Shown here: in pieces, positions 1 through 64,000 of the stretch
How the letters are laid out: each line of letters begins with the position of its first letter
Numbering within the stretch: position 1 is the stretch's first letter
NCBI RefSeq assembly: GCF_014196515.1
Contig: NZ_JACIDV010000011.1
Span: 62,001-126,000 of the forward strand
Reading direction: 5' to 3'
DNA from: Rhizobium skierniewicense
GTDB taxonomy: Bacteria > Pseudomonadota > Alphaproteobacteria > Rhizobiales > Rhizobiaceae
Length of the DNA stretch: 64,000 bases
Program-made: the position numbers and the translations under genes
Notes under the pieces: model-generated
Databases searched by the model: none
What the model was told of the DNA's origin: nothing
What the model saw: only the letters and a program-made list of their open reading frames with translations

Positions 1-289
1 CATCCTGATCGCAATCGGTGCGCATCTCGCGCACGGTTTGGAGATTGCCGGAGGTTTCGCCCTTTTTCCAGATTTTGTCGCGCGAACGACTGTAATAATG
101 CGCGATGCCGGTTTCCAGCGTCAGCGCTACGGCCTGCGCATTCATATGCGCAACCATCAACAATTCGCCGTCTTTCAAATCCGTCACGACGGCAGTGACG
201 AGGCCATGAGCATCGAATTTCGGGGTGAAGGCACCGGCTGCCTCAAGCTCGTGCTTATCGCCAGAAGCGGGCGGAAATGTCAGCGCCAT
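1..289 (-). CDS. hisI: Phosphoribosyl-AMP cyclohydrolase HisI (3' end outside window)
   Basis: HisI hydrolyses the ring of phosphoribosyl-AMP in histidine biosynthesis in the cytoplasm. Reading leftward from the ATG at 289 gives a protein beginning [19 protein letters not shown]. It then shows the family's core: a HMNAQA segment, [19 protein letters not shown], and the start of the metal-binding TDCDQD motif exactly at the window edge. About 96 residues are present and the C-terminal part with the last cysteines is cut off. It lies downstream of folE on the same strand with about a 110-base gap, the hisI-folE order common in Rhizobiaceae. Confidence 0.93.
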
Positions 290-397
290 GGGAACCTCGA
301 CAGTTCGTGGGAGCGGTCGCCGCGGGGACACGACCATGAGCAGGATGGATGTCGGGCGGCGAAACGATGTGTTCAGCCGCCCGTATCGAAACTGGTA

Positions 398-1024
398 TTA
401 GCGGCTATAAACCATGGACATGAAGCGAGCTTGCTGGGCAGCTTCCGACTTGAATGTGCCGGTGAAGCTGGTCGTCAGCGTGGTCGACCCCTGCTTCTGC
501 ACGCCACGCATGGACATGCACATGTGTTCTGCATCGATCATCACGGCCACACCGCGCGGCTTCAGCTTGCTTTCGATGGCGTTGGCGATCTGCGCCGTCA
601 TCGTTTCCTGCGTCTGCAAACGGCGACCGAAGATTTCGACGACGCGGGCGATCTTGGAAAGGCCCAGCACGCGACCTTCCGGCAGGTAGGCGACATGCGC
701 TTTACCAATGATCGGAACCATGTGGTGTTCACAGTGGGAATAAAAGGGAATGTCACGCACCAGAATGATGTCGTCGTAACCGCCGACTTCTTCGAATGTC
801 GTGCCCAGCACGTCGTTGGCATCCAGCGCGTAGCCGCTGAACAGTTCGCGGTAGGATTTTGCTACGCGCTTTGGCGTGTCGAGCAGGCCTTCACGGTCGG
901 GATTGTCGCCCGCCCAGCGCAGCAAAACGCGCACGGCATCTTCAGCTTCGGCCTGCGTAGGGCGCTCGGCGGAAATACCGTCCTGAGCACCCGCACCGGG
1001 GAAATTCTTCACGATTGCATCCAT
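398..1024 (-). CDS. folE: GTP cyclohydrolase I FolE
   Basis: FolE converts GTP to 7,8-dihydroneopterin triphosphate, the first step of folate synthesis. The 208-residue product has the usual length. It carries the zinc-site motif HCEHHMVP, the downstream MCMSMRGV segment holding the other zinc cysteine, and the SIARVVEIF-type helix. I start at ATG 1024 ([12 protein letters not shown]). The frame stays open another 32 codons upstream, but that stretch is Arg/Asn-rich and does not resemble the family. It is transcribed away from the divergent scaffold gene at 1278. Confidence 0.95.
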
Positions 1025-1277
1025 CTTTTGATCTCCGATGCAGTTCAAGGCTGCATCTGAATATGGGTTACGGCTCCAATTACAACGCGCCGCGCGTGCT
1101 ATCTGGTTGTTTTCAGGCAATAATGCAAGCCTGAGGTCACGAATTTGGCATGCGATAAATGATCACACCTTGATGACGTAGGCGTCTCATAACATATAAA
1201 GATGACAAGTGGCAGAAAAGTGCTGCCTTGGTTGACGAGGTGTTTGAAAAACCAATCCTGCCCACACGGATCATCAC

Positions 1278-1718
1278 ATGGACGATATCTACAACGACCG
1301 AATTCTGGAGTTTGCTGGTAATATTCCGCTCACCGGCGATATGCCGGATGCGCATGCCAGCGCTCAGAAACACTCCAAGCTGTGCGGCTCCAAGGTCAAG
1401 GTTTACGTGAAGCTCACCCATGGTGTTGTCACGGATTTCTCCCATGAGGTGCGTGCCTGCGCCCTGGGGCAGGCCTCTTCGTCCATCATGGCCCGCCATG
1501 TCGTAGGCGCCACGAGCGATCAAATCCGAACGGCACGCGCCGACATGCTTGCCATGCTGACGGCAGGCGGTGAGGGGCCGGGCGGCAGGTTCGAGGATAT
1601 GCGTGTTTTGAAACCGGTGAAGGACTACAAAGCCCGCCACGCCTCTACCATGCTCACATTCGACGCGATCTGCGACTGTCTCGACCAGATCGAGGCAGAG
1701 CAGCGTCTTCCGGCTTAA
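1278..1718 (+). CDS. NifU/IscU-like iron-sulfur cluster scaffold protein
   Basis: The 146-residue product resembles the NifU N-terminal/SufU family, on which Fe-S clusters are assembled. Three conserved-type cysteines sit at the expected spacing: one in KLCGSKV, one in RACALGQASSS, and a third in AICDCLDQ near the C-terminus. The alphaproteobacterial version differs from classical IscU in sequence around these cysteines, so the name is kept generic. It is followed almost immediately by yidD (the next frame opens 3 bases after the stop), so the two are probably cotranscribed. Transcription is divergent from folE. Confidence 0.85.
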   Translation: MDDIYNDRILEFAGNIPLTGDMPDAHASAQKHSKLCGSKVKVYVKLTHGVVTDFSHEVRACALGQASSSIMARHVVGATSDQIRTARADMLAMLTAGGEGPGGRFEDMRVLKPVKDYKARHASTMLTFDAICDCLDQIEAEQRLPA

Positions 1719-1721
1719 GCC

Positions 1722-2081
1722 GTGTGTAACGAGCCGCACTGCCAGCACCCTGACAGGACGCCGAAAACTCGCAACTGGTCCGGCTCCTTTCGCAAAACCC
1801 CGGGACGCCTTCTCGGGATGGGCCTCATCCGTTTCTACCAGCTGGCATTCTCAGGCTTCATCGGTAATTCCTGCCGCCACATTCCCACCTGCTCCGAATA
1901 TGGCTATGAGGCCTTTGCCCGCCACGGTTTCTGGGCCGGTGGCTGGATGACCCTGTTTCGCGTCGCCCGCTGCGGACCGGGTGGCACCAGCGGGCTTGAT
2001 CCCGTCGCGGAACAGCTGGGCGCACGGCAGAAGTGGTACATGCCCTGGCGGTATCTTCGTTCTCATTCTGGCCAGCAATGA
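1722..2081 (+). CDS. yidD: Membrane protein insertion efficiency factor YidD
   Basis: YidD is a small membrane-associated protein that aids YidC/Sec-dependent insertion. The hallmark run is clear: YQLAFSGFIGNSCRHIPTCSEYGYEA, with paired cysteines, then a Gly/Trp-rich FWAGGWMTLFRVARCGPGG segment. At 119 residues it is slightly longer than the usual 70-100 because of an N-terminal extension (MCNEPHCQHPDRTPK). A later start is possible, for example the Met in LLGMGLIRFYQ. It lies between the scaffold gene and thrS on the same strand. Confidence 0.9.
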   Translation: MCNEPHCQHPDRTPKTRNWSGSFRKTPGRLLGMGLIRFYQLAFSGFIGNSCRHIPTCSEYGYEAFARHGFWAGGWMTLFRVARCGPGGTSGLDPVAEQLGARQKWYMPWRYLRSHSGQQ

Positions 2082-2197
2082 GCCTTTACCCTTCTGGCGA
2101 ACGCGTTTAAACAGTCGCCTCGATCAGTCACGATCGATCGACCGATTTTACATGAAACCACCCGCATTCGTTGGCGGGACTGGACAGGAGAAGTATG

Positions 2198-4210
2198 ATG
2201 TCAGACGCCATTTCCCTCACATTTCCCGATGGCTCCGTTCGCCAGTATGCACAAGGCACGACCGGGCGCGATGTGGCCGAATCCATTTCCAAGTCGCTTG
2301 CCAAGAAGGCCGTCGCGATTGCGCTGGATGGCACTGTGCGCGACCTTTCCGAAACCATTGTCGATGGCAAGATCGAGATCGTCACCCGAGACGATAGCCG
2401 CGCGCTGGAGCTGATCCGTCACGATGCGGCCCACGTGATGGCGGAAGCCGTGCAAGAATTGTGGCCCGGTACGCAAGTCACGATCGGCCCCGTGATCGAA
2501 AACGGCTTTTATTACGACTTTGCCAAGAACGAGCCCTTCACGCCGGACGATCTGCCGAAGATCGAAAAGAAGATGAAGGAGATCATCGGTCGGTCCAAGC
2601 CGTTCACACGCGAAATCTGGTCCCGTGAAAAGGCGAAAGAAGTCTTCGCTGCCAAGGGTGAGCAATACAAGGTCGAACTTGTGGATGCGATCCCCGAGGG
2701 GCAGGACCTCAAGATTTATTATCAGGGTGACTGGTTCGATCTTTGCCGGGGTCCTCACATGGCCAACACCGGGCAGATCGGCACGGCCTTCAAGCTGATG
2801 AAGGTTGCCGGTGCCTATTGGCGTGGCGATAGCAACAACCCGATGCTGACGCGCATCTACGGCACCGCATGGGCTACGCAGGAAGAGCTGGATCAGTATC
2901 TCCACATTCTGGCCGAAGCCGAAAAGCGCGATCACCGCAAGCTCGGTCGCGAGATGGACCTGTTCCATTTTCAGGAAGAAGGCCCTGGCGTCGTCTTCTG
3001 GCACGGCAAGGGCTGGCGCATGTTCCAGACCCTGACGGCCTATATGCGCCGGCAGTTGGAAGGTACCTATCAGGAGGTCAATGCACCGCAGGTGCTGGAT
3101 GCTTCCTTGTGGGAAACCTCCGGTCACTGGGGCTGGTATCAGGAAAACATGTTCGCCGTGAAATCGGCCTGTGCGTTCACTCACCCGAAGGATGAGGAAG
3201 CGGATAACCGCGTCTTCGCGCTGAAGCCAATGAACTGCCCGGGTCATGTTCAAATCTTCAAGCATGGGTTGAAGTCTTACCGGGAATTGCCTGTTCGCCT
3301 TGCGGAATTCGGCAACGTTCATCGCTACGAAGCCTCCGGCGCGCTGCATGGCTTGATGCGTGTTCGCGGCTTCACACAGGATGACGCGCACGTCTTCTGC
3401 ACGGAAGAGCAGATGGCGGCGGAATGCCTGCGCATCAACGATCTCATCCTGTCGGTCTACAAGGATTTCGGTTTCGACGAAATCGTCGTCAAGCTGTCTA
3501 CGCGCCCAGAAAAGCGCGTCGGCTCCGACGAGGTCTGGGACCGCGCCGAAAGCGTGATGACCGATGTGCTGAAATCCATCGAATCCCAGTCCGAGGGTCG
3601 TATCAAGACCGATATTCTGCCGGGCGAGGGTGCGTTCTACGGTCCGAAGTTTGAGTACACGCTGAAGGATGCCATTGGTCGCGAATGGCAGTGCGGCACA
3701 ACGCAGGTGGATTTCAATCTGCCTGAACGCTTTGGTGCCTTCTACATCGATCAAGCCTCCGAAAAGCGCCAGCCGGTGATGATCCACCGCGCCATCTGCG
3801 GCTCGATGGAACGGTTCCTCGGGATTCTCATCGAGAATTTCGCCGGTCACATGCCGCTGTGGTTCGCACCGCAGCAGGTCGTCGTCGCCACCATCACCTC
3901 AGACGCCGATGATTATGGTCGCGAAGTCGCCGAAGCGCTACGCGACGCGGGTCTTTCGGTCGAAACCGATTTCCGCAACGAGAAGATCAACTACAAGGTC
4001 CGCGAACACTCGGTCACCAAGGTCCCGGTCATCATCGTTTGCGGCAAAAAGGAAGCTGAAGAGCGCACAGTCAACATCCGCCGCCTCGGCTCGCAGGCGC
4101 AGACCTCCTACGCGCTGGACGAGGCGATCGCCAATCTTGTGGAGGAGGCGACACCACCGGACGTTAAGCGCAAGCGTGCGGCAAAGGCTGCCAAGGCAAA
4201 AGCTGCTTAA
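2198..4210 (+). CDS. thrS: Threonyl-tRNA synthetase ThrS
   Basis: ThrS charges tRNA-Thr and edits mischarged serine. The 670-residue product has all expected parts in order. These are an N-terminal TGS domain ([18 protein letters not shown]), the editing-domain zinc motif [10 protein letters not shown], and class II motifs including [29 protein letters not shown] and the motif 3 run [13 protein letters not shown]. An anticodon-binding domain follows ([14 protein letters not shown] onward). The start is ATG 2198, seven bases after AGGAG at 2186-2190; the adjacent ATG 2195 is the alternative. The C-terminal Lys/Ala-rich tail is typical of rhizobial ThrS. Confidence 0.97.
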
Positions 4211-4233
4211 CGTATTCAAAACGCGTTCTCCTT

Positions 4234-4269
4234 CACCCTCGGAAAGACATTTCCGGGGGTGTTTTTTTT
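4234..4269 (+). terminator. Rho-independent terminator after thrS
   Basis: CACCCTCGGAAA (4234-4245), a 4-base loop, and TTTCCGGGGGTG (4250-4261) form a 12-bp stem with a single G-U type pair. Eight Ts follow (4262-4269). This cleanly separates thrS from the toxin-antitoxin pair. Confidence 0.9.
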
Positions 4270-4313
4270 CCAATCTGTATTACAATGAAATACAAGTTCC
4301 AGGAGGATGACCC

Positions 4314-4571
4314 ATGAAGCAGGCGCTTTCCAATCCTATCACGTTACGAATGCCAGAGGATGTGCTAACGGAAATCGAAAAGATTGCCGAAACGACCGAG
4401 CGGTCTCGAAGCTGGGTCATTGTTCGTGCTCTCAAGACATATCTCCTGAACGAGGGAGCTGATATTCTCGCTGTGAAGCGGGGGCGGGAGGAGATTGAGG
4501 ATGGAGAGTACGAAGACCTCGACGCTGTCGTTGCGGACTTGAAGAGAACCGCATCTGAAAAGGCCGCCTGA
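4314..4571 (+). CDS. Ribbon-helix-helix antitoxin (ParD/CopG type)
   Basis: The 85-residue product has a CopG/ribbon-helix-helix N-terminus (NPITLRMPEDVLTEIEKIAETTERSRSWVIVRALKTYL): a short beta strand, a helix and an Arg-Ser-Arg-Ser turn. An acidic C-terminal tail follows, as in antitoxins that wrap a toxin. Its stop codon overlaps the start of the downstream ParE-like gene (TGATG), which supports a coupled toxin-antitoxin operon. RHH antitoxins usually autorepress. GGAGG at 4303-4307 precedes the ATG. Confidence 0.85.
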   Translation: MKQALSNPITLRMPEDVLTEIEKIAETTERSRSWVIVRALKTYLLNEGADILAVKRGREEIEDGEYEDLDAVVADLKRTASEKAA

Positions 4572-4882
4572 TGCGCGTGATCATTTCGCGTTCGGCTGCG
4601 GCATATTTGCGAAATGAAGTTCAATACCTCAAAAGCAGAAATCCCATTGCAGCCACACGCTTCATTCAGGCAATCGCAGAGGCAAGGCGAAATATCGAGA
4701 TATTTCCAGATATCGGACAGGAAAATAACAATCTTCCTGTCGCCGGATGCAAGACTTGGGTTTTCGGTGATTATCTCATGGACTACATGCGAAAAGTCGA
4801 TGTTATCGAGATTGTCGCTGTTCGCCATGGCCGCATGCGGCCGTTGGTTCCCGGTCTAGATCCGGATGACGATTCTGAATGA
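4571..4882 (+). CDS. ParE/RelE-family toxin
   Basis: The 103-residue product fits the ParE/RelE superfamily. It has an N-terminal strand MRVIISRSAAAYLR, the IAATRFIQAIAEARRNIEIFPDIGQ helix-hairpin, and the C-terminal signature VIEIVAVRHGRMRP. ParE-type members poison gyrase and RelE-type members cleave mRNA; the sequence alone does not settle which. It is translationally coupled to the RHH antitoxin by a TGATG overlap. Size and arrangement are normal for an intact system. Confidence 0.87.
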   Translation: MRVIISRSAAAYLRNEVQYLKSRNPIAATRFIQAIAEARRNIEIFPDIGQENNNLPVAGCKTWVFGDYLMDYMRKVDVIEIVAVRHGRMRPLVPGLDPDDDSE

Positions 4883-4893
4883 GGTCGCCGACG

Positions 4894-5874
4894 TCACTCG
4901 AAATCACCCGTCGTCTCTTCCGGGGCCTGGTCCTTCATCAACACTTCAACATCTGAGTCGTTGCCCGCAGCCACTTTGAAGTTGCGCTGGTAGACCTTGT
5001 CCTTGTTGCGGGCGATGGCTGTGTATTCGCCGTCGGCCAGAACCATCGTGGAGAAAGCGCTCACGCTTTCGTTGACGAGGTCACCCGAGCCTGTGAGTAC
5101 CGACCAGGCTGTATCGGCAATCGCTTCGCCACCATGTTCCGACACCAGCTTCAGCGTTACCTGTGCGGCACGGTGCTGAAGCGTCGCTTCCGTCAGCTTG
5201 CCCGCCTCGACCTGAATATCGGCGCGGACGACCGCGTTGACGCCGCCATATTCGGAGACGACATGGTAGGTCCCGGCGTTGAGCCGCACGATGGTGTTGG
5301 GTTTGACATCGGACATCACGAGACGGCGTTCACCATCCTCCTGCGTATCCGGTGAATAGATCGAAAATTTGAGTTGGCCCGGCGAAATCCGTTTGTCGGT
5401 TCCGGCCACGGCGTTCAGTACGAAGCCACCGGCATCGAGAATCAGCACCTGCTTGTCGATCTTGCCACTGGCGGGAACGCTGACCTTCTTGGTCACGCCT
5501 GCACGTCCGAACGACACATTGATGAAGTAGTCACCGGGTGTCAGGTGGAATTCCGCCGGGCCGCCATCCGAACTCGCCAACATCGGCAACTTCCCGTCCG
5601 GGCCGGGTATGGGGCTGAACACGCGCCATGCGAGCCCCTCCATCATCGGCTCTCCGTCATTGGTCAGCTTGGCTTCCATGGTGATGTCGCGGGAGTTGGA
5701 TTGTGGGGCGTCGGGGGCAGCGGGTGCCGTGAAAGCGTTGAGCTTTGGCATCTTCTGCGTTCCGCCAAGCTGTTTGAAATCCTTGAAGGCGTCCTGAGAG
5801 AACGCGGCACCACTCGGCAAGACGACCAAAACGGCTGCCATACAAACACTTGCCGCAATTTTGATGGATGTCAT
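4894..5874 (-). CDS. Secreted/periplasmic hypothetical protein with repeated beta-type segments
   Basis: The 326-residue product begins with a clear Sec signal peptide (MTSIKIAASVCMAAVLVVLPSGAAFSQ, cleavage near residue 27). Several repeats of a similar module follow, each with a phrase such as GDYFINVSFGRAGVTKKVSV, GTYHVVSEYGGVNAVVRADI or GEYTAIARNKDKVYQRNFKV. This pattern suggests tandem carboxypeptidase-regulatory-like or Ig-like beta domains. I do not recognise a named function. The start at 5874 is chosen for the signal peptide; the frame is open 44 codons further but that would bury it. It is divergent from the nitroreductase gene. Confidence 0.75.
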   Translation of the reverse strand: MTSIKIAASVCMAAVLVVLPSGAAFSQDAFKDFKQLGGTQKMPKLNAFTAPAAPDAPQSNSRDITMEAKLTNDGEPMMEGLAWRVFSPIPGPDGKLPMLASSDGGPAEFHLTPGDYFINVSFGRAGVTKKVSVPASGKIDKQVLILDAGGFVLNAVAGTDKRISPGQLKFSIYSPDTQEDGERRLVMSDVKPNTIVRLNAGTYHVVSEYGGVNAVVRADIQVEAGKLTEATLQHRAAQVTLKLVSEHGGEAIADTAWSVLTGSGDLVNESVSAFSTMVLADGEYTAIARNKDKVYQRNFKVAAGNDSDVEVLMKDQAPEETTGDFE

Positions 5875-5983
5875 TACGCTCAACCGGATTGACTTCTTGT
5901 TTTTCTGGGACCACTTCAAACGCAATGCCGTGGCGATTTCAAGGCCCCTGATTTGATATGTATGATAATGGAACGGTTCTGAT

Positions 5984-6565
5984 ATGAAAGACAATATCAC
6001 CCTCATCGATTACCTGAATGTTCGCCGGTCCACGCCAGCGCCGCAGCTGACCGAGCCGGGCCCGGATCGCGCAGAGATCGAAGAGATATTGCGCCTGACA
6101 GTCCGCGTTCCCGACCACGGCAAGATCGCGCCATGGCGCTTCATCGTCTACCGGGGCGAAGAGCGCGAGCGGCTGGGCAACGCTGCCTTGAAGCGCGCAC
6201 TCGAAAAAACACCTGACCTCAGCGCCGAATATCAGGAGGTCGAGCGCACCCGCTTCACCCGCGCACCTCTTGTTGTCGCTGTTGTCAGCACGGCTGCGCC
6301 GCATGTCAAAATTCCCGAATGGGAGCAGGTCATGTCCGTCGGTGCAGTTTGCCTCAACATGCTGTTTGCGGCCAACGCCAAGGGCTATGCCGCCAACTGG
6401 CTGACGGAATGGGTGTCCTACGACGAAGCACTCTTCCCCGCGCTAGGGGTCAATCCGGGCGAAAAAATCGCGGGCTTCATCCACATTGGGTCAACGACGT
6501 TTCCGCCGGTCGAACGCCCGCGTCCGCAACTCTCTGACGTCGTGACATGGGTGGGCGAAGCCTGA
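5984..6565 (+). CDS. Nitroreductase family protein (YdjA-like)
   Basis: The 193-residue FMN-dependent nitroreductase-fold protein starts with the family's [40 protein letters not shown] motif, which binds FMN. The helix [22 protein letters not shown] follows, with a C-terminal GFIHIGST. The single-domain compact type with PDHGK resembles YdjA. Substrate is unknown. It overlaps the next gene (TGATG), so the two flavin proteins probably form an operon. Confidence 0.87.
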
Positions 6566-7170
6566 TGTTCTACACCACCGATACCAATCGGCATGGCCTG
6601 TCGCATGATCCATTCAAGGCCATTGTCGCGCCACGGCCTATCGGCTGGATCGGGTCCAAGGGAAAGGACGGATCGCTCAATCTTGCGCCGTATTCTTTCT
6701 TCAATGCGGTGGCGGATGTCCCCAAGCTCATCATGTTTTCGTCCAGCGGCCATAAGCATAGCGTGCGCAATGTCGAGGAAAGCGGTGTGTTTACCGCCAA
6801 TCTCGTCAGCCGGCACCTTGTGGACAAGATGAACGCATCCTCCGCGCCTGTCGCATATGGTGTCAACGAATTCGAGCTTGCCGGGCTCACGCCGAAACAG
6901 GGGGAACTTGTGGATGCACCCTATGTCGCGGAGGCCTATGCCGCTCTGGAGTGCCGCGTCACGCAGATCATGCGCCCCGTGGATGTCGATGGCGTGGAGG
7001 CTGATTCCTGGATTGTCTTCGGGCAGGTCGTCGGCATTCATCTGGATGAAGCCGTCATCGACAATGGTCGTATAGACATGACACGGGCACGCCCCGTGGC
7101 GCGCATGGGCTACATGGATTATTGCGACGGCGGCGTTGACGTCTTCCAGCTCAAGCGGCCCGGTTCGTGA
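6565..7170 (+). CDS. Flavin reductase family protein (FMN-binding split barrel)
   Basis: The 201-residue protein belongs to the flavin reductase-like FMN-binding family: SHDPFKAIVAPRPIGWIGSKGKDGSLNLAPYSFFNAVADVPKLIMFSS is the diagnostic N-terminal segment. I start at ATG 6565, overlapping the nitroreductase stop, rather than 18 bases upstream. Members transfer electrons to FMN or bind flavin; the partner is unknown. Confidence 0.87.
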   Translation: MFYTTDTNRHGLSHDPFKAIVAPRPIGWIGSKGKDGSLNLAPYSFFNAVADVPKLIMFSSSGHKHSVRNVEESGVFTANLVSRHLVDKMNASSAPVAYGVNEFELAGLTPKQGELVDAPYVAEAYAALECRVTQIMRPVDVDGVEADSWIVFGQVVGIHLDEAVIDNGRIDMTRARPVARMGYMDYCDGGVDVFQLKRPGS

Positions 7171-7319
7171 GATGCGTCTTTCCGGATTGTTAAAAGATAT
7201 GGTGAACCAATCGTAAACCTTTTGCTCCTAGTGTCGGTACTCTAGGGGCAGGGGTCGGATTCGCATTGGGATCACGCCTGTTCCAGACCAGTCGGAATTG
7301 TCTGTTTTTGGGGCGCAGG

Positions 7320-8456
7320 GTGATCGTACAAGCATTTCTTCGTTGGTCGGAAAAAGCTGGATCGCGTGATCGCACCAAGGCGGCCAGCGTACTTGCGCAG
7401 GCTTATCTGCAATCCCGCCTGCCGCAGGATCGTTACGATAGCGCCTATGATGCGATGACCTATCTACTGGATGATCCGTCCCCGAAGGTGCGCCTCGCCC
7501 TCGCAGAACAGCTAGCCTACGCGCCCGATGCACCCCGCGCCATTGTCTTCGCGCTCGCGGAAGATCAGCCCGAAATCGCCTGCCTTGTCATTATCCATTC
7601 GCCTGTGCTGCGGGAAACCGATCTGGTCGATCTGGCCGGAAACGGCACGGCCATGACACGCGCCATGATTGCCGCGCGCCCGTACCTTGCTGCGGGCGCC
7701 TGTGCGGCGCTGGCCGAACTCGGCGGTGTTCTCGAACTCTCCATTCTGCTCGAAAACCGCAGCGCCTGTATCACGCCCTTTGCTCTACGACGAATTGCCG
7801 AGCGGCATGTGGATGATGCTGAGATCCGAGACCTTCTTCTGCACCATGACGATCTGCCCGCCGATGTGCGCTACAGCATGGTCGGCCATATCGGTGCGGC
7901 GCTAGCGGCATGCGATCTCGTCGGCAACGTCATACCCGCGGGTCGTCTTCAAAGTGTCATTCGGGATGCCTCTGACGCGGCAACGGTGATGATTGCCGGC
8001 GATGTCGCCAGGGAAGATATGCCGATGATGGTCGAACATCTTCGGGAGCAGGCGGGGCTTACACCTGCCTTTCTGATGAGTGCATTGTGCTCTGGAAAAC
8101 TCGATTTCTTTGCCGAATCGATCTCCAATCTGTCGGGTCTGGACAGCCACCGGGTGCGCTCCATTCTGGCCACAGGACGACATCATGCGCTGAAGGCCCT
8201 GTTCCAATCGACAGGCCTTTTCGGTGCAGTGCTGAACATCTTCATGGAGGCGACGCTTTTGTGGCGGAATGCTGCGGACACGCCTTATGCGGACACCATC
8301 ATGGAGCTGTCGTCGGGGTTGATGGCAAAATTTGCGCATGTTGACGGCGATGCTGCCATGCGCGAATTGCTGCATATGGTGGAAAAACTGCACATGCTGC
8401 AACAGCGCAATCGCGCCCGGGCCTTGGCGAGCGACTTGGTTGCGCAGGCCGCGTAG
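7320..8456 (+). CDS. DUF2336 domain protein
   Basis: The product, about 378 residues, is a helical-repeat protein of the DUF2336 family found in alphaproteobacteria. It has HEAT-like repeats such as DDPSPKVRLALAEQLAYAPDAPRAIVFALAEDQPEIACLVI and AERHVDDAEIRDLLLHHDDLPADVRYSMV. Function is not established. The GTG at 7320 (VQAFLRWSEKAG after V-I) is preferred, since residues encoded before it look non-native. An ATG 54 bases upstream at 7266 is the alternative. Confidence 0.75.
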   Translation: MIVQAFLRWSEKAGSRDRTKAASVLAQAYLQSRLPQDRYDSAYDAMTYLLDDPSPKVRLALAEQLAYAPDAPRAIVFALAEDQPEIACLVIIHSPVLRETDLVDLAGNGTAMTRAMIAARPYLAAGACAALAELGGVLELSILLENRSACITPFALRRIAERHVDDAEIRDLLLHHDDLPADVRYSMVGHIGAALAACDLVGNVIPAGRLQSVIRDASDAATVMIAGDVAREDMPMMVEHLREQAGLTPAFLMSALCSGKLDFFAESISNLSGLDSHRVRSILATGRHHALKALFQSTGLFGAVLNIFMEATLLWRNAADTPYADTIMELSSGLMAKFAHVDGDAAMRELLHMVEKLHMLQQRNRARALASDLVAQAA

Positions 8457-8458
8457 AG

Positions 8459-8884
8459 CTACTTTGCGAAACGACGTGCGATCCAGGAATAGCTGTCTTC
8501 CACCATTCGTACCGGCTTGCCCAACACTTCCTTGACGCCTTCGGTGGACGGCAAAATTCTGCGCACACGGGTGATGGCGCGCTGTGTCAGCGTCTGCTCT
8601 TCTTCCGTGTCCAGCGGAAGCGATGTGGTGGTCGCGTCCGGCGTCTGACCATCGGTCTTGGCACCATCGGTCTTGGCAATGTCATCTTTCGGCGCATCCG
8701 GTGTCTGGCAAACGGCGACCACCACGGGATAGGAGGCGTTGGCGAAATTGCCCAGCTGCTTTTCCGATTCGGCATCGCACAGTTCTATGCTCGTCCAGCG
8801 TTGCTGCATGGTCGCGATATGTCGGCAGTCGGTTGCGGTATCGTCGCAGCCGAGAATGGTCATCAAAACAAGCGCGGTTCTCAT
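8459..8884 (-). CDS. Hypothetical protein, possible lipoprotein
   Basis: The 141-residue protein has a very short hydrophobic start, MRTALVLMTILGC, whose ILGC could be a lipobox. A middle segment is rich in Asp/Thr/Pro (PDAPKDDIAKTDGAKTDGQTPDATTT) with a short internal repeat of KTDG. The C-terminus is basic and ends in DSYSWIARRFAK. It converges with the DUF2336 gene, with only 2 bases between the stops. No function recognised. Confidence 0.6.
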   Translation of the reverse strand: MRTALVLMTILGCDDTATDCRHIATMQQRWTSIELCDAESEKQLGNFANASYPVVVAVCQTPDAPKDDIAKTDGAKTDGQTPDATTTSLPLDTEEEQTLTQRAITRVRRILPSTEGVKEVLGKPVRMVEDSYSWIARRFAK

Positions 8885-8995
8885 TGTCGCTCTGTTGCCT
8901 CTGGAAGGAGAATTGTCTAACAGCGACGATCTAGCGGAATTGTAGTCTTATTGCGACGCAACGCCCTGCATTTGCAAAAATAAACGGAAATTAGC

Positions 8996-9493
8996 ATGCC
9001 CATTGCCATCACCTTGGAAAGTCCCCGCCAGCCGGAGATCCTTAGCCTTCTCGATCAGTCCGACGCCTACGCCGCATCGCTCTATCCGCCCGAAAGCAAT
9101 CATCTCGTCGATATCACCAGTCTGGAGAAACCGAACGTTTCATTCTTTGCGGCACGTCATGATGGCGAGATCGTTGGTTGCTGCGCTCTTGTCGAAGCCG
9201 GTGATGGCACAGCGGAAATCAAGCGTATGTTTGTCGACCCGAAAGCACGCGGCCTGAAAATCGGCAAGCTGATGCTGAATGCGTTGGTCGAACTTGGACA
9301 CGAACGCGGGCTGACCGCGATCCGCCTGGAAACGGGCATTAGCCAGCCGGCGGCAATCAGGCTTTATCATGAGGCGGGCTTCGTCGATATCGAGCCGTTC
9401 CCGCCATACAAGCCGGATCCGCTCAGCCTTTTCATGGAGCTGAGGCTTCAAGCGGCGGGCTACGAGGCCGTCTTACGTAGCGGCGCTGCGTGA
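8996..9493 (+). CDS. GNAT family N-acetyltransferase
   Basis: The 165-residue protein has GNAT motif A in EIKRMFVDPKARGLKIGKLMLNALVELG (the R/Q-x-x-G-x-G/A acetyl-CoA loop is seen as RGLKIG). A C-terminal LYHEAGFVDIEPFPPY motif is typical of small-molecule or peptide acetyltransferases. Substrate unknown. Its 3' end overlaps the convergent AI-2E transporter gene by 34 bases. Confidence 0.88.
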   Translation: MPIAITLESPRQPEILSLLDQSDAYAASLYPPESNHLVDITSLEKPNVSFFAARHDGEIVGCCALVEAGDGTAEIKRMFVDPKARGLKIGKLMLNALVELGHERGLTAIRLETGISQPAAIRLYHEAGFVDIEPFPPYKPDPLSLFMELRLQAAGYEAVLRSGAA

Positions 9494-10653
9494 TCGATTT
9501 CCGGTCCTGGTGGCACGACTTCGTCCTCGATGGCGGAGAGTTCCACTTCTCGCACCCATTCGCGCCACACGGCAACGAGTAGGGCCATCAGGACCGGACC
9601 GATGAACAGGCCGAGAAAGCCCATCGTCTTGACGCCGCCGATCAGACCGAAAAAGGTTGGCAGGAAGGGTAATTTGATCGGGCCGCCGACAAGGCGTGGG
9701 CGGATGGTCTTGTCCACGATAAAAAGCTCGATCGAGCCCCAGGCCAGCAGCGCGATGCCTGCGGTGAGGGAACCGCTGGCCATGAGGTAGACGGACACGA
9801 GCGTGAACGACAAGGGCGCGCCACCGGGGATCAGCGCCATGACGCCAGTCAGGACGCCGAGGGTGACGGGCGAGGGGACGCCGGCGATCCAGTAGGCCAC
9901 GCCCAGGATGATGCCTTCGCCAATCGCGATCAGCGTCATGCCCGTCACGGTGGAGCTGATCGTGGCCGGAACGACACGGGAAATCCGCTCCCACCGCGTG
10001 GGCAGAATGCGCTCTCCGATAAGGTCGATCTGACGTGCGAAGCCGACGCCGTTGCGGTAGACGAAAAACAGCGCGATCAGCATGAAAAGCAATGTGAGGA
10101 TCAGATGGAATGCGCCGTTTCCGGCGGCGACGATGGCGCGGTAGATGTTGCCGATATTGGCGCCGCTGACCAGTTGGATGACCTCACCAATGGCGCCGGG
10201 TGTGCCGATGTAGCGAACCCATTGTTCGCTCATCCACAGGCCGACGCCGGGCAGGGCGGCAATCCATGCGGGCACGGGCGCTCCCACCTTGTTCACCTCG
10301 ACGGCCCAGCCGAACCATTCGCGGATTTCGCTGCCGGTATAGGAGGCTGCGATAAAGATCGGCACGATCAGGAAGGTAATGATGAGCAGCAATGCAAGAG
10401 TGGCGCCCACGGTGTTGTTGCCGCCCACGCGCCGCAACAGTTCACGGTAGACGGGCCAACTGGCGAAGCCGATGACCAATGCTGCGAGCACGGGAACGAG
10501 GAAGCCGTAGAAAAAGTAGATACCTGCGGCGACGATGAGAACCAGAAGCCAGCGCGCAGCCGAGATGGATGGCACGAGCGCGGTGCGCGCATGTGCTGCC
10601 GGACCAAGCCAGCGTGGCTCTGCGGGCTTTCTGGGCGTGTCAATTTTGCTCAA
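9460..10653 (-). CDS. AI-2E family transporter (PerM-like permease)
   Basis: The 397-residue integral membrane protein has an N-terminal pair of membrane segments (LLVLIVAAGIYFFYGFLVPVLAALVIGFASW). A central region precedes further membrane helices carrying GVLTGVMALIPGGAPLSF and the C-terminal VKTMGFLGLFIGPVLMALLVAVW, both characteristic of the AI-2E/PerM family. Despite the family name most members have no demonstrated AI-2 role. It is divergent from the ABC transporter and converges with the GNAT gene. Confidence 0.88.
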   Translation of the reverse strand: MSKIDTPRKPAEPRWLGPAAHARTALVPSISAARWLLVLIVAAGIYFFYGFLVPVLAALVIGFASWPVYRELLRRVGGNNTVGATLALLLIITFLIVPIFIAASYTGSEIREWFGWAVEVNKVGAPVPAWIAALPGVGLWMSEQWVRYIGTPGAIGEVIQLVSGANIGNIYRAIVAAGNGAFHLILTLLFMLIALFFVYRNGVGFARQIDLIGERILPTRWERISRVVPATISSTVTGMTLIAIGEGIILGVAYWIAGVPSPVTLGVLTGVMALIPGGAPLSFTLVSVYLMASGSLTAGIALLAWGSIELFIVDKTIRPRLVGGPIKLPFLPTFFGLIGGVKTMGFLGLFIGPVLMALLVAVWREWVREVELSAIEDEVVPPGPEIDHAAPLRKTAS

Positions 10654-10877
10654 AATCGCGTCTCTTTCGCTTCCCCGACCGGATGTTGTTCTGACACCAT
10701 TGTGCCGATAGGCGAAACATAATCCAGCATCATTTCGTTTTTATAGTGTTGCTACGCGTTATTGGACGATTTTGGTAAAAATACCGCCCCCTATCTTGGC
10801 CTTGTTACGGAAATGTGAGAGTTGGGGACCAAACTTGCAATTTCGACGGCTGTTGCCTGCCGTCCTGGACAAAAGCC

Positions 10878-12605
10878 ATGCTTCGTCGCTTCTTCTCCTA
10901 TTATCGCCCGTATCGCGGGCTGTTCATCATGGACTTTTCCTGCGCCGTTCTTTCCGGCGTTCTGGAACTCGGCTTTCCGATGGCGGTAAAGGCGTTCGTG
11001 GATGTGCTTTTGCCCGCAGGCGACTGGCGTCTGATCGTCCTTGCGTCTATCGGTCTTCTGGTGATCTATGTGATGAACACCGGGTTGATGGCGATCGTCA
11101 CCTATTGGGGACACATGCTCGGCATCAACATCGAAACCGACATGCGCCGCCGTGCCTTCGACCATCTGCAAAAACTGTCCTTCGGCTTTTTCGACAACCA
11201 GAAGACCGGCCATCTGGTCGGACGGCTGACGAAGGACCTCGAGGAAATCGGCGAGGTGGCGCATCATGGGCCGGAAGACCTGTTCATCGCCGTGATGACT
11301 TTCCTCGGGGCGTTCGCGCTGATGATGTCCGTCAACGTGCCGCTGGCGCTGGTGACCGCTGCGGTGGTTCCAGTCACGGCCTGGGTGACGAGCCGATACG
11401 GCAGCCGCATGACCAACAATTTCCGCGCGCTCTACGGCCGCGTCGGTGCCTTCAATGCCCGCATCGAAGAAAATGTCGGTGGCATGCGCGTCGTTCAGGC
11501 CTTTGCCAACGAGGACCACGAGCGGGCGCTGTTCGAAGCCGATAACCAGCGTTACCGCCAGACCAAACTCAGTGCCTACAAGATCATGGCGGCCAGCACC
11601 TCCCTGAGCTACATGAGCATGCGTCTGACGCAGATGATCATCATGATCTGTGGCGCGTGGTTCGTGCTGACGGGTGACCTGACCAATGGGGGCTTCGTCG
11701 GCTTCCTGTTGCTCGTCAACGTCTTCTTCCGCCCTGTGGAGAAGATCAATTCCGTTATCGAGACCTATCCAAAGGGCATTGCCGGCTTCAGACGTTTTAC
11801 CGAGCTGATCGACACCGCACCCGATATTGCCGATGCGCCGGGCGCCATCGAGGCACCGGCTCTGCGGGGCGAGATCGCCTACCGCGATGTCAGCTTCGGC
11901 TATAGTGACGGCAAACAGGTGCTGCGTCATATCGACCTCACCATCGGGGCCGGGGAAACCGTCGCCTTCGTCGGTCCTTCCGGCGCGGGCAAGACGACGC
12001 TGTGTTCGCTGCTGCCGCGTTTTTACGACGTGACGGGCGGGGCGATCAGCATCGACGGCATCGATATCCGCAAGATGACCCTGGCGTCGCTGCGAAGCCA
12101 GATCGGAATCGTTCAGCAGGATGTGTTCCTGTTCGGCGGCACCATTCGCGAGAACATCGAATATGGTCGTCTGGGCGCGAGCGATGCGGATATCTGGGAT
12201 GCGGCGCGGCGTGCGCGGCTGGATGGCGTCATCAAGGATATGCCTGATGGCATGGAGACGGTGATCGGAGAGCGGGGCGTTAAGCTTTCCGGCGGGCAGA
12301 AACAGCGCATGTCGATTGCCCGCATGTTCCTCAAGAACCCGCCTATCCTCATTCTTGACGAAGCGACGTCTGCGCTCGATACCGAGACGGAGCGGGCTAT
12401 TCAGGCATCCCTGAGCGAGCTTGCGGCAGGCCGCACCACTCTTGTCATCGCCCACCGTCTGGCCACGATCCGCGATGCGACGCGCATCGTGGTTGTGGAT
12501 GAAAGCGGCATTGTCGAGACCGGCAACCATCATGAACTTTTACAGGCGAAAGGCCCCTATAGCCGTCTGTATGACGCCCAGTTCGGCGCGCAGCTTCTGG
12601 TCTGA
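10878..12605 (+). CDS. ABC transporter, fused permease-ATPase (exporter type)
   Basis: The 575-residue half-transporter has an N-terminal six-helix membrane domain (residues about 1-310). The C-terminal ATPase carries Walker A GPSGAGKTT, the signature LSGGQKQR, Walker B ILILDEATSALD and the switch histidine in IAHRLATI. This is the MsbA/lipid-exporter type architecture that acts as a dimer in the inner membrane. The start at ATG 10878 (MLRRFFSYYRPYRG) matches family N-termini better than the upstream ATG at 10815. Substrate not predictable. Confidence 0.9.
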   Translation: MLRRFFSYYRPYRGLFIMDFSCAVLSGVLELGFPMAVKAFVDVLLPAGDWRLIVLASIGLLVIYVMNTGLMAIVTYWGHMLGINIETDMRRRAFDHLQKLSFGFFDNQKTGHLVGRLTKDLEEIGEVAHHGPEDLFIAVMTFLGAFALMMSVNVPLALVTAAVVPVTAWVTSRYGSRMTNNFRALYGRVGAFNARIEENVGGMRVVQAFANEDHERALFEADNQRYRQTKLSAYKIMAASTSLSYMSMRLTQMIIMICGAWFVLTGDLTNGGFVGFLLLVNVFFRPVEKINSVIETYPKGIAGFRRFTELIDTAPDIADAPGAIEAPALRGEIAYRDVSFGYSDGKQVLRHIDLTIGAGETVAFVGPSGAGKTTLCSLLPRFYDVTGGAISIDGIDIRKMTLASLRSQIGIVQQDVFLFGGTIRENIEYGRLGASDADIWDAARRARLDGVIKDMPDGMETVIGERGVKLSGGQKQRMSIARMFLKNPPILILDEATSALDTETERAIQASLSELAAGRTTLVIAHRLATIRDATRIVVVDESGIVETGNHHELLQAKGPYSRLYDAQFGAQLLV

Positions 12606-12611
12606 GCGGGT

Positions 12612-12836
12612 TCAGGGACGGGCGGGTGCGTCAATGCTCGGGTTCGTCTCAGGCTTGCCGGGATGTGCGCTGACAATATATGTCACCGCCACTGCGCTGG
12701 CGGCGACGATGAGCCCGAGAATGATGGCCATGGTGAACATCCACGGCTTCGATTTGCGCCGGTCCCAGACAAAACGTCTGCCCTTCAACGAAATGTTGTT
12801 TTTGTATTCCGGTCCCAGATTGTCGGTATCGGTCAT
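12612..12836 (-). CDS. Small single-pass membrane protein, hypothetical
   Basis: The 74-residue product has an N-terminal polar part (MTDTDNLGPEYKNNISLKGRRFVWDRRKSKPW). One transmembrane helix (MFTMAIILGLIVAASAVAVTYIV) and a short Pro-rich tail follow. I start at 12836; the frame is open 21 codons upstream without an obvious ribosome site. Conserved small proteins like this occur in Rhizobiales but I cannot name a role. It converges with the ABC transporter gene. Confidence 0.65.
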   Translation of the reverse strand: MTDTDNLGPEYKNNISLKGRRFVWDRRKSKPWMFTMAIILGLIVAASAVAVTYIVSAHPGKPETNPSIDAPARP

Positions 12837-12996
12837 GGTATCCCTCCGATGTCGTTGTCTGTCTGTGAAACCGAACGCATGAGGATGTGAGAAGTTCAAT
12901 CAACCATACGCTGCGGTGGCGCGCGGGCTTGCCGAGGTGACCTTGTCGGGCCATGGTGCTGCGAGGTAGAGCGAGTTGCCTTGAGGGAGGACAGAG

Positions 12997-14256
12997 TTGA
13001 TTGCCAATCCGCGCGCGTTTCTGGAGACGCTGTTTTTTGCGGCGGTGAAGGCCGCCGATCCCTATGAGGCGATCCTTCGCCATCTTCCGCCACCGCCGAA
13101 GGGCCGCACCGTGGTGATCGGAGCGGGCAAGGCGGCAAGCCAGATGGCGCAGGCCTTCGAGCGGGCATGGCCGCACCCTTTTGACGGGCTGGTCGTGGCG
13201 CGCCACGGGCCGGTGGCGGAATGCCAGCGTACCCGCGTTCTTCAATCTGCCCACCCGGTGCCGGACGCAGCCGGGCTTGCGGCAGCGCAGGCATTGATGG
13301 CGCATGTCGGCGGGTTGACCGAAGACGATCTGGTCATTGCGCTGGTGTCGGGTGGCGGATCAGCACTGTTGCCGTCACCACCGGAAGGCTTTGATCTCAG
13401 CGACGAGATCGGGCTCAATGAAGCGCTGCTGGCTTCCGGCGCGCCGATTTCGGCCATGAATGTCGTGCGCAAGCACTTCTCCGGTATCAAGGGGGGCAGG
13501 CTGGCGGCACTGGCGCGTCCGGCCCGCGTGGTCACGCTCGTGGTCTCCGATGTGCCGGGCGACAACCCCGCCTTCGTCGCCTCTGGCCCGACCGTGCCGG
13601 ACGAGAGCGATGCTGCGGATGCCTTGCGCGCCATCCGCGATTACCGCATCGATTTGCCGGAGCGGATTGTCGACAGCATCCGCCATGCCGTGGCGCCGAA
13701 GCCGGATGATGCGGTCTTTGCCGGAAACATGGTCCATGTCATCGCCTCGGCGCGGGTGTCTCTCGATGCCGCTGCCGATCTGGCGCGACGCCACGGCGTG
13801 CATCCACTCATTCTGTCCGACAGCATTGAGGGCGAGGCGAGGGATATCGGCCGCATGCATGCGGCGCTGGCGCGCGAATTTGCGGACAATGCTGCCTTCG
13901 CCAAGCCGATGGTGTTGCTATCGGGCGGCGAGACAACCGTGACCATCGGCAACGGCACCTATGGCAGGGGCGGGCGCAACAGCGAATTCCTGCTATCGGC
14001 GGCGCTCGATCTGCAAGGCGTGTCCGGTATCATGGCGCTGGCGGCGGATACGGATGGCATCGACGGTTCGGAGACCAATGCGGGTGCCTTTGCCGATGGC
14101 GACAGCGTGAGCCGTATGCGCGCGGAGGGTGGCGATGCGCGGGCTCTGCTGTCCGGCCATGATGCGTGGTCTGCCTTCAATCTGGCCGACGATCTGTTCG
14201 TGCCGGGGCCAACGGGGACGAATGTGAACGATTTCAGGGTGTTTTTATTGGGATGA
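12997..14256 (+). CDS. Glycerate 2-kinase with DUF4147 and MOFRL domains
   Basis: The 419-residue enzyme phosphorylates glycerate and belongs to the GckA/TtuD class. The N-terminal DUF4147 domain shows VVIGAGKAASQMAQAFE and LVSGGGSALLPSPPEG. The C-terminal MOFRL domain shows GRGGRNSEFLLSAAL and ADTDGIDGSETNAGAF, all diagnostic. The start is TTG at 12997, six bases after GGAGG (12986-12990); the first Met is far inside. It is the last clearly core-type gene before the accessory region. Confidence 0.9.
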   Translation: MIANPRAFLETLFFAAVKAADPYEAILRHLPPPPKGRTVVIGAGKAASQMAQAFERAWPHPFDGLVVARHGPVAECQRTRVLQSAHPVPDAAGLAAAQALMAHVGGLTEDDLVIALVSGGGSALLPSPPEGFDLSDEIGLNEALLASGAPISAMNVVRKHFSGIKGGRLAALARPARVVTLVVSDVPGDNPAFVASGPTVPDESDAADALRAIRDYRIDLPERIVDSIRHAVAPKPDDAVFAGNMVHVIASARVSLDAAADLARRHGVHPLILSDSIEGEARDIGRMHAALAREFADNAAFAKPMVLLSGGETTVTIGNGTYGRGGRNSEFLLSAALDLQGVSGIMALAADTDGIDGSETNAGAFADGDSVSRMRAEGGDARALLSGHDAWSAFNLADDLFVPGPTGTNVNDFRVFLLG

Positions 14257-14272
14257 GCCGCGAACTGGCATT

Positions 14273-14315
14273 AGCGCCAGCGGCTGCATAACCGAGCGCC
14301 AGCGGCTGCATAACC
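14273..14315. repeat. Two tandem copies of a 21-bp repeat
   Basis: AGCGCCAGCGGCTGCATAACC-type units occur at 14273-14293 and 14295-14315 with one base between. The two copies are identical. They lie just after the glycerate kinase stop; function unknown. Confidence 0.8.
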
Positions 14316-15338
14316 TTCCACAGAACCTGTCAAAAATCCCGGCCAGCCTTTTGCGCAAGCTTCGCCGCTCACGCGGCAGCATCTGCCCGTGGTGTGCTCT
14401 TTTTCTCTCGGTCCATCGCCTTATCGGCCATGGTATTCGGACGGGGCGCTGCAAGCTGCCTCGTTGGGTAGTCTAATATTGGCACCTTTCAGCGCCCCGT
14501 TCAGCGGTTTGTGCCCGCCAGCGATCCTCTTGCCACGGCTGGCGCATCCCGGATGGCAAAGGGCCGAAACCCTGCCGGTTCACCGGTCGGACATGGTCAA
14601 GATCCAACCCTTCACCTCCGGGCGGCGGGTGCTTCGTTGCCGAAACATTCCGCCTGCCAGTTCGGCCGCACCTGCCCTTTCTCCCCCTTCGAGGATGCCG
14701 GGCAGATGCAGCGTTTGCCTGTGTACCGCCTGACTTTCGCTTCAAACTCCTCGCGGTCGCGTTCGACCAGGAGCCGATGAGCTGTCGGTACACCCGGCGG
14801 CGGACGGACAGGAGCGGCACTGCCTGGATCTCGAAACCCGTCTGGATATTCGAGGCAGGCATGCCGATCCGGTCCGAACATCGGGGGCGGTGCACCGGCC
14901 GGTCCGAAACCGGTGCCACGCCCCACCCGTTGCCGCCGGGGGGATTCGCTGCCGGACCCCGGCGATGAGGGGTTGCGTACCCCCTCACCACCAGCGCCGG
15001 TTCCGCCTCGCCGCAACGCCTTGCGGTGTATCCGAGGGCGGAACGGGACCAGTGCGCGGGCGATTCGCAAGCCGTGGAGAAAACTGCGGCGTGTTTTTTG
15101 CTATTTTTTGCGATTTTCGGGTAAGGTATTGATTTCGTTTGGAAGTAATTTTTCTGGCTGGGAAAAACAGAGCGGTAAGTTCTGCATTCCGATCCACAAG
15201 AATTTGACCCAGCCATCAAAAACACATCGCCGTTGCCAACCCCATGGCCATTACGCTACAGAAACCAACTGCGACGACAGTCGATGGCCACCGGCCACAT
15301 TTGCGGCATAGCCATGGAGAGCCGACATTATAAAGATT
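14316..15338. other. Gene-poor GC-rich stretch, possible degraded coding remnant
   Basis: I cannot support an intact gene in this kilobase. Minus-strand frames around 14.6-14.8 kb look locally protein-like (LLVERDREEFEAKVRRYTG, then GKRCICPASSKGEKG), but each is embedded in Pro/Arg/Gly-rich translation and broken by frame changes. This could be a decayed gene or the chance translation of GC-rich repeats. Base composition shifts to AT-rich near 15.1 kb. Confidence 0.4.
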
Positions 15339-15539
15339 ATGGTATTGCTGCACAGCGCCGTCGGCACCGACTGGCAGACCCCGCCGAAAGGGGTGGGTCT
15401 GAAGACGCTCTATGAAGCCGAAGAACAGGGTTTCATCCAGATCCGCGGTGAATTCCAGAAACGCCAGTTTCGGTTGACGAGCATGGGATACGAGTATGTC
15501 GAACGGGATAAACGGCGGCTGGAAGCGCGTCGGAGCTAG
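15339..15539 (+). CDS. Small hypothetical protein
   Basis: The 66-residue frame reads MVLLHSAVGTDWQTPPKG and then LKTLYEAEEQGFIQIRGEFQKRQFRLTSMGYEYVERDKRR. The C-terminal two thirds looks like real protein (amphipathic, charged, beta-hairpin RQFRLTSMGYEYV). It could be the wing region of a winged-helix protein, but no match is recognised. It sits alone in a repeat-rich intergenic region; a gene fragment is equally likely. Confidence 0.35.
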   Translation: MVLLHSAVGTDWQTPPKGVGLKTLYEAEEQGFIQIRGEFQKRQFRLTSMGYEYVERDKRRLEARRS

Positions 15540-15570
15540 TTGTCGTCGTCTTCTGGTTGCGGAGGCGACA

Positions 15571-15663
15571 GACCCGTCACCTGCGATTTCTAACACTTAA
15601 GCGATGCTTGAGATGTTGAAATTGCTCTCTCTGCCAGAAGGGGAGAGAGAGGGTGGGTGCCGT
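15571..15663. repeat. Intergenic repeat A, copy 1 (diverged)
   Basis: This segment matches the two A copies further right with scattered differences. It starts with GACCCGTCACCTGCGATTTC and includes TAACACTTAAGC, AGATGTTGAAATTGCT and GGGGAGAGAGAG. It marks the left border of the block containing the DUF559 gene. Confidence 0.85.
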
Positions 15664-15720
15664 GCCATTCGCCCTATCTCAACGATCGTCACAAGCAGAG
15701 AAAAATTCGAGGGTGCCACG

Positions 15721-15800
15721 GGTTGCCTCTCCTCTTGCGGGAGAGGACGAAAAATCATGAGCTTGGCTCAGCTAAGTCATAGATTTTTCAGGTGAGGGGT
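15721..15800. repeat. Intergenic repeat B, copy 1
   Basis: Shared with 16355-16435: CCTCTCC...GGGAGAGG, then AAAAATCATG, CAGCTAAGTCATAGATTTTT and CAGGTGAGGGGTG. The AAAAATC and GATTTTT arms with the inner TTAGC/GCTAA arms could form a long hairpin, clearest in copy 2. Confidence 0.85.
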
Positions 15801-15835
15801 GCATTCTTGCGCTGACCACACATCGAGGCACCTTT

Positions 15836-16234
15836 ATGGCCCACCACCATCACCCGCCGCCCATAAATCGAATGCGCGCCAGAGGAATGCGAAAGGATTC
15901 GACGCGGGCGGAAAATATGCTGTGGCAGGCCCTTCGGGGTGGGAAGCTGGAAGGGTTCAAGTTCCGGCGTCAGGTGCCGATGCACACTTACATCATTGAT
16001 TTCGTCTGCTTCGACGCGAAGGTGATTATCGAGGTGGACGGCGCGCAGCATGCGGAAAGCGACGCCGATAGCAGGCGCGACGCGTATTTTCGCGATGAGG
16101 GCTTTGTCACGATGCGGTTCTGGAACGATGAGATTGAGAGGAACCTGGATTTTGTCTGTCTGAGTATCTTGGATCGTTTGCGGGGGCGTCAAAGCGCGGG
16201 GCGGGACCCCTCACTTGCGATTTCTAACACTTGA
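15836..16234 (+). CDS. DUF559 endonuclease-like protein
   Basis: The 132-residue protein belongs to the DUF559 (Vsr-like fold) group: TRAENMLWQALRGGKLEGFKFRRQVPMHTYIIDFVCFDAKVIIEVDGAQHAE. The DF and E-V-D residues match a very-short-patch-repair or restriction-endonuclease-like active site. Cellular role is unknown, though such genes are common in rhizobial genomes. The last ten residues (RDPSLAISNT) and the stop codon lie inside repeat A copy 2. The native C-terminus was therefore probably around DRLRGR and the present one is supplied by the repeat. Confidence 0.82.
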   Translation: MAHHHHPPPINRMRARGMRKDSTRAENMLWQALRGGKLEGFKFRRQVPMHTYIIDFVCFDAKVIIEVDGAQHAESDADSRRDAYFRDEGFVTMRFWNDEIERNLDFVCLSILDRLRGRQSAGRDPSLAISNT

Positions 16235-16300
16235 GCGGTGCTCAAGATGCTGAAATTGCTTTCTCTCCCACAAGGGGAGAGATAGAGCGGATGCCGCGCC
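16205..16300. repeat. Intergenic repeat A, copy 2
   Basis: This 96-base unit is nearly identical to 16492-16587. It includes TTTCTAACACTTGAGCGGTG, CTCAAGAT and CTCTCCCACAAGGGGAGAG. The latter is the reverse complement of the core of repeat B (CTCTCCCCTTGTGGGAGAG), so A and B act like inverted borders. It overlaps the 3' end of the DUF559 gene. Confidence 0.9.
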
Positions 16301-16354
16301 TTTTGCGCATGTTCGCGACTTCGACAGCAGACGAGATTTTCGGTGGTACGGCAG

Positions 16355-16435
16355 GGTTACCTCTCCCCTTGTGGGAGAGGAAGAAAAATCATGGTCTTAG
16401 CTTTGCTAAGTCATAGATTTTTCAGGTGAGGGGTG
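16355..16435. repeat. Intergenic repeat B, copy 2
   Basis: Second copy of repeat B, with the inverted core CCTCTCCCCTTGTGGGAGAGG. An AT-rich hairpin arm pair follows (AAAAATC / GATTTTT enclosing CTTAGC-TTT-GCTAAG). Confidence 0.88.
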
Positions 16436-16491
16436 GTGTCTGGCGCTGAGGGACAGTGTGCTGTGGCTTTTAGGTTCGCGGGTGGGGCTTG

Positions 16492-16587
16492 GACCCCTCA
16501 CTTGCAATTTCTAACACTTGAGCGGTGCTCAAGATGTTGAAATTGCTTTCTCTCCCACAAGGGGAGAGATAGGGCGGATGCCGCGCC
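16492..16587. repeat. Intergenic repeat A, copy 3
   Basis: The third A copy is 96 bases and differs from copy 2 at only a few positions. It is followed at about 16.6 kb by a sharp switch to AT-rich DNA containing the broken HNH gene, a possible insertion or recombination border. Confidence 0.88.
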
Positions 16588-16687
16588 GTTTGCGCAATTT
16601 CCTCGCCCCTTAAAGGCTGAAGAGAATTTCGATTATACAATGTGGTTTGCTAGATAACTTTAGGAACTGTGATTTCTAGAGCTGTAA

Positions 16688-17417
16688 CTACCCGATTACT
16701 ATTGCTTTTCCCGTGTTACTGAATAAGTTTTTTGAGAAACTCAGCTTTCCATTGACTATCAGATTGTCGTGCGTCATTTGTGCATAGCAGGGGGCAGGAA
16801 AGCTGCCTGTTAATGTTACGAGTAATAAATCTTCCTCTGGCGGAACCCCCAGGCGTTGAGCAGCCTGTAGTTCTTGATATTCCATATTTTCTTTTGATTT
16901 AAATTCCAACTCCAAATTTATTCTATGTATTTCAGATTTTATTAAAATTTTAGGCGTTCTCGGGGTTGCTTCAATCTCATCAACATTATTTCTGCAAATC
17001 CAATCGTTCTTTCGCATCTCAGCGATCTTATTAAAGCATATGTCGTAAATATTCATTGATAGTGTATCAAAGCCATCGTCGTCTTTTTCAAAATATATTA
17101 TGTCTATTCCGCATGCCGTAAGCATAGCGTCACATTGATAGGCGTAGTTTCCTCCGCATCTAAAAACAGTGTGTTTTCTTCTCCAGTTAAACTTACCACT
17201 AACCTGGGAATGCTCCAGTATCCGCTTCATCATGATGACGCCCGCAAAGCGCAATCATTCCTTCAATTTCATGATGATTTCGTTCACGCCATGGAGGATC
17301 GAAATGATGATATTCTAGATGCGGATTGCCGCAAAGAGGGCATCCGAAGCCGACCTCCCTTCTTAGAGCTGCTTTGACAACTTTGGGTATTGTTCTTGGG
17401 GTTTTACGGTCATGCAT
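16688..17417 (-). pseudogene. HNH endonuclease family gene, frameshifted
   Basis: Reading leftward from ATG 17417 the first frame has MHDRKTPRTIPKVVKAALRR and then an HNH zinc-type core: CPLCGNPHLEYHHFDPPW and ALCGRHHDEADTGAF. It hits a stop at about 17.2 kb. A second frame continues without a gap (GKFNWRRKHTVFRCGGNYAYQCDAMLTACG onward) to 16688, giving the beta-rich C-terminal domain often fused to such HNH modules. The break at about 17205-17220 looks like a single-base frameshift or a sequencing error. The DNA is much more AT-rich than the core genes. Confidence 0.7.
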
Positions 17418-17453
17418 GGGTTTGCTATCCCGTTGATTTTTTTGACCGTCAGG

Positions 17454-17483
17454 GACATGGCCAGCGCGAGCTCTGGCCATGTC
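17454..17483. repeat. Perfect 11-bp inverted repeat upstream of the HNH gene
   Basis: GACATGGCCAG (17454-17464) and CTGGCCATGTC (17473-17483) are exact reverse complements separated by 8 bases. No T-run follows, so it is not an obvious terminator. It may be an operator for the HNH gene or part of a transposon end. Confidence 0.75.
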
Positions 17484-17499
17484 TAATAGTTGTGAAAAC

Positions 17500-17610
17500 C
17501 AACCTAGTACTGGCCAATCCACCTGTAAATTATTGAAAAACCGCATGCGGATTTAAATATTGGATGTAACTCTGTCCATATTGGAAACTAGAACTGGCCA
17601 ACTGCGCAAG
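17500..17610. repeat. Repeated CTAG(T/A)ACTGGCCAA motif, candidate left end of the Tn7-like element
   Basis: CTAGTACTGGCCAA near 17504 and CTAGAACTGGCCAA near 17589 are spaced about 85 bases apart, both preceded by a GAAA-containing segment. They lie between the HNH gene and the distal end of the transposition operon. Multiple short direct repeats at an end are what TnsB binding sites look like, but I cannot define the terminal TGT or a target duplication. Confidence 0.3.
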
Positions 17611-17614
17611 CCAA

Positions 17615-17640
17615 GAAAAAAGCCGGAAATTCCCGGCTCT
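17615..17640 (-). terminator. Rho-independent terminator of the tns/tni operon
   Basis: On the minus strand AGCCGG, a short AT-rich loop and CCGGCT are followed by a run of Ts. It lies 14 bases beyond the tniQ stop and ends the leftward operon. Confidence 0.82.
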
Positions 17641-17653
17641 AATTTTTCAATAC

Positions 17654-19513
17654 TTACGGAAGGAAAGGAAAGTCTTTCACATCAAGGACGGAATAGAATT
17701 TTTTCTTCGATGCTATGAATTCCGGGAAGATGCCAGCCTCGGCCAGGCACCGCTCGATTCCTGCGGGTGTCTTGCGGTTGCGATAGGCCAGCGTGCCCGA
17801 AGATACGAAGGCTTCGATGAAGCGCGTTAACTCGTCAGGTTCTACGACAGTCTGCAAGTGCCGCTTCCATGGGTTCTTCCGTTTCACCGAGGCAAGGTGC
17901 CCATCTTCGATGAGCGCGTTGACAACCTTATGGGACGACGAGATCGCCAGCTCGACATCGCGGAGAGTTAGACAGCTATGTATGAAACCCTGCGTCTTTT
18001 TGCGAACCTCAAAAGGGTTCACGGCGATGGCGGCCAAACCTGATCTGCCTTCAATCCGTGCGATGTCGAGCTCTCCATCGAGGAGAAGACGTACGACCTC
18101 GCCATTCTTGCAGTTAGCCATCTTGGCAGCCTGGCTTACGTTTACGCAGTCTTCCATAGGTGGACACGGTGGAAGCGAGTCGAGGCGGCGACCCAACTCC
18201 TCGACGTCGGCGCGCCGGAAGCACATCGTTGCCGTTACATGAACCTTTTTGCTTGGATCTCTAACGCCTGCCACGGCGTCTTCGAGACGATGGAGAATGC
18301 CGAAGTTTACGATGCTCGCTAGCTGCGATCGTTCCGTCCCGAGCGCAGCTACCGCTTCCTTAAAGCTGAGCGCTTGTTTGACCTCTAGGCAGAACTTCTC
18401 CATTTCATCAACATCGAGGACGATCCGGTGATAAGATTTTCTTGCGCATTCGACGCCCACTTTTTTGCTCAAGATGAGTAGGTTGCGAAGACGTAGAGGC
18501 TGTAGGTCGTATTCCAAAGCGGCGGAGTGCACGGAATGCAATCTTCGGCTTGTAACCGGCCCGAGATTTTCAGCACCCTTACCCAGCGGGATGGTATTCA
18601 AGGTGACCTCGCGCATCACCTTCCGAAACGGCTCATACTCTTCCGTTGGCGTCGCCGCCGCCAGGACGTGGTACATATAGCCAAAAAGGCCTTTCCCTTT
18701 TATATCCGAATCGGTTTGCTGAAAGCGCCCAGCCAACCTCTCGAGAAACGCCTGAAAATTGGCTTCTGCGGCGTGGATCATGTCGTAACCACATGCTGCA
18801 GAAGTCGCCACTTGGAGCTCCTCCAGCTTTCCATACTGCACATTGATGCCGAACTGTTCAACGAGTCCGACGGCCTCGCAGATCCGTCCAACCACGTGGA
18901 TTGGGAACCTGTCCAGCCAGCGGTCTCCTTTGGGACCTGAACGAAGACGTCCTTCGACATATCCTTGATAGGCGTCCGGTTTAAATCGAGCCTTGGTTCC
19001 GGCGAGGGCCAAAATCTCCTTGTTGAAGAACGAAAGCTTCCCAGCGAAATCGTTTTCTAGATATTGGAGGGGCTCGTCCGATCTGAACGTGGAAATTGAG
19101 CTCTCGTGCTCCCTGCAAACGCTTACCGGACCCACCAGCCATTCAATCCTGCCGAAGGCTCGGAAGCCACGACGACCAGCGGCTGCGTGTTCGTCCTCGA
19201 GAACGCAGTGAGGGCAAACTCTCAGATGGGCTCTGCGCACCATCGCGCGGCTGAAGCGCTCTCCGGAGATTGTCCAAAACGGATCCGCTCTCGTGACAAG
19301 GCCGCGTGCAAGCGACGTTTTAGACGTTCCGAGTGCTGATGCAAATCGGGCAACGGCCTCCTCGCGACCCAATGCAAGCCCGCTGAATGTGAAACCAAGT
19401 CTGGTTGTAAATACGCGAGCGTTTTCATATCCGCAGGCCGCAGCTAGACGGGAGCAGTAGCTCATAAGGGATTCCCCTTCGTTAAAGGGGAGTAACTCAG
19501 CCAGTCGGGTCAT
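17654..19513 (-). CDS. tniQ: TniQ/TnsD-like target-selection protein
   Basis: The 619-residue protein has the TniQ N-terminus (LLPFNEGESLMSYCSRLAAACGYE). A zinc-binding motif CPHC at residues 100-103 pairs with CREH at 133-136 and is flanked by tryptophans (IEWLVGPVSVCREHE). The long C-terminal region is helical with helix-turn-helix-like stretches (VSQAAKMANCKNGEVVRLL). Full TnsD/TniQ proteins of this length normally recruit the transposase to a specific DNA site, while short TniQ proteins work with other partners. The start ATG at 19513 overlaps the tnsC stop (ATGA). It is the last gene of the operon. Confidence 0.87.
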   Translation of the reverse strand: MTRLAELLPFNEGESLMSYCSRLAAACGYENARVFTTRLGFTFSGLALGREEAVARFASALGTSKTSLARGLVTRADPFWTISGERFSRAMVRRAHLRVCPHCVLEDEHAAAGRRGFRAFGRIEWLVGPVSVCREHESSISTFRSDEPLQYLENDFAGKLSFFNKEILALAGTKARFKPDAYQGYVEGRLRSGPKGDRWLDRFPIHVVGRICEAVGLVEQFGINVQYGKLEELQVATSAACGYDMIHAAEANFQAFLERLAGRFQQTDSDIKGKGLFGYMYHVLAAATPTEEYEPFRKVMREVTLNTIPLGKGAENLGPVTSRRLHSVHSAALEYDLQPLRLRNLLILSKKVGVECARKSYHRIVLDVDEMEKFCLEVKQALSFKEAVAALGTERSQLASIVNFGILHRLEDAVAGVRDPSKKVHVTATMCFRRADVEELGRRLDSLPPCPPMEDCVNVSQAAKMANCKNGEVVRLLLDGELDIARIEGRSGLAAIAVNPFEVRKKTQGFIHSCLTLRDVELAISSSHKVVNALIEDGHLASVKRKNPWKRHLQTVVEPDELTRFIEAFVSSGTLAYRNRKTPAGIERCLAEAGIFPEFIASKKKFYSVLDVKDFPFLP

Positions 19514-20607
19514 TGCGGTCGTACTCCATATCTCGTGGCATTCTTGCCTTTCGCCTTAAGACGCGCGTCTACCCAGGCCCGATCCTCTTCCCTCAGCAGC
19601 GCGAGTGAAGGCTCAAGATCCTGCCAGTTGGAGGCCGAGAAAATGTTTCTGTTCGGTCGGCACCCTGAAAAGGACGCATAGGTATCGACGAAATCCTTGA
19701 GAGAAATGGAGTCGCGTCCAGCGAGAAGCGCAAGCTCGACCGCTCCGCGGATCATCTGAATGATGGAACCGAACTCCGCTTCGCAGGAGTGCGAGAGACG
19801 CTCGCGAAAGGCTTTTTCCCTATCCTGGAGATCTATGTCCATCTTCAGTCCACCATGCTTCGTCGCCACGGTGGCGAGCAATGTACCGATGAGGTCGTCG
19901 TCCCCGGAGATGGAGAGCGGTTCGAACGGCACCACTGTACGTCGGTTGTAGAGCTGTTTGCGCGCGAGGAAGAGAGCGAGAGGCGGCACTCCTGCCAGAA
20001 TAAGACGCACGGGCCAGTCGGGCATCTGCGTCAGTCCTTTCAGAGAGTTTCCGATGACGGTTTCTTCGCGCAGCGTAGCCGTCTCGATCGCGTGCTGAGC
20101 CTCGTCTATGAAGATCCACATCACCTTATGGACTTTCAGGAGCCGACGGAACTCTTCCCAAGCTTTGTGCTCAAGCAAATTGGGACTGGCGGCGATGCCC
20201 AAGGCCTTCATCCCGGTCAGCGCGACGAGCTTTGGTGTGCATGGAGAAGGGCACTCGAAGCATATCAATGGATGGATCTGGACGCCGTCTTCATCGATAT
20301 AGGAGGCCGTGGCCTTCAAGCTCTGTAGGTGCTTGATGACTGCAGTTGTCTTGCCGGCACCGGAATTGCCACATACGGCGACAATCCTACGCTTGTCCGG
20401 TGCGCCGGTAATTGGCGTCGCGACGCTGGCCACCATCGCTTTCAGCGCGTCCTGCAACAGCTCGTCACGTGTGAGTGGAATATACTCGGCGTAAATCAGC
20501 GAGATGCGGTCGGCCACCGTCAGCCGCTCCTCGCCGAGCAGGCCGCGGATACGGTCGATCGCAGCCTGACTGCGTCGCGCCTCATGTTCCTTGTCAAATC
20601 TAGCCAT
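19510..20607 (-). CDS. tniB: TnsC/TniB-like AAA+ transposition regulator
   Basis: The 365-residue AAA+ ATPase contains Walker A GNSGAGKTT at residues 80-88 and Walker B IFIDEAQH (DEAQ at 168-171). The sensor-type segment VRLILAGVPPLA follows. This matches the TniB/TnsC family that bridges target selector and transposase. I start at ATG 20607 (MARFDKEHEARRSQ), 10 bases after the tnsB stop; the upstream in-frame extension overlaps tnsB and is unlikely. It is coupled to tniQ by a 4-base overlap. Confidence 0.88.
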   Translation of the reverse strand: MARFDKEHEARRSQAAIDRIRGLLGEERLTVADRISLIYAEYIPLTRDELLQDALKAMVASVATPITGAPDKRRIVAVCGNSGAGKTTAVIKHLQSLKATASYIDEDGVQIHPLICFECPSPCTPKLVALTGMKALGIAASPNLLEHKAWEEFRRLLKVHKVMWIFIDEAQHAIETATLREETVIGNSLKGLTQMPDWPVRLILAGVPPLALFLARKQLYNRRTVVPFEPLSISGDDDLIGTLLATVATKHGGLKMDIDLQDREKAFRERLSHSCEAEFGSIIQMIRGAVELALLAGRDSISLKDFVDTYASFSGCRPNRNIFSASNWQDLEPSLALLREEDRAWVDARLKAKGKNATRYGVRPQ

Positions 20608-20617
20608 GTTGGATGTC

Positions 20618-22942
20618 CTATTCGTCATCGAAGATGTCGTTGCTAATGATGCGGACGGGCGACGTCTCTTGGTCGTCATTGTCGGCAGATGATTGGTTTG
20701 AAGTCGAGTTCTCTGGAGCCATCCCAATCGCAGGGCGGCCACCCGCTTCTGCTTCCTGGCGGAGTTCCTTCATTGTCCGTGTCTTGGCGTAGACCACAGG
20801 CTCGATGCGCAAGGCCGCGAAAAGTTCGTCGGACGGATGCCACTCGCCGACCGGGCGGGGTTCACCCTTGACGGGGCTGTCCATGATGTCGAAGACATGA
20901 TCCATCTTTTTCTCGAAGCGCAGATAGTCATCGTCGGTCAGAACCGGGTTGACGAGGCCGGCCTCGAGCCGTGCCATGTCCGCCTGCTGTTTGAGCCAGC
21001 CAAATGTGTCGAGCATGGTCTGCCGGGAAGCTTTCCCGTTTTCGGCGTTGAACAGCTTCAGGCGTTCGGACGCCGCCAGCCACTGCCAGATACTCACGCC
21101 TTCCAGTTCGGAATGGACACATGGGACCTCGATCCAGCCGTCCGGCGTCAAAACCGAAATGGCGCCCAGGTTATGATTGTTAACGCGCCCAAGAAGCGGG
21201 GCTTTGTTCTTCTTCCGGCGCATCTGCTGGAGCTCCTTGCTCTGGAAGTAGAGACCCGCTACCCGGTAGCCTTTCTTGGAGGCCTTGCGGGTCACGTAGG
21301 TTCCGAACAGGTGGGTGCGTAAGGTGCCGGTCGGACCCGGCTGGACGCCGTGGACACCTGCGAGCTCATACCAAGTGTTGAGCGGCGTCGCCCCGTTCAG
21401 CTCTGAATGCGGCGCGTTATGATAGGCGTCGACGCACCAGCGGATCATGCATTCGGCGACCTGATCAGCTACCATGTTTGCGTATGCTTCTGCATCGTAG
21501 TCGCCCTTCTCGTCGGAAGACGACCAGGTTCGACCATCGAAGTAATTGAACATCTGGTGACTGAATGTTTGAAACCAGCGCTCAATGAAGCCGCGCCAGG
21601 AGGCGTCGCCCGCGCGAGGCAGAAAAATTTCGATCCCGGCGTCGTTCAGGGCGACTCGATAGGGTCGGTGCGCGAAATACATCGCGCTATCCGTCGCCAC
21701 GGTTTCATGGGTCCCGCCCTGGGGCCAAGCAGACTGGCAACCGAGGCGTCGGGCAATTTCGGTCTTGTCGCGTGTCGACATCTCCAGGGCGGTCATGGCC
21801 GATTTGAGGGAAGGGGGTTCGCAGGTTACGTGGAGGGCGACGATTCCCCGGCTTGCCACGCAGATCATCGCCGTAATGGTGAGGCGGAGTCGTTTGATCT
21901 TCTTTTTCTGTGCTTTAGAAAGCGTTTTCCAGATGCCGACCTTCACGAGGAGCGTCTGAAGGTCTGTCTCGTGATCGTCGCATTCTACCCGTTCAAGTGG
22001 GCGGATAACATCAAGGCCGCCGTGCTCGGGCTGCCATTCCCGACGCGCCGCCTCTTTCCCGTTGCGACCGAGATCGCGCCACATTTCCGGCTGCGCGTTG
22101 AAGCGGTTGCGGAGCGTCTCCTCGCACGGGATGCGAAGCTGGTCATTCGGTCCGCGGAACTTGTTCTCTGCCTCGATCTTCCGCTCCATCTCGCGATGGA
22201 TCGCCGCCAGATCCGGTCTTGTACGCGAGCAAGCCTCGCCGATGGCTTCGCTGAGATGTACGAACTCGTCCGGTGTGAAATACTCCGGCCGGTCGCGCCT
22301 GTAGTCATTTCTGAGGCAGATGGGATTGAAGTCGTTCGTCTCCATCTCGAGAATCCAGCTCTTGACGGTGGAAGGCTTGGGCTCGAACAGAGCGAGGGTG
22401 GCTTTCGTTCGGTAGGTAAGAGCTTTCGCGCCCTTGACGCTAGTCTGCATGTCCCGCCACTCGAGGGCGATCTGCGGGATGATACGGAGGAGTGGCTCGC
22501 GCGACTTGCTCACGACGGCTGGCATCGGCATGCCGTCGATGCGGGCGAGACGCCGCTTCTCAAGAAACTCCGATCGAAGTTCGAAAAATCTGCGGACAAA
22601 GAATTCTTTGCGGAGAACGTCCTCCTGATCGTTTGGTGTCAAGGTAGACAGGCTGCTGGAGCCGGAAAGACGAGCCTTAGCCGGACTTTTTCCGAAATAG
22701 CCGAACTCGACCGTCATAGGATTGCCGGGGCGATTTAGCCTTTCATTGAGTTCGGGCTGGGTAAAGCTTACGTTCGCGTTGGTCTCGTCCGTGCGACGCA
22801 GCACTGCCCCATTACGGTCACAGTGGAGGACGTAGTACTCGATGCCGAGGTCCTTGATCCGGGCATTTTCCGGAAGCCGGACGTATGGAAGCGACGCGGG
22901 GTTGTGCTGGAGAGCGAGAAGCTGTCTTAGATCGGGTTGCAT
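20618..22942 (-). CDS. tniA: TnsB/TniA-like DDE transposase
   Basis: The 774-residue transposase has a retroviral-integrase-type core. The first Asp is in VECDDHETD (about 322-323), the second is D418 in VATDSAMYF, and E454 is in GFIERWFQTF, giving DD35E spacing. A Mu/TnsB-type beta-barrel region follows (YVTRKASKKGYRVAGLYFQSKEL and NNHNLGAISVLTPDGWIEVP). The acidic C-terminal tail (DNDDQETSPVRIISNDIFDDE) fits the TnsC-contacting tail of TnsB. It sits between tnsA and tnsC, nine bases from the tnsA stop. All catalytic residues are present. Confidence 0.9.
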   Translation of the reverse strand: MQPDLRQLLALQHNPASLPYVRLPENARIKDLGIEYYVLHCDRNGAVLRRTDETNANVSFTQPELNERLNRPGNPMTVEFGYFGKSPAKARLSGSSSLSTLTPNDQEDVLRKEFFVRRFFELRSEFLEKRRLARIDGMPMPAVVSKSREPLLRIIPQIALEWRDMQTSVKGAKALTYRTKATLALFEPKPSTVKSWILEMETNDFNPICLRNDYRRDRPEYFTPDEFVHLSEAIGEACSRTRPDLAAIHREMERKIEAENKFRGPNDQLRIPCEETLRNRFNAQPEMWRDLGRNGKEAARREWQPEHGGLDVIRPLERVECDDHETDLQTLLVKVGIWKTLSKAQKKKIKRLRLTITAMICVASRGIVALHVTCEPPSLKSAMTALEMSTRDKTEIARRLGCQSAWPQGGTHETVATDSAMYFAHRPYRVALNDAGIEIFLPRAGDASWRGFIERWFQTFSHQMFNYFDGRTWSSSDEKGDYDAEAYANMVADQVAECMIRWCVDAYHNAPHSELNGATPLNTWYELAGVHGVQPGPTGTLRTHLFGTYVTRKASKKGYRVAGLYFQSKELQQMRRKKNKAPLLGRVNNHNLGAISVLTPDGWIEVPCVHSELEGVSIWQWLAASERLKLFNAENGKASRQTMLDTFGWLKQQADMARLEAGLVNPVLTDDDYLRFEKKMDHVFDIMDSPVKGEPRPVGEWHPSDELFAALRIEPVVYAKTRTMKELRQEAEAGGRPAIGMAPENSTSNQSSADNDDQETSPVRIISNDIFDDE

Positions 22943-22951
22943 GCTTATCTC

Positions 22952-23797
22952 TCAGTTTTTGTGATTGAATTTGACGAAGGGGGCGTCGACGAGCATGAGA
23001 TCCGGCCGGACCGGTTCGAGGATCTCGTCATGGATAAGGCACCAGACCGCGTTCCAGCCGTGGGCGGGAATTCCCCAACCCGCCAGAAGGTCGCGGATGT
23101 GGACGGTGCCATGAAAGCGCGATGCATAATCCCGCAGACGGTCGTTGTCGGTTTTGGAGGAGTGCTTGAGGGCTCGAAGGATACTCTTCGCGTTCCAGCA
23201 TCGTGCGTCCGTGGCTTCCTTTTCGGTGATGATGGTAGCGCCATCGGCAAAGCCATGTGGTAAGTTCTGGTCGAGGGTACCGATCGTGAAAGCCAAGCCG
23301 TCCTTTTCGAGCATGTCGGATGGTCTAACCCCGACGACGATCACGGTTCCCGTCGACATGGTGGCCCGATAATCGACCGTGTGCTGTGAAGTGCCGTCCT
23401 CCTGCCGGATTAGGACTGCCGAAGGCTGATCTTCGACGAGCACGACGTGCTTGGACGCACACATCATGTAAGCGAGATTGCGCTCATATGTGCTCGAGAA
23501 CGTGATTGCCTTCCTCGTCTTGCCGTTGACGAGACTTCCGCGGCTGTGGGACTTCGTCCGGGCTGGGTACCAGCGCGACGGCGTCGGCTCCTCGGTCGGC
23601 TTCCAGACGGTAGGAATGCTAATCAGGTCTTCGAGTCCTTCGTCGTCGACACCGGAGGCGTCGAAAGGAAGATACTGTCCCGAGACTGGTTGCGAGGCAC
23701 GAAGGAACAGTGTTTCGGAAGGGATCGCTTCCAAGGTCCGGTCGTAGCCGGATTCCAGTTCCTTGATGTAACGGATGATCTGTCGAATGCGGGTCAT
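22952..23797 (-). CDS. tnsA: TnsA-like endonuclease subunit with a substituted catalytic lysine
   Basis: The 281-residue protein occupies the tnsA position directly before the transposase. TnsA has a restriction-endonuclease fold with E-D-(Q/E)xK catalytic residues. Here the glutamate is E105 in SSTYERNLAY and the aspartate D142 in HTVDYRAT. The strand that should carry (Q/E)xK reads IVVGVRP (G156, R158), so the lysine is replaced by arginine and the acidic/Gln residue by glycine. A C-terminal TnsA-C-like helical domain follows (DLLAGWGIPAHGWNAVWCLIHDEIL). The start is ATG 23797, preceded by GGAG at a normal distance. Confidence 0.78.
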   Translation of the reverse strand: MTRIRQIIRYIKELESGYDRTLEAIPSETLFLRASQPVSGQYLPFDASGVDDEGLEDLISIPTVWKPTEEPTPSRWYPARTKSHSRGSLVNGKTRKAITFSSTYERNLAYMMCASKHVVLVEDQPSAVLIRQEDGTSQHTVDYRATMSTGTVIVVGVRPSDMLEKDGLAFTIGTLDQNLPHGFADGATIITEKEATDARCWNAKSILRALKHSSKTDNDRLRDYASRFHGTVHIRDLLAGWGIPAHGWNAVWCLIHDEILEPVRPDLMLVDAPFVKFNHKN

Positions 23798-24161
23798 TGC
23801 AGCTCCTTGGGCGTGCGTTTCCCCGTGCCGACCAGGAAGGATGGTCGGTTTGGGAATGTTGATGAAGGGGGAAGGCGCCGCACTTTCGGAAGGTAAGGTG
23901 GGCACCGGATGCCAGTGTCGTTTCTAGTTGGGGCGGCGACGCGCGCGGAACGCGAAGTCATGTGCCTGACCCGAGGCACCTGCGGAAATGGGGTGATGGT
24001 GGATGGAGACGAAGTTCATCGAGGGCTCCTTTCGAGCGCGCAGGTTTCCTGTCCCGGCCACGTCGTGGTCGGGTCACTGATGATTTGCAGTCAATTTTCG
24101 GAAGGCACCGCTATGATGTGCGGCGAGGCTCTTCGAAGTCTTGGTCGAGTGGCATCGTTGC
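23798..24161. other. Intergenic gap upstream of tnsA
   Basis: About 360 bases without a gene I can support. Frames here are short and read as low-complexity Arg/Ser or Thr/Pro translations. The operon promoter for tnsA-tniA-tniB-tniQ presumably lies here, but I see no convincing -35/-10 pair. Confidence 0.5.
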
Positions 24162-24641
24162 CTACCGATCGGTTGCCGAAGCCTTAGGGATCACGTCGTC
24201 AAGGTCTGGAATCTCGATGCTCCGGAGTGCCGAACCAAAAGTCCGGCCATCGAACACGGCAATGTCGGCACCCAGGCTCGAACGGTATGCTGCTCCCCGT
24301 CTTTTCGATTTCTCAGCTCGGAGGTTGGTGGCGACAGCGATCTGCGCGCGTTCTACGCGGCGTCGGAACGTGCGTTCGGAAGGCAACATACCGGCGTTTC
24401 CGAACTCTTCTAGAACCGCCCGTTCCAGCCGTTGATAGTGGTAACGGACTGACTGGTGTTTCAAACCGTTTACGCAAGAGGCGACCGCAGCATCGAATTG
24501 GGACAGCGTCCCTAAGCGGCGCGCTTTGCTGGCGTGCGTCTCAAGGCGAAGGCTCGCCTGAACAAGCCTTTGGAAGATTTCCTCGACCTGGGGTTTGAAA
24601 ATCGGCATGCAGAGCGTGTGGTGAGAATACTTGTTGTCCAT
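24162..24641 (-). CDS. Hypothetical protein upstream of the tns operon
   Basis: The 159-residue protein is mostly helical and charged (PQVEEIFQRLVQASLRLETHASKARRLGTLSQFDAAVASC and RTFRRRVERAQIAVATNLRAEKSKRRG). It ends with DIAVFDGRTFGSALRSIEIPDLDDVIPKAS. No family is recognised. The ATG at 24641 is chosen because AAGGAG lies at ideal spacing; two upstream ATGs are possible. Its orientation matches the transposition genes, so it may be an accessory or regulatory gene of the element. Confidence 0.6.
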   Translation of the reverse strand: MDNKYSHHTLCMPIFKPQVEEIFQRLVQASLRLETHASKARRLGTLSQFDAAVASCVNGLKHQSVRYHYQRLERAVLEEFGNAGMLPSERTFRRRVERAQIAVATNLRAEKSKRRGAAYRSSLGADIAVFDGRTFGSALRSIEIPDLDDVIPKASATDR

Positions 24642-25179
24642 GTTGGTCTCCTTCATCCCGCGCGCCACGCCGTAGATGTTCAACGGTTCAGCGGCTCGTT
24701 TCTCCTGCGTTCAGGGACCTTTTAGCAGCGTTCGAAACAGCAGTGCGCGACCACTTCGATTTTGTGCTTACGGAACGAAAACGGGATATTTAATTAGGTT
24801 TTTCTAATGTTGGCCATCCTTGATGGCGAACAGATCGTGAGCGCAGTGCAGCCGGCGCAGCCTTTGTCAGGCTATTATGGAGAACCTTATTCGATGAACT
24901 CTCATGCCACGAACCCGAGATGACTGGATGAAGACGCTGATTCAGTTATCTAAAAATAAGTAAAAAGTCCACAAAATTAAATTTTCTTCTATGTATTGAC
25001 GCCAGTTATCAAATTTTATGAAGTATACGCGCGCGTACGTAGGCGAATTGTTCGTTTATACATTGCCGAATTGTCAACATATCTAGGGAATCAATTTCGA
25101 TAATTGTCAACAATTACGAATCTTTGCTTGTGTCTTGCAAGACTCGACCGAATCCTCTCTTAAAATATTGGAGGGAAAT
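24642..25179. other. AT-rich intergenic region with repeats, possible right end of the Tn7-like element
   Basis: This stretch, more than 500 bases long, has no credible gene. It contains AATTGTCAACA twice (25069-25079, 25102-25112). The second lies within a perfect 16-bp dyad TAATTGT-CA-ACAATTA (25101-25116). TTGACG near 24996-25001 could be a -35 box for the gene at 25180. TTGGCCA near 24810 is the inverted form of the TGGCCAA motif seen at 17.5 kb. By analogy with Tn7, in which tnsA is next to one end, an element end would be expected here. Confidence 0.45.
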
Positions 25180-25857
25180 ATGGCCAAGTTCATCAGAAAT
25201 CGGCTTGACGAAATACAAGATCGTCTTGGGCCCACGCTACGCCGCATTGGACATAAGCCGATCGCGCGCCGTTCAGGCACGTCGTTCGCTATCGGTCTAG
25301 TTCCGGTCAAGGGTAATGTCTTCTCGTCGCCAGTTGAGATCATCTTCGACGATAAGAGCATTTCAGGGCTGTCGGAGGCGTCGTGGAAGCATGCTCACAT
25401 GAGCGAGTACGTCTACAGCAGACGCGTGCTGGGAGATACGGGGTGGGAGTCGTGGAAGTATCACAGGGAAACTCGTCATGAGATCGAGGGGGAAGGCGAC
25501 GCGATGTTCGAGTGGCTCTCGGCTTTCATCGACGAGCGTGAACTGATCCCCGACGCTACAAGAGCGCCGAATTGCCTTGTAAACTCGAACTGTGGAGATG
25601 CATATCTTTCGCTCGTTCAGAATTTTTCCGACGTGGAAATCGAAAGACTTCCATTTCTCGATGGAGGGATGGTCGTCGAGGCTTTATCGTTCGAAGACCA
25701 CGAAGGGCGGGAAGTGAACATAACGATGAGTGCTGGTAGTCCTTGGGCGCCGATCTATATCAATCAAGAAAAGGTCGCTGTGTTTTGGCAGAACGACTCT
25801 ACCGATCTCTGCAGGGTTATCCTCGGGCAAGAACGGGAAGCCGGCTTCCCGCGGTAG
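25180..25857 (+). CDS. Hypothetical protein convergent with the methyltransferase-like gene
   Basis: The 225-residue protein is soluble and acidic, with no recognised domain. Notable stretches are RNRLDEIQDRLGPTLRRIGHKPIARRSGTSF, WESWKYHRETRHEIEGEGDAMFEWLSAFIDERE and MSAGSPWAPIYINQEKVAVFWQNDSTDLCRVIL. The ATG at 25180 follows GGAGGGA. Its stop lies 7 bases from that of the convergent methyltransferase-like gene. A 16-bp dyad upstream suggests repressor control. A nuclease or effector role is possible from context but nothing in the sequence shows it. Confidence 0.65.
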   Translation: MAKFIRNRLDEIQDRLGPTLRRIGHKPIARRSGTSFAIGLVPVKGNVFSSPVEIIFDDKSISGLSEASWKHAHMSEYVYSRRVLGDTGWESWKYHRETRHEIEGEGDAMFEWLSAFIDERELIPDATRAPNCLVNSNCGDAYLSLVQNFSDVEIERLPFLDGGMVVEALSFEDHEGREVNITMSAGSPWAPIYINQEKVAVFWQNDSTDLCRVILGQEREAGFPR

Positions 25858-25864
25858 GACTTCC

Positions 25865-28147
25865 TCAACCTGGTGCCTCTTCCGGATACGGAGAGGCCTC
25901 CCAGGCGGCGATGTCCTCAAGCTCGCGACGAAGACGTTCGGCCTCTTCATCGCGCTGCCATTCCTCCTTCACGAGAACCATTGCACGCCTGACCCCAGCT
26001 CTCCGTTTGTGATTTCGCTCCACTTCGTTGAGATACTCCCCGCGAAGGACTCGCACAGCTTTTTCATATAGATCGTCCCTAGGCAGATCGACAGGCCTTG
26101 GCCCGCGACGTCGACGAGCGTTCAGTCTCAGCGTTCCGGATCTAATGGGTTGCGGAGTGACGGCGCGTTGCGGACCTATTTTTGAAGGGTCGATTACCGG
26201 CATCTTCACCTCACTGTCGAGATCGAAGACCTCACCAGTCAGCGCGCTTCGCACGGCCAGTCCCACCATACGCGCCATGACCGGAGGTAAGGCCGCCTGG
26301 ATCATAGCCAATCTTTGGTTTTGTCCCTCCGCCTGGAACTGCCATTCCGGCGGAAAGCCCTGTGCAGCCGCCAAGGCTGCGAACGTGATGCGCGGTTTGA
26401 AGCTTGTGTCCTTAACCTCATCCAGAGATGGCGGTTCTTCTACGACGCGCGGTCCCAGAAAACCGGCCTTCAACCATGATTCCGCCTCTGCTTTGCGTTT
26501 TACTTGCAGACGGCCCGCCTGGGATTTGGGCGCGTCAGTCGTTTGCTTCGATGGGATGTCAGGAAGCATCGACATGCGGTGATCGGCGCACCACCGCATT
26601 ATCCAACTATTGTAGAACTCCTGCTTTTCATCATTTGGACTTTCGGTCTCGTATGGCGCGATCGTCTCGGCGAGCACTTGCCCGGTACCTTTGATGTATC
26701 CGGGCGGTGGCGCCGTATACCAAGAGTTCTTTTTGAGCCGTTCCGCTATAGTTTCAATGCTGTCCGTCATGATCTGCGGTTTCTCGAAAAGACGGGGAAA
26801 GTCCTTGTGGATACCCACGAAGAAGTGCCGGTCGGTTGAGTGAGGAAGTCCGAACTCCTTGGTGTCGAGCGGAAAGTCGGCGACGTTGTAATCGCACGCT
26901 GTCAGGGTATTTACGATTCCGGCACGAAGCAGCAGAAAAGGGTGTTTCTCTCTGGCCCCGGCGTCGCACTCTAATATGAATGCCTTCGGCGATATCATGC
27001 GAATGATATCGATCATTTCAGGATAGAGGTCAGGTCTGCGAGAGTGCTTTGCACCCGGCATACAAGGAAGGCCGGCAGCGAAAAGGTCGACATTACGGAA
27101 CCTCGAAAGCTCCTTCTCGCCGAGCTCTCTCACATTGATCTTGGTGACAGGCCAGTGAGGCTGGTTATGTCTGAGAGTCTCGACAGCCGGGTTGTGTTTG
27201 TCAAAAAGCGCCACATGCTTGAATCCCGCGGCCTGAAGCCCGATCGACATCCCACCGGCACCGGCGCATAACTCCAGAACTTCCAGCCTTGAGTCAGTCC
27301 CCGCTGGGAACGCCTCGTGGGAGAGCAGCGGCGACAGCGCTTCAAGTAGAGACAGGCGACCTTCGCCGATGTCCCGCAGCAAATCCAGGCCACCACGCAT
27401 ACCGAACTTTCCGTCAGCCAACTGACGAAGAGCGAAATATGGTGCCGCTAGCTGCCGTGCTTCGACGTCGGACGATTCGAGGAGCGTGTGTGTGTCACCG
27501 AACACATCAGTGTACGATGCCATAGCCTCGACCGCTGCGGCAGCCAGTTTTTTGTGACAGAATGCATGCAGTTCTTCGTCTTCGTCGAATTCGCCGTGAT
27601 TCCATGATTCCTGAAAAGTTTGGAGGTCAAGCGCGATGGATTCGCTTTGGCGCTCCAATCTTTCAATCTTCCGCTTTGTCACATCGGTGGAGTAAGAACT
27701 CAGCACGGCTTTTCGACTTGCCTCTGACCTCGCGCATTCCCTGTCTGCATCTCGAACATTTTTTACTTCGTCGGCACGCAGAACCTTCGATTTGTTGAGG
27801 AGGCGGATGGTTTCGCGTTGCGCGACCTCGGTAGCCTCTGCGAACTCGTTGATCGCGGCGATCGAAATGCCGCTGCCGATCAGAAGTTCTCGATGAATAG
27901 AGAAGGGAGACGATTTTGGACTTAAGATGGCTGCAGTCTTCTGTAGCTGCTCGATCTCCCGGAGGGACATATTGGCGTGCATCGACAGGAATGTCTGGAC
28001 TTGCGCCGAATCCAGTCCAGCTAGGTCATCTAAACAAAGCGCGGCGTCAACGTACAGCTTCGTGATTTCTTTATTTATCGAGATCAGTTTGTTCGCCATC
28101 TTGGACAGTTTGGCTTTCTGATCGAATAGCATTTGGTTGGTGGTCAT
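25865..28147 (-). CDS. DNA cytosine-methyltransferase-like protein with degenerate catalytic motifs
   Basis: The product is about 760 residues. The N-terminal third is helical with an HTH-like patch (NMSLREIEQLQKTAAIL). A C5-methyltransferase fold follows: motif I is good (LEVLELCAGAGGMSIGLQAAGF) and the Pro-Cys of motif IV survives in AAGLPCMPG. The following FSxxG is lost, motif VI ENV is replaced by ECD, the motif VIII QxRxR region reads HSTDRHFF, and motif X GNAVxP reads QAALPP. A basic, helical C-terminal extension of about 100 residues is added. It shares architecture with the intact enzyme at 56.6 kb. The start at 28147 is preferred over 28183 because of GGAG upstream. Confidence 0.8.
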   Translation of the reverse strand: MTTNQMLFDQKAKLSKMANKLISINKEITKLYVDAALCLDDLAGLDSAQVQTFLSMHANMSLREIEQLQKTAAILSPKSSPFSIHRELLIGSGISIAAINEFAEATEVAQRETIRLLNKSKVLRADEVKNVRDADRECARSEASRKAVLSSYSTDVTKRKIERLERQSESIALDLQTFQESWNHGEFDEDEELHAFCHKKLAAAAVEAMASYTDVFGDTHTLLESSDVEARQLAAPYFALRQLADGKFGMRGGLDLLRDIGEGRLSLLEALSPLLSHEAFPAGTDSRLEVLELCAGAGGMSIGLQAAGFKHVALFDKHNPAVETLRHNQPHWPVTKINVRELGEKELSRFRNVDLFAAGLPCMPGAKHSRRPDLYPEMIDIIRMISPKAFILECDAGAREKHPFLLLRAGIVNTLTACDYNVADFPLDTKEFGLPHSTDRHFFVGIHKDFPRLFEKPQIMTDSIETIAERLKKNSWYTAPPPGYIKGTGQVLAETIAPYETESPNDEKQEFYNSWIMRWCADHRMSMLPDIPSKQTTDAPKSQAGRLQVKRKAEAESWLKAGFLGPRVVEEPPSLDEVKDTSFKPRITFAALAAAQGFPPEWQFQAEGQNQRLAMIQAALPPVMARMVGLAVRSALTGEVFDLDSEVKMPVIDPSKIGPQRAVTPQPIRSGTLRLNARRRRGPRPVDLPRDDLYEKAVRVLRGEYLNEVERNHKRRAGVRRAMVLVKEEWQRDEEAERLRRELEDIAAWEASPYPEEAPG

Positions 28148-28371
28148 GGAGCGGCTCCGAAAGGCATGGGCGACCTGTACCATCCAAAGGTTGAACTAAC
28201 CCAAAAAGCTAAAGTGAAAGAACCATGAATTGACACGATTAGCGGTGCCACCGGCACGACTTGTCATCGTACGGAAAATTAATCCCGGAGACGTCCCTTT
28301 CAGGACGAGGTTGGGCTACCAGGGGTCTACACAGACGGCTTCTATCTCGCTGAGACAGAGGTGTGGTCGGA

Positions 28372-28932
28372 TTACATTGTTGGATCAGCTAAGGACCCTT
28401 TTATTCTGGGCAATTCGATGGGTTCAACGGATATCACTACCCATTTTCCTGTCAAAGGGTTGTAGACGCCTGGAAGGCTGAAGTAACGGTCGATCTCCGC
28501 AAAATCTCCGTCGGTCGTCACGATGGGCGTTCCGTAGGTGATTGCGACCGCTGAGATCATCAAGTCGTGACTTACCCTTTGGCGTCTTTGGGCGGGGTTG
28601 GGAAACCAAAACTTCTTGAGCGCCGGACTAGCCATCATCTGCGCAAGTATGTCTTCCGTTTCACGCCCCAACCCCAAATAGAAGAAATCCGATTGTTCAA
28701 TATCCTCAATCGCCCGTAGGACACGAGCTTTTGTGTCCTCGTCTCTTGAAAGATAAAGACCGCGCTTTATCTCCATTAGAACTGGAAAGCATATGCACAG
28801 GTGGGCGACTTCGGAGGCTTCCGCCAGCCAATCTCTTAGGCCTTCAGGTGGACGCTTCCTTGCACGAGCGCTGAGGATCGTCGTGTCCAGAAGCAGCATC
28901 CGCCTATTGGATTTAGCATCCTGTTTTAGCAT
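28372..28932 (-). CDS. PIN-domain toxin-like ribonuclease
   Basis: The 186-residue protein has PIN-fold landmarks. The first acidic residue is in RMLLLDTTILSARARKRPP, followed by a mid-chain Glu in FPVLMEIKRGLYLS. The C-terminal acidic pair is in VSHDLMISAVAITYGTPIVTTDGDFAEID. PIN toxins of VapC/FitB type cut RNA. The start at 28932 follows GGAAAG. It faces, divergently, a small Phd-like gene at 29034 that could be its antitoxin. Confidence 0.82.
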   Translation of the reverse strand: MLKQDAKSNRRMLLLDTTILSARARKRPPEGLRDWLAEASEVAHLCICFPVLMEIKRGLYLSRDEDTKARVLRAIEDIEQSDFFYLGLGRETEDILAQMMASPALKKFWFPNPAQRRQRVSHDLMISAVAITYGTPIVTTDGDFAEIDRYFSLPGVYNPLTGKWVVISVEPIELPRIKGSLADPTM

Positions 28933-29033
28933 CGTCTTTCCAACGATCGATTTGCCGTTGTCGGCAGAAAACAGTACAATTGAACCGGCGTCAAAATATT
29001 TGGTCTCATGGGACTTTGAAGGTACCAACTCGT

Positions 29034-29225
29034 ATGAATAAGGCGTGGACTCGGCAGCGAGCGGAAAGTGACCCGAAAGAGCTGTTCGACGCGTCGAAAG
29101 ACGGTCCGCAGATCATAGAGGATGTCGATGGTCACTTCGTCCTGACGTTTAGCCCCACGGGGAAGATGCCTGTAAAGGATTGGGCAAAACTCCCAGGTAC
29201 TCTGGATGACGACGACAAGTTCTAG
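29034..29225 (+). CDS. Small Phd/YefM-like antitoxin candidate
   Basis: The 63-residue protein contains RAESDPKELFDASKDGPQIIEDVDGHFVLTFS, resembling the Phd/YefM pattern of a helix followed by a GPQ-x-I-x-(3)-G hairpin. The usual N-terminal DNA-binding extension is short. It is divergent from the PIN gene with about 100 bases between, an unusual arrangement since vapBC-type pairs are normally one operon. Its last 20 bases overlap the next gene. Confidence 0.55.
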   Translation: MNKAWTRQRAESDPKELFDASKDGPQIIEDVDGHFVLTFSPTGKMPVKDWAKLPGTLDDDDKF

Positions 29226-29523
29226 TCTCTGGCCCCACGACGACTTGCTAGAGTTCCAGCGATGTTTAGCGCGTCTCCCTACGGGTTTCTGCACGGTGGA
29301 ATTCGAAGGTGATAGGTGGGGTGTAACAGTGCGCCGATCCAACGATCAAAGACGCATCTGGCTCTACGCCGAGCAGCTCTCTGGTAACGACGTCGTTTCG
29401 TTCAACTTTTATCTTGCATCAGGGAGGAGTCCCACTCTTAAACCCTGTGAAATGTCTTCTGCGAAAGTGGTGAGTTTTGTGGTGAACCTTTGCCCTCAAC
29501 CAGACGACGCGGCTTCAAACTAG
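29206..29523 (+). CDS. Hypothetical protein in the Phd-like operon
   Basis: The 105-residue protein reads as alternating beta strands (GFCTVEFEGDRWGVTVRRSNDQRRIWLYAEQL, VSFNFYLASG) with no recognised family. The ATG at 29206 lies within the end of the preceding gene, so the two are translationally coupled. It might be part of the same toxin-antitoxin or a separate small immunity-type protein. Confidence 0.5.
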   Translation: MTTTSSSLWPHDDLLEFQRCLARLPTGFCTVEFEGDRWGVTVRRSNDQRRIWLYAEQLSGNDVVSFNFYLASGRSPTLKPCEMSSAKVVSFVVNLCPQPDDAASN

Positions 29524-29575
29524 AAGCGGTGGGGTAGGAAACCTCTTTCAAGCAGTCTGCGTCTCGGCCCGGCGA

Positions 29576-29880
29576 TCACAGGCCGAGTTCTAGCTGTGAG
29601 GTTTGTCCGCCCTCGTTGCTGAGTGATGACAGTGTGACGCCGACAAGCCGGATTGGTCTTTTGAATGGAAAGACAGACGCGAGCAAAATTTCAGCGGCAT
29701 CGATGAGCATCTCGACGCTTGTAATACCTGAGACCAGTGTCTTGCTTCGTGTCGCCTGGGTAAAGTCCGAATATTTGATTTTGACAGTCACCGTTTTTCC
29801 GGTGATGTCGTGTGCTTCACAATAACGCCAGACCTTTTCGGCCAAAGACTCTCCTGAAAACTGGAGGGAAGAGGGTCTCA
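29576..29880 (-). pseudogene. dinB (DNA polymerase IV) C-terminal fragment
   Basis: The frame carries a Y-family polymerase little-finger domain: SGESLAEKVWRYCEAHDITGKTVTVKIKYSDFTQATRSKTL to the typical C-terminus PIRLVGVTLSSLSNE. The catalytic palm and fingers are missing. The homology begins abruptly near 29880, where the NmrA-like fragment ends. It is therefore a truncated remnant left by a deletion or insertion. Confidence 0.8.
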
Positions 29881-29882
29881 GG

Positions 29883-30577
29883 TCAGATAGTATCCCCGGC
29901 AAGGAAGACGATCTCGTTGCTAATGGTCGGCTCGTAGAAGACGATTTCAGCGGTGAGAGCACCAATGTCGTCGGGTGTGGTCAGCGTGACAGCAGTGTCG
30001 TAACTGCCGAGGGCGTTGACTGTGTGCGTCTGCAGATCAACGACGCCGAAATCCGGTTCGAAGAGATAGCTCATGAACATGCCGGTGGAGATGATGACCC
30101 ACTGAGTCTTGCCATGAGCGAAGAAGTTCACGAACATCAAGTTGAGCGTCGAAGACGTCCTGCGGACCGCCTCGACCAATCGCTTCGAAATCGACCGAAC
30201 TGCCAGGGGAAATAGCGCGGTATACCGGACTGCAACGCCGCCTTTGCAAGCTTCATCGGTGTATTAATCCCAGCCGCATAGCCAGCGCAGCCGATGACGG
30301 TGTCGTACCTCGAGAAAAGAGACGCCAGTTCGTCGATTGAGCACTTCATCAAATCACCTTCGACGATCTCGATGCCAAGGTCTCCGATTTCAGCGATGTC
30401 GCCCTGCTTCGCCGGCACATCTGATACAACAGCACTGGCGCGCAGAAAAACGCTGCTCTTCGCGCCCTCGACGTCCTTGGCGCGAAGAGCCAAGTTGCGC
30501 AGAACGGGCATGCCGAGTTCCCCGGTCCCGAGGACAAGAATGTTCCGAGACTTCACGGTGGAGGCTGTTGTGTTCAT
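29883..30577 (-). pseudogene. NmrA-like NAD(P)-binding reductase, frameshifted and truncated
   Basis: The N-terminal Rossmann segment is clear (RNILVLGTGELGMPVLRNLALRAKD; later YDTVIGCAGYAAG and GIPRYFPWQFG). The reading then moves to a second frame (VDFEAIGRGGPQDVFDAQLDVRELLRS, around 30.1-30.2 kb) and back to another (TQWVIISTGMFMSYLFEPDFGVVD). At least two frameshifts are therefore present. The sequence stops at VFLAGDTI and runs straight into the dinB fragment. Related proteins are isoflavone-reductase-like or aromatic alcohol reductases. Confidence 0.75.
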
Positions 30578-30819
30578 CGATCTGAATCCTTCAAAATCCT
30601 GTGTTGCCGCTATTTGGCAAGTCAGGCCGACGAAGAAAGGAAGGTACACGGGTGATACTGCAGTTAGTCGACAATGCTGCAGATGGCGGACCCAGACGTA
30701 ACAGCCATCGGAAGAAAAATCAGAAACGCATCCGGCGGCCACCGCCTGCGAACGCCTTGATGTGATCGGCGAAGGCGAAGTAGATGTCTTTCTTGAAGTC
30801 TACGATCCACGGCAGCATG

Positions 30820-31281
30820 TCATGCCAGTCCCAATGTCACCATCGCCAGAACAGCATATCGACCGATCTTGGCGATGGACACCAGAAGAATGAACATCGG
30901 CAGGGGTTCCTTCAACACGCCTGCCGCGATGGTTATCGGATCACCTATGATGGGAACCCAACTCGCAAGCAGCGACCACTTTCCATAGCGTTGATACCAC
31001 CGCTGGGCTTTTTCAAGAGTCGCTTCAGACACCGGAAACCAGCGACGGCCACGAAACCGTTCAAGTCCACGGCCCAATGTCCAGTTGATGACCGAACCGA
31101 GAATGTTTCCGGCACCTGCGACGGCAATCAGTGCGATCACGGAATACTCGCCCGTTACCAGCAGGACGACCAGCAAGGCTTCGGACTGAGCGGGCAGGAT
31201 GGTTGCGGCAATCAGAGCCGTAAAGAAAAGACCGATATATACTGTCAATGTCAGTGATGCCTGTCTTTGACGATGCGTCAA
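30820..31281 (-). CDS. DedA/YqaA-type membrane protein
   Basis: The 153-residue membrane protein has the DedA/SNARE-associated pattern: LPAQSEALLVVLLVTGEYSVIALIAVAGAGNILGSVINWTLGRGLERF and RRWFPVSEATLEKAQRWYQRYGKWSLLASWVPIIGDPITIAAG. It closely fits the short YqaA subgroup. The role is probably membrane or lipid homeostasis. It is divergent from the P-type ATPase gene. Confidence 0.83.
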   Translation of the reverse strand: MTHRQRQASLTLTVYIGLFFTALIAATILPAQSEALLVVLLVTGEYSVIALIAVAGAGNILGSVINWTLGRGLERFRGRRWFPVSEATLEKAQRWYQRYGKWSLLASWVPIIGDPITIAAGVLKEPLPMFILLVSIAKIGRYAVLAMVTLGLA

Positions 31282-31338
31282 TGTAGCGATAATTGTCCTT
31301 CGGCACCAAAAGAACTAGCGCAGTCGCAAATTTTCTTC

Positions 31339-31369
31339 TTGCACCTCTAGCAGCTAGAGGTCGTAGAAC
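31339..31369 (+). promoter_or_regulatory. MerR-type promoter/operator of the P-type ATPase gene
   Basis: TTGCAC (31339-31344) is followed by a 19-bp spacer and TAGAAC (31364-31369). The spacer holds the near-perfect dyad ACCTCTAG-CAG-CTAGAGGT (31343-31361). A 19-bp spacer with a central dyad is the hallmark of MerR-family activated promoters. Confidence 0.85.
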
Positions 31370-31397
31370 TCCTCCCAGTGATAGTGAGGATTCCGAG

Positions 31398-33971
31398 ATG
31401 AGCGATTCGCTGCAGACGAGATTTCGCGTTGGGGGCATGGACTGCGCGTCCTGCGCATCGAAGATAGATACTGCCGTCAGGCGCATGCCGGGTGTAACAG
31501 ATGTGTCCGTCTCGGTCACTGCCGGAACGATGACGGTCAAGCACGACGAGACGAGCAATCTTGACGCGATTGCGAAGAAACTGTCCGGGCTCGGATACGA
31601 TGCGACAGCCATTCAGGCAAAGGCGAAGGCAGGTGCTGCCGAAACCGTCCATATCCACGGCCCAGACTGCTCGCACGACCACGATCATTCAGGTCACGAC
31701 CATTCCGGCCATTCCCATGATCAAGCTGGACATGAACACGGCCAACAATCCGATCCGGTCCAGCAGCAAGAGGTCGGCACGCCCGGACCACTGCAGGCGC
31801 GCTTCCGCGTCGGCGGTATGGACTGTGCCTCGTGCGCCGCAAAGATCGACACTGCAGTCAGGAGGATAGATGATGTCGAGGACGTGTCCGTCTCCGTCAC
31901 TTCCGGGACGATGACAGTCAAGCATGGTCAGTCCGCAGACTTGAAGGCTATCGAGAAACAGGTCTCCGCTCTCGGCTATTCGATTGTTCCCATCGTTAAG
32001 AAGGCAACGTCGTCGAGCCAGAGCGGCTTGCATGAGGGCCACGATCATGGCTCAAAGACCGGGGAGGCCGACATGGAAGGTCTTCACGGCCACGACCATG
32101 GTCCGTCTGAAGGTCCATGGTGGAAGAGCAAGAAGGGTCGTCTCACTATAATGGCGGGTGCCGCGCTCGTGCTTGCATACGGTGTCGGCCATCTGTTTCC
32201 TTCCATAGAAAGATACGCGTTCATAGTGGCAATGATGGTCGGTCTCGTTCCGATCGCCCGCCGCGCCTTCATGGCGGCACGGGCGGGAACACCATTCTCC
32301 ATCGAGATGCTGATGACGATCGCCGCCGTAGGCGCGCTGATCATCGACGCCACCGAGGAGGCTGCGGCGGTCGTCTTCCTGTTCCTGATTGGTGAACTCC
32401 TCGAAGGCGTGGCCGCAGGCAAGGCGCGCGACAGCATCAAGTCGCTGACGGCGCTGGTGCCCAAGACCGCTCTGCTGGAGGAAAATGGGAAGACCCGCGA
32501 GGTTCCTGCCGAGACGCTTGCAGTGGGCTCGATCATCCTCGTCCGACCCGGCGACCGTATATCGGCCGACGGTGTGATCGTTGCAGGCGAGAGCTCGATC
32601 GACGAAGCTCCTGTTACGGGTGAAAGCGTTCCGGTTCGCAAGGTCATCGACGACAACGTCTTTGCAGGTACCGTCAATGGTGATGCAGCACTACGCGTCA
32701 GAGTGACAGCAGCGGCTGCCGACAACACCATTGCGCGTGTTGTCCGCCTCGTTGAGGAGGCTCAGGAGTCCAAGGCTCCGACAGAACGCTTCATCGATCG
32801 GTTTTCCCGCTACTACACGCCGGGTGTGGTTGTCGTTGCTGCTCTTGTCGCGGTCATTCCTCCGCTGCTTGGCGGCGGTGACTGGAGCGAATGGATCTAC
32901 AAGGGTCTTGCCGTGCTTCTCATTGGCTGCCCATGCGCGCTCGTCATCTCGACACCAGCCGCCATTGCCGCGTCGCTGTCGTCAGGTGCACGCCGCGGTC
33001 TGCTTCTCAAGGGCGGTGCTGTTCTGGAGGGGCTTGGCAAACTCACAGCGATAGCTTTCGACAAGACGGGTACACTCACCGAAGGCAAGCCAAAGGTGAC
33101 GGATATTGTGCCGTTTGGCCGCAAGGTCGATGAAATCCTACGGTATGCTGCCGCACTCGAAATGGGATCAAGCCATCCGCTTGCCTTGGCAATTCTGGAC
33201 AAGGCAAACGAGGACGGTATCGATGCTCCGGTTGCGACCGATGCAAAGGCGCTCGGCGGCAAGGGTGTGACCGCGTTGATCGACGGGGTGGAGGTGTTCC
33301 TGGGCTCGCCCAAGGCCGCTGCGGAACGGGCGACGATCCCGATGGCGCACTCGAAGACGATCACCTCTCTCAACGACGAGGGGAAGACCGTCTCCGTGCT
33401 CGTGATCGGTACAGTTCTCGCTGGTGCCATCGCCATGCGCGACGAGCCGAGGGCCGATGCCGTGGCAGGCCTCAAGGCCCTGACAGACGCCGGCATCAAG
33501 ACCGTGATGCTGACTGGCGACAACAATCGGACGGCGACGGCCATCGGCGCCCAGCTCGGAATCGAGGTTCGTGCTGAGTTGATGCCCGAGGACAAGCAGC
33601 GGATCGTCGGCGAGTTGAAGGCGGAAGGGTTCGTGGTCGGAAAAGTCGGCGACGGCATCAATGATGCCCCTGCGTTGGCTGCAGCCGATGTCGGGATTGC
33701 AATGGGCGGCGGGACCGATGTGGCCCTGGAGACCGCGGATGCTGCCGTCCTGCATGGCAGGGTCGGAGATGTCGCCCTCATGGTCGATCTCTCGAAGCGC
33801 ACAATGCGCAACATTTTCCAGAACATCACCCTCGCGCTTGGTCTCAAGGCAGTCTTTCTGGTCACGACTATCATTGGTGTCACCGGGCTGTGGCCAGCAA
33901 TTCTTGCTGACACTGGTGCGACTGTGCTTGTCACCATGAACGCGCTGCGCCTGCTTCGCCCAATTCGTTGA
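31398..33971 (+). CDS. Heavy-metal P1B-type ATPase (Zn/Cd/Pb exporter) with two HMA domains
   Basis: The 857-residue metal exporter has two N-terminal HMA domains, each with VGGMDCASCA. They are separated by a His-rich linker (HIHGPDCSHDHDHSGHDH...) and followed by a second His-rich stretch before the membrane part. Other motifs: VTGESVPV (actuator), IGCPCALVIS (membrane CPC), FDKTGTLTEGK, SSHPLA and GDGINDAPALAAADVG. CPC with His-rich N-terminus points to divalent Zn/Cd/Pb (ZntA/CadA type). The two HMA domains are very alike and look like an internal duplication. The start ATG at 31398 lies 28 bases after the -10 of the MerR-type promoter. Confidence 0.95.
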   Translation: MSDSLQTRFRVGGMDCASCASKIDTAVRRMPGVTDVSVSVTAGTMTVKHDETSNLDAIAKKLSGLGYDATAIQAKAKAGAAETVHIHGPDCSHDHDHSGHDHSGHSHDQAGHEHGQQSDPVQQQEVGTPGPLQARFRVGGMDCASCAAKIDTAVRRIDDVEDVSVSVTSGTMTVKHGQSADLKAIEKQVSALGYSIVPIVKKATSSSQSGLHEGHDHGSKTGEADMEGLHGHDHGPSEGPWWKSKKGRLTIMAGAALVLAYGVGHLFPSIERYAFIVAMMVGLVPIARRAFMAARAGTPFSIEMLMTIAAVGALIIDATEEAAAVVFLFLIGELLEGVAAGKARDSIKSLTALVPKTALLEENGKTREVPAETLAVGSIILVRPGDRISADGVIVAGESSIDEAPVTGESVPVRKVIDDNVFAGTVNGDAALRVRVTAAAADNTIARVVRLVEEAQESKAPTERFIDRFSRYYTPGVVVVAALVAVIPPLLGGGDWSEWIYKGLAVLLIGCPCALVISTPAAIAASLSSGARRGLLLKGGAVLEGLGKLTAIAFDKTGTLTEGKPKVTDIVPFGRKVDEILRYAAALEMGSSHPLALAILDKANEDGIDAPVATDAKALGGKGVTALIDGVEVFLGSPKAAAERATIPMAHSKTITSLNDEGKTVSVLVIGTVLAGAIAMRDEPRADAVAGLKALTDAGIKTVMLTGDNNRTATAIGAQLGIEVRAELMPEDKQRIVGELKAEGFVVGKVGDGINDAPALAAADVGIAMGGGTDVALETADAAVLHGRVGDVALMVDLSKRTMRNIFQNITLALGLKAVFLVTTIIGVTGLWPAILADTGATVLVTMNALRLLRPIR

Positions 33972-34107
33972 GGAAGCGCGTTCTCCGCTGGTATGTTGCC
34001 GGGATATCTCAAGCATAGCCGACCCCCCTCGGCCATGCTCGGCGTGAGGGGCAATCCGCTCGAACTGGTTCAAGAACGCGGGCAGTCCGCGAGAATGGAG
34101 AGGACTT

Positions 34108-34614
34108 ATGAAGCTCAGGATCATTACTTCTGCGGCGATCGCGGCGATCTTCGCCGCGACAGGCGTTCCCGTCTCCTCCGACGCACATGACTTCAAGGCG
34201 GGCACCCTCGAACTGAAGCACCCTTGGTCAGCCAAGGCCCCTCCGGTGGCGCCCGTACTTGGGGCATATCTCGTGATCGTCAATACCGGAGCGGAAGCCG
34301 ATCGGCTTGTTGGCGGCAGCACGCCTGCCGCCGAACGTCTGGAGTTGCACGAGTCGACACTGGTCGACGGGGTCGCGCGCATGCGACCCGCGAAGCAGGG
34401 CATCGAGATCCAGGCTGGGAAGACCGTGAGCCTAAGACCGGGCGGCGCGCACATCATGCTCGTGAACCCCAGGCAGCGCCCAGGCGAGGGGGAGAAATTC
34501 AAGGCTACTCTGCAGTTCGAGAAGGCCGGTCCCGTCGAGGTCGAGTTCGTGGTTCAGTCAAAGGCGCAGGCCCCGTCGGCTTCCCAAGATCATGGTGCCC
34601 ACACCAAGCAGTGA
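34108..34614 (+). CDS. Periplasmic copper chaperone PCu(A)C family protein
   Basis: The 168-residue exported protein has a signal peptide (MKLRIITSAAIAAIFAATGVPVSSDA) and a PCu(A)C domain. The copper ligands appear as H in LELHESTLVDGVARM, its M, then H and M in GGAHIML. A His-rich tail (DHGAHTKQ) is added. The family delivers Cu(I) to cytochrome oxidase CuA. Its position after the metal ATPase and in an island with a SCO protein fits copper handling. Confidence 0.9.
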   Translation: MKLRIITSAAIAAIFAATGVPVSSDAHDFKAGTLELKHPWSAKAPPVAPVLGAYLVIVNTGAEADRLVGGSTPAAERLELHESTLVDGVARMRPAKQGIEIQAGKTVSLRPGGAHIMLVNPRQRPGEGEKFKATLQFEKAGPVEVEFVVQSKAQAPSASQDHGAHTKQ

Positions 34615-34878
34615 ATTTGCGCGAGAGCGGAGGTCGAAGGGGTCTGAAGGTGTCTCCCAGGAACAGGTCGGGCGCCTTCGTCACCTTCGAGATGTCTGGA
34701 AATTCATTGTGTCGCTAATCGGCGGATACTTGCCAAGGGCACACCTCAAGTCAAAAGCATAGCTGGAGTTTCATGATTTTCTTGGCGTGACGGGGCAAAC
34801 TGGCGTTTACTCGAAAGCGGAGATGAGACAGTTCCCGCCCGTCACAGAACCAACCATGCATGATGGTCCCGTAGCCCG

Positions 34879-36639
34879 TCAGTAGTTGATCAGCATTTGA
34901 GGGCTGGTTTCACCTCCGAACCGGGGCTTCACATCAAGCAAGGCGGCTGTTCTCTCGATGATCTCTTTGGTCATCGGCGCTGCGGTGGAAGCCGCAGTCC
35001 TTCCTCCGTTCACACCTGTTTTCGGCGCATCGATGATTGTCAGCACGACATATCGCGGCTTGTCCATCGGAAAGCCAGCGACAAATGCGTTGAAGTTGAT
35101 GTCGCTGGCATACCTGCCATTTATGACCTTGTCAGCAGTCCCGGTCTTGCCACCCACATGGAAACCTTCGACCTGAGCGCCTCGGCCAGAACCCTTGAGG
35201 CCGTTCCAGTTGTAGAGGAACCGCATGTCCGCACTGGTCTTCTCTTTGATGACGGCGCGGGAAACCAGTGCTGCATCGTCTTTCGAACGTGGAAGGAAGG
35301 TGGGGTTCATGAGGTTACCGCCGTTGATCAGAGCTGCGGCAGCGACGGCGGTCTGGAGCGGGGTGGTGGCTACGCCGTGGCCGAACGAGATCGTGACGGA
35401 ATTGATCTTCTTCCACGTCCGGGGTTGGGTAGGGGTCGCTACGCCGGGCATCTCCGTTTCCATCTTGGAAAGCAGCCCCAGTCTCGTCAGGAACTCCTGA
35501 TGCCCCTCTATCCCGACCCTGTCGGCAACAGCCGCAGTTCCGATGTTCGATGAATACTGAAACACCTCCGGGATCGATAGCGGTCGGTTCTTTCCCTTGA
35601 AGTCCTTGATCGTGAATCCGCCCATACGGATGGGGCGGGACGCATCCATGACGGAATTCAAGGTGATCTTCTCGGCGTCCAGACCCATGGCAAGCGTAAA
35701 GCTTTTAAACGTTGAGCCCATCTCGAATGTGGCGTTGCTGATCCGATTGAACCAGCCTTTTTCGTATTCCTTGTCGACCGAGCCATCGGGGAGGGTGCGC
35801 GACGGCTGGTTCGGATCGTAGTCGGGCACCGAGGCCATGGCGATGACCTCTCCAGTTTCCACGTCGAGGATGACGGCACCTGCCGCTTCTGCCTGATAGT
35901 TCGTCATCGCGCGCGCCGCGATTTCGCGAACGATATGCTGGACGCGGACGTCGATCGAAAGCCTCACAGGCTCGAGCCTGGTATCGTTCGTCAGGCCCGT
36001 CGCTCGAAGGTCGGCATAACCTTGCTGATCGATGTACCTCTCCATACCCGCAAGACCGAGGTTGTCGACATTGACATGGCCGACAATATGGGAGGCGGTG
36101 GCAGCACCCGGATAGAAGCGTCGCTTCTCCGGACGGAAACCTATGCCGGGAATCCCAAGCGCAAGAATATCAGACTGCTGCCGGGGCGTGAGCTGGCGGC
36201 GCAACCACTGAAAGCCGGAACCGGATCGGAGCTTCCTGTGCGTGTCGCTCCAGTCAAGGTTTGGCAGCACGGTTGCAAGTTTCTCCACAACCTCGTCAGC
36301 GTCGACAATACGTCGCGGTTCCGCATAGAGCGACACGGTGTTGATATCGGTCGCTAGAAGCTCGCCATTACGATCGAGAATGTCCGGGCGCGTTGCGACG
36401 GCATTGGCGCTAGGATGAATGGATCCCGTCACCACCGGGTCGTTCAGGCCATACTGGACGAGACGTGCGCCAACGACAATGTACATCACCGCAAAGCCTG
36501 CAATCAGGAAGGTCAGCCTTTGTCGACTATCACGCTTGCGGCGTTCGGATGTGCCGACAAAGGCTTTAGTAACAGGCTTGACTCTAGATTCCACACTGAA
36601 ATGGGCGCGGCGGTTAAGCCGTACGATAAAGCCTATCAT
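34879..36639 (-). CDS. FtsI/PBP2-like class B penicillin-binding protein
   Basis: The 586-residue protein has one N-terminal membrane anchor (LTFLIAGFAVMYIVVGARLVQYGL), a dimerisation domain and a transpeptidase domain. The active-site motifs are S-x-x-K as S309-T-F-K312 in EMGSTFKSF, SSN in FQYSSNIG, and KTG in GGKTGTAD, all intact. It looks like a complete second copy of the division transpeptidase FtsI. The gene is solitary and not in a dcw cluster, so it is probably an accessory paralog. It may maintain septal synthesis under metal stress. Confidence 0.9.
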   Translation of the reverse strand: MIGFIVRLNRRAHFSVESRVKPVTKAFVGTSERRKRDSRQRLTFLIAGFAVMYIVVGARLVQYGLNDPVVTGSIHPSANAVATRPDILDRNGELLATDINTVSLYAEPRRIVDADEVVEKLATVLPNLDWSDTHRKLRSGSGFQWLRRQLTPRQQSDILALGIPGIGFRPEKRRFYPGAATASHIVGHVNVDNLGLAGMERYIDQQGYADLRATGLTNDTRLEPVRLSIDVRVQHIVREIAARAMTNYQAEAAGAVILDVETGEVIAMASVPDYDPNQPSRTLPDGSVDKEYEKGWFNRISNATFEMGSTFKSFTLAMGLDAEKITLNSVMDASRPIRMGGFTIKDFKGKNRPLSIPEVFQYSSNIGTAAVADRVGIEGHQEFLTRLGLLSKMETEMPGVATPTQPRTWKKINSVTISFGHGVATTPLQTAVAAAALINGGNLMNPTFLPRSKDDAALVSRAVIKEKTSADMRFLYNWNGLKGSGRGAQVEGFHVGGKTGTADKVINGRYASDINFNAFVAGFPMDKPRYVVLTIIDAPKTGVNGGRTAASTAAPMTKEIIERTAALLDVKPRFGGETSPQMLINY

Positions 36640-37063
36640 ATCTAACCGTCATCTCCGAAAGCATTGACCATGAGCAGCCCAGACCGTCCGCCGATGTGTA
36701 GTTTGCACCTGGCGGGTCTGAAACCAATCGAGGATTTGGCACGACACCAACCGCAATGAAGTTTGCATTAATATACACTTAAAATTGCATAAAACTGATT
36801 AACGTTTCGTTATCCTCGCCCGTCGTGGATGTTGATACGCAGCCCGTCGCGGAGCGGGAGAGGCTGACAAACGCAACACGATGTTTTCTGAAGGACTTCC
36901 AAATCCGGTCTTCGATCTGACCGGGGAAGTGGATCATCATCAGCGAATTCAGGAAAATACCAGCGCTGAACGCACCAAAGGATATCGTCTTGCCAACGCC
37001 GTCGATTAATGCGAATGATTTGCAATTGCAATATAGCAAGGGCTATTAAGGCGAGGCGGGGCT
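36640..37063. other. Intergenic region between the PBP and mntH
   Basis: About 420 bases. A minus-strand frame of about 86 codons (36779-37039) has no family resemblance and overlaps the mntH control region, so I do not call it. The AT-rich right part holds the Fur/Mur-like box. Confidence 0.5.
37010..37024 (+). promoter_or_regulatory. Fur/Mur-like box upstream of mntH
   Basis: TGCGAAT-G-ATTTGCA is a 7-1-7 palindrome with one mismatch and lies 39 bases before the mntH start. Rhizobial Mur, a manganese-responsive Fur homologue, represses mntH through similar sites, so manganese repression is inferred. An overlapping TTGCAATTGCAA palindrome follows. Confidence 0.6.
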
Positions 37064-38392
37064 ATGGACAAACCGATCAAAGGCTGGCGGCGGACCGTGG
37101 GTGAGGCATCTCTATCGGATGTTCACCGTTCCATCGGAGTTGCTGCGGGATCAGGCACCTTCCGCAGGGCAATGGCCTTTTTCGGCCCCGGCTATCTTGT
37201 TGCAGTCGGATACATGGATCCGGGCAACTGGGCCACGTCGCTGGCTGGCGGATCGAGGTTCGGATACGCACTGCTCACTGTGGCGCTTGTCTCGAACATC
37301 ATGGCGATCGTTCTGCAGTCGCTTTGCGCGCGGCTTGCCATCGGTTCCGGGCGGGATCTGGCGCAGGCGTGCCGGGACGCTTTCCCAAAGCCAGTGGCCA
37401 TGGTTCTATGGCTGCTCGCCGAGATCGCCATCATCGCGACAGACATCGCCGAGGTGATCGGCACCGCGATCGGCCTCAACCTCATCTTCGGCATCCCGCT
37501 GGAACTCGGGGTCATCATCACCGCACTGGACGTTTTCCTGATCCTGTACCTACAGAAGCTCGGCTTCCGTTGGGTCGAGGCGCTCGTCATAACGCTGCTC
37601 GGCGTGATCGCTGTCTGCTTCACGATCCAGATCGTGCTTGCCGATCCGGACTGGGGCCAGGTCATTCTCGGCTTTGCGCCCACCACCGAGATCGTCACCA
37701 ACCCGGACATGCTCTATCTTGCGCTTGGCATCCTCGGCGCGACGGTCATGCCGCATAATCTCTATCTCCATTCCGGAATCGTGCAGACCCGCAACTACGG
37801 CCACTCGCTTCCCGAGAAGCGCGAAGCCCTGAAGTTCGCGACGATCGACTCCACTGTCGCGCTGATGTTCGCTTTGCTCGTCAACGCTTCCATCCTCATC
37901 CTTGCCGCGGCGACTTTCCACAAGACCGGACAGACGTCCGTTGCGGAACTGGGCGAAGCCCATAATCTGCTTGCCCCACTGCTGGGCCTTGCCATAGCTC
38001 CGACGCTGTTCGGGATCGCGCTTTTGTGCTGCGGCATCAATTCGACCGTGACCGCGACCCTTGCTGGCCAGATCGTCATGGAAGGGTTCCTCAAGATACA
38101 GCTAGCGCCGTGGCTTCGCCGCCTGATCACGCGGGGGATAGCCATCATTCCCGCCGCGGGTGTCACCATCGCATTCGGAGACAGCGGCACCGGGCAGCTA
38201 CTGATCCTCACCCAGGTCGTCCTCAGTCTCCAGCTTTCCTTCGCAGTATTTCCGCTCGTGATGTTCACTTCTGATCGCGCGAAGATGGGGGAACTCAAGG
38301 CACCGCTTTGGCTCACGTCGTTTGCCTGGCTTATCGCCGTGGTGATCGCCTTGCTGAACATCAAGCTCCTGTTCGATTTCGTCAGCTCCTAG
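37064..38392 (+). CDS. mntH: Nramp family Mn2+ transporter MntH
   Basis: The 442-residue proton-coupled manganese importer has the Nramp hallmarks DPGNWATS (metal-binding DPGN in helix 1) and [10 protein letters not shown] (MPH in helix 6), with about eleven membrane segments. The N-terminal cytoplasmic segment is short. The nadE gene follows 62 bases downstream. It is unusual among the island's exporters because it imports metal, consistent with manganese uptake under oxidative or metal stress. Confidence 0.95.
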
Positions 38393-38454
38393 CGTTCCAG
38401 TCCACCTGCAACGACAAAAGAATGGTTGTAGAAACTGAACCAGGAAGGCGGAAT

Positions 38455-39315
38455 ATGCGTTCGTGGATCAGTGATTTCAATCGGAGGATAGATATGCTCG
38501 ACGAACGCGCCCGCATCATCGAGGAGCTCGGAGTGTCCCGCGACTTCGATGCCGCGACCGAAGCCGCTCGCCGCTGGGAGTTTCTCGCAGACTACCTTGA
38601 GGCGTCCTCGATGCGGGCGCTCGTTCTCGGGATCAGCGGAGGCGTGGATTCGCTCACGGCAGGAATGCTCGCGCAGCGCGCGGTGCAGCGGTTGCGGGAC
38701 GGCGGATACAAGGCCGAGTTCATCGCGGTCCGGCTTCCATATGGCGAGCAGGCCGACGAAGCCGACGCGCTGAAGTCGCTTGATGTCATCCGCCCCGACC
38801 GTACGGTCACGATCGATATCAAGCCCGCCGCCGACGCCATGATGGCCGAGGTGCGGCGCGATGCCGACGATCTCGTCTCAGGTGAACGCCTTCATTTCCA
38901 TCTTGGAAACATCAAGGCCCGCCAACGGATGATTGCGCAATATGCCTTGGCAGGCGGCGCCCGCGGCCTTGTCATCGGAACCGACCATGCAGCCGAGGCC
39001 CTGATGGGCTTCTTCACGAAATTCGGCGATGGCGCCGCCGACATCCTGCCGCTTTCGGGTCTCAACAAACGCCGGGTAAGGGCGATCGCGCAGCATCTCG
39101 GCGCTCCGGAGGATCTGGTTTTCAAGGTGCCGACAGCCGACCTCGAATCCGACGCACCGCTCAAGCCCGACGAGGATGTCTATGGTGTCACCTATGCGGA
39201 GATCGATGATTTTCTCGAAGGCAGGGAGATCGGCGACAACTCGCTGAAACGCATTCTTACGGCGTATAGATCCACTGCCCACAAGCGTTCCCTACCTGCG
39301 GATCCGATAGGGTGA
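38455..39315 (+). CDS. nadE: NAD synthetase NadE (ammonia-dependent type)
   Basis: The 286-residue N-type ATP pyrophosphatase has the P-loop-like LGISGGVDSLTAG. Downstream are RLPYGEQADEADALKSL, GTDHAAEALMGFFTKFGDGAADILPLSGLNKRRVRAI and DEDVYGVTYAEIDDFLEG, all characteristic of NadE. There is no glutaminase domain, so it uses ammonia. The start at 38455 follows AGGAAGG; an ATG at 38422 is possible. It is probably a paralog of a chromosomal nadE. It shares orientation with mntH and the P450. Confidence 0.93.
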   Translation: MRSWISDFNRRIDMLDERARIIEELGVSRDFDAATEAARRWEFLADYLEASSMRALVLGISGGVDSLTAGMLAQRAVQRLRDGGYKAEFIAVRLPYGEQADEADALKSLDVIRPDRTVTIDIKPAADAMMAEVRRDADDLVSGERLHFHLGNIKARQRMIAQYALAGGARGLVIGTDHAAEALMGFFTKFGDGAADILPLSGLNKRRVRAIAQHLGAPEDLVFKVPTADLESDAPLKPDEDVYGVTYAEIDDFLEGREIGDNSLKRILTAYRSTAHKRSLPADPIG

Positions 39316-39351
39316 GGCACCTTTGAGATCGAAACGGCACGCGAGGCGGCA

Positions 39352-40608
39352 ATGGCAAGCATCCCTTCGGAGAAAATACCTGACTCGACGCTAGCGCTTA
39401 TCCGCGATCCCTATCGATTCATTTCCGATGGGTGTGGGCGCCACCAATCAGACCTGTTCGAGACACGGCTTCTGCTGCAGAGGACGATCTGCATGACAGG
39501 TCCGGAAGCGGCCAGGCTTTTCTACGATCCCGACCTCTTTATACGCCAGGGCGCAATGCCCAAAGCGATCCAGAAGACGCTGCTCGGGGAGGGTGGCGTT
39601 CAGGGCCTCGACGGCAGACCGCACCGACACCGCAAGCACTTGTTCATGTCGCTGATGAGCCCCGACCAAATCCGGGAACTGTCTCGTCTTACGGCGGCGG
39701 AATGGCAGATGCGGATGGGGACATGGACATCGAGAGCCGACGTCACGCTCTATACGGAATTCCAGTATCTCCTGACACGCGCGAGCCTGGCCTGGGTCGG
39801 AGTCCCTCTGCCTGAAGCGGACGCCCAAAGACGAACACGGAATATCGTGGCCCTCTTCGACCATGCGGGATCGGTGGGTGTCCGGCATCTGTGGTCGCGG
39901 TGGTCACGCAGACGTGCCGATCGCTGGCTTGCGAACCTGGTGGAGGAAGTCCGTTCCGGGCGGCTCCAATTGTCGAAGCATTCCGCTGCCCATGCCATTG
40001 CATGGCACCGCGATCCGGATGGGGAGCTGCTCCCACCTCGCATCGCCGCCGTCGAGTTGCTCAACGTCATCCGCCCGATCGTGGCGGTCTCGGTCTACAT
40101 GGTATTCGTGGCGCACGCACTGCACATGCATCCGCATGTCCGGGACAAACTCCGCTCAGGCGATGATGACTACACCCACCTGTTCGTCCAGGAAGTGCGC
40201 CGATACTATCCGTTCTTCCCCGCTGTCGCTGCACGCACGCGACAAGCCTTCGAGTGGAACGGATACCGTTTTCCAAAGGACCACCGTGTACTGCTGGATC
40301 TGTTCGGCACCAATCATGACAGACGAACCTGGGAGAGGCCGGAGAAATTCGAACCTGATCGGTTTCGCCGATGGGACGGTGGCGAGTTTAACTTCATTCC
40401 GCAGGGCGGGGGAGACCACCCGATCCACCATCGCTGTCCCGGTGAGTGGATCACCATCGAACTCATGAAGCAGGCAACGGCGATGCTGACCCGCCAGATG
40501 GCGTATGACGTGCCGCAACAGGATTTGCGGATCGAGTGGTCGCGGATGCCTGCACTGCCACGAAGCCGCTTCGTGGTCAGCAATGTCATCCTCCGTGAGC
40601 AACCATGA
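39352..40608 (+). CDS. CYP152-family cytochrome P450 peroxygenase
   Basis: The 418-residue enzyme uses H2O2 to oxidise fatty acids. CYP152 features: the I-helix acid/alcohol pair is replaced by Arg-Pro (R241-P242 in LLNVIRPIVAVSV), where the substrate carboxylate binds. The heme Cys is C362 in HHRCPGEWITIE. The active-site position discriminating hydroxylases from decarboxylases reads Q84 (GGVQGLDG, as in the Bacillus beta-hydroxylating enzyme) rather than the His of OleT. Hydroxylation rather than alkene formation is therefore inferred. It is downstream of nadE with a 36-base gap. Confidence 0.92.
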   Translation: MASIPSEKIPDSTLALIRDPYRFISDGCGRHQSDLFETRLLLQRTICMTGPEAARLFYDPDLFIRQGAMPKAIQKTLLGEGGVQGLDGRPHRHRKHLFMSLMSPDQIRELSRLTAAEWQMRMGTWTSRADVTLYTEFQYLLTRASLAWVGVPLPEADAQRRTRNIVALFDHAGSVGVRHLWSRWSRRRADRWLANLVEEVRSGRLQLSKHSAAHAIAWHRDPDGELLPPRIAAVELLNVIRPIVAVSVYMVFVAHALHMHPHVRDKLRSGDDDYTHLFVQEVRRYYPFFPAVAARTRQAFEWNGYRFPKDHRVLLDLFGTNHDRRTWERPEKFEPDRFRRWDGGEFNFIPQGGGDHPIHHRCPGEWITIELMKQATAMLTRQMAYDVPQQDLRIEWSRMPALPRSRFVVSNVILREQP

Positions 40609-40689
40609 ACGACGCGCGTTCGCGTTGTACTCCAGCTCGAACGGAGCGGCAGTGGAGCCCGTGTTGCGACATGCATCAACGGGATTGAG

Positions 40690-41181
40690 CTACCGAGGTC
40701 GCGAACCCTCTGCTGCCGCTTCCTTGGGCTGCAGGCCAGACGCAGCCAGCAGAATGGCCGCACCGATTGTGATCCAGACATCTGCGAGATTGAACACGAA
40801 GGGTTCCCACTCACCGATCCGCAAGCTCAGGAAGTCGGTGACCGATCCGCGCGCGGTCCGGTCGAGAAGATTTCCCAGCGCCCCTGCAAGGATGAACGAC
40901 AGCCCGACCCTTTGCCATCCCCGGGAACGGTGAAGCCAGATCGCCATCACTGCCGCGATGACACCTGTCACGGCAATGAGCAGGTATCTGCCGATATCGC
41001 TGTCGGACGAGAGCAGGCTGAACGAAACACCTGTGTTAAAGGTGAGCCGCAGAGGTATCAGCGGCAAAAACTCGATCGGAGGACCGTAGGCTACCAGGCT
41101 GGCGCGTGCCCAGGCCTTGGAGCCGATGTCGAGCGCGGCACCACATGACACCAGGAAGATCGACGCGAATGCCGCCTTCAA
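40690..41181 (-). CDS. lspA: Lipoprotein signal peptidase LspA paralog
   Basis: The 163-residue inner-membrane aspartyl protease cleaves lipoprotein signal peptides. Four membrane segments are present. The catalytic residues are seen in GALGNLLDRTARGSVTDFL and FNLADVWITIG, the family's N-D and F-N-x-A-D motifs. The start is TTG at 41181, overlapping the stop of the upstream HMA-CDF gene (TTGA). LspA genes next to CzcD-type exporters are a recurrent arrangement in metal islands. Confidence 0.9.
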   Translation of the reverse strand: MKAAFASIFLVSCGAALDIGSKAWARASLVAYGPPIEFLPLIPLRLTFNTGVSFSLLSSDSDIGRYLLIAVTGVIAAVMAIWLHRSRGWQRVGLSFILAGALGNLLDRTARGSVTDFLSLRIGEWEPFVFNLADVWITIGAAILLAASGLQPKEAAAEGSRPR

Positions 41182-42035
41182 GCCTTCGCCTCCGAGAGAT
41201 CCTGCCGCGCATCCCGGATGATCGCCCAGGCCGACTGGAGAAACAGGCCCGCGACCGCGAAAGCGACAACGAGATCCGGCCACTGCGAACCGGTCCACCA
41301 CACAAGCCCGGCCGCTATTATCACCGCCAGGTTTCCGACAGCATCGTTGCGTGAGAAGAGCCAGACCGCCCGCATGTTGGCGTCGCCCTTTCGGTGAGGG
41401 ATGAGCACCACGGCTGAAAGGACGTTGACGACGAAGGCGATGGTTGCGAATCCAGCCATTGTCAGAGATTCTGGCTGATGCTCGACGAATACCCTGTATA
41501 TCGTCGAAGCCACCACCCCGAGGCCGAGCACGCCAAGGAACAGTCCCTGCAGAAGCGCAGCCTTCGCGCGGGCGGCAAGACCCCATCCCACAGCCATCAA
41601 TCCCAGAAATGAGATCAATCCGTCGCCGAGGAAGTCGAGAGAATCTGCTTGCAGGGCCTGCGAACCCGCAATGAAGCTACCAGCTATCTCGACGACCCCG
41701 TAGCTGACGTTCAAAAGCACGACGATCCAAAGCGCGCGCTTGTAGGCAGGCGTCACGTGGGACAGGTCTGGAATATGATCGTCGTCATCGTCCGCCACCT
41801 CCTCACTCGCTGAACCAATCCGGACGAGGTGGTATCCAAGCCCGGTTACGACATCCTCCATGACGGCCAGCCGGGTCGCGGGTTCGTCCACCTTGAGCGT
41901 CATGACCTGCGACGCGATGGACACTTTCACATCCTCCACGCCATCGATCTTCCTGACCGCCCCCTCGATCTTCGCGGCGCAGGAGGAACAGTCCATTCCG
42001 CCCACGCGATAGCGCACTGTTTCAGCAGACGTCAT
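41178..42035 (-). CDS. HMA-CDF fusion: cation efflux protein with N-terminal metal-binding domain
   Basis: The 285-residue protein fuses an HMA domain to a CDF-type membrane domain. The HMA domain is YRVGGMDCSSCAAKIEGAVRKIDGVEDV, residues about 7-70. The CDF part has GSFIAGSQALQADSLDFLGDGL (first metal-site helix, D-x-x-x-D) and FSRNDAVGNLAVIIAAG (second site, normally H/D-x-x-x-D). The usual C-terminal cytoplasmic domain is missing. Histidines common in CzcD are replaced by Asp, suggesting altered metal preference. It is driven by a divergent MerR-type promoter and coupled to lspA. Confidence 0.88.
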   Translation of the reverse strand: MTSAETVRYRVGGMDCSSCAAKIEGAVRKIDGVEDVKVSIASQVMTLKVDEPATRLAVMEDVVTGLGYHLVRIGSASEEVADDDDDHIPDLSHVTPAYKRALWIVVLLNVSYGVVEIAGSFIAGSQALQADSLDFLGDGLISFLGLMAVGWGLAARAKAALLQGLFLGVLGLGVVASTIYRVFVEHQPESLTMAGFATIAFVVNVLSAVVLIPHRKGDANMRAVWLFSRNDAVGNLAVIIAAGLVWWTGSQWPDLVVAFAVAGLFLQSAWAIIRDARQDLSEAKA

Positions 42036-42064
42036 TCCGAAAGCCTCGATTTCGACATTCGTGA

Positions 42065-42095
42065 ATGCTACAACCTGTAGCGACTACAGGAGCAA
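42065..42095 (-). promoter_or_regulatory. MerR-type promoter/operator of the HMA-CDF gene
   Basis: On the minus strand TTGCTC (42095-42090), a 19-bp spacer and TAGCAT (42070-42065) carry the dyad ACCTGTAG-CGA-CTACAGGA (42073-42091, plus strand). It ends 11 bases before the divergent merR start, so it probably controls both genes. The half-site (CTACAGG) differs from the CTAGAGG sites elsewhere in the island. Confidence 0.85.
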
Positions 42096-42102
42096 GTGGA
42101 AA

Positions 42103-42489
42103 ATGCAGATCGGTGACCTCTCCGTGAGAAGCGGCGTGAAGATCGAAACCATCCGCTATTATGAACGCGTTGGACTTCTGCCTCGGCCTGACAGGCTCGC
42201 CAGCGGACGTCGCGTCTATGCAGAGGAGGACGTCCGGCGGCTTGGTTTCGTCCGCCACGCGCGGGACATGGGGTTCGACCTCTCTTCAGTGCGCGTTCTT
42301 CTTTCTCTCAAGGAGAAGCCGGATGAATCCTGCAGCGAGGCGATCCGCATCGCCCAGGCGCAGCTCGACGGGGTCGAGGAGCGGATGGCGCGACTGGCGG
42401 ATCTCAGGACAGATCTGAAGCGGATGATCGCGGAGTGCGATGGAAGGCAGGTCGCCGACTGCCGGATAATCGGCACTATCGCGGGATAG
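42103..42489 (+). CDS. MerR-family metal-responsive regulator (first)
   Basis: The 128-residue regulator has the MerR HTH (MQIGDLSVRSGVKIETIRYYERVGLLPRPDRLASGRRVYAEEDVRRLGFVRHARDMGFDL), a dimerisation helix and a C-terminal sensor. Cysteines lie in DESCSEA and in ECDGRQVADCRII, the ZntR/CadR/PbrR arrangement for divalent or soft metals. The start at 42103 is preferred because the upstream 14 codons would run through the operator dyad. It is divergent from the HMA-CDF gene it presumably activates. Confidence 0.9.
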   Translation: MQIGDLSVRSGVKIETIRYYERVGLLPRPDRLASGRRVYAEEDVRRLGFVRHARDMGFDLSSVRVLLSLKEKPDESCSEAIRIAQAQLDGVEERMARLADLRTDLKRMIAECDGRQVADCRIIGTIAG

Positions 42490-42527
42490 CTGGATTTGCG
42501 CGCCGGCCGTCCGGGGCAATCAGATGT

Positions 42528-42944
42528 TTAGTCGTGATCCGTCGCGCACATGTCATGGTTCGCCAGCGCCCGGATCACGTAGCAGTCGCGCACCTGGTTC
42601 GACTGGCAATGGGTGGAGATACGCTCAAGTTCGGCTTCGAGCTTCTTCAACCGCTCGATCTTCTGGCGGACTGTCACGAGTTGTTCCGCGGCAATCCTGT
42701 CAGCCTCCTCGCATGGCTTCTCGGGATGCTGGCTGAGATCGATCAGCTCTCGGATCGCTTCGATCGTCAGGCCGAGATCGCGGGCATGCCGGATGAAGGA
42801 AAGCCGCTCCTGTTCGGGCCTGGAATAGCGACGCTGGTTGCCCTCGGATCGCTCCGGCGGCGACAAAAGCCCCATCTGCTCGTAGTACCGGATGGTCGGC
42901 ACTTTCACGCCGGTTGTCTTCGACAGGTCTCCGATAGTCAGCAT
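42528..42944 (-). CDS. MerR-family metal-responsive regulator (second)
   Basis: The 138-residue regulator has an HTH (MLTIGDLSKTTGVKVPTIRYYEQMGLLSPPERSEGNQRRYSRPEQERLSFIRHARDLGL). C-terminal sensor residues lie in STHCQSNQVRDCYVIRAL and in the tail NHDMCATDHD, whose Cys/His/Asp could bind metal. Cys in EKPCEEAD is the third conserved site. It is the better candidate for the four CTAG-type promoters in the island, because the first MerR has its own distinct divergent operator. No such operator is seen before this gene. Confidence 0.9.
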   Translation of the reverse strand: MLTIGDLSKTTGVKVPTIRYYEQMGLLSPPERSEGNQRRYSRPEQERLSFIRHARDLGLTIEAIRELIDLSQHPEKPCEEADRIAAEQLVTVRQKIERLKKLEAELERISTHCQSNQVRDCYVIRALANHDMCATDHD

Positions 42945-43130
42945 GGAACTCGTTCCTTCAGGCGGCGTGGGCGACATGCGCCGACGCGGCAAAATCCGCC
43001 CCGTCCCGCCGACTGAATCCATCAGGAACAGAACGCGACCTGGCAACTGTGACGCAGATGTGAGGATTTCTGACGACAAATCAAGTGACTTCTCAGTGCC
43101 CGGTGCAGCGGTGCCGCTCGCGGTATGCGA

Positions 43131-43379
43131 CTAGAGGCGTGATGGCGGCTCATAGTCAAGCTTCCGCATGCGCCAGTCCCTCAGCCACAGGAAGGATTCA
43201 ATTCCGATGCCGACACCCAGGGCAACGGACGCGACCGCGCCTACGGAGGCCTCAAGCAGATTGTGCCCGCCCACCCAGCAGACGAACGCGAACGCGAGCT
43301 TCATCAGGCCGAAGCCAGCCGCTGAGAACAAGGTGATCCAGCAGGCAGCGCGGGCGAAGTTCGTAACCGGGGATCTCAT
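43131..43379 (-). CDS. Small two- or three-helix membrane protein, hypothetical
   Basis: The 82-residue protein has hydrophobic segments ACWITLFSAAGFGLMKLAFAFV and NLLEASVGAVASVALGVGIGIESFLWLRDW. It resembles half of a CDF-type membrane module: the phrase KLAFAFVCWVGGHNLLEA parallels CDF helices. It could be a decayed cation transporter or a genuine small membrane protein. The start at 43379 is inferred. Confidence 0.55.
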   Translation of the reverse strand: MRSPVTNFARAACWITLFSAAGFGLMKLAFAFVCWVGGHNLLEASVGAVASVALGVGIGIESFLWLRDWRMRKLDYEPPSRL

Positions 43380-43474
43380 CAGGCGCAAACTACGGCTCTG
43401 AGAGCCGAATCGCAAGTCAAGTTGTCGTGCAGGGTTCCACCATGCTCTACGATGCATATTCTGAAACAAATCTC

Positions 43475-43505
43475 TTGCACCTGAAGTAACTAGAGGTCCT
43501 ATGAT
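43475..43505 (+). promoter_or_regulatory. MerR-type promoter/operator of the L,D-transpeptidase operon
   Basis: TTGCAC (43475-43480), a 19-bp spacer and TATGAT (43500-43505) carry the dyad ACCTGAAG-TAA-CTAGAGGT (43479-43497). It is the best -10 among the five MerR-type promoters here. The next gene starts at 43639, leaving a leader of more than 120 bases. Confidence 0.85.
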
Positions 43506-43638
43506 GCCGCCGAATCGCTCACGAGTATGTGGTTTCCCGCATTTTCACCTGATCGTATAAGCCGAGTTAACGGGGAAGTAAGTCCTTCCCTAGACTTGTT
43601 GGACGCAACCCGATGGACCAGGACAGCAGAAACGCCGC

Positions 43639-44736
43639 ATGACTTCGACATCAACCATGAGCTGGTCACCTAAAAAGGGTCGCATCAGCACGTTTCTCGG
43701 CCGCTTGGCCGCAGTCGCCCTACTTGGAGCGGCCTTGACGGGTTGCGTTGCCGCCGACATGGCACTTGACGACCTCCCCAGGGAAGCGCCCCAGATTCCG
43801 GCGAAGCTCGTTGCTGAGATGTCGAAAAAGGGAATGAAACCCGAAAGCCCTGTGCTCGTCAGGATATTCAAGCAGGAGAGTGAGCTTGAGATCTGGAAGA
43901 TCAACGGGACCGGTCGTTATGCTTTGCTCAAGACCTACCCGATGTGCAGATGGTCCGGAAAGCTGGGACCAAAGACAGCCAACGGAGACCGTCAGGCACC
44001 GGAGGGGTTCTATCATGTGTCCAGAGGGATGCTGAACCCGAAATCCCAGTACTATGTGTCATTCAACCTCGGCTACCCGAACAGGCTGGAATCCGCACTC
44101 GGCTACACGGGAGAAGCGCTCATGGTCCATGGTGCCTGCTCTTCCTCCGGATGCTATGCGTTGACTGATCAGGGCGTCGGCGAGATCTACGCAGTCGTCT
44201 CCAAGGCCCTCTCGTCCGGACAGGATCGCTTCCAGGTCCAGGCCTATCCTTATCGCATGACTGCTGAAAACATGGCGCTGCACAAGGATGACGAGAACCT
44301 GCCGTTCTGGCGGACACTCAAGGAAGGCTACGATGCCTTCGAACTGACGAAGCAGCAGCCCAAGGTTTCAGTGTGCGGCCGCCGCTACATGTTCAATACC
44401 GAGTTTGTCGGGGGCGAACCGCGTGATCCTCTGGCCGCGTGCCCGGCTGTTTCGGCCCCACAGGATCCGCAGCTCGTAGCACGGATTGCAGCAGAGAAGA
44501 TGAAAGTGGAAGCCGCAATGGCGGAGCGAGGATCTGCGGTATCGGCGTATGTCGACGGCGGAATGCATCCCAGCTTCCGCGCGCTTCTCAAGAAGGACGG
44601 CGCCGAGAAGCTTGCGGCCCGCATATCGGGGATAAACTATCCGGTCAGCAGGCCGGACGCAGCGCTGGCCGATCCCTTCAAGGAAATGCGGAAGCGTTCC
44701 AAGTCAGCGATGGCGACAGAGACGGGTGGAGATTGA
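43639..44736 (+). CDS. YafK-type L,D-transpeptidase family lipoprotein
   Basis: The 365-residue exported protein has a signal peptide ending in the lipobox LTGC. The YkuD-type catalytic core appears as HGACSSSGCYAL, the His and the S-x-G-C nucleophile. Surrounding segments APEGFYHVSRGMLNP and YYVSFNLGYPN fit the YafK branch. That branch includes enzymes acting on peptidoglycan and on the lipoprotein-peptidoglycan link. It heads an operon with the small membrane gene and the FAD oxidoreductase, all under a MerR-type promoter. Confidence 0.88.
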   Translation: MTSTSTMSWSPKKGRISTFLGRLAAVALLGAALTGCVAADMALDDLPREAPQIPAKLVAEMSKKGMKPESPVLVRIFKQESELEIWKINGTGRYALLKTYPMCRWSGKLGPKTANGDRQAPEGFYHVSRGMLNPKSQYYVSFNLGYPNRLESALGYTGEALMVHGACSSSGCYALTDQGVGEIYAVVSKALSSGQDRFQVQAYPYRMTAENMALHKDDENLPFWRTLKEGYDAFELTKQQPKVSVCGRRYMFNTEFVGGEPRDPLAACPAVSAPQDPQLVARIAAEKMKVEAAMAERGSAVSAYVDGGMHPSFRALLKKDGAEKLAARISGINYPVSRPDAALADPFKEMRKRSKSAMATETGGD

Positions 44737-44738
44737 AC

Positions 44739-44903
44739 GTGGCCAAGCCTGATGAGCGGATGCGCAGGGTGAAACGCAACAACTGGATCATGCTCGCGAT
44801 CCTTACGACATTCGTGGTGGCTGTTTTCTCCTACAGCTTCCTCCACATAGGTCGGGAGGCGAGGCCGGAGGGCACAGGCGCTTCAACCCCCGCTCGGCCG
44901 TGA
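44739..44903 (+). CDS. Small single-pass membrane protein
   Basis: The 54-residue product starts at GTG 44739, two bases after the L,D-transpeptidase stop. It begins VAKPDERMRRVKRNN, then has one transmembrane helix (WIMLAILTTFVVAVFSYSFLHI) and a short Pro/Gly tail. The stop overlaps the GTG of the following FAD gene, so it lies inside a coupled operon and is likely real despite its size. Function unknown. Confidence 0.65.
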   Translation: MAKPDERMRRVKRNNWIMLAILTTFVVAVFSYSFLHIGREARPEGTGASTPARP

Positions 44904-45988
44904 TCGGGTCGATGGATAGCAGCAAGGGGCTGCGAGCCGACATTCTGATCATCGGGGCAGGGCAGGCCGGGCTTGCCGCCGCCAGTGCTCTGAAGACGGC
45001 AGGGCTGAGCTTCCTGATTGTCGATGCTGGACAAGCGATCGGCGATAGCTGGAGGAACCGATATGACACCCTCACGCTCTTTACGCCGCGCCGCATCAGC
45101 GGTCTCCCTGGCATCCCCTTGATCGGTGATCCCGATGGCTATGCCGCCAAGGATGAATTCTCGGACTATCTTGAGCGGTACGCCGCGAGCAACGGCTACC
45201 CGACTATCAGGTCGACGAAGGTCGTCAGGCTCGAAAAGGTGGATGGGATATTCCTCGCTTATCTGGAGGGCGGCGGCCGCTTGATCAGTCAGGTGGTGAT
45301 CGTCGCCACGGGTGCGTTTTCCACGCCCCGAACACCCGAAATCTCCTGTTCGCTCCCATCCGACATTCAACAGATGCACGTCGCGGATTTCCGCAATGCG
45401 GGCTCGATCACGAGTGGCCCCGTTCTGGTCGTTGGAGACGGCGCAAGCGGAAGGGACGTGGCGATGGAACTGGCGGCTTCGCATCGGACACTACTGGCAC
45501 GCGGAAGAAAGCGGAAGCTGCTACCGGAGAAAGTTCTCGGGCGCAGTATATGGTGGTGGCTTGAGCGGCTCGGTTTTCTGCGGGCATCTGCGTACGGGCC
45601 GATCGGAAGACGGATGAGAAAAGCAGATCCATTTCCCACGCGCGGCAACGATGATGTTTCTCTCATCCGTAGCGGTGTGAGCCTCAAGTCCAGGCTCGTC
45701 GCCCTCGACGGTAGGCGGGCTAAATTCGAGGATGGGACGAGCGAGGACTTCGGTTCGATCATATGGGCGACAGGATATGCCGAAGACTTTCGCTGGATCG
45801 ATATCGAAGGGGCGGTCGGCAGCCGACATGAAGCAATCAATCGCGAAGGCATTTCCCCCGTCGCGGGCCTGTACTACGTCGGGCGACCATGGCAGCGAAA
45901 CCGTGCTTCCGGTCTTATCGCCGGTGTCGCAGATGATGCGGCATTCGTTGTCGACCATCTTCGCCGATTGCGTGCCCGCATGACGTAG
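44900..45988 (+). CDS. FAD-dependent oxidoreductase, flavin-monooxygenase-like
   Basis: The 362-residue protein has an FAD-binding Rossmann motif ADILIIGAGQAGLAAASALK, a monooxygenase-type SWRNRYDTLTLFTPRRISGLPG, an NAD(P)-binding VLVVGDGASGRDVAMELA, and the ATGY signature in IIWATGYAEDF. This matches small flavin-containing monooxygenases (CzcO family) often found beside cation exporters. The start is GTG 44900 overlapping the previous stop; the ATG at 44912 is possible. A role in metal resistance is inferred from context only. Confidence 0.88.
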   Translation: MIGSMDSSKGLRADILIIGAGQAGLAAASALKTAGLSFLIVDAGQAIGDSWRNRYDTLTLFTPRRISGLPGIPLIGDPDGYAAKDEFSDYLERYAASNGYPTIRSTKVVRLEKVDGIFLAYLEGGGRLISQVVIVATGAFSTPRTPEISCSLPSDIQQMHVADFRNAGSITSGPVLVVGDGASGRDVAMELAASHRTLLARGRKRKLLPEKVLGRSIWWWLERLGFLRASAYGPIGRRMRKADPFPTRGNDDVSLIRSGVSLKSRLVALDGRRAKFEDGTSEDFGSIIWATGYAEDFRWIDIEGAVGSRHEAINREGISPVAGLYYVGRPWQRNRASGLIAGVADDAAFVVDHLRRLRARMT

Positions 45989-45994
45989 AAAGGG

Positions 45995-46918
45995 CTAGGA
46001 TTCGTCGACCACGTGGCCGATGACCTTCACGGCCGCTTCGCGACCATCCTCGACGGTCTCTATCTCCAGGGTGCAGTGACCGATCCCGTGCTTGTCCAAG
46101 AGCATCTTGCGCACGGCGCGCTTGACCCCGGCGATTTCTTCGAGAGACAGATCTTTGATTACGAGATGGGCTTCGAGAGCATTGTGTCCTTCGTCGACAG
46201 GCCAGATGTGGACGTGGTGCACGTCATTCACCCCGTCGACGGAGCGCATGTCCGCGACGACCTTCTTCACATCGACCCCCTCTGGTGTCGCCATCATCAG
46301 GAGGCGTATCGATCCACCGATCTCTGTGAAAGCCTGCCATAGAATGTAGCCTGCGATCATGAGGGTGATCGCCGGGTCGATCCAGGTCCAGCCATAGATG
46401 ATAACGAGTGTGCCAGCGATGATGACACCCACGGATCCGAGCGCGTCCGAGACATTGTGCAGGAACGCTGCGCGGATGTTCATGCTGGTCTTCGAAAGGG
46501 CGTAGGTAAGCATGGCCGTGACCACGTCGATCACGAGTGCGATGCTCGCGATGATGACGACAGTCCATCCCTCGATCGGTTCCGGTGTAATGAACCGCAA
46601 GACGGCCTCGTAGACGAGATAGATGCCGATGACGATGAGCGTGGTGTAGTTGATCAGCGCCGCTACGATCTCTGCCCGGACGTAGCCGAACGTCATCGTG
46701 TCATCGGCAGGACGGCGTGCGATCCTGCGCGCGCCATAGGCGATCACGAGGGACGCAGCGTCGCTGAAATTGTGGATTGCATCCGCTATCAAAGACAGAC
46801 TGCCGGAGACGATGCCTCCGGCTATCTGGGCAAACGTGAGAAGCACGTTCACGAGGATCGCCCACCAGATGCGCTTGTCGCCAGCGTCGGCTCCGTGATC
46901 GTGGTGATGTCCGCTCAT
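45995..46918 (-). CDS. CDF cation exporter (CzcD/ZitB type)
   Basis: The 307-residue proton/metal antiporter has a His-rich N-terminus (MSGHHHDHGAD). Its site-A helices contain SLSLIADAIHNFSDAASL (H-x-x-x-D) and FLHNVSDALGSVGVI (H-x-x-x-D), pointing to zinc/cobalt/cadmium. A complete C-terminal cytoplasmic domain contains VHHVHIWPVDEGHNALEAHLVI. It converges with the FAD gene. It is complementary to the truncated HMA-CDF protein, which lacks that C-terminal domain. Confidence 0.93.
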   Translation of the reverse strand: MSGHHHDHGADAGDKRIWWAILVNVLLTFAQIAGGIVSGSLSLIADAIHNFSDAASLVIAYGARRIARRPADDTMTFGYVRAEIVAALINYTTLIVIGIYLVYEAVLRFITPEPIEGWTVVIIASIALVIDVVTAMLTYALSKTSMNIRAAFLHNVSDALGSVGVIIAGTLVIIYGWTWIDPAITLMIAGYILWQAFTEIGGSIRLLMMATPEGVDVKKVVADMRSVDGVNDVHHVHIWPVDEGHNALEAHLVIKDLSLEEIAGVKRAVRKMLLDKHGIGHCTLEIETVEDGREAAVKVIGHVVDES

Positions 46919-46949
46919 GCGCTCAGGCTCCCATATCTCAAGTCAGGAT

Positions 46950-47618
46950 TCAGGAACCTGTCTTGCTCGCATCGATTTCGGCCTTGACGAGGTTCAGGAG
47001 ACCCTGGGGGCTGAATTCGGTAAGAGGCTTCCCGTTTACGAAGAATGTCGGTGTCTGTTTGACGTTGTTGGCTTTAACATCGGCCATGTCCTGAGCGAGA
47101 ACTTTATCGACCGACGTCGATGCCGCGTCCTTGCGTCCCTGTTCGATATCCAGCCCTGCCGATGCAGCGATCTGCCACGCCTTCTCCAGATCCGGCTTTC
47201 CGTGATCAGCCCAGACAGGCTGCTGATCCAGTATTGCCTCGAGAACGGGCTGGAAGCGGTTCTGCTTGCGGGCGGCTTCGAGTATCCGCACGGCATCGTC
47301 GGATCCCTCATGGAACGCAGTGTAGCGCAACACGAGGCGGACGTCGGATCCCGTCTGCGCCATCATCTGCTTGACGATCGGATAGAAGGCCCGGCATGCC
47401 TCGCAGGACGGATCGAAGAACTCGACGATGGTGACGGGAGCGGACACCGGTCCCATGACAGGCGAATGCATCCTGACCAGGGTGTCGTTCCCCGACACGG
47501 CGACTGGTGCAGGTGCAGGAGTCGGCTCGGTGGAGTTGCCGCTATAGAGAGCAGCGCCTCCGGCGAATATGACGATAGCGGCCGAGGCCGATGCGAGGAC
47601 GAGGGTGCGTCTGTTCAT
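46950..47618 (-). CDS. DsbA-family thiol oxidoreductase
   Basis: The 222-residue exported protein has a signal/anchor (MNRRTLVLASASAAIVIFAGGAALYSG). A thioredoxin-like domain follows with active site CEAC in EFFDPSCEACRAFYPIV and a cis-Pro segment VKQTPTFFVNGKPL. The start ATG at 47618 overlaps the dsbB stop (ATGA). It presumably forms a two-gene oxidative folding couple with the upstream DsbB, or keeps periplasmic cysteines functional when soft metals attack thiols. Confidence 0.9.
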   Translation of the reverse strand: MNRRTLVLASASAAIVIFAGGAALYSGNSTEPTPAPAPVAVSGNDTLVRMHSPVMGPVSAPVTIVEFFDPSCEACRAFYPIVKQMMAQTGSDVRLVLRYTAFHEGSDDAVRILEAARKQNRFQPVLEAILDQQPVWADHGKPDLEKAWQIAASAGLDIEQGRKDAASTSVDKVLAQDMADVKANNVKQTPTFFVNGKPLTEFSPQGLLNLVKAEIDASKTGS

Positions 47619-48055
47619 GCTGATGTTCTCCGGCGCACGATAAGAAGTAGGATGATGATTGCGGTGAATGCTGCAAGCGAGAGAAGGGGTATGGGAAGCG
47701 CCCCGAACAGGATCATCCCGTCGCCCGAGCAGGAGGGGCCCTGACCGCATGGTTTGATGGCGGTCGGGATGACCTTGAAATAGAGGAGATTGTGGAACGC
47801 AGCGATAAGCCATCCGATGGCGGCCAGCGGCGCTGCATAGAACCACGCCCGGCCATCCGACCGGAACGCTGCCACAGCCAGCAGGACAGCCAACGGAAAC
47901 ATGAAGGCGCGCTGGTGCCAGCAGAGGTCGCAAGGGGCCTGGCCCATGACTTCCCCGATGAACAGCGCACCCAAAGTCGAAGTCAGAGCGATCATCCAAG
48001 CCCCGAAGGTCGGTAGCCACGCCCTGTCTTCCGATTGCACTGTCGCCTCACGCAT
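47615..48055 (-). CDS. DsbB-type disulfide bond formation membrane protein
   Basis: The 146-residue four-helix membrane protein has the first cysteine pair in GQAPCDLCWHQRAFMFPLA and the second pair in IKPCGQGPSCSGDGM. These are DsbB's periplasmic cysteines, reoxidising DsbA and passing electrons to quinone. The CDLCWHQR motif is diagnostic. It is transcribed with dsbA from a MerR-type promoter 27 bases upstream. Confidence 0.92.
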   Translation of the reverse strand: MREATVQSEDRAWLPTFGAWMIALTSTLGALFIGEVMGQAPCDLCWHQRAFMFPLAVLLAVAAFRSDGRAWFYAAPLAAIGWLIAAFHNLLYFKVIPTAIKPCGQGPSCSGDGMILFGALPIPLLSLAAFTAIIILLLIVRRRTSA

Positions 48056-48081
48056 TCTCTGCCCTCAATGGATTCGCTCCC

Positions 48082-48112
48082 ATTGTGAGACCTCTAGTAG
48101 CTTGAGGGTCAA
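48082..48112 (-). promoter_or_regulatory. MerR-type promoter/operator of dsbB-dsbA
   Basis: On the minus strand TTGACC (48112-48107), a 19-bp spacer and CACAAT (48087-48082) carry the half-site pair ACCTCTAG / CTTGAGGGT seen on the plus strand. It is one of four sites sharing the CTAG-type half-site. Confidence 0.82.
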
Positions 48113-48208
48113 GACCAGTTGCGGAAGAAACAGGTGTCCCGGCAAAAATCAAAACCTGGCTCGGTGCGTCACTTCAGCGCAGAGCCGACAAAGGATGTCA
48201 ACAGGGTC

Positions 48209-48239
48209 TTGAACCTCAGGCTACTAGAGGGATTACGGC
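48209..48239 (+). promoter_or_regulatory. MerR-type promoter/operator of the SCO gene
   Basis: TTGAAC (48209-48214), a 19-bp spacer and TACGGC (48234-48239) carry ACCTCAGG-CTA-CTAGAGGG (48213-48231). The weak -10 would make it strongly activator-dependent. It is back-to-back with the dsbB promoter, about 100 bases away. Confidence 0.8.
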
Positions 48240-48287
48240 TTTCCCACGAATGATTCCCGATGACACGGGACGGCGGTGGGAGGTTTG

Positions 48288-48908
48288 ATGAAAGGTGTGA
48301 GGATTTTCCGGATCGTGATCTGGTGCTTTGTCGTGGTGGTGGCAACAGGGCTGTTGATACTAGGCCGTGATCTGAATGTGCGTCCGGGTGATGTGGCGGA
48401 TGCGTCGAACCCATCTTCTCCCGCCATCGGCAAGCCATTTCGCCTCGTTTCGCATAAGGGTCAGATAGTTGATAACGATGTTCTGGATGGCAAACCGTAT
48501 CTGGCATTCTTCGGCTTCACGCACTGCCCGGACATCTGCCCCACGACGCTCTTCGAGCTGACCGACCTCATGGCAGAGCTCGGCTCTACTGCGGACAAGT
48601 TCAATGTCATCTTCATCAGCGTGGATCCCGAGCGTGACACCGAGACGATGCTGAATGGCTACATGACTTCTTTCGATCCGCGGATCATGGCGCTCAGGGG
48701 TACGCCCGAACAGACGGCCACCGCAGTGAAGGCATTCGCAGCCTACTCCCGCAAGGTGCCGACCGATGGCGGGAACTACACCATGGACCATACCGCGGGC
48801 GTCTATCTCATGGACGCAGACGGCAGCTTCAAAGGGACACTCGACATGCATGAGCCCCGCGAAGTCCGGCTGCAGAAGATCCGAAAACTCGTGGCGGGAT
48901 CAGTCTGA
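48288..48908 (+). CDS. SCO1/SenC family copper chaperone/thioredoxin-like protein
   Basis: The 206-residue membrane-anchored protein (IFRIVIWCFVVVVATGLLILG) has the SCO copper motif FGFTHCPDICPTTLFEL (C-x-x-x-C). A distal His lies in GNYTMDHTAGVYLMDADG. SCO proteins load CuA of cytochrome oxidase and control its thiols. The start at ATG 48288 follows GGAGGT; an upstream GTG is disfavoured. It could partner with the PCu(A)C protein at 34.1 kb. Confidence 0.92.
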   Translation: MKGVRIFRIVIWCFVVVVATGLLILGRDLNVRPGDVADASNPSSPAIGKPFRLVSHKGQIVDNDVLDGKPYLAFFGFTHCPDICPTTLFELTDLMAELGSTADKFNVIFISVDPERDTETMLNGYMTSFDPRIMALRGTPEQTATAVKAFAAYSRKVPTDGGNYTMDHTAGVYLMDADGSFKGTLDMHEPREVRLQKIRKLVAGSV

Positions 48909-48958
48909 TCGGCCCGGATATTCACCGGGCCTACTTTCAATACTCAAAAGGATATCAA

Positions 48959-49660
48959 GTGCAGCCAGGAATTTTGACACGACGCGGATTCATGATGGGC
49001 GGGGCAGGGGCCGCAACGGTAGCTCTGACAGGCTGTTCCGCAACGACAGCCGAGAAGGAGCGCCCCGCAGTTGTTCCAGTCGAAAGTCCCGCTCTCGCAA
49101 CGATATACGGCCCGGTGCCAGAAGAACAATTCCCGCTTCCTGCGATCCCCTACCAGAAGATCAGCAAGCGCTTCCACCGCCAGATGGTGAGCGATCCAAC
49201 GGGTGAGCGGCCCGGCACACTGGTCGTCGATACGGCGAACTATTACCTGTACCTCACATACGAGGGCGCACAGGCGATGCGTTACGGTGTTGGTCTTGGT
49301 CGGCAGGGATTCGAATGGTCAGGACAGGGTGTCATCCAGTACAAGCGCCAGTGGCCGCGCTGGACGCCGCCTGACGAGATGGTCGCCCGGCAGCCTGAAC
49401 TGGTGCCTTACAGCATCGCAAACGGCGGCATGGCCCCCGGCCTGAAGAATCCGCTTGGTGCGCGGGCGCTCTACATTTTCAAGAACGGCGAGGACACGCT
49501 GTACCGGATTCATGGTTCCCCAGAATGGAATAGCATCGGAAAATCCGTGTCGTCGGGTTGTGTGCGGATGATCAATCAGGATGTGGTAGACCTCTATGGC
49601 CGGGTACCGGACAAGGCTCCGATCGTCGTCACCAGTCTACCTCGGCTATCGGCGGTTTAG
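48959..49660 (+). CDS. YkuD-type L,D-transpeptidase with Tat-like signal
   Basis: The 233-residue protein starts at GTG 48959 with a twin-arginine-type signal (TRRGFMMGGAGAATVALTGC) that also contains a lipobox. The catalytic domain shows HGSPEWNSIGKSVSSGCVRM, the full YkuD motif with catalytic His and Cys. It crosslinks peptidoglycan 3-3 or anchors proteins. It lies 50 bases after the SCO gene and probably in the same transcript. Confidence 0.92.
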   Translation: MQPGILTRRGFMMGGAGAATVALTGCSATTAEKERPAVVPVESPALATIYGPVPEEQFPLPAIPYQKISKRFHRQMVSDPTGERPGTLVVDTANYYLYLTYEGAQAMRYGVGLGRQGFEWSGQGVIQYKRQWPRWTPPDEMVARQPELVPYSIANGGMAPGLKNPLGARALYIFKNGEDTLYRIHGSPEWNSIGKSVSSGCVRMINQDVVDLYGRVPDKAPIVVTSLPRLSAV

Positions 49661-49738
49661 GTGCCGTCGAGCGGGTTCCGCACAGTCCTCACTTGACATG
49701 GCGACTCCATAACAGCCGACACAAGCCTTGAAATTTAA

Positions 49739-50143
49739 ATGGTTATGGAATTGTTTAAATGCATGGAAGAAAAACGAGCCCTTGATGCATTTGCAGCCAT
49801 CGCACAGGAAACACGGCTGCGGATCATTCGCCTGCTCGTTACGGTGGGCGCGGATGGAATGGCGGCGGGTGCGATAACGCAAGCCCTGGAGACCGCGTCG
49901 GCTCCCAGGGTTTCATTCCATCTCAACCACCTCGAACATGCTGGTCTGATTGAAAGCCGCCGCGAAGGCCGCAGCATCATCTACAGCGCGATCTTCCCGG
50001 CGCTTTCCGACCTCGTCGCATTCCTGATGAGGGATTGCTGTTCAGGTCATTGCGAAGTCTGTGATCGGGCGATCGATCTCTTCGCCAAATGCACCGGGCG
50101 ACCGCAGAAGGTTGCCGAGCCCAAATCCATCGTATGCGAGTGA
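49739..50143 (+). CDS. arsR: ArsR-family regulator (first)
   Basis: The 134-residue winged-helix repressor reads ALDAFAAIAQETRLRIIRLL with an HTH in ASAPRVSFHLNHLEHAGLIESRREGRSIIYSAI. C-terminal cysteines lie in MRDCCSGHCEVCDRAI and KCTGRPQK. The DCC...C cluster fits As(III) sensing of the C-terminal-site type. It is followed 4 bases later by the permease gene it presumably controls. Confidence 0.88.
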   Translation: MVMELFKCMEEKRALDAFAAIAQETRLRIIRLLVTVGADGMAAGAITQALETASAPRVSFHLNHLEHAGLIESRREGRSIIYSAIFPALSDLVAFLMRDCCSGHCEVCDRAIDLFAKCTGRPQKVAEPKSIVCE

Positions 50144-50147
50144 GAGA

Positions 50148-51122
50148 ATGAGCGAACTGCGTGACATCCTGGAGACCCGGCAGATCGGCATCTATTTTGC
50201 AGCCGTGATTCTCGCCGCCACCGCCGCAGGCATCGTGTCCGGAACGACGTCACTGGAAGTGGCGATCAATCCCGCACTGGCCTTCATGCTCTTTGTCACC
50301 TTCCTCCAGGTTCCGCTCGCCGATCTCGGGAAGGCATTTCTACAGATACGGTTTCTAGGTGCTCTGCTCGTTACGAACTTCGTTGCCGTTCCGATCCTCG
50401 TGTTCGGTCTCATGCATTTTCTCCCGGCTGACCCGATGATCCGTATCGGGGCCCTTCTGGTGCTCCTCACACCATGCATCGACTACGTCGTGACTTTCGC
50501 GCATCTGGGACGGGCTGATGCGAGACTCCTTCTCGCTTCGACCCCGGTGCTCCTGATTGCGCAGATGGTCCTGCTTCCATTTTATCTCAAGGTATTTCTC
50601 GGCGACGAGGCTGGCAATCTCGTGCAGATCGAACCGTTCATCCACGCCCTCGTCTGGCTGATCGTGTTCCCACTGCTTGGGGCCGCGCTGATACAGTTTT
50701 CTGCTGCACGGCTCGGCTTAATGTCCAGGGTTTCGAGCGCGCTCGGACTGCTTCCCGTCCCAGCGACGGCTGCCGTGCTCTTCATCGTTGTTGCTGCAGT
50801 CGTTCCGCAGCTTGGTCTCGCTCTCGATGGAGCGCTGCAAGCATTGCCACTCTACATAGCTTTCGCGGTCATTGCCCCCTTCATCGGCTGGATGGTCGCC
50901 AGGAGTTTTCGCGTAGCGGTACCCGGTGCAAGGGCCATCGCGTTCAGTGCGTCCACCCGCAATTCGTTGGTGGTGCTTCCTCTGGCATTTGCGGTGCCGA
51001 ATGCGATGCCGCTTCTGCCTGCCATCATCGTGACGCAGACGCTCGTCGAACTGGTTAGCGAGATGATCTACATCCGCGTGATCTCAAGGTTTGGATCGCA
51101 GAAGACCGAGATACAAGCCTAG
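50148..51122 (+). CDS. Bile acid:sodium symporter/ArsB-Acr3-related permease
   Basis: The 324-residue membrane protein, about ten helices, belongs to the BASS superfamily that includes Acr3. It has NPALAFMLFVTFLQVPLADL, LLTPCIDYVVTFAHLGRADARLLLASTPVL, and a C-terminal SASTRNSLVVLPLAFAVP. The LLTPC cysteine parallels Acr3's conserved transport cysteine. It forms a two-gene unit with arsR, so a second arsenite or organoarsenical exporter is likely. The start at 50148 is chosen for spacing to arsR. Confidence 0.82.
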   Translation: MSELRDILETRQIGIYFAAVILAATAAGIVSGTTSLEVAINPALAFMLFVTFLQVPLADLGKAFLQIRFLGALLVTNFVAVPILVFGLMHFLPADPMIRIGALLVLLTPCIDYVVTFAHLGRADARLLLASTPVLLIAQMVLLPFYLKVFLGDEAGNLVQIEPFIHALVWLIVFPLLGAALIQFSAARLGLMSRVSSALGLLPVPATAAVLFIVVAAVVPQLGLALDGALQALPLYIAFAVIAPFIGWMVARSFRVAVPGARAIAFSASTRNSLVVLPLAFAVPNAMPLLPAIIVTQTLVELVSEMIYIRVISRFGSQKTEIQA

Positions 51123-51428
51123 AAGTTGACAGACACCAGTTACGTGCCGAGCGGTCATTTCTTCTTAAGACACGGAAACCGTGTCTCCCATCTATCCTCG
51201 TCATCACTGATCAGTTTCTCACATCCCATCGCCGCTACCCGGCGTAGCTTTGAAAATGTAGCGTTGGCACCGTGCGTCTTCATCAAGGCTGCTGCAGGAA
51301 CTGTCACAGCACTGGACGTCGCTCTGGCGTCGGCCAAGAGCAAAGGCGTCTTCCGAAATGATGGAGTGTTACGGCCCGCGCTCATCCACCTGTGTTGACA
51401 AATCCAACACATCCATTATTCTGGATAC
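51123..51428. other. Intergenic region before the second ars operon
   Basis: About 300 bases. Open frames on both strands show no family features. The right end contains the ars promoter. Confidence 0.55.
51395..51426 (+). promoter_or_regulatory. Promoter and ArsR-type operator of the second ars operon
   Basis: TTGACA (51395-51400), a 16-bp spacer and TATTCT (51417-51422) form a plausible promoter. The inverted repeat ATCCA-TTATTC-TGGAT (51411-51426) overlaps the -10 and lies just upstream of the ATG at 51429. The spacing gives an almost leaderless transcript. Confidence 0.65.
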
Positions 51429-51782
51429 ATGGAAAATATTACTGCTATCGCCGCGCTTTCAGCGCTAGCCCAGAATACCCGGCTTGAGACCTTCCGCCTG
51501 CTGGTCAAACACGAACCGGAGGGCGTTCCAGCAGGTGAGCTCGCACGGCTGCTCGATGTTCCGCAGAACACCATGTCGGCCCATCTTGCAACGCTCTCTC
51601 GGGCAGGAGTGGTCATGAGCGAGAGGCAGAGCCGCTCAATTATCTACCGTGCAAATCTCGATGCTCTTCGTGACCTGACGCTGTTCCTGCTCAAGGATTG
51701 CTGCGGCGGCTCGGCCGAACTTTGCGCGCCCGTGATTGCCGAGCTGACGTCGTGCTGTAGTCCCGAGGCGAAGCCATGTTGA
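51429..51782 (+). CDS. arsR: ArsR-family regulator (second)
   Basis: The 117-residue winged-helix repressor has an HTH (VPQNTMSAHLATLSRAGVVMSERQSRSIIYRANLD) and a C-terminal As(III)-binding cluster DCCGGSAELCAPVIAEL with a further CC in TSCCSPEAKPC. This is the type typical of Rhizobiales ars operons. It heads the operon arsR-arsN-arsC-acr3-arsC-arsH-MFS and its 3' end overlaps the next start. Confidence 0.92.
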   Translation: MENITAIAALSALAQNTRLETFRLLVKHEPEGVPAGELARLLDVPQNTMSAHLATLSRAGVVMSERQSRSIIYRANLDALRDLTLFLLKDCCGGSAELCAPVIAELTSCCSPEAKPC

Positions 51783-52219
51783 ACCCTGTCAAACTCGAAC
51801 AGGTATCGAATGACGACCGGGATCTCCACGAAGCGTTGGTCGCCGCTCATCTTCCGATCGACGACATCCGGGAGGAGGGCCGAACCTTCTACAGGGCGGT
51901 GTCTGGTTCCGCTGAGCTGGTCGGTTTCGCCGGGATTGAAGAGTGCGGGACAGATTTCCTCCTGCGTTCCATCGTCGTGCTCCCCAGCCACCGCGGTCAG
52001 AGGGTAGGACACGCCATCGTCGAGCAGACACTTAGAGATCTCAATGGCAACGGCGACATCTATCTTGCGACCACAACCGCTGCGCTCTTTTTCTCTACCA
52101 TCGGGTTCGTTGAAATACCTCGGGAAAGCATCCCGCCCGGATTGCTTGCGACCCGTCAACTATCATCCATCTGCCCATCGTCGGCGACCATCATGAAGCT
52201 CAACAGGCCTCCGACCTAA
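51776..52219 (+). CDS. arsN: GNAT acetyltransferase, ArsN-like
   Basis: The 147-residue acetyltransferase has GNAT motif A in FLLRSIVVLPSHRGQRVGHAIVEQTL. Its C-terminus contains AALFFSTIGFVEIPRESIP, as in ArsN proteins that acetylate arsinothricin-type compounds. It is located between arsR and arsC and overlaps arsR by 7 bases. The arsenical substrate is inferred from operon context and family. Confidence 0.83.
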   Translation: MLNPVKLEQVSNDDRDLHEALVAAHLPIDDIREEGRTFYRAVSGSAELVGFAGIEECGTDFLLRSIVVLPSHRGQRVGHAIVEQTLRDLNGNGDIYLATTTAALFFSTIGFVEIPRESIPPGLLATRQLSSICPSSATIMKLNRPPT

Positions 52220-52227
52220 CACGGACA

Positions 52228-52761
52228 ATGACCATGACTGAAAAGACCTACAACGTGCTGTTCCTCTGCACGGGCAATTCCGCTCGCTCTATTCTCGGCG
52301 AGTCCATCCTTAATCATGAAGGCAAAGGCCGTTTTCGGGCGTTTTCCGCCGGGAGCCACCCCAAGGGCGAGGTCAACCCGCATGCGCTGCGCGAACTGGA
52401 AGCGCTTGGCTATCCGTCCACGGGCTTTTCGTCGAAGAACTGGGATGTCTTCGCCGAGCCCGGCGCTCCCGAGATGGATTTCATCTTCACCGTCTGCGAC
52501 AGCGCCGCAGGCGAGGCATGTCCCGTTTGGATCGGACATCCGATGACCGCGCACTGGGGTGTCGAAGACCCGGCCGCCGTCGAGGGCTCCGATATCGAGG
52601 TACAGCGCGCCTTCGCCCAGGCGGCAAGGTTTCTCAAGAACCGCATCGCCGCATTCCTCAGCCTGCCTATGGACTCGATCGACAGAATGGCGCTGGAACA
52701 GAAGCTCCATCAGATCGGTCGCATGGAAGGCTCGACCTCCACACAGGAGGAAGGTGCCTGA
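52228..52761 (+). CDS. arsC: Arsenate reductase ArsC, low-molecular-weight phosphatase type
   Basis: The 177-residue protein has the P-loop LFLCTGNSARSILGE (C-x5-R) at the N-terminus and the acid loop DFIFTVCDSAAGEACPVW. It is related to the thioredoxin- or mycothiol-linked ArsC class. Two start ATGs (52228 and 52234) are possible. Its stop overlaps the acr3 start (TGATG). Confidence 0.92.
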   Translation: MTMTEKTYNVLFLCTGNSARSILGESILNHEGKGRFRAFSAGSHPKGEVNPHALRELEALGYPSTGFSSKNWDVFAEPGAPEMDFIFTVCDSAAGEACPVWIGHPMTAHWGVEDPAAVEGSDIEVQRAFAQAARFLKNRIAAFLSLPMDSIDRMALEQKLHQIGRMEGSTSTQEEGA

Positions 52762-53819
52762 TGTCCCTGTTCGAGCGCTACCTCACCATCTGGGTCTTCG
52801 TCTGCATCATCGTCGGCATCGCGTTGGGCCATCTGATGCCCGGCGTCTTCCAGACCATTGGTTCTGCCGAGATCGCCAAGGTCAATATTCCCGTAGCGAT
52901 CCTCATCTGGCTGATGATCATTCCGATGCTACTGAAGATCGATTTCCGCTCGCTATCGAAGGTCGGTAGCTACTGGCGCGGGATCGGGGTCACCCTGTTC
53001 ATCAACTGGGCCGTCAAGCCGTTCTCCATGGCGCTCCTAGGATGGCTGTTCGTCGGATGGCTGTTTCGTCCCTATCTGCCCGCCGACCAGATCGACTCCT
53101 ACATCGCGGGCCTGATCATCCTTGCCGCAGCACCTTGTACTGCGATGGTGTTCGTCTGGAGCAACCTGACGAAAGGCGAACCATTGTTCACGCTATCGCA
53201 GGTCGCCCTCAACGATGCGATCATGATCGTCGCGTTCGCACCTGTCGTCGCACTGCTCCTCGGTCTCTCCGCAATCACGGTACCATGGGACACACTGGCG
53301 ATTTCGGTCGCGCTCTACATCGTCGTCCCGGTCGTAATCGCGCAGGTGATCCGGGTCCGCCTAACGGCTGACAGCACAGATCGTGCGCTTGATGCTGTTC
53401 TCTCGAAACTCCAGCCGCTTTCGCTTATCGCGCTTCTGGCGACGCTGGTCCTGCTGTTCGGCTTCCAGGGTGAGCAGATCATTGCGCAACCGACGATCAT
53501 CGCCCTGCTGGCCGTCCCGATCCTCATCCAGGTCTACTTCAATTCCGGGCTGGCCTACATCCTCAACAGGATGGCCGGGGAACGCCACTGCGTCGCCGGA
53601 CCGTCGGCGCTGATCGGAGCCTCGAATTTCTTCGAACTGGCCGTCGCCGCCGCCATCTCGCTTTTCGGCTTCCAGTCGGGTGCTGCACTCGCGACCGTCG
53701 TCGGTGTTCTCATCGAAGTTCCGGTGATGCTCTCGGTCGTCTGGATCGTGAACCGTTCAAAGGGCTGGTACGAGGCTGCGCCAGCCGTCTCCCGAAACAC
53801 CGACAAGACAAGGATTTGA
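52761..53819 (+). CDS. acr3: Arsenite efflux permease Acr3
   Basis: The 352-residue ten-helix exporter for As(OH)3 has the family hallmark ILAAAPCTAMVFVWSNLTKGEP with the essential cysteine. Other Acr3 features are WLMIIPMLLKIDFRSL, LNDAIMIVAFAPVVALLLG and AGPSALIGASNFFELAVAAAISLFG. The start at 52761 overlaps the arsC stop. It is the main arsenite exporter of the operon. Confidence 0.95.
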   Translation: MSLFERYLTIWVFVCIIVGIALGHLMPGVFQTIGSAEIAKVNIPVAILIWLMIIPMLLKIDFRSLSKVGSYWRGIGVTLFINWAVKPFSMALLGWLFVGWLFRPYLPADQIDSYIAGLIILAAAPCTAMVFVWSNLTKGEPLFTLSQVALNDAIMIVAFAPVVALLLGLSAITVPWDTLAISVALYIVVPVVIAQVIRVRLTADSTDRALDAVLSKLQPLSLIALLATLVLLFGFQGEQIIAQPTIIALLAVPILIQVYFNSGLAYILNRMAGERHCVAGPSALIGASNFFELAVAAAISLFGFQSGAALATVVGVLIEVPVMLSVVWIVNRSKGWYEAAPAVSRNTDKTRI

Positions 53820-53821
53820 CC

Positions 53822-54247
53822 ATGGATGTCACCATCTACCACAACCCCGACTGCGGGACATCACGCAACACGCTGGGCCTGATCCGCCACGCGGGGATCG
53901 AACCTGATGTCATCGAATATCTGAAGACGCCACCGTCGCGCGCGGACCTCGCGAAAATGATCTCGGATGCCGGGCTGACGGTCAGGCAGTCCATCCGTGA
54001 AAAGGGAACGCCCTACGCCGACCTTGGTCTGGACAACCCTGACCTGACTGACGACCAGTTGCTCGATGCTATGATCGAAACCCCCATCCTGATCAACCGC
54101 CCTTTCGTAATCACGCCGCTAGGCACCCGGCTTTCTCGTCCATCGGAAGTCGTGCTCGACGTCCTGCCTGCCGAGGCATTCAAAGGCCCCTTCATGAAGG
54201 AGGACGGCGAGCAGGTTCTAAACCAGGAAGGAAAGTGCATTGTCTGA
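53822..54247 (+). CDS. arsC: Arsenate reductase ArsC, glutaredoxin type
   Basis: The 141-residue protein has the active-site motif [13 protein letters not shown] and conserved basic residues in [15 protein letters not shown]. It is a second, mechanistically distinct arsenate reductase in the same operon (glutathione/glutaredoxin-dependent). The start ATG is 53822, two bases after the acr3 stop; a TTG six bases earlier also opens the frame. Confidence 0.93.
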
Positions 54248-54950
54248 TACATTCCCCGCTCTTCACGATCAGCATCTTCAGTCGGTCGACATGGAATCCC
54301 TGCGACCTGCATTCTCGACGCACAAGCCCCGGATACTGATCCTCTATGGATCGCTTCGGGAGACCTCGTACAGCCGTCTCCTTGCCTTCGAAGTCCGTCG
54401 GCTTCTCGAGCGGCTGGGATGCGAAGTCCGGGTATTCGATCCGGCGGGTCTGCCGCTTCCGGACGAGGCGCCCGTCAGCCACCCGAAGGTTCAGGAACTC
54501 CGCGAAACGACCCAGTGGTCTGAAGGACACGTCTGGATCAGCCCGGAACGCCACGGTGCCTTGACCGGGATCATCAAGTCGCAGATCGACTGGATCCCGC
54601 TGGCGCTCGGTTCGGTGCGGCCGACGCAGGGCAAGACGCTGGCAGTAATGGAGGTCTCCGGCGGCAGCCAGTCTTTCAACGCCGTCAATCAGTTGCGCAT
54701 CCTTGGCCGCTGGATGCGGATGATCACCATCCCCAACCAGTCGTCCGTTGCGAAGGCCTACCAGGAATTCGATGCAGAAGGCCGCATGAAGCCATCATCC
54801 TATTACGACCGCGTCGTCGATGTCTGCGAAGAGCTGGTGAAGTTCACAATCCTCACGCGCGAGGCCTCGTCCTACCTTACAAACCGCTACAGCGAACGGA
54901 AGGAGGATGCTGAGAAGCTGGAGCAGCGCGTGAGCCTCAAGTCCATATGA
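54240..54950 (+). CDS. arsH: ArsH flavin-dependent arsenical resistance protein
   Basis: The 236-residue NADPH-dependent FMN reductase oxidises trivalent organoarsenicals. Signature runs are [50 protein letters not shown] and [24 protein letters not shown]. The start is TTG 54240 overlapping the arsC stop. The MFS gene start overlaps its own stop. Confidence 0.95.
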
Positions 54951-56134
54951 CAGCAAGGCTTCCAATCGCGGCCATCCTGGCACTCGGTGTCACCCAGATC
55001 ATCGGTTACGGCACCCTCTATTACAGCTTCAGCATCCTGGCGCCGGACATGGGTGCCAGCCTTGGCTGGTCGAAGGAGTGGGTTTTCGGCGCACTTTCAG
55101 TTGCCCTGCTGATTGGCGGGTTCACCGCGCCGTGGCTCGGCAGCCTGATTGACCGCGTCGGCGCGGGTGTGGTGATGACCATTGGCTCTGCCGTTGCCGC
55201 CGCCGCCTTGATCGCTTGCGCATATGCGCCCGGCAGAACCACCTATGTCGCCGCCCTAATTGGTATCGAGGTAGCCGCCAACCTTGTCCAGTACGGGGCC
55301 GCCTTTGCACTTTTGGTCCAGCTTCAGCCGACGGTGGCCCAGCGCAGCATCACCTATCTGACCCTGATCGCGGGTTTCGCCTCAACACTGTTCTGGCCGC
55401 TCACTTCGAGCCTGCACACGCACCTCTCGTGGCAGAACGTCTATCTGGTTTTTGCAGGACTCACTCTCCTAGTCTGCCTGCCGCTGCATGCGTGGCTGGC
55501 AACCGGGGTGACGCGTAGTCGCAAGCAGGCGATATCAACGCCGCCACAGCCGGTGATCGGCACGCTTCCACCGGATCACCGTCGCTCGGGGTTCCTGCTC
55601 ATGACCACGGCCTTCGCCTTGCAATATCTCGCAGGCTCGGCCGTTCTGGTGCACATGGTGCCGCTTCTGGCCGGACTGGGGCTTGGCACTAGCGCCGCCA
55701 TCGTCGGCACGCTGTTCGGCCCGTCTCAGGTCGCAAGCCGTCTGATCAACATGGTGTTCGGCACGCGACTCAATGCCCTGCATCTCGCCCTGATCTCAGC
55801 CGCGCTGATACCGGTCAGCGCGGTGATCCTGATCCTGAGTGCTCCCTCGATACCCGGTGCAATGGTTTTTGCCGTCATCTTCGGCATGGGCAACGGCCTG
55901 CTGAGCATCGTGTCGGGCACCCTGCCGCTGGCGCTGTTCGGCAGTGACGGCTACGGGAAGCTTCAGGGTAAGATGATGGCGGCCCGCCTGGTCGCTTCGG
56001 CACTAGCGCCCTTCGTGTTGGCCCTCACGATGGAGTGTTTCGGCATCCGTGTTTCGATTGGCGGGATCGTTGTCCTAGCGCTATTGGCAGTCGTTGCCTT
56101 TACAAATCTATTCCGCTTTCAACGAGAAGGTTGA
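54947..56134 (+). CDS. MFS transporter in the ars operon (ArsK/ArsJ-like candidate)
   Basis: The 395-residue twelve-helix major facilitator begins [28 protein letters not shown]. It has a motif-A-like [17 protein letters not shown] and later [22 protein letters not shown] proteins next to arsH in agrobacteria include the arsenite/antimonite exporter ArsK. Its partner gene for ArsJ (a GAPDH) is absent, so ArsK-like is the better guess. It is the last gene of the ars operon. Confidence 0.8.
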
Positions 56135-56205
56135 TCCCGCCGAAGCTAAATACTGAGTTGATGACGGCCCCAAAACGCGTACGACATCTATGTCGCCTTC
56201 GCGCC

Positions 56206-56394
56206 GATACTGTTGAAAAACTCCCCTGGGCATCGGTAAGGCCGCGCCTTGCCCGGATCGTCAGGTATAGTTTTCTGACTGTGCGGGAGAGATGAAACCA
56301 CTTTGCGTCTGACGTGCTGGGGAGCGTGGCATGCGCAATATTATTTCAGGGGGCCCGAAGGAAAAACCGCCTGCTGGAGTTTTTCAACAGTATC
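56206..56394. mobile_element. MITE-like element with 19-bp perfect terminal inverted repeats
   Basis: GATACTGTTGAAAAACTCC (56206-56224) and its exact reverse complement (56376-56394) bracket 151 bases that lack a coding frame. Size and structure fit a miniature inverted-repeat element or the collapsed remains of an IS. No clear target duplication is visible. It lies at the right border of the ars operon. Confidence 0.72.
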
Positions 56395-56571
56395 CGCCAA
56401 GAGCCGTCACGTAGTAGCGGCTGCTTTGCGCCTAAAAGCGGTCATTGCGCCATTGACGGATTCCCGTGGGTTGTAGAAATAGGTCGCCGTCTTCAGCAAT
56501 GCGATCTCCGTACTCCCGCTCGAGGTCCTTTGCGAGAATGAGCTCATCGCGCGTTGGATGCCAGGCGGCTC
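56395..56571. other. Short intergenic stretch between the MITE and the methyltransferase
   Basis: No gene seen. The sequence contains the 3' flank of the methyltransferase gene; no terminator hairpin with a T-run is obvious. Confidence 0.5.
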
Positions 56572-58485
56572 TCATCTAACTGCTTCCTCATCCAGTGCGA
56601 CGGAGGTCGCAAATTCCAAACTAGGATCAAGTGGCGGCGCTTCGACCGTTGCCCGAGTCTCCGTTGCAAACATCATCGCCTGCCAGTCAATCTCCCACCC
56701 CCTCAGCGCCGACAACATCGCCAGACCCATCGCTTGCGCCACCGATGGCACGACCGCGTTTCCAATCTGGTCGGCCACTGGCCCGTGACCACCTACAAAC
56801 TTCCATGTGTCCGGAAACCCCTGCAATCTCGCGCGCATGCGGTTCGTCAGCCCAGGCACGAATCCTTCACGAGAGCCTTCATCTTCCGTCGGCGCAGTCT
56901 TAGCCGGAGGAGCGTAACGAAGTCGCTGCCTTTCGGAACGAATTTTCTCTCCATGACGAGCGCTGCCCTGGTAGCCCCGGATGGTGTCTGACCGGTAGTC
57001 GCGGTCCTTCATAGACTGCAGCCAGGCTTCTGCGTCGGACCAGCCGTTTTCACCCATAAGGTCGGCGAGAACGACGCCCACGTTCGTAGTCAGCTCCGGA
57101 AACTTTCTCGGCATCCGGAAGGCGCCCACCAAATCTTTGCGCATTCCCACCATCATGATGCGGGACCGGCTCTGAGCGACGCCGTAGTCCTTCGCGTTGA
57201 TCCGGTGGATTTCCGTCGAGTATCCTGCCTTCGAGAATTCGCGCAGGAGGAACGCGATGTAGTCCGCGTGGCGCGAATGCAGGATGCCCTCAACGTTCTC
57301 GAACAGGAATGCCTTGGGCGCTATCTCGCGTACAGCACGCACGCCTTCCATCATCAGGTCGTTCTCGTCGTGCCGCCCCTTCTTCTGGCCGACCGTGCTG
57401 AACGGGGTGCAGGGAAGCCCACCCGTCAGTAGGTCGATCCGCTGGTCGCGGTATTCCTTGAAGTCCACTTTGCGGATATCGGCTTGGATGACGTTCCAGT
57501 CCGGTCGATTGGCCCGCAGCGTGGCCACTGCAGTTTTGTTCATCTCGATCAGAGCGACGTGCTCGAATCCGGCGCGCTCCAAGCCAAGGGCCAGACCACC
57601 TGCACCCGCGCACAGCTCGACAACACGGGCACGGTAATGCCGCGGAGGAATTCCTGCAAACGGCTTGCGAGAAAGCCCTACGAAAGACATCCGGCTTTGC
57701 CCTGTCAAAGTCGACAGTACGCGCAATTCCATTGGCCCGATTTCATCAAGTCGACCGGCAGCTACGTCGCCAAGCATCTTGCGGGCCATCGCCATGCGAT
57801 AAGACGGCGTCGCGGGTCGTAGCGAAGCGGGGGTGGGCTCCTTACCAAACAGAGTATCGCATTCAGCTTCGAGGACTTCTGCCTGATGGCGCAGGCTTGC
57901 ATGAACGACAGGAGACTTCACACCGCCGGGTCGGAAATGCTGTCTTAGCTCTTCCACGAGGGAAGCGGTACGCACCTCGAAGGACGCAACCGCTGCCTTT
58001 GCCTGTCGGCGCACGGCCGCCGCGACTGCCCTCCTGTTCGCCGCTGTCAGCGCTTCGGCCGGTGTCAGCTTTGCGTCGGCCAACCGCTTCTTGATGAGGG
58101 CGACATCCTTCGTATCGATGCGAGCTCCGATCGCCATGCGCTCGAGGATTTCCTGCCGCGTGTCTTGGTCGGCGGCCACCAAGGACTTGATGACGGGAAA
58201 CGACGCTCGAGACTTCCGGAGAACCTGCTCGGATCCCTTCAAGGATTTCGCGAATCCCATGTAGGTGGACAACTCGGCTGCAGGCAGATTACAGCGTGCC
58301 TTGAGGAACGCCTTCGCTTCCCCGGCGGGCACGACGTCCGTCAGCCTTTCGATCTCGACGGCCATCGCCAGCACGCGATCGGCCATCTGCTGCTGCAGCT
58401 CCGTTATCCGCCTGATCGCCGCGGAAAGCGCCTGTGCTTTCGGATCGATGTCTGCCATTGAGATGTCCCCATTTGGGACGTCCAT
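56572..58485 (-). CDS. DNA (cytosine-5) methyltransferase with helical N-terminal domain
   Basis: The 637-residue protein has an N-terminal helical region of about 280 residues with an HTH-like patch (NLPAAELSTYMGFAKSL) and a basic coiled segment. A complete C5-methyltransferase follows: motif I VVELCAGAGGLALGLERAGF, motif IV GGLPCTPFST (C359), motif VI ENV (396-398), motif VIII QSRSR (438-442), and motif X GNAVVPSVAQAMG near the C-terminus. Target recognition is not readable. It is divergent from a nuclease-fold gene. The start is uncertain between 58485 and 58458. Confidence 0.9.
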   Translation of the reverse strand: MDVPNGDISMADIDPKAQALSAAIRRITELQQQMADRVLAMAVEIERLTDVVPAGEAKAFLKARCNLPAAELSTYMGFAKSLKGSEQVLRKSRASFPVIKSLVAADQDTRQEILERMAIGARIDTKDVALIKKRLADAKLTPAEALTAANRRAVAAAVRRQAKAAVASFEVRTASLVEELRQHFRPGGVKSPVVHASLRHQAEVLEAECDTLFGKEPTPASLRPATPSYRMAMARKMLGDVAAGRLDEIGPMELRVLSTLTGQSRMSFVGLSRKPFAGIPPRHYRARVVELCAGAGGLALGLERAGFEHVALIEMNKTAVATLRANRPDWNVIQADIRKVDFKEYRDQRIDLLTGGLPCTPFSTVGQKKGRHDENDLMMEGVRAVREIAPKAFLFENVEGILHSRHADYIAFLLREFSKAGYSTEIHRINAKDYGVAQSRSRIMMVGMRKDLVGAFRMPRKFPELTTNVGVVLADLMGENGWSDAEAWLQSMKDRDYRSDTIRGYQGSARHGEKIRSERQRLRYAPPAKTAPTEDEGSREGFVPGLTNRMRARLQGFPDTWKFVGGHGPVADQIGNAVVPSVAQAMGLAMLSALRGWEIDWQAMMFATETRATVEAPPLDPSLEFATSVALDEEAVR

Positions 58486-58650
58486 ACGACAACGAATCTT
58501 TCATCGCCGGTAATCGGATCGATAAAATGCAACCGATCTCAACGGGCTCGACGTGGTATGAACTCAAGAAATTCGAGAGGTGTCATATGGCAGTGATCGC
58601 TTACATTTAAGTGGCGGCATCAAAACCCGCGCCCCTTTTTTCAAGAAGTT

Positions 58651-59685
58651 GTGTCCCAAAGCGTAATCATTTCGATAATCATTTGTGATAGCGATGCCCG
58701 CGAAAGTAGAATTAGAGGCACGGTGACTGTGGCGGCATATGCAAGAGATCTGGGAACTTATGCGACGGCTGAAGAGAAGAAGTATCTCACGAAGAAAACG
58801 GTAGGCGGCGACAGCAGCAGAATTGGTTTGATATTCGAGGAGCGTGTCGCAGCGTTTAAAATCGTGGAGCAGGTGTCTCGTGTGAAAGCGAGAAGGCTGG
58901 AGGCAACCGATGTGAAGCTTTTGCTTCAGGCTAGGTCATTTGTTGACGACATCGCTTTTATCGTAAAGGATTCAGTGTTCTGGATCGAGGCTAAATCGGG
59001 CGAAGTCGGCTGGGGTTCCCTTGCTCAGGAGGTTGAAGCTGGTTCGACCACTAAACTCAAAAGGCCGAAACGAACCGTCGCTCAAAACTTTGCGAGCCAA
59101 ATGCGGGTTGACGACAGCGCAGGTCGGTCGGCGCAATACGCGCTAGCCATTCCTTCTTACGAAAGGGGAGTTGAACTCGCCTCGAAGCGCACAGCTCTGG
59201 GGTTGGGAGCTGTCTGCATTTTCGTCTTGCCTAACAGCAACAATATTCAAGAAATCGAACAACTGCACCCAGGGTTCAGGGAGTGCTTGAGAAAGATCTG
59301 CCCACTCAGTGAATCGGATCGGGATCTAGAAAACGTTCTTTGGGCAATCATGACCAGTTTGCGCAAGCTTGACGCGGGGCAACTCACCGATCTCGCATCG
59401 CTCGCTGTCGATGCCGATGTCCATTTCAAAGGCGTTTTGTCGATGGGCCCTAATCGGCGCCTTCGCGAAGATGTTGAGCGTGTCCTCTACGCGATTGGTC
59501 AAAGTGAGGATTTCAAATTTGCGGTTTGCGGCTCCGTCTTACACTATGTCCACGAGGGGGACCATGGAACTGGAAAGTTTACCGTGGGGTCAGAGAGCGG
59601 TTACGCATTCGAGCAGGACGTCCTAGACATGTCATCCGCCTCGTTCGACAATTTGGTCCCGCTTCTAAGGAAAAAAAGGCGATGA
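58651..59685 (+). CDS. Putative PD-(D/E)xK nuclease
   Basis: The 344-residue soluble protein has one clear nuclease-like core: SFVDDIAFIVKDSVFWIEAKSGEVGWG, matching the pattern D-x(n)-E-x-K (FWIEAKSG) of restriction-endonuclease folds. No named family is recognised for the rest (ERGVELASKRTALGLGAVCIFVLPN, and a C-terminal beta region VCGSVLHYVHEGDHGTGKFTV). Its position opposite a DNA methyltransferase suggests a restriction enzyme. The stop overlaps the next start (ATGA). The start is not well supported; TTG or GTG alternatives exist. Confidence 0.7.
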   Translation: MSQSVIISIIICDSDARESRIRGTVTVAAYARDLGTYATAEEKKYLTKKTVGGDSSRIGLIFEERVAAFKIVEQVSRVKARRLEATDVKLLLQARSFVDDIAFIVKDSVFWIEAKSGEVGWGSLAQEVEAGSTTKLKRPKRTVAQNFASQMRVDDSAGRSAQYALAIPSYERGVELASKRTALGLGAVCIFVLPNSNNIQEIEQLHPGFRECLRKICPLSESDRDLENVLWAIMTSLRKLDAGQLTDLASLAVDADVHFKGVLSMGPNRRLREDVERVLYAIGQSEDFKFAVCGSVLHYVHEGDHGTGKFTVGSESGYAFEQDVLDMSSASFDNLVPLLRKKRR

Positions 59686-60365
59686 TGAGTGATTTCGATG
59701 AGGACGTCGAAGCTAAGCTTGCGGATCTTTGGCGGACCGGCAATGAGGCCTCACTCGGGCAGCCGTTGGCTGAACTATTCGCTGCGAAAGTCCGTTTGGC
59801 TACCGAGAGCGTTCGTGTCGTCTGTATCGCTAACGACATCCATCCTTACGGTGAGATGTTTCTGGAGAGGCTAGACCAACTAACCGAAGGCGAGGTTAGC
59901 CTTTCCTGCTATTGGAACGATTATATACCCGCTCCATCAGAGAGAAACCATTGGGGTCCAAACTTTCTTCCGGATCTTGCGCCGATCACGCATCAGTTTC
60001 ACGACGAGAAGGGAATTCAAGTCGACCATATTGTAGTTTTTTCCACGGATATCGAGGAGGGGGCTACGGTCGCGGAAAATCTTTTGCGGACGCGGGAGAT
60101 CGTAGACGCTGGGATGGCAACCGTGGTAGCGCTGACCGCGACGCAGGATGATCTGATCTCACTTATGGAGCAAATTCAGGCACGAGACAACGAGTTCGAA
60201 CTACCGAACATACTTTTGGGCCTCAGTGATGGGCATAGAATGTCTCTCGCCTTCAGATCCTTGGCTCGTAGCTCGAATGATGAACCTCCCTATGGTGAGA
60301 CTGACATCCCACAGTTTGTTGTGGAGAAGATGGAAGCCAAGACAGCTCGCCGCCTTGGCCTTTAA
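59682..60365 (+). CDS. Unknown protein coupled to the nuclease gene, weak PRTase-like motif
   Basis: The 227-residue protein starts at ATG 59682 within the stop of the nuclease gene. It reads as an alpha/beta fold: VRVVCIANDIHPYGEMFLERLDQL, then DHIVVFSTDIEEGATVAENLLRTREIVDAGMATVVALTA. The latter resembles the PRPP-binding loop of type I phosphoribosyltransferases (hydrophobic strand, TD-I, then G-A-T). That resemblance is only a pattern; a receiver-like or other nucleotide-binding fold is possible. Tight coupling implies a joint function with the nuclease. Confidence 0.6.
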   Translation: MMSDFDEDVEAKLADLWRTGNEASLGQPLAELFAAKVRLATESVRVVCIANDIHPYGEMFLERLDQLTEGEVSLSCYWNDYIPAPSERNHWGPNFLPDLAPITHQFHDEKGIQVDHIVVFSTDIEEGATVAENLLRTREIVDAGMATVVALTATQDDLISLMEQIQARDNEFELPNILLGLSDGHRMSLAFRSLARSSNDEPPYGETDIPQFVVEKMEAKTARRLGL

Positions 60366-60842
60366 CAGCCAGTGCGTTACCTTTCAGGCGTCAGAACGCA
60401 CTACGCCGTAAAGCCAGGGAACGCCTCGACCTCGGAGCCGCCCAATGCGTCGCGAACCACAGATCAGAAGGCACCGACTGTTTGTTAAGTATTCCCCCAG
60501 CACTGCGACAAGCGGGACTGCTTCAAGCTGTCGCTTGATCTGAACAGCGACAGGCTGCAGAGTCCGACCCCTTGTCGGGCGCTCGAAATCAGCAGATCGA
60601 GGGTGCTGGCACCATGCGTGCGAAGGCGGTCCCGCCCTTTATACCACGACGCTTTTGCGATAAGATTACATCAGCGCCCCGGCAGGTAAATGCCGATGAA
60701 ATTGAATTCGCTATTGACTTTCTTATTTTTGTTCATATTTTGTTCCGCATGATCAAGATGCTGAACATATCTCGAATAGGTTGAACGGGCAGGCCGCTCC
60801 GAAGCGGCGCAGGCAACGTTTATCTAATCGAGGGTGTTCATG
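60366..60842. other. Intergenic region before the SOS-type operon
   Basis: About 480 bases without a gene I can support. The left part is GC-rich and non-coding; the right part turns AT-rich and holds the promoter and LexA box of the operon that follows. Confidence 0.6.
60714..60745 (+). promoter_or_regulatory. Promoter with overlapping alphaproteobacterial LexA box
   Basis: TTGACT (60714-60719) is followed after 16 bases by TATTTT (60736-60741). GTTCATATTTTGTTC (60731-60745) is a GTTC-N7-GTTC direct repeat with a T-rich centre, the LexA site of Rhizobiales and Caulobacter. It overlaps the -10, so bound LexA would block transcription. The first gene starts about 100 bases downstream. Confidence 0.78.
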
Positions 60843-61457
60843 ATGAGCTATCCGCATTTTGATACGTCAGCGGCCCTGTATGCCGCTTTTGATGAAGCTT
60901 CTTCTAAACTCTTCTATCCTAAGGGCACTGTACGGTGCTCAGGCGACCCAATGTATCGGTCACGAGCAGCGAGAGACCTTGGCTGCGTTCTAGACGTCGA
61001 TCCGGCTGTCGTCGCCTGGCTCTGCCTGCCATTGGAGTTCGATACTGAACTCGGCCCCCACGTTCCCGACTTTTTTGTCAACTACGAGCGCGGCAAACCC
61101 TTTCTCCTCGACGCTGTCGAGGATGAGGAAAATCCTGCGATCAAGGAAGGCGCTGCCCTTGCCGGTTACCAGTATCGGGGCATCCCGCGAAAGGAGATCG
61201 AGGCGGGTTTTCGGCTTGCCAACGCCCGTGATCTCCTTCGCTACGCCCACTCCAGGACGCCTCTGAACGACAGGATCAGAATGCTGTCCGCGCTTGACGA
61301 GGCAGGCTCCCTGACTGTCGCAGAATGCCTGCATATTTTCACTGAAGTTAAGCCGATGACAGGCATCTCTTGGATGGCCCTCCATCAATTGATCGCGCTC
61401 GATCTCGACGAGAGGATGATCGACCCCGAGACGGTCATCCGTCGCTTTCAGCGCTAA
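60843..61457 (+). CDS. TnsA-N-like protein with atypical active site
   Basis: The 204-residue protein contains AWLCLPLEFDTELGPHVPDFFVNYERGKPFLLDAVEDEE. This resembles the TnsA N-terminal/PD-(D/E)xK pattern (VPDF followed by a strand), but the expected E-x-K is replaced by DAVED. The remainder is helical (KEIEAGFRLANARDLLRYAHSRT, then a wHTH-like C-terminus MTGISWMALHQLIALDLDERMIDPETVIRRF). Start ATGs at 60840 and 60843 follow GAGGG. It is the first gene of the LexA-controlled operon, 11 bases before the AAA+/M41 gene. Confidence 0.65.
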   Translation: MSYPHFDTSAALYAAFDEASSKLFYPKGTVRCSGDPMYRSRAARDLGCVLDVDPAVVAWLCLPLEFDTELGPHVPDFFVNYERGKPFLLDAVEDEENPAIKEGAALAGYQYRGIPRKEIEAGFRLANARDLLRYAHSRTPLNDRIRMLSALDEAGSLTVAECLHIFTEVKPMTGISWMALHQLIALDLDERMIDPETVIRRFQR

Positions 61458-61468
61458 GCGAGGTTGTA

Positions 61469-63346
61469 ATGGAAAACTTCTCGAAACGTCGCCGCACGGT
61501 GACGCTTGAGCGCATGGCCTATGCGCTCACTCTCAAGTCGGCAGCACGGCTGGGCGGTGCCTTTAAAACAAATGAGATCGGTCGGCATATCGTGATTGTC
61601 CTACGGATCCCTTCTGGATCCGTACTTGACGAATATGTCGCCGCAGCAAGCCTTCTGACGAGCACCAATGAGAGCCTTTCCAGCTTTGAAATCTCGTCAC
61701 CTAAACTCGGCACCAAAGGCGGTATTGATGGTGAACTGGTCAGCGGCCAATTGAAATCCAGGCGTTCTATCCTCATCATCTGGCCGTCGGAACATGGGTT
61801 GCCAAGAGAAATCGACCTGGCGGCCGACCGAGTTGTAGACGTCGGTGCGGTAAGACCATTCCATCTGGCTGCCGCCGCGAAGGAGTTCTCGGGCCAGAAT
61901 GTCGATATGGCGGATGCGCGGAAGATGCTGGAGCATCCTCTTGCAGAAGTCTTTGCTGCCTTCAGGGCAGGAAGACCTGTCTCGGACGTTCTGGCGCGAC
62001 TTGCCGCACTTAAGACAGATACGCAACCGCCTGTCGTGGAAACCTCGCCACCTCTCGATCATCTTGTAGGTTACGGTGACGCGAAGACTTGGGGACTGTC
62101 TCTGGCGAGAGACATCGCTGCGTGGAGAGACGGAAAGCTTGCCTGGTCAGACCTAGACCGGGGACTGCTCCTGAGCGGAGCGCCTGGAACAGGGAAGACG
62201 ATGTTCGCCAGCGCGCTCGCGCGGTCGTGCGGTGCACATCTGGTCGCGACGTCGGTCGCGCGGTGGCAGGCGGCCGGGCATCTCGACGACACTTTGAAAG
62301 CGATGCGCAGAAGTTTCGATGAGGCGAAGGCACAGAAGCCAAGCATTTTGTTGGTCGACGAGTTCGACGGTATCGGCGATAGAGATAAGGTTGTCGGAAC
62401 CGAACACGAAACCTATTGGAGACAGGTGATCAACTTCTTGCTCGAGTTGATCGACGGCCACGACAGGCTCGAAGGCGTCGTCGTCATCGGCGCCACCAAT
62501 CATCCGGAAGCGATCGACGCCGCTCTCCTGCGGCCGGGGCGGCTTGACCGGCATATTCGTATTCCGCTGCCGGATGCAGAGGAGCGAAAACATCTCTCGC
62601 GTACTTATTTCGGTACCCAGTTGTCAGACCGCGAGGTGGACGCGATCGCTGCGGCGACCGTTGGGTTAACCGGTGCGCATTTCCAGACAGTCGGTCGAGA
62701 CGCAAAGCGGCTTGCCCGTGCAGAGGGAAGGGCTGTTTCATATGCAGACGTGATGTCGGCTTTGCCACCAGCGAGAAAGATCACCGGGGGCGAGCGGAGG
62801 ACGATCGCCATTCACGAGGCGGGACATGCGGTCGTGGGGGTTCGACTGGGCGTCGGATTGTTGGACACCGTCGCCGTACCCTGGGAGGCCCATGCCGGAC
62901 AACCTTTAGGGTTTGCACATTTCGAGATCGAGGAAGACCAGCTTAGGGAGCGTCAAGGATGTCTTGATCAGATCGCCTTGCTGCTTGCAGGGAGAGCGGC
63001 GGAAGAGGTCATCCTTGGCACTGCGTTCGATGGCGCGGGTGATGCCGAGGGCTGCGACCTGCACATGGCAAGTGACCTTGCCACTAGGATGGAAGTTCAA
63101 CTTGGGATGGGAGAGGGGCTTGGCTACTTCAATTTGAAATCCGTCGAGCAACGCGATCGTTTCCGACGAAACAATCCTGACGTCGCCGCCCGCATCGAGC
63201 GTGGCCTCAGTCGAGAAATGGAGCGCAGCCGGGAAATCGTGACGCGTTTCCGGGACGCCATCGAAAGGATCGCCGACGTTCTGGTGGAGAAGGCAATTAT
63301 CGAGGGTGACGAAGTCAGGGCGATCATTCGGGAGACTTCAAGATGA
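61469..63346 (+). CDS. Soluble FtsH-like AAA+ ATPase with M41 zinc protease domain
   Basis: The 625-residue protein has an unfamiliar N-terminal domain (about 1-200, no membrane helices). The AAA+ module has Walker A GAPGTGKT (237-244), Walker B DEFD (297-300) and second-region GATNHPEAIDAALLRPGRLDRHIRI. An M41 peptidase domain follows with zinc motif HEAGH (449-453). Unlike FtsH it lacks N-terminal membrane anchors, so it is probably cytoplasmic. The ATG at 61469 is preferred; the open frame extends 33 codons upstream into the previous gene. Its stop overlaps the next start (ATGA). Confidence 0.88.
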   Translation: MENFSKRRRTVTLERMAYALTLKSAARLGGAFKTNEIGRHIVIVLRIPSGSVLDEYVAAASLLTSTNESLSSFEISSPKLGTKGGIDGELVSGQLKSRRSILIIWPSEHGLPREIDLAADRVVDVGAVRPFHLAAAAKEFSGQNVDMADARKMLEHPLAEVFAAFRAGRPVSDVLARLAALKTDTQPPVVETSPPLDHLVGYGDAKTWGLSLARDIAAWRDGKLAWSDLDRGLLLSGAPGTGKTMFASALARSCGAHLVATSVARWQAAGHLDDTLKAMRRSFDEAKAQKPSILLVDEFDGIGDRDKVVGTEHETYWRQVINFLLELIDGHDRLEGVVVIGATNHPEAIDAALLRPGRLDRHIRIPLPDAEERKHLSRTYFGTQLSDREVDAIAAATVGLTGAHFQTVGRDAKRLARAEGRAVSYADVMSALPPARKITGGERRTIAIHEAGHAVVGVRLGVGLLDTVAVPWEAHAGQPLGFAHFEIEEDQLRERQGCLDQIALLLAGRAAEEVILGTAFDGAGDAEGCDLHMASDLATRMEVQLGMGEGLGYFNLKSVEQRDRFRRNNPDVAARIERGLSREMERSREIVTRFRDAIERIADVLVEKAIIEGDEVRAIIRETSR

Positions 63347-63501
63347 GTGAGGGGATTCGACGTCGGCGTCGAATCGCAATTACGGTGGAAGCGGAACCGT
63401 GTCGTTGTTTCGCGGAGGATTTTCTGGGCGACCATCCATCTGATCGCTCTTCTCGGCACGAGTATTACAAGCAGATTGCTTGCGGGCATCGGGACGACTA
63501 A
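63343..63501 (+). CDS. Small hypothetical protein coupled to the protease
   Basis: The 52-residue product starts at ATG 63343 within the M41 protease stop codon. It is very basic at the start (SEGIRRRRRIAITVEAEPC) and ends HEYYKQIACGHRDD. With Cys and His spaced along its length it could bind metal, but no family is recognised. Translational coupling is the main evidence. Confidence 0.5.
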   Translation: MSEGIRRRRRIAITVEAEPCRCFAEDFLGDHPSDRSSRHEYYKQIACGHRDD

Positions 63502-63531
63502 TAACTGGTGAGGCTCAAGGGGAATCTAGAT

Positions 63532-64000
63532 TTGTACAACTTACTGATGATGGGCGATGACAGTGAGTGGAACGTTACGGTCGGAGACGTCCACGAAGCG
63601 TCGTTTCCGCTTGCTCGCTACCTCGAGTACACCGAAGCAAGCATCGAGGAGCGATTGAAGCCCATTACGGAGGAGGTCAAAGTTTTTCTCGGCCAATTGC
63701 CGGCTCTCTTCATGAGCGAACTACAGAACGACATTAGCGGTCGCTCGTACGTCAGAATTCGACTGGGTCAGGCATGGAATATCCGGATCGTCGGTGCCGA
63801 CCTCATATATAATTTCTGCATAAATCAGTTGTTTGGCGAGCATACCATTGTTGACAGGAAAGCTTTTGAAAGCGTTTTTGCGTTTGGGAAGTGGGAGCTA
63901 AGTCGAACCCACTGGGCGGTGAAGGATCGAGACCTTCAAGCAACTCTCGCGATCGCCGGAGTTTCCCCTCAGGTAGGTCAGGCTGGTGGCCTGCCGATCA
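63532..64000 (+). CDS. Unknown protein, 3' end beyond window
   Basis: The open frame from TTG 63532 (spaced 8 bases after AAGGGGA) or ATG 63547 runs to the window edge with no stop. About 156 residues are visible: YNLLMMGDDSEWNVTVGDVHEASFPLARYLEYTEASIEERLK, then a segment with RSYVRIRLGQAWNIRIVGADLIYNFCINQ. It looks like a genuine protein of mixed alpha/beta type. No family is recognised. It is probably the fourth gene of the LexA-controlled operon. Confidence 0.65.
   Translation, partial: MYNLLMMGDDSEWNVTVGDVHEASFPLARYLEYTEASIEERLKPITEEVKVFLGQLPALFMSELQNDISGRSYVRIRLGQAWNIRIVGADLIYNFCINQLFGEHTIVDRKAFESVFAFGKWELSRTHWAVKDRDLQATLAIAGVSPQVGQAGGLPI

Follow-up and report, generated by a model that had tools for sequence, protein, structure and literature searches.

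The window analysed here is a stretch of 64,000 nucleotides from Rhizobium skierniewicense, and near its end lies an operon with the following features (coordinates prefixed L003 belong to the locus as extended past the window):

60714..60745, + strand: promoter, with a LexA-type box GTTCATATTTTGTTC at 60731-60745 overlapping the -10
60840..61457, + strand: gene 1, catalytically degenerate TnsA paralogue of 205 aa (NF033179, AF2 model, fold searches)
61469..63346, + strand: gene 2, AAA+/M41 zinc metalloprotease of 625 aa (PF00004 1.5e-30, PF01434 1e-21)
63343..63501, + strand: 52-aa ORF, probable truncated start of a third gene (by eye against relatives)
63508..64000, + strand: start of an FRG-domain gene of 465 aa, continuing past the window to L003:2905 (PF08867 3.6e-22)

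The original prediction described four tightly spaced genes, and the spacing was confirmed: 11 bases separate the end of gene 1 (61457) from the start of gene 2 (61469), the 52-aa ORF starts at 63343 in an ATGA overlap with gene 2, and a short gap divides its end at 63501 from the next ORF at 63508. As for the two proteins described as unknown, the third ORF keeps the ATGA overlap, loses the sequence of its relatives after the first codons and is probably the truncated beginning of a gene that they retain, while extension of the sequence past 64 kb, as had been proposed, identified the fourth as the FRG-domain gene. No FRG-domain gene was recognised by eye as the third gene at the other loci holding the gene 1-gene 2 pair; on comparison of these loci, a four-gene operon was rejected as the conserved unit, which is made of two genes plus a variable third one, with the FRG-domain gene outside it. 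In the relatives the third gene, which varies between loci, encodes a candidate YefM/Phd-like protein.

The promoter has a -35 element TTGACT (60714-60719), a 16-bp spacer and a -10-like TATTTT (60736-60741), on which the GTTC-N7-GTTC box is placed as predicted. In the window this motif occurs twice against 2.28 matches expected, so that the pattern alone is uninformative; the operon box is considered real because it is conserved across homologous loci. It is kept at 25 of 26 such loci, which include close relatives and thus are not 26 independent cases, against 0.14 expected from dinucleotide shuffles, and a chance origin was ruled out by this conservation. Excluded from the count are L022, which lacks both gene 2 and the box, the fragment loci L031, L032, L034 and L046-L048 (of which L031 has the box), the distant L033, where a box but no gene 2 was found, and L045, a true TnsA lacking the box. 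The same motif lies upstream of the genome's own lexA, and also of a LexA/UmuD-type gene preceding umuC. LexA control of the gene pair is supported on these sequence grounds, the box being of the alphaproteobacterial type, inside a promoter and kept in orthologues. The second match, at 24402-24416 on the - strand, about 500 bp before a tnsA-like gene, was taken as chance, since it falls within an ORF, its spacer is unlike the others and two matches agree with expectation.

Gene 1 had been predicted to encode a nuclease-fold, TnsA-N-like protein lacking a normal catalytic triad, and both parts of the claim were borne out. The protein matched NCBIfam NF033179 with E=1.8e-8, below the family cutoff, and had no match in Pfam; nor did TnsA turn up when PDB sequences alone were searched with a profile. 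The structure prediction that had been suggested gave an AF2 model with pLDDT 81.8, and in both fold searches the TnsA structures 9bw1, 1t0f and 1f1z took the top three places. An origin unrelated to TnsA was ruled out by the family match and the fold searches. The model has the whole TnsA fold, with a nuclease-fold N domain and a winged-helix C domain. The catalytic Glu is replaced by Ala44 and the Lys by Val93, and Asp77 is retained. Among the homologues the Glu occurs in 0 of 26 (Ala in 25, Val in one), the Lys in 0 of 26 and Asp77 in 26 of 26, whereas all three residues are kept in 5/5 true TnsA proteins used for comparison. This alignment (A2) was made without L016, L031-L034 and L045-L048, which are near-duplicate, fragmentary, distant or true TnsA. 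Because the catalytic Glu and Lys are absent, gene 1 is classed as a TnsA homologue and not as an active TnsA. Searched across the class, the gene 1 profile matched 5 of 385 genomes, namely that of the window and four with weak matches; three of the latter (loci L064-L067) read as true Tn7-like tnsA, and the fourth is L069.

Gene 2, as predicted, looks like a soluble FtsH-type protease, with AAA and then M41 domains. Its motifs are intact by alignment: Walker A and HExxH are present in 25/25 homologues and Asp530 is invariant (alignment A5, without L016 and L022, where the gene is truncated or lost). It differs from FtsH in its own N-terminal 200 residues, in scoring 189.8 bits with the FtsH family model against a cutoff of 600, and in having no clear membrane segment; the missing anchor was judged from hydropathy alone, with a maximum over 19 aa of 1.46 in the window copy. 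Within the N-terminal 200 residues this maximum stays under 1.6 in all but two of 25 proteins, the window's among the 23; the exceptions are L027 (1.71) and L030 (1.62). The AAA domain also scores with IetA anti-phage ATPases (IetA 3.9e-26), a likeness to the IetAS defence pair, in which a related AAA domain likewise occurs with a protease. In IetAS this protease is separate and of the subtilisin type, and IetAS is not known to have a TnsA-like partner.

A link to mobile elements, a guess in the original prediction, is strongly supported: the operon sits inside a 54,325-bp Tn7-like element, the tns genes of which also fall within the window (17654-23905), and relatives of the operon are accompanied by Tn7-like tnsB. 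The features of the element are as follows:

17486..17517, + strand: target duplication ATAGT (17486-17490) and low end, with the first TnsB-site-like repeat (17491-17517)
17585..17601, - strand: second TnsB-site-like repeat of the low end
17654..19513, - strand: tniQ (PF06527 2.6e-12)
19510..20742, - strand: tnsC/tniB (PF05621 2.8e-10)
20618..22942, - strand: tnsB, DDE transposase of 774 aa (tblastn with Tn7-like TnsB, E=7e-28)
22952..23905, - strand: tnsA-like gene (NF033179 5.3e-8, below cutoff)
L003:9776-9815: matching far end, followed by ATAGT at 9816-9820 (window-equivalent 71815 and 71816-71820)

Thus tnsB, tnsC and tniQ, by which Tn7-like elements are recognised, are found together. 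The tnsB product scored weakly in Pfam (Mu-transpos_C 0.03); the tnsA-like gene, with no Pfam match, keeps the Glu and the Asp, by eye, with Arg replacing the Lys. Inverted ends with TnsB-site-like repeats and a 5-bp target duplication, also typical of such elements, are present: the ends are identical at 21 of 27 positions when inverted, none of 200000 random pairs being as good, with ATAGT on both sides. Inverted repeat copies lie at the far end (L003:9769-9785 and 9789-9805), with a weaker one seen by eye at 9747. The distance from the end of the element to nrdJ, a conserved gene (NF005736, 2356 bits, over cutoff), is about 25 bp. The insertion is beside the 3' end of this gene, at a site empty in relatives: homology to same-genus genomes ends at the nrdJ 3' end in 15/15, and the far flank of the element lies near nrdJ in two of the seven relatives read over 20 kb (G787, G791) and was not found there in the other five. 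The exact empty site was not seen base for base in the relatives. An operon belonging to the host alone, outside any mobile element, was ruled out by the ends and the target duplication.

We examined co-occurrence in other genomes, a check that had been proposed. Gene 1 and gene 2 identities co-vary with rho 0.86, and a search of 30 further genomes found TnsB in 15/15 that hold the pair versus 0/15 without it. By contrast, no such relation was seen between the identities of gene 1 and TnsB (rho 0.12, Mantel 457 of 2000), and hence no tight co-evolution of the two; gene 1 products sharing 72-90% identity with that of the window occur in genomes whose TnsB is 22-26% identical. Since the genes co-vary mutually and not with TnsB, they seem to pass as a pair from one transposon backbone to another and not to be bound to one transposase. 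At L028 and L030 the pair is followed, after 0.6-0.8 kb, by an ORF that occupies the tnsA position (in L030 without an NCBIfam family at E<=0.1) and then by tnsB, all on the same strand. At L015, L016, L021 and L023 the pair and tnsB are on different contigs. In the wider protease family, tns genes were found in the fetched stretch at 20 of 64 loci, downstream and on the same strand at 16, and G154, G222 and G319b have the order box-protease-tnsA-tnsB. Boxes could be missed at four of the 64 loci, where the contig ends upstream (G324 after 72 bases, G259 after 938, G344 after 1228, G272b after 1472). Transposon ends were sought at L126, where none was recognised, and at L129, where three repeats lie beyond tniQ; no inverted partner was found in G154. 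The co-occurrence of relatives of the pair with such elements suggests that transposons may carry their own damage-triggered protein remover.

The earlier interpretation is partly supported: comparison speaks for LexA control, the relation to TnsA, the lost residues, the absence of a clear anchor and, strongly, the mobile-element link, and against the four-gene operon. The position of the operon inside the element, the box, the gene pair, its co-occurrence and the catalytic residues were all computed, and the explanation that we favour, giving it about an even chance, is that the operon serves Tn7-like transposons as an accessory module under LexA control: its dead TnsA would be the adaptor of an unfoldase-protease, and the latter would remodel transposition complexes. 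LexA would repress the operon; DNA damage would inactivate LexA, and the dead TnsA paralogue and the AAA+/M41 protease would be made. The former, having kept both TnsA domains, would most likely be the adaptor, recognising transposition complexes or transposon-end DNA via its TnsA fold and delivering complexes to the AAA+ ring, where a Tns protein would be unfolded or degraded. The stable complex would thus be freed after strand transfer and transposition tied to host damage. Here we infer the LexA binding, the adaptor role, the substrate and the direction, more or less transposition, of the effect. This explanation is favoured because tns genes, inverted ends and the 5-bp duplication enclose the operon, because homology to relatives ends at the nrdJ 3' end, because TnsB accompanies the pair, L028 and L030 show the layout described and tns genes recur in the wider protease family, because the box is conserved, and because the catalytic Glu and Lys of gene 1 are lost while Asp77 and the protease motifs persist; the effect of ClpX on CAST integration is a precedent. 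It is weakened by the low correlation with TnsB, by the cargo-like siting of the pair, which in the window is separated from tnsB by 38 kb and has defence and other genes around it, by the four loci with tnsB on another contig, by the lack of a family match for the ORF in the tnsA position of L030, by the many distant protease relatives with neither tns genes nor box, and by plasmids: 18 plasmid records match gene 1, and for three with an apparently complete pair no TnsB was among the matches listed (60 of 1556). A bolder version, in which this portable module is an obligate partner of Rhizobiaceae Tn7-like transposons and damage licenses or completes transposition, is offered tentatively, as somewhat more likely to fail than to hold.

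The main competing explanation is action in defence or against competitors. In the first case the pair would be cargo, a damage-triggered anti-phage or anti-plasmid system: foreign or broken DNA would be sensed by the dead TnsA, and the protease would kill or block. The same element carries Pycsar-type genes (PF10137 1.3e-32 with cNMP-binding 2e-13, two cyclase-domain proteins) and an E2 protein, annotated CBASS genes occur at L040, and L042 has a nearby S8 peptidase/ATP-binding pair and a Kiwa-like gene; the swapping between backbones, the variable third gene and the IetA-like AAA domain also agree with this reading. The cargo of Tn7-like elements is described as rich in defence systems (PMC8649781). 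Ordinary cargo, however, would be expected to be absent from many elements and present without them, unlike the 15/15 versus 0/15 distribution with TnsB, and it would not account for a first gene that is itself a TnsA relative or for a pair preceding the tns genes on one strand in L028 and L030. Moreover, gene 1 matched none of the PADLOC models at E<=1, and we regard the defence reading as rather unlikely.

That the dead TnsA replaces TnsA in rival Tn7-like complexes, which the protease then destroys so that the resident excludes others, would fit a fold kept without catalysis and the many different backbones; it appears improbable, because the resident would be poisoned too unless self-protected, LexA control has no apparent need, and G800, G801 and G802 each have two TnsB places alongside the pair, so that exclusion, if any, is incomplete. 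Still more doubtful, and to our judgement very improbable, is a host-directed SOS protease riding on the transposon by chance and cleaving, for instance, a cell-division or repair protein: the LexA box and the resemblance of the Phd/YefM-like third gene to unstable antitoxins would suit it, but it leaves the TnsA-related partner and the TnsB co-occurrence unexplained.

Returning to the accessory module, gene 1 shares the fold of Tn7 TnsA (PDB 1f1z, 1t0f; transpososome 9bw1) without its catalytic Glu and Lys, and its neighbour in the window is a protease gene instead of tnsB, the element having its separate tnsA-like gene. ClpX, an AAA+ unfoldase, acts on the MuA transposition complex, releasing the stable complex after strand transfer. 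The role proposed here, an AAA+ unfoldase working on a DDE transposition complex, is that of ClpX on MuA and on CRISPR-associated transposases; ClpX is a host protein, whereas here the transposon would carry its own unfoldase, fused to M41 and LexA-controlled. Added ClpX raised CAST integration in human cells (PMC12719977). Tn6022, a Tn7-like element, has likewise adopted an enzyme that lost its activity, TnsF, but TnsF has a tyrosine recombinase fold, selects targets and has no protease (PMC10293859). In the open-access literature no paper was found, among the matches listed, that pairs a TnsA-type protein with an M41/FtsH protease or describes a Tn7-like element carrying one, and none was found on DUF6634. 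A Shewanella CAST was unresponsive to SOS, which its authors call consistent with earlier Tn7 findings (PMC12452197). If our explanation is true, the elements described here would be SOS-responsive, which Tn7 and the I-F3 CAST are reported not to be, and the module would be a candidate natural transposon-borne counterpart to ClpX, and a possible answer to the question of who disassembles Tn7-type complexes. A protease module associated with Tn7-like elements is here preceded by a LexA box, as is, at three loci, the protease that heads the tns genes.

The operon is arranged as follows (L003 is the stretch that runs past the end of the window, with L003:9815 equivalent to window position 71815):

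60714-60741, forward strand, sigma-70-type promoter, read from the sequence
60731-60745, forward strand, LexA-type box GTTCATATTTTGTTC (GTTC-N7-GTTC), overlying the promoter -10
60840-61457, forward strand, gene 1, a catalytically degenerate TnsA paralogue of 205 aa
61469-63346, forward strand, gene 2, an AAA+/M41 protease of 625 aa, 11 bases after gene 1
ATGA overlap with the end of gene 2, forward strand, ORF of 52 aa
63508 to L003:2905, forward strand, FRG-domain ORF of 465 aa

The protease encoded by gene 2 matched the AAA (1.5e-30) and M41 (1e-21) domains, and the Walker A and HExxH motifs were intact in 25/25 homologues; Asp297-Glu298, Arg355, Arg358 and Asp530 were invariant. No membrane segment was found by hydropathy in the window's protein (maximum 1.46).

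In the window as a whole the box pattern occurred at chance level (2 found versus 2.28 expected). Of 26 homologous loci, 25 carry it in the 260 bases preceding gene 1, against 0.14 predicted by dinucleotide shuffles and 0.006 per 260 bases over the rest of that strand; some of the loci are close relatives, and not all are therefore independent. The box-bearing loci included ones in which gene 1 was only 34-36% identical, and at the locus lacking the box (L044) the best site matched 7/8 bases. In the window's genome, a box GTTCCATATGTGTTC lies about 60 bases ahead of a lexA match and another, GTTCACTATTTGTTC, about 90 bases ahead of a LexA/UmuD-type match followed by umuC (NF002955, 429.2 bits versus a cutoff of 431). 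We infer that LexA binds upstream of gene 1.

The operon, at 60.7-63.3 kb, is inside a Tn7-like element, since the boundaries of the latter enclose it. The landmarks of the element are:

17501 and 17585, two repeats TTGGCCAGTNCTAGNTT, beyond tniQ
17654-19513, reverse strand, tniQ
19510-20742, reverse strand, tnsC
20618-22942, reverse strand, tnsB
22952-23905, reverse strand, tnsA-like gene (NF033179, 5.3e-8)
L003:9769, L003:9789 and, more weakly, L003:9747, inverted partners of the TTGGCCAGTNCTAGNTT repeats

The end beginning TGTGAAAACC and its inverted partner are identical at 21/27 positions, a value equalled by 0 of 200000 random pairs, and ATAGT flanks both ends. The element thus delimited spans window 17491 to window-equivalent 71815 (54,325 bp), with its far end about 25 bp from the stop of nrdJ (NF005736, 2356 bits). 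Homology to same-genus relatives starts at 71840-71847 in 15/15. For seven of these relatives, 20 kb was examined for the far flank: in G787 window 15534-12997 reappears about 1.25 kb past nrdJ, in G791 window 12596-3 comes after nrdJ with an mntH-like stretch between, and in the other five no flank stretches of 150 bases or more were found. A base-for-base empty site was not seen in the relatives.

Some further features of this region were observed. By eye, the element's own tnsA-like gene has Arg for the catalytic Lys and Gly for the second acid; several tnsA-position ORFs adjoining tnsB in related elements have Val-Lys at that position. The same transposon carries Pycsar-type genes (a cNMP-binding and CAP12/PCTIR TIR effector, two cyclase-domain proteins) and a prokaryotic E2 protein at L003:5096-9649 (window-equivalent 67096-71649), as well as an mntH, Nramp-like by eye, at window 37064-38392; mntH-like stretches lie near nrdJ in 5/15 same-genus relatives (L214 among them). 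Just outside the low end, window 16204-16601 holds two 111-nt repeats, 95% alike, and L187 and L189, from two relatives, have short stretches resembling this region close to nrdJ.

Thirty genomes were searched with the TnsB query P0004 (E<=1e-10). TnsB was found in 15/15 genomes holding both gene 1 and gene 2 (the latter truncated at L016) and in 0/15 others, namely 11 Rhizobiaceae without the pair, 3 with gene 1 fragments and G799, where gene 2 is lost (L022). Fisher p is 3e-9 once the window's genome is included; since the pair-holding genomes were selected for the presence of the pair, and two very small members of the family were not among the genomes searched, the result is a comparison rather than a census. 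In L017-L020, L024 and L025, where the lengths of the contigs agree, the distance from tnsB to the pair is about 7-49 kb, and in G105, G236, G349, G361 and G385 it is about 3-24 kb; in L015, L016, L021 and L023 tnsB sits on a different contig, which gives no evidence of proximity. On plasmids, 18 records matched gene 1, and at least 11 of them have a TnsB among the best 60 of 1556 matches, 11 to 245 kb away; a twelfth, from Vibrio, carries a true TnsA. Of the remaining six, 3 have fragments and 3 an apparently complete pair with no TnsB among these 60 matches.

Gene 1 and TnsB identities were unrelated over 15 loci (rho 0.12, Mantel 457/2000), and gene 1 and gene 2 identities rose together (rho 0.86, 14 loci with full gene 2). 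In L016-L019 and L021, proteins of the pair share 72-90% identity with those of the window and accompany a TnsB of 22-26% identity, on a shared contig in L017, L018 and L019. Thus, judging by sequence comparison, the pair looks like a unit swapped among different Tn7-like backbones.

The pair consists of a TnsA relative expected to be unable to cleave and a working unfoldase-protease, has Tn7-like transposases alongside and would be switched by LexA; most likely it acts on transposition complexes. The disassembly of MuA by ClpX is a precedent. It could recognise a general feature, either TnsA-like contacts or end structure, which is consistent with backbone exchange. The same exchange is also consistent with a possible role in defence or against competitors. 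As for published work, ClpX addition raises integration by a CAST in human cells (PMC12719977). In a term search of three articles on Tn7-like elements, protease, SOS and LexA occur 0 times in PMC8649781, FtsH and SOS 0 times in PMC10293859 (protease 5 times, as reagents among the 12 of 21 matches listed), and protease, ClpX and SOS 0 times in PMC11406308. The expression of one I-F3 CAST showed no SOS effect, which the authors of PMC12452197 call consistent with Tn7 findings.

The gene 2 profile found 64 places in 46/397 genomes of the order, all scanned by script. The fetched stretch contained tns genes at 20/64 (downstream and in the same orientation at 16, on the opposite strand at 4), a box within 1.5 kb upstream at 19/64 (0/64 for the reversed control pattern) and a gene 1-like match at 16/64, some being the element's own tnsA. 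In L028 and L030 the order, on one strand, is box, gene 1, gene 2, a tnsA-position ORF (NF033179 6.3e-5 in L028, no family match in L030) and tnsB, followed by tnsC and tniQ in L028 and by a P-loop ORF in L030. In G034, G076, G327 and, twice, G375 the protease comes after a TnsA-like gene, recognised mainly through its C-terminal half, and tns genes lie farther along. Box, protease, tnsA and tnsB follow one another on one strand in G154, G222 and G319b, and in G154 tnsC, tniQ and three end-like repeats come next.

Ahead of its tns genes, the G154 element (L129:5056-13869) carries the LexA box, the AAA-M41 protease and a further gene, which weakly matches tyrosine recombinases (Phage_integrase 0.004, below cutoff) and so brings TnsF to mind. 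Other protease loci have a DUF6634 protein as neighbour, and further ones had neither a recognised partner nor a box in the 64-locus scan; at these loci the protease may serve another purpose. The window's own genome has another, more distantly related AAA-M41 copy (G000:C8:137557-139371, L109), with neither box nor tns genes over the stretch fetched. Many TnsA-less AAA-M41 proteases (L100, L102-L105, L108, L112 and others) have a protein of about 110 aa next to them; three of these proteins were scanned and all matched DUF6634.
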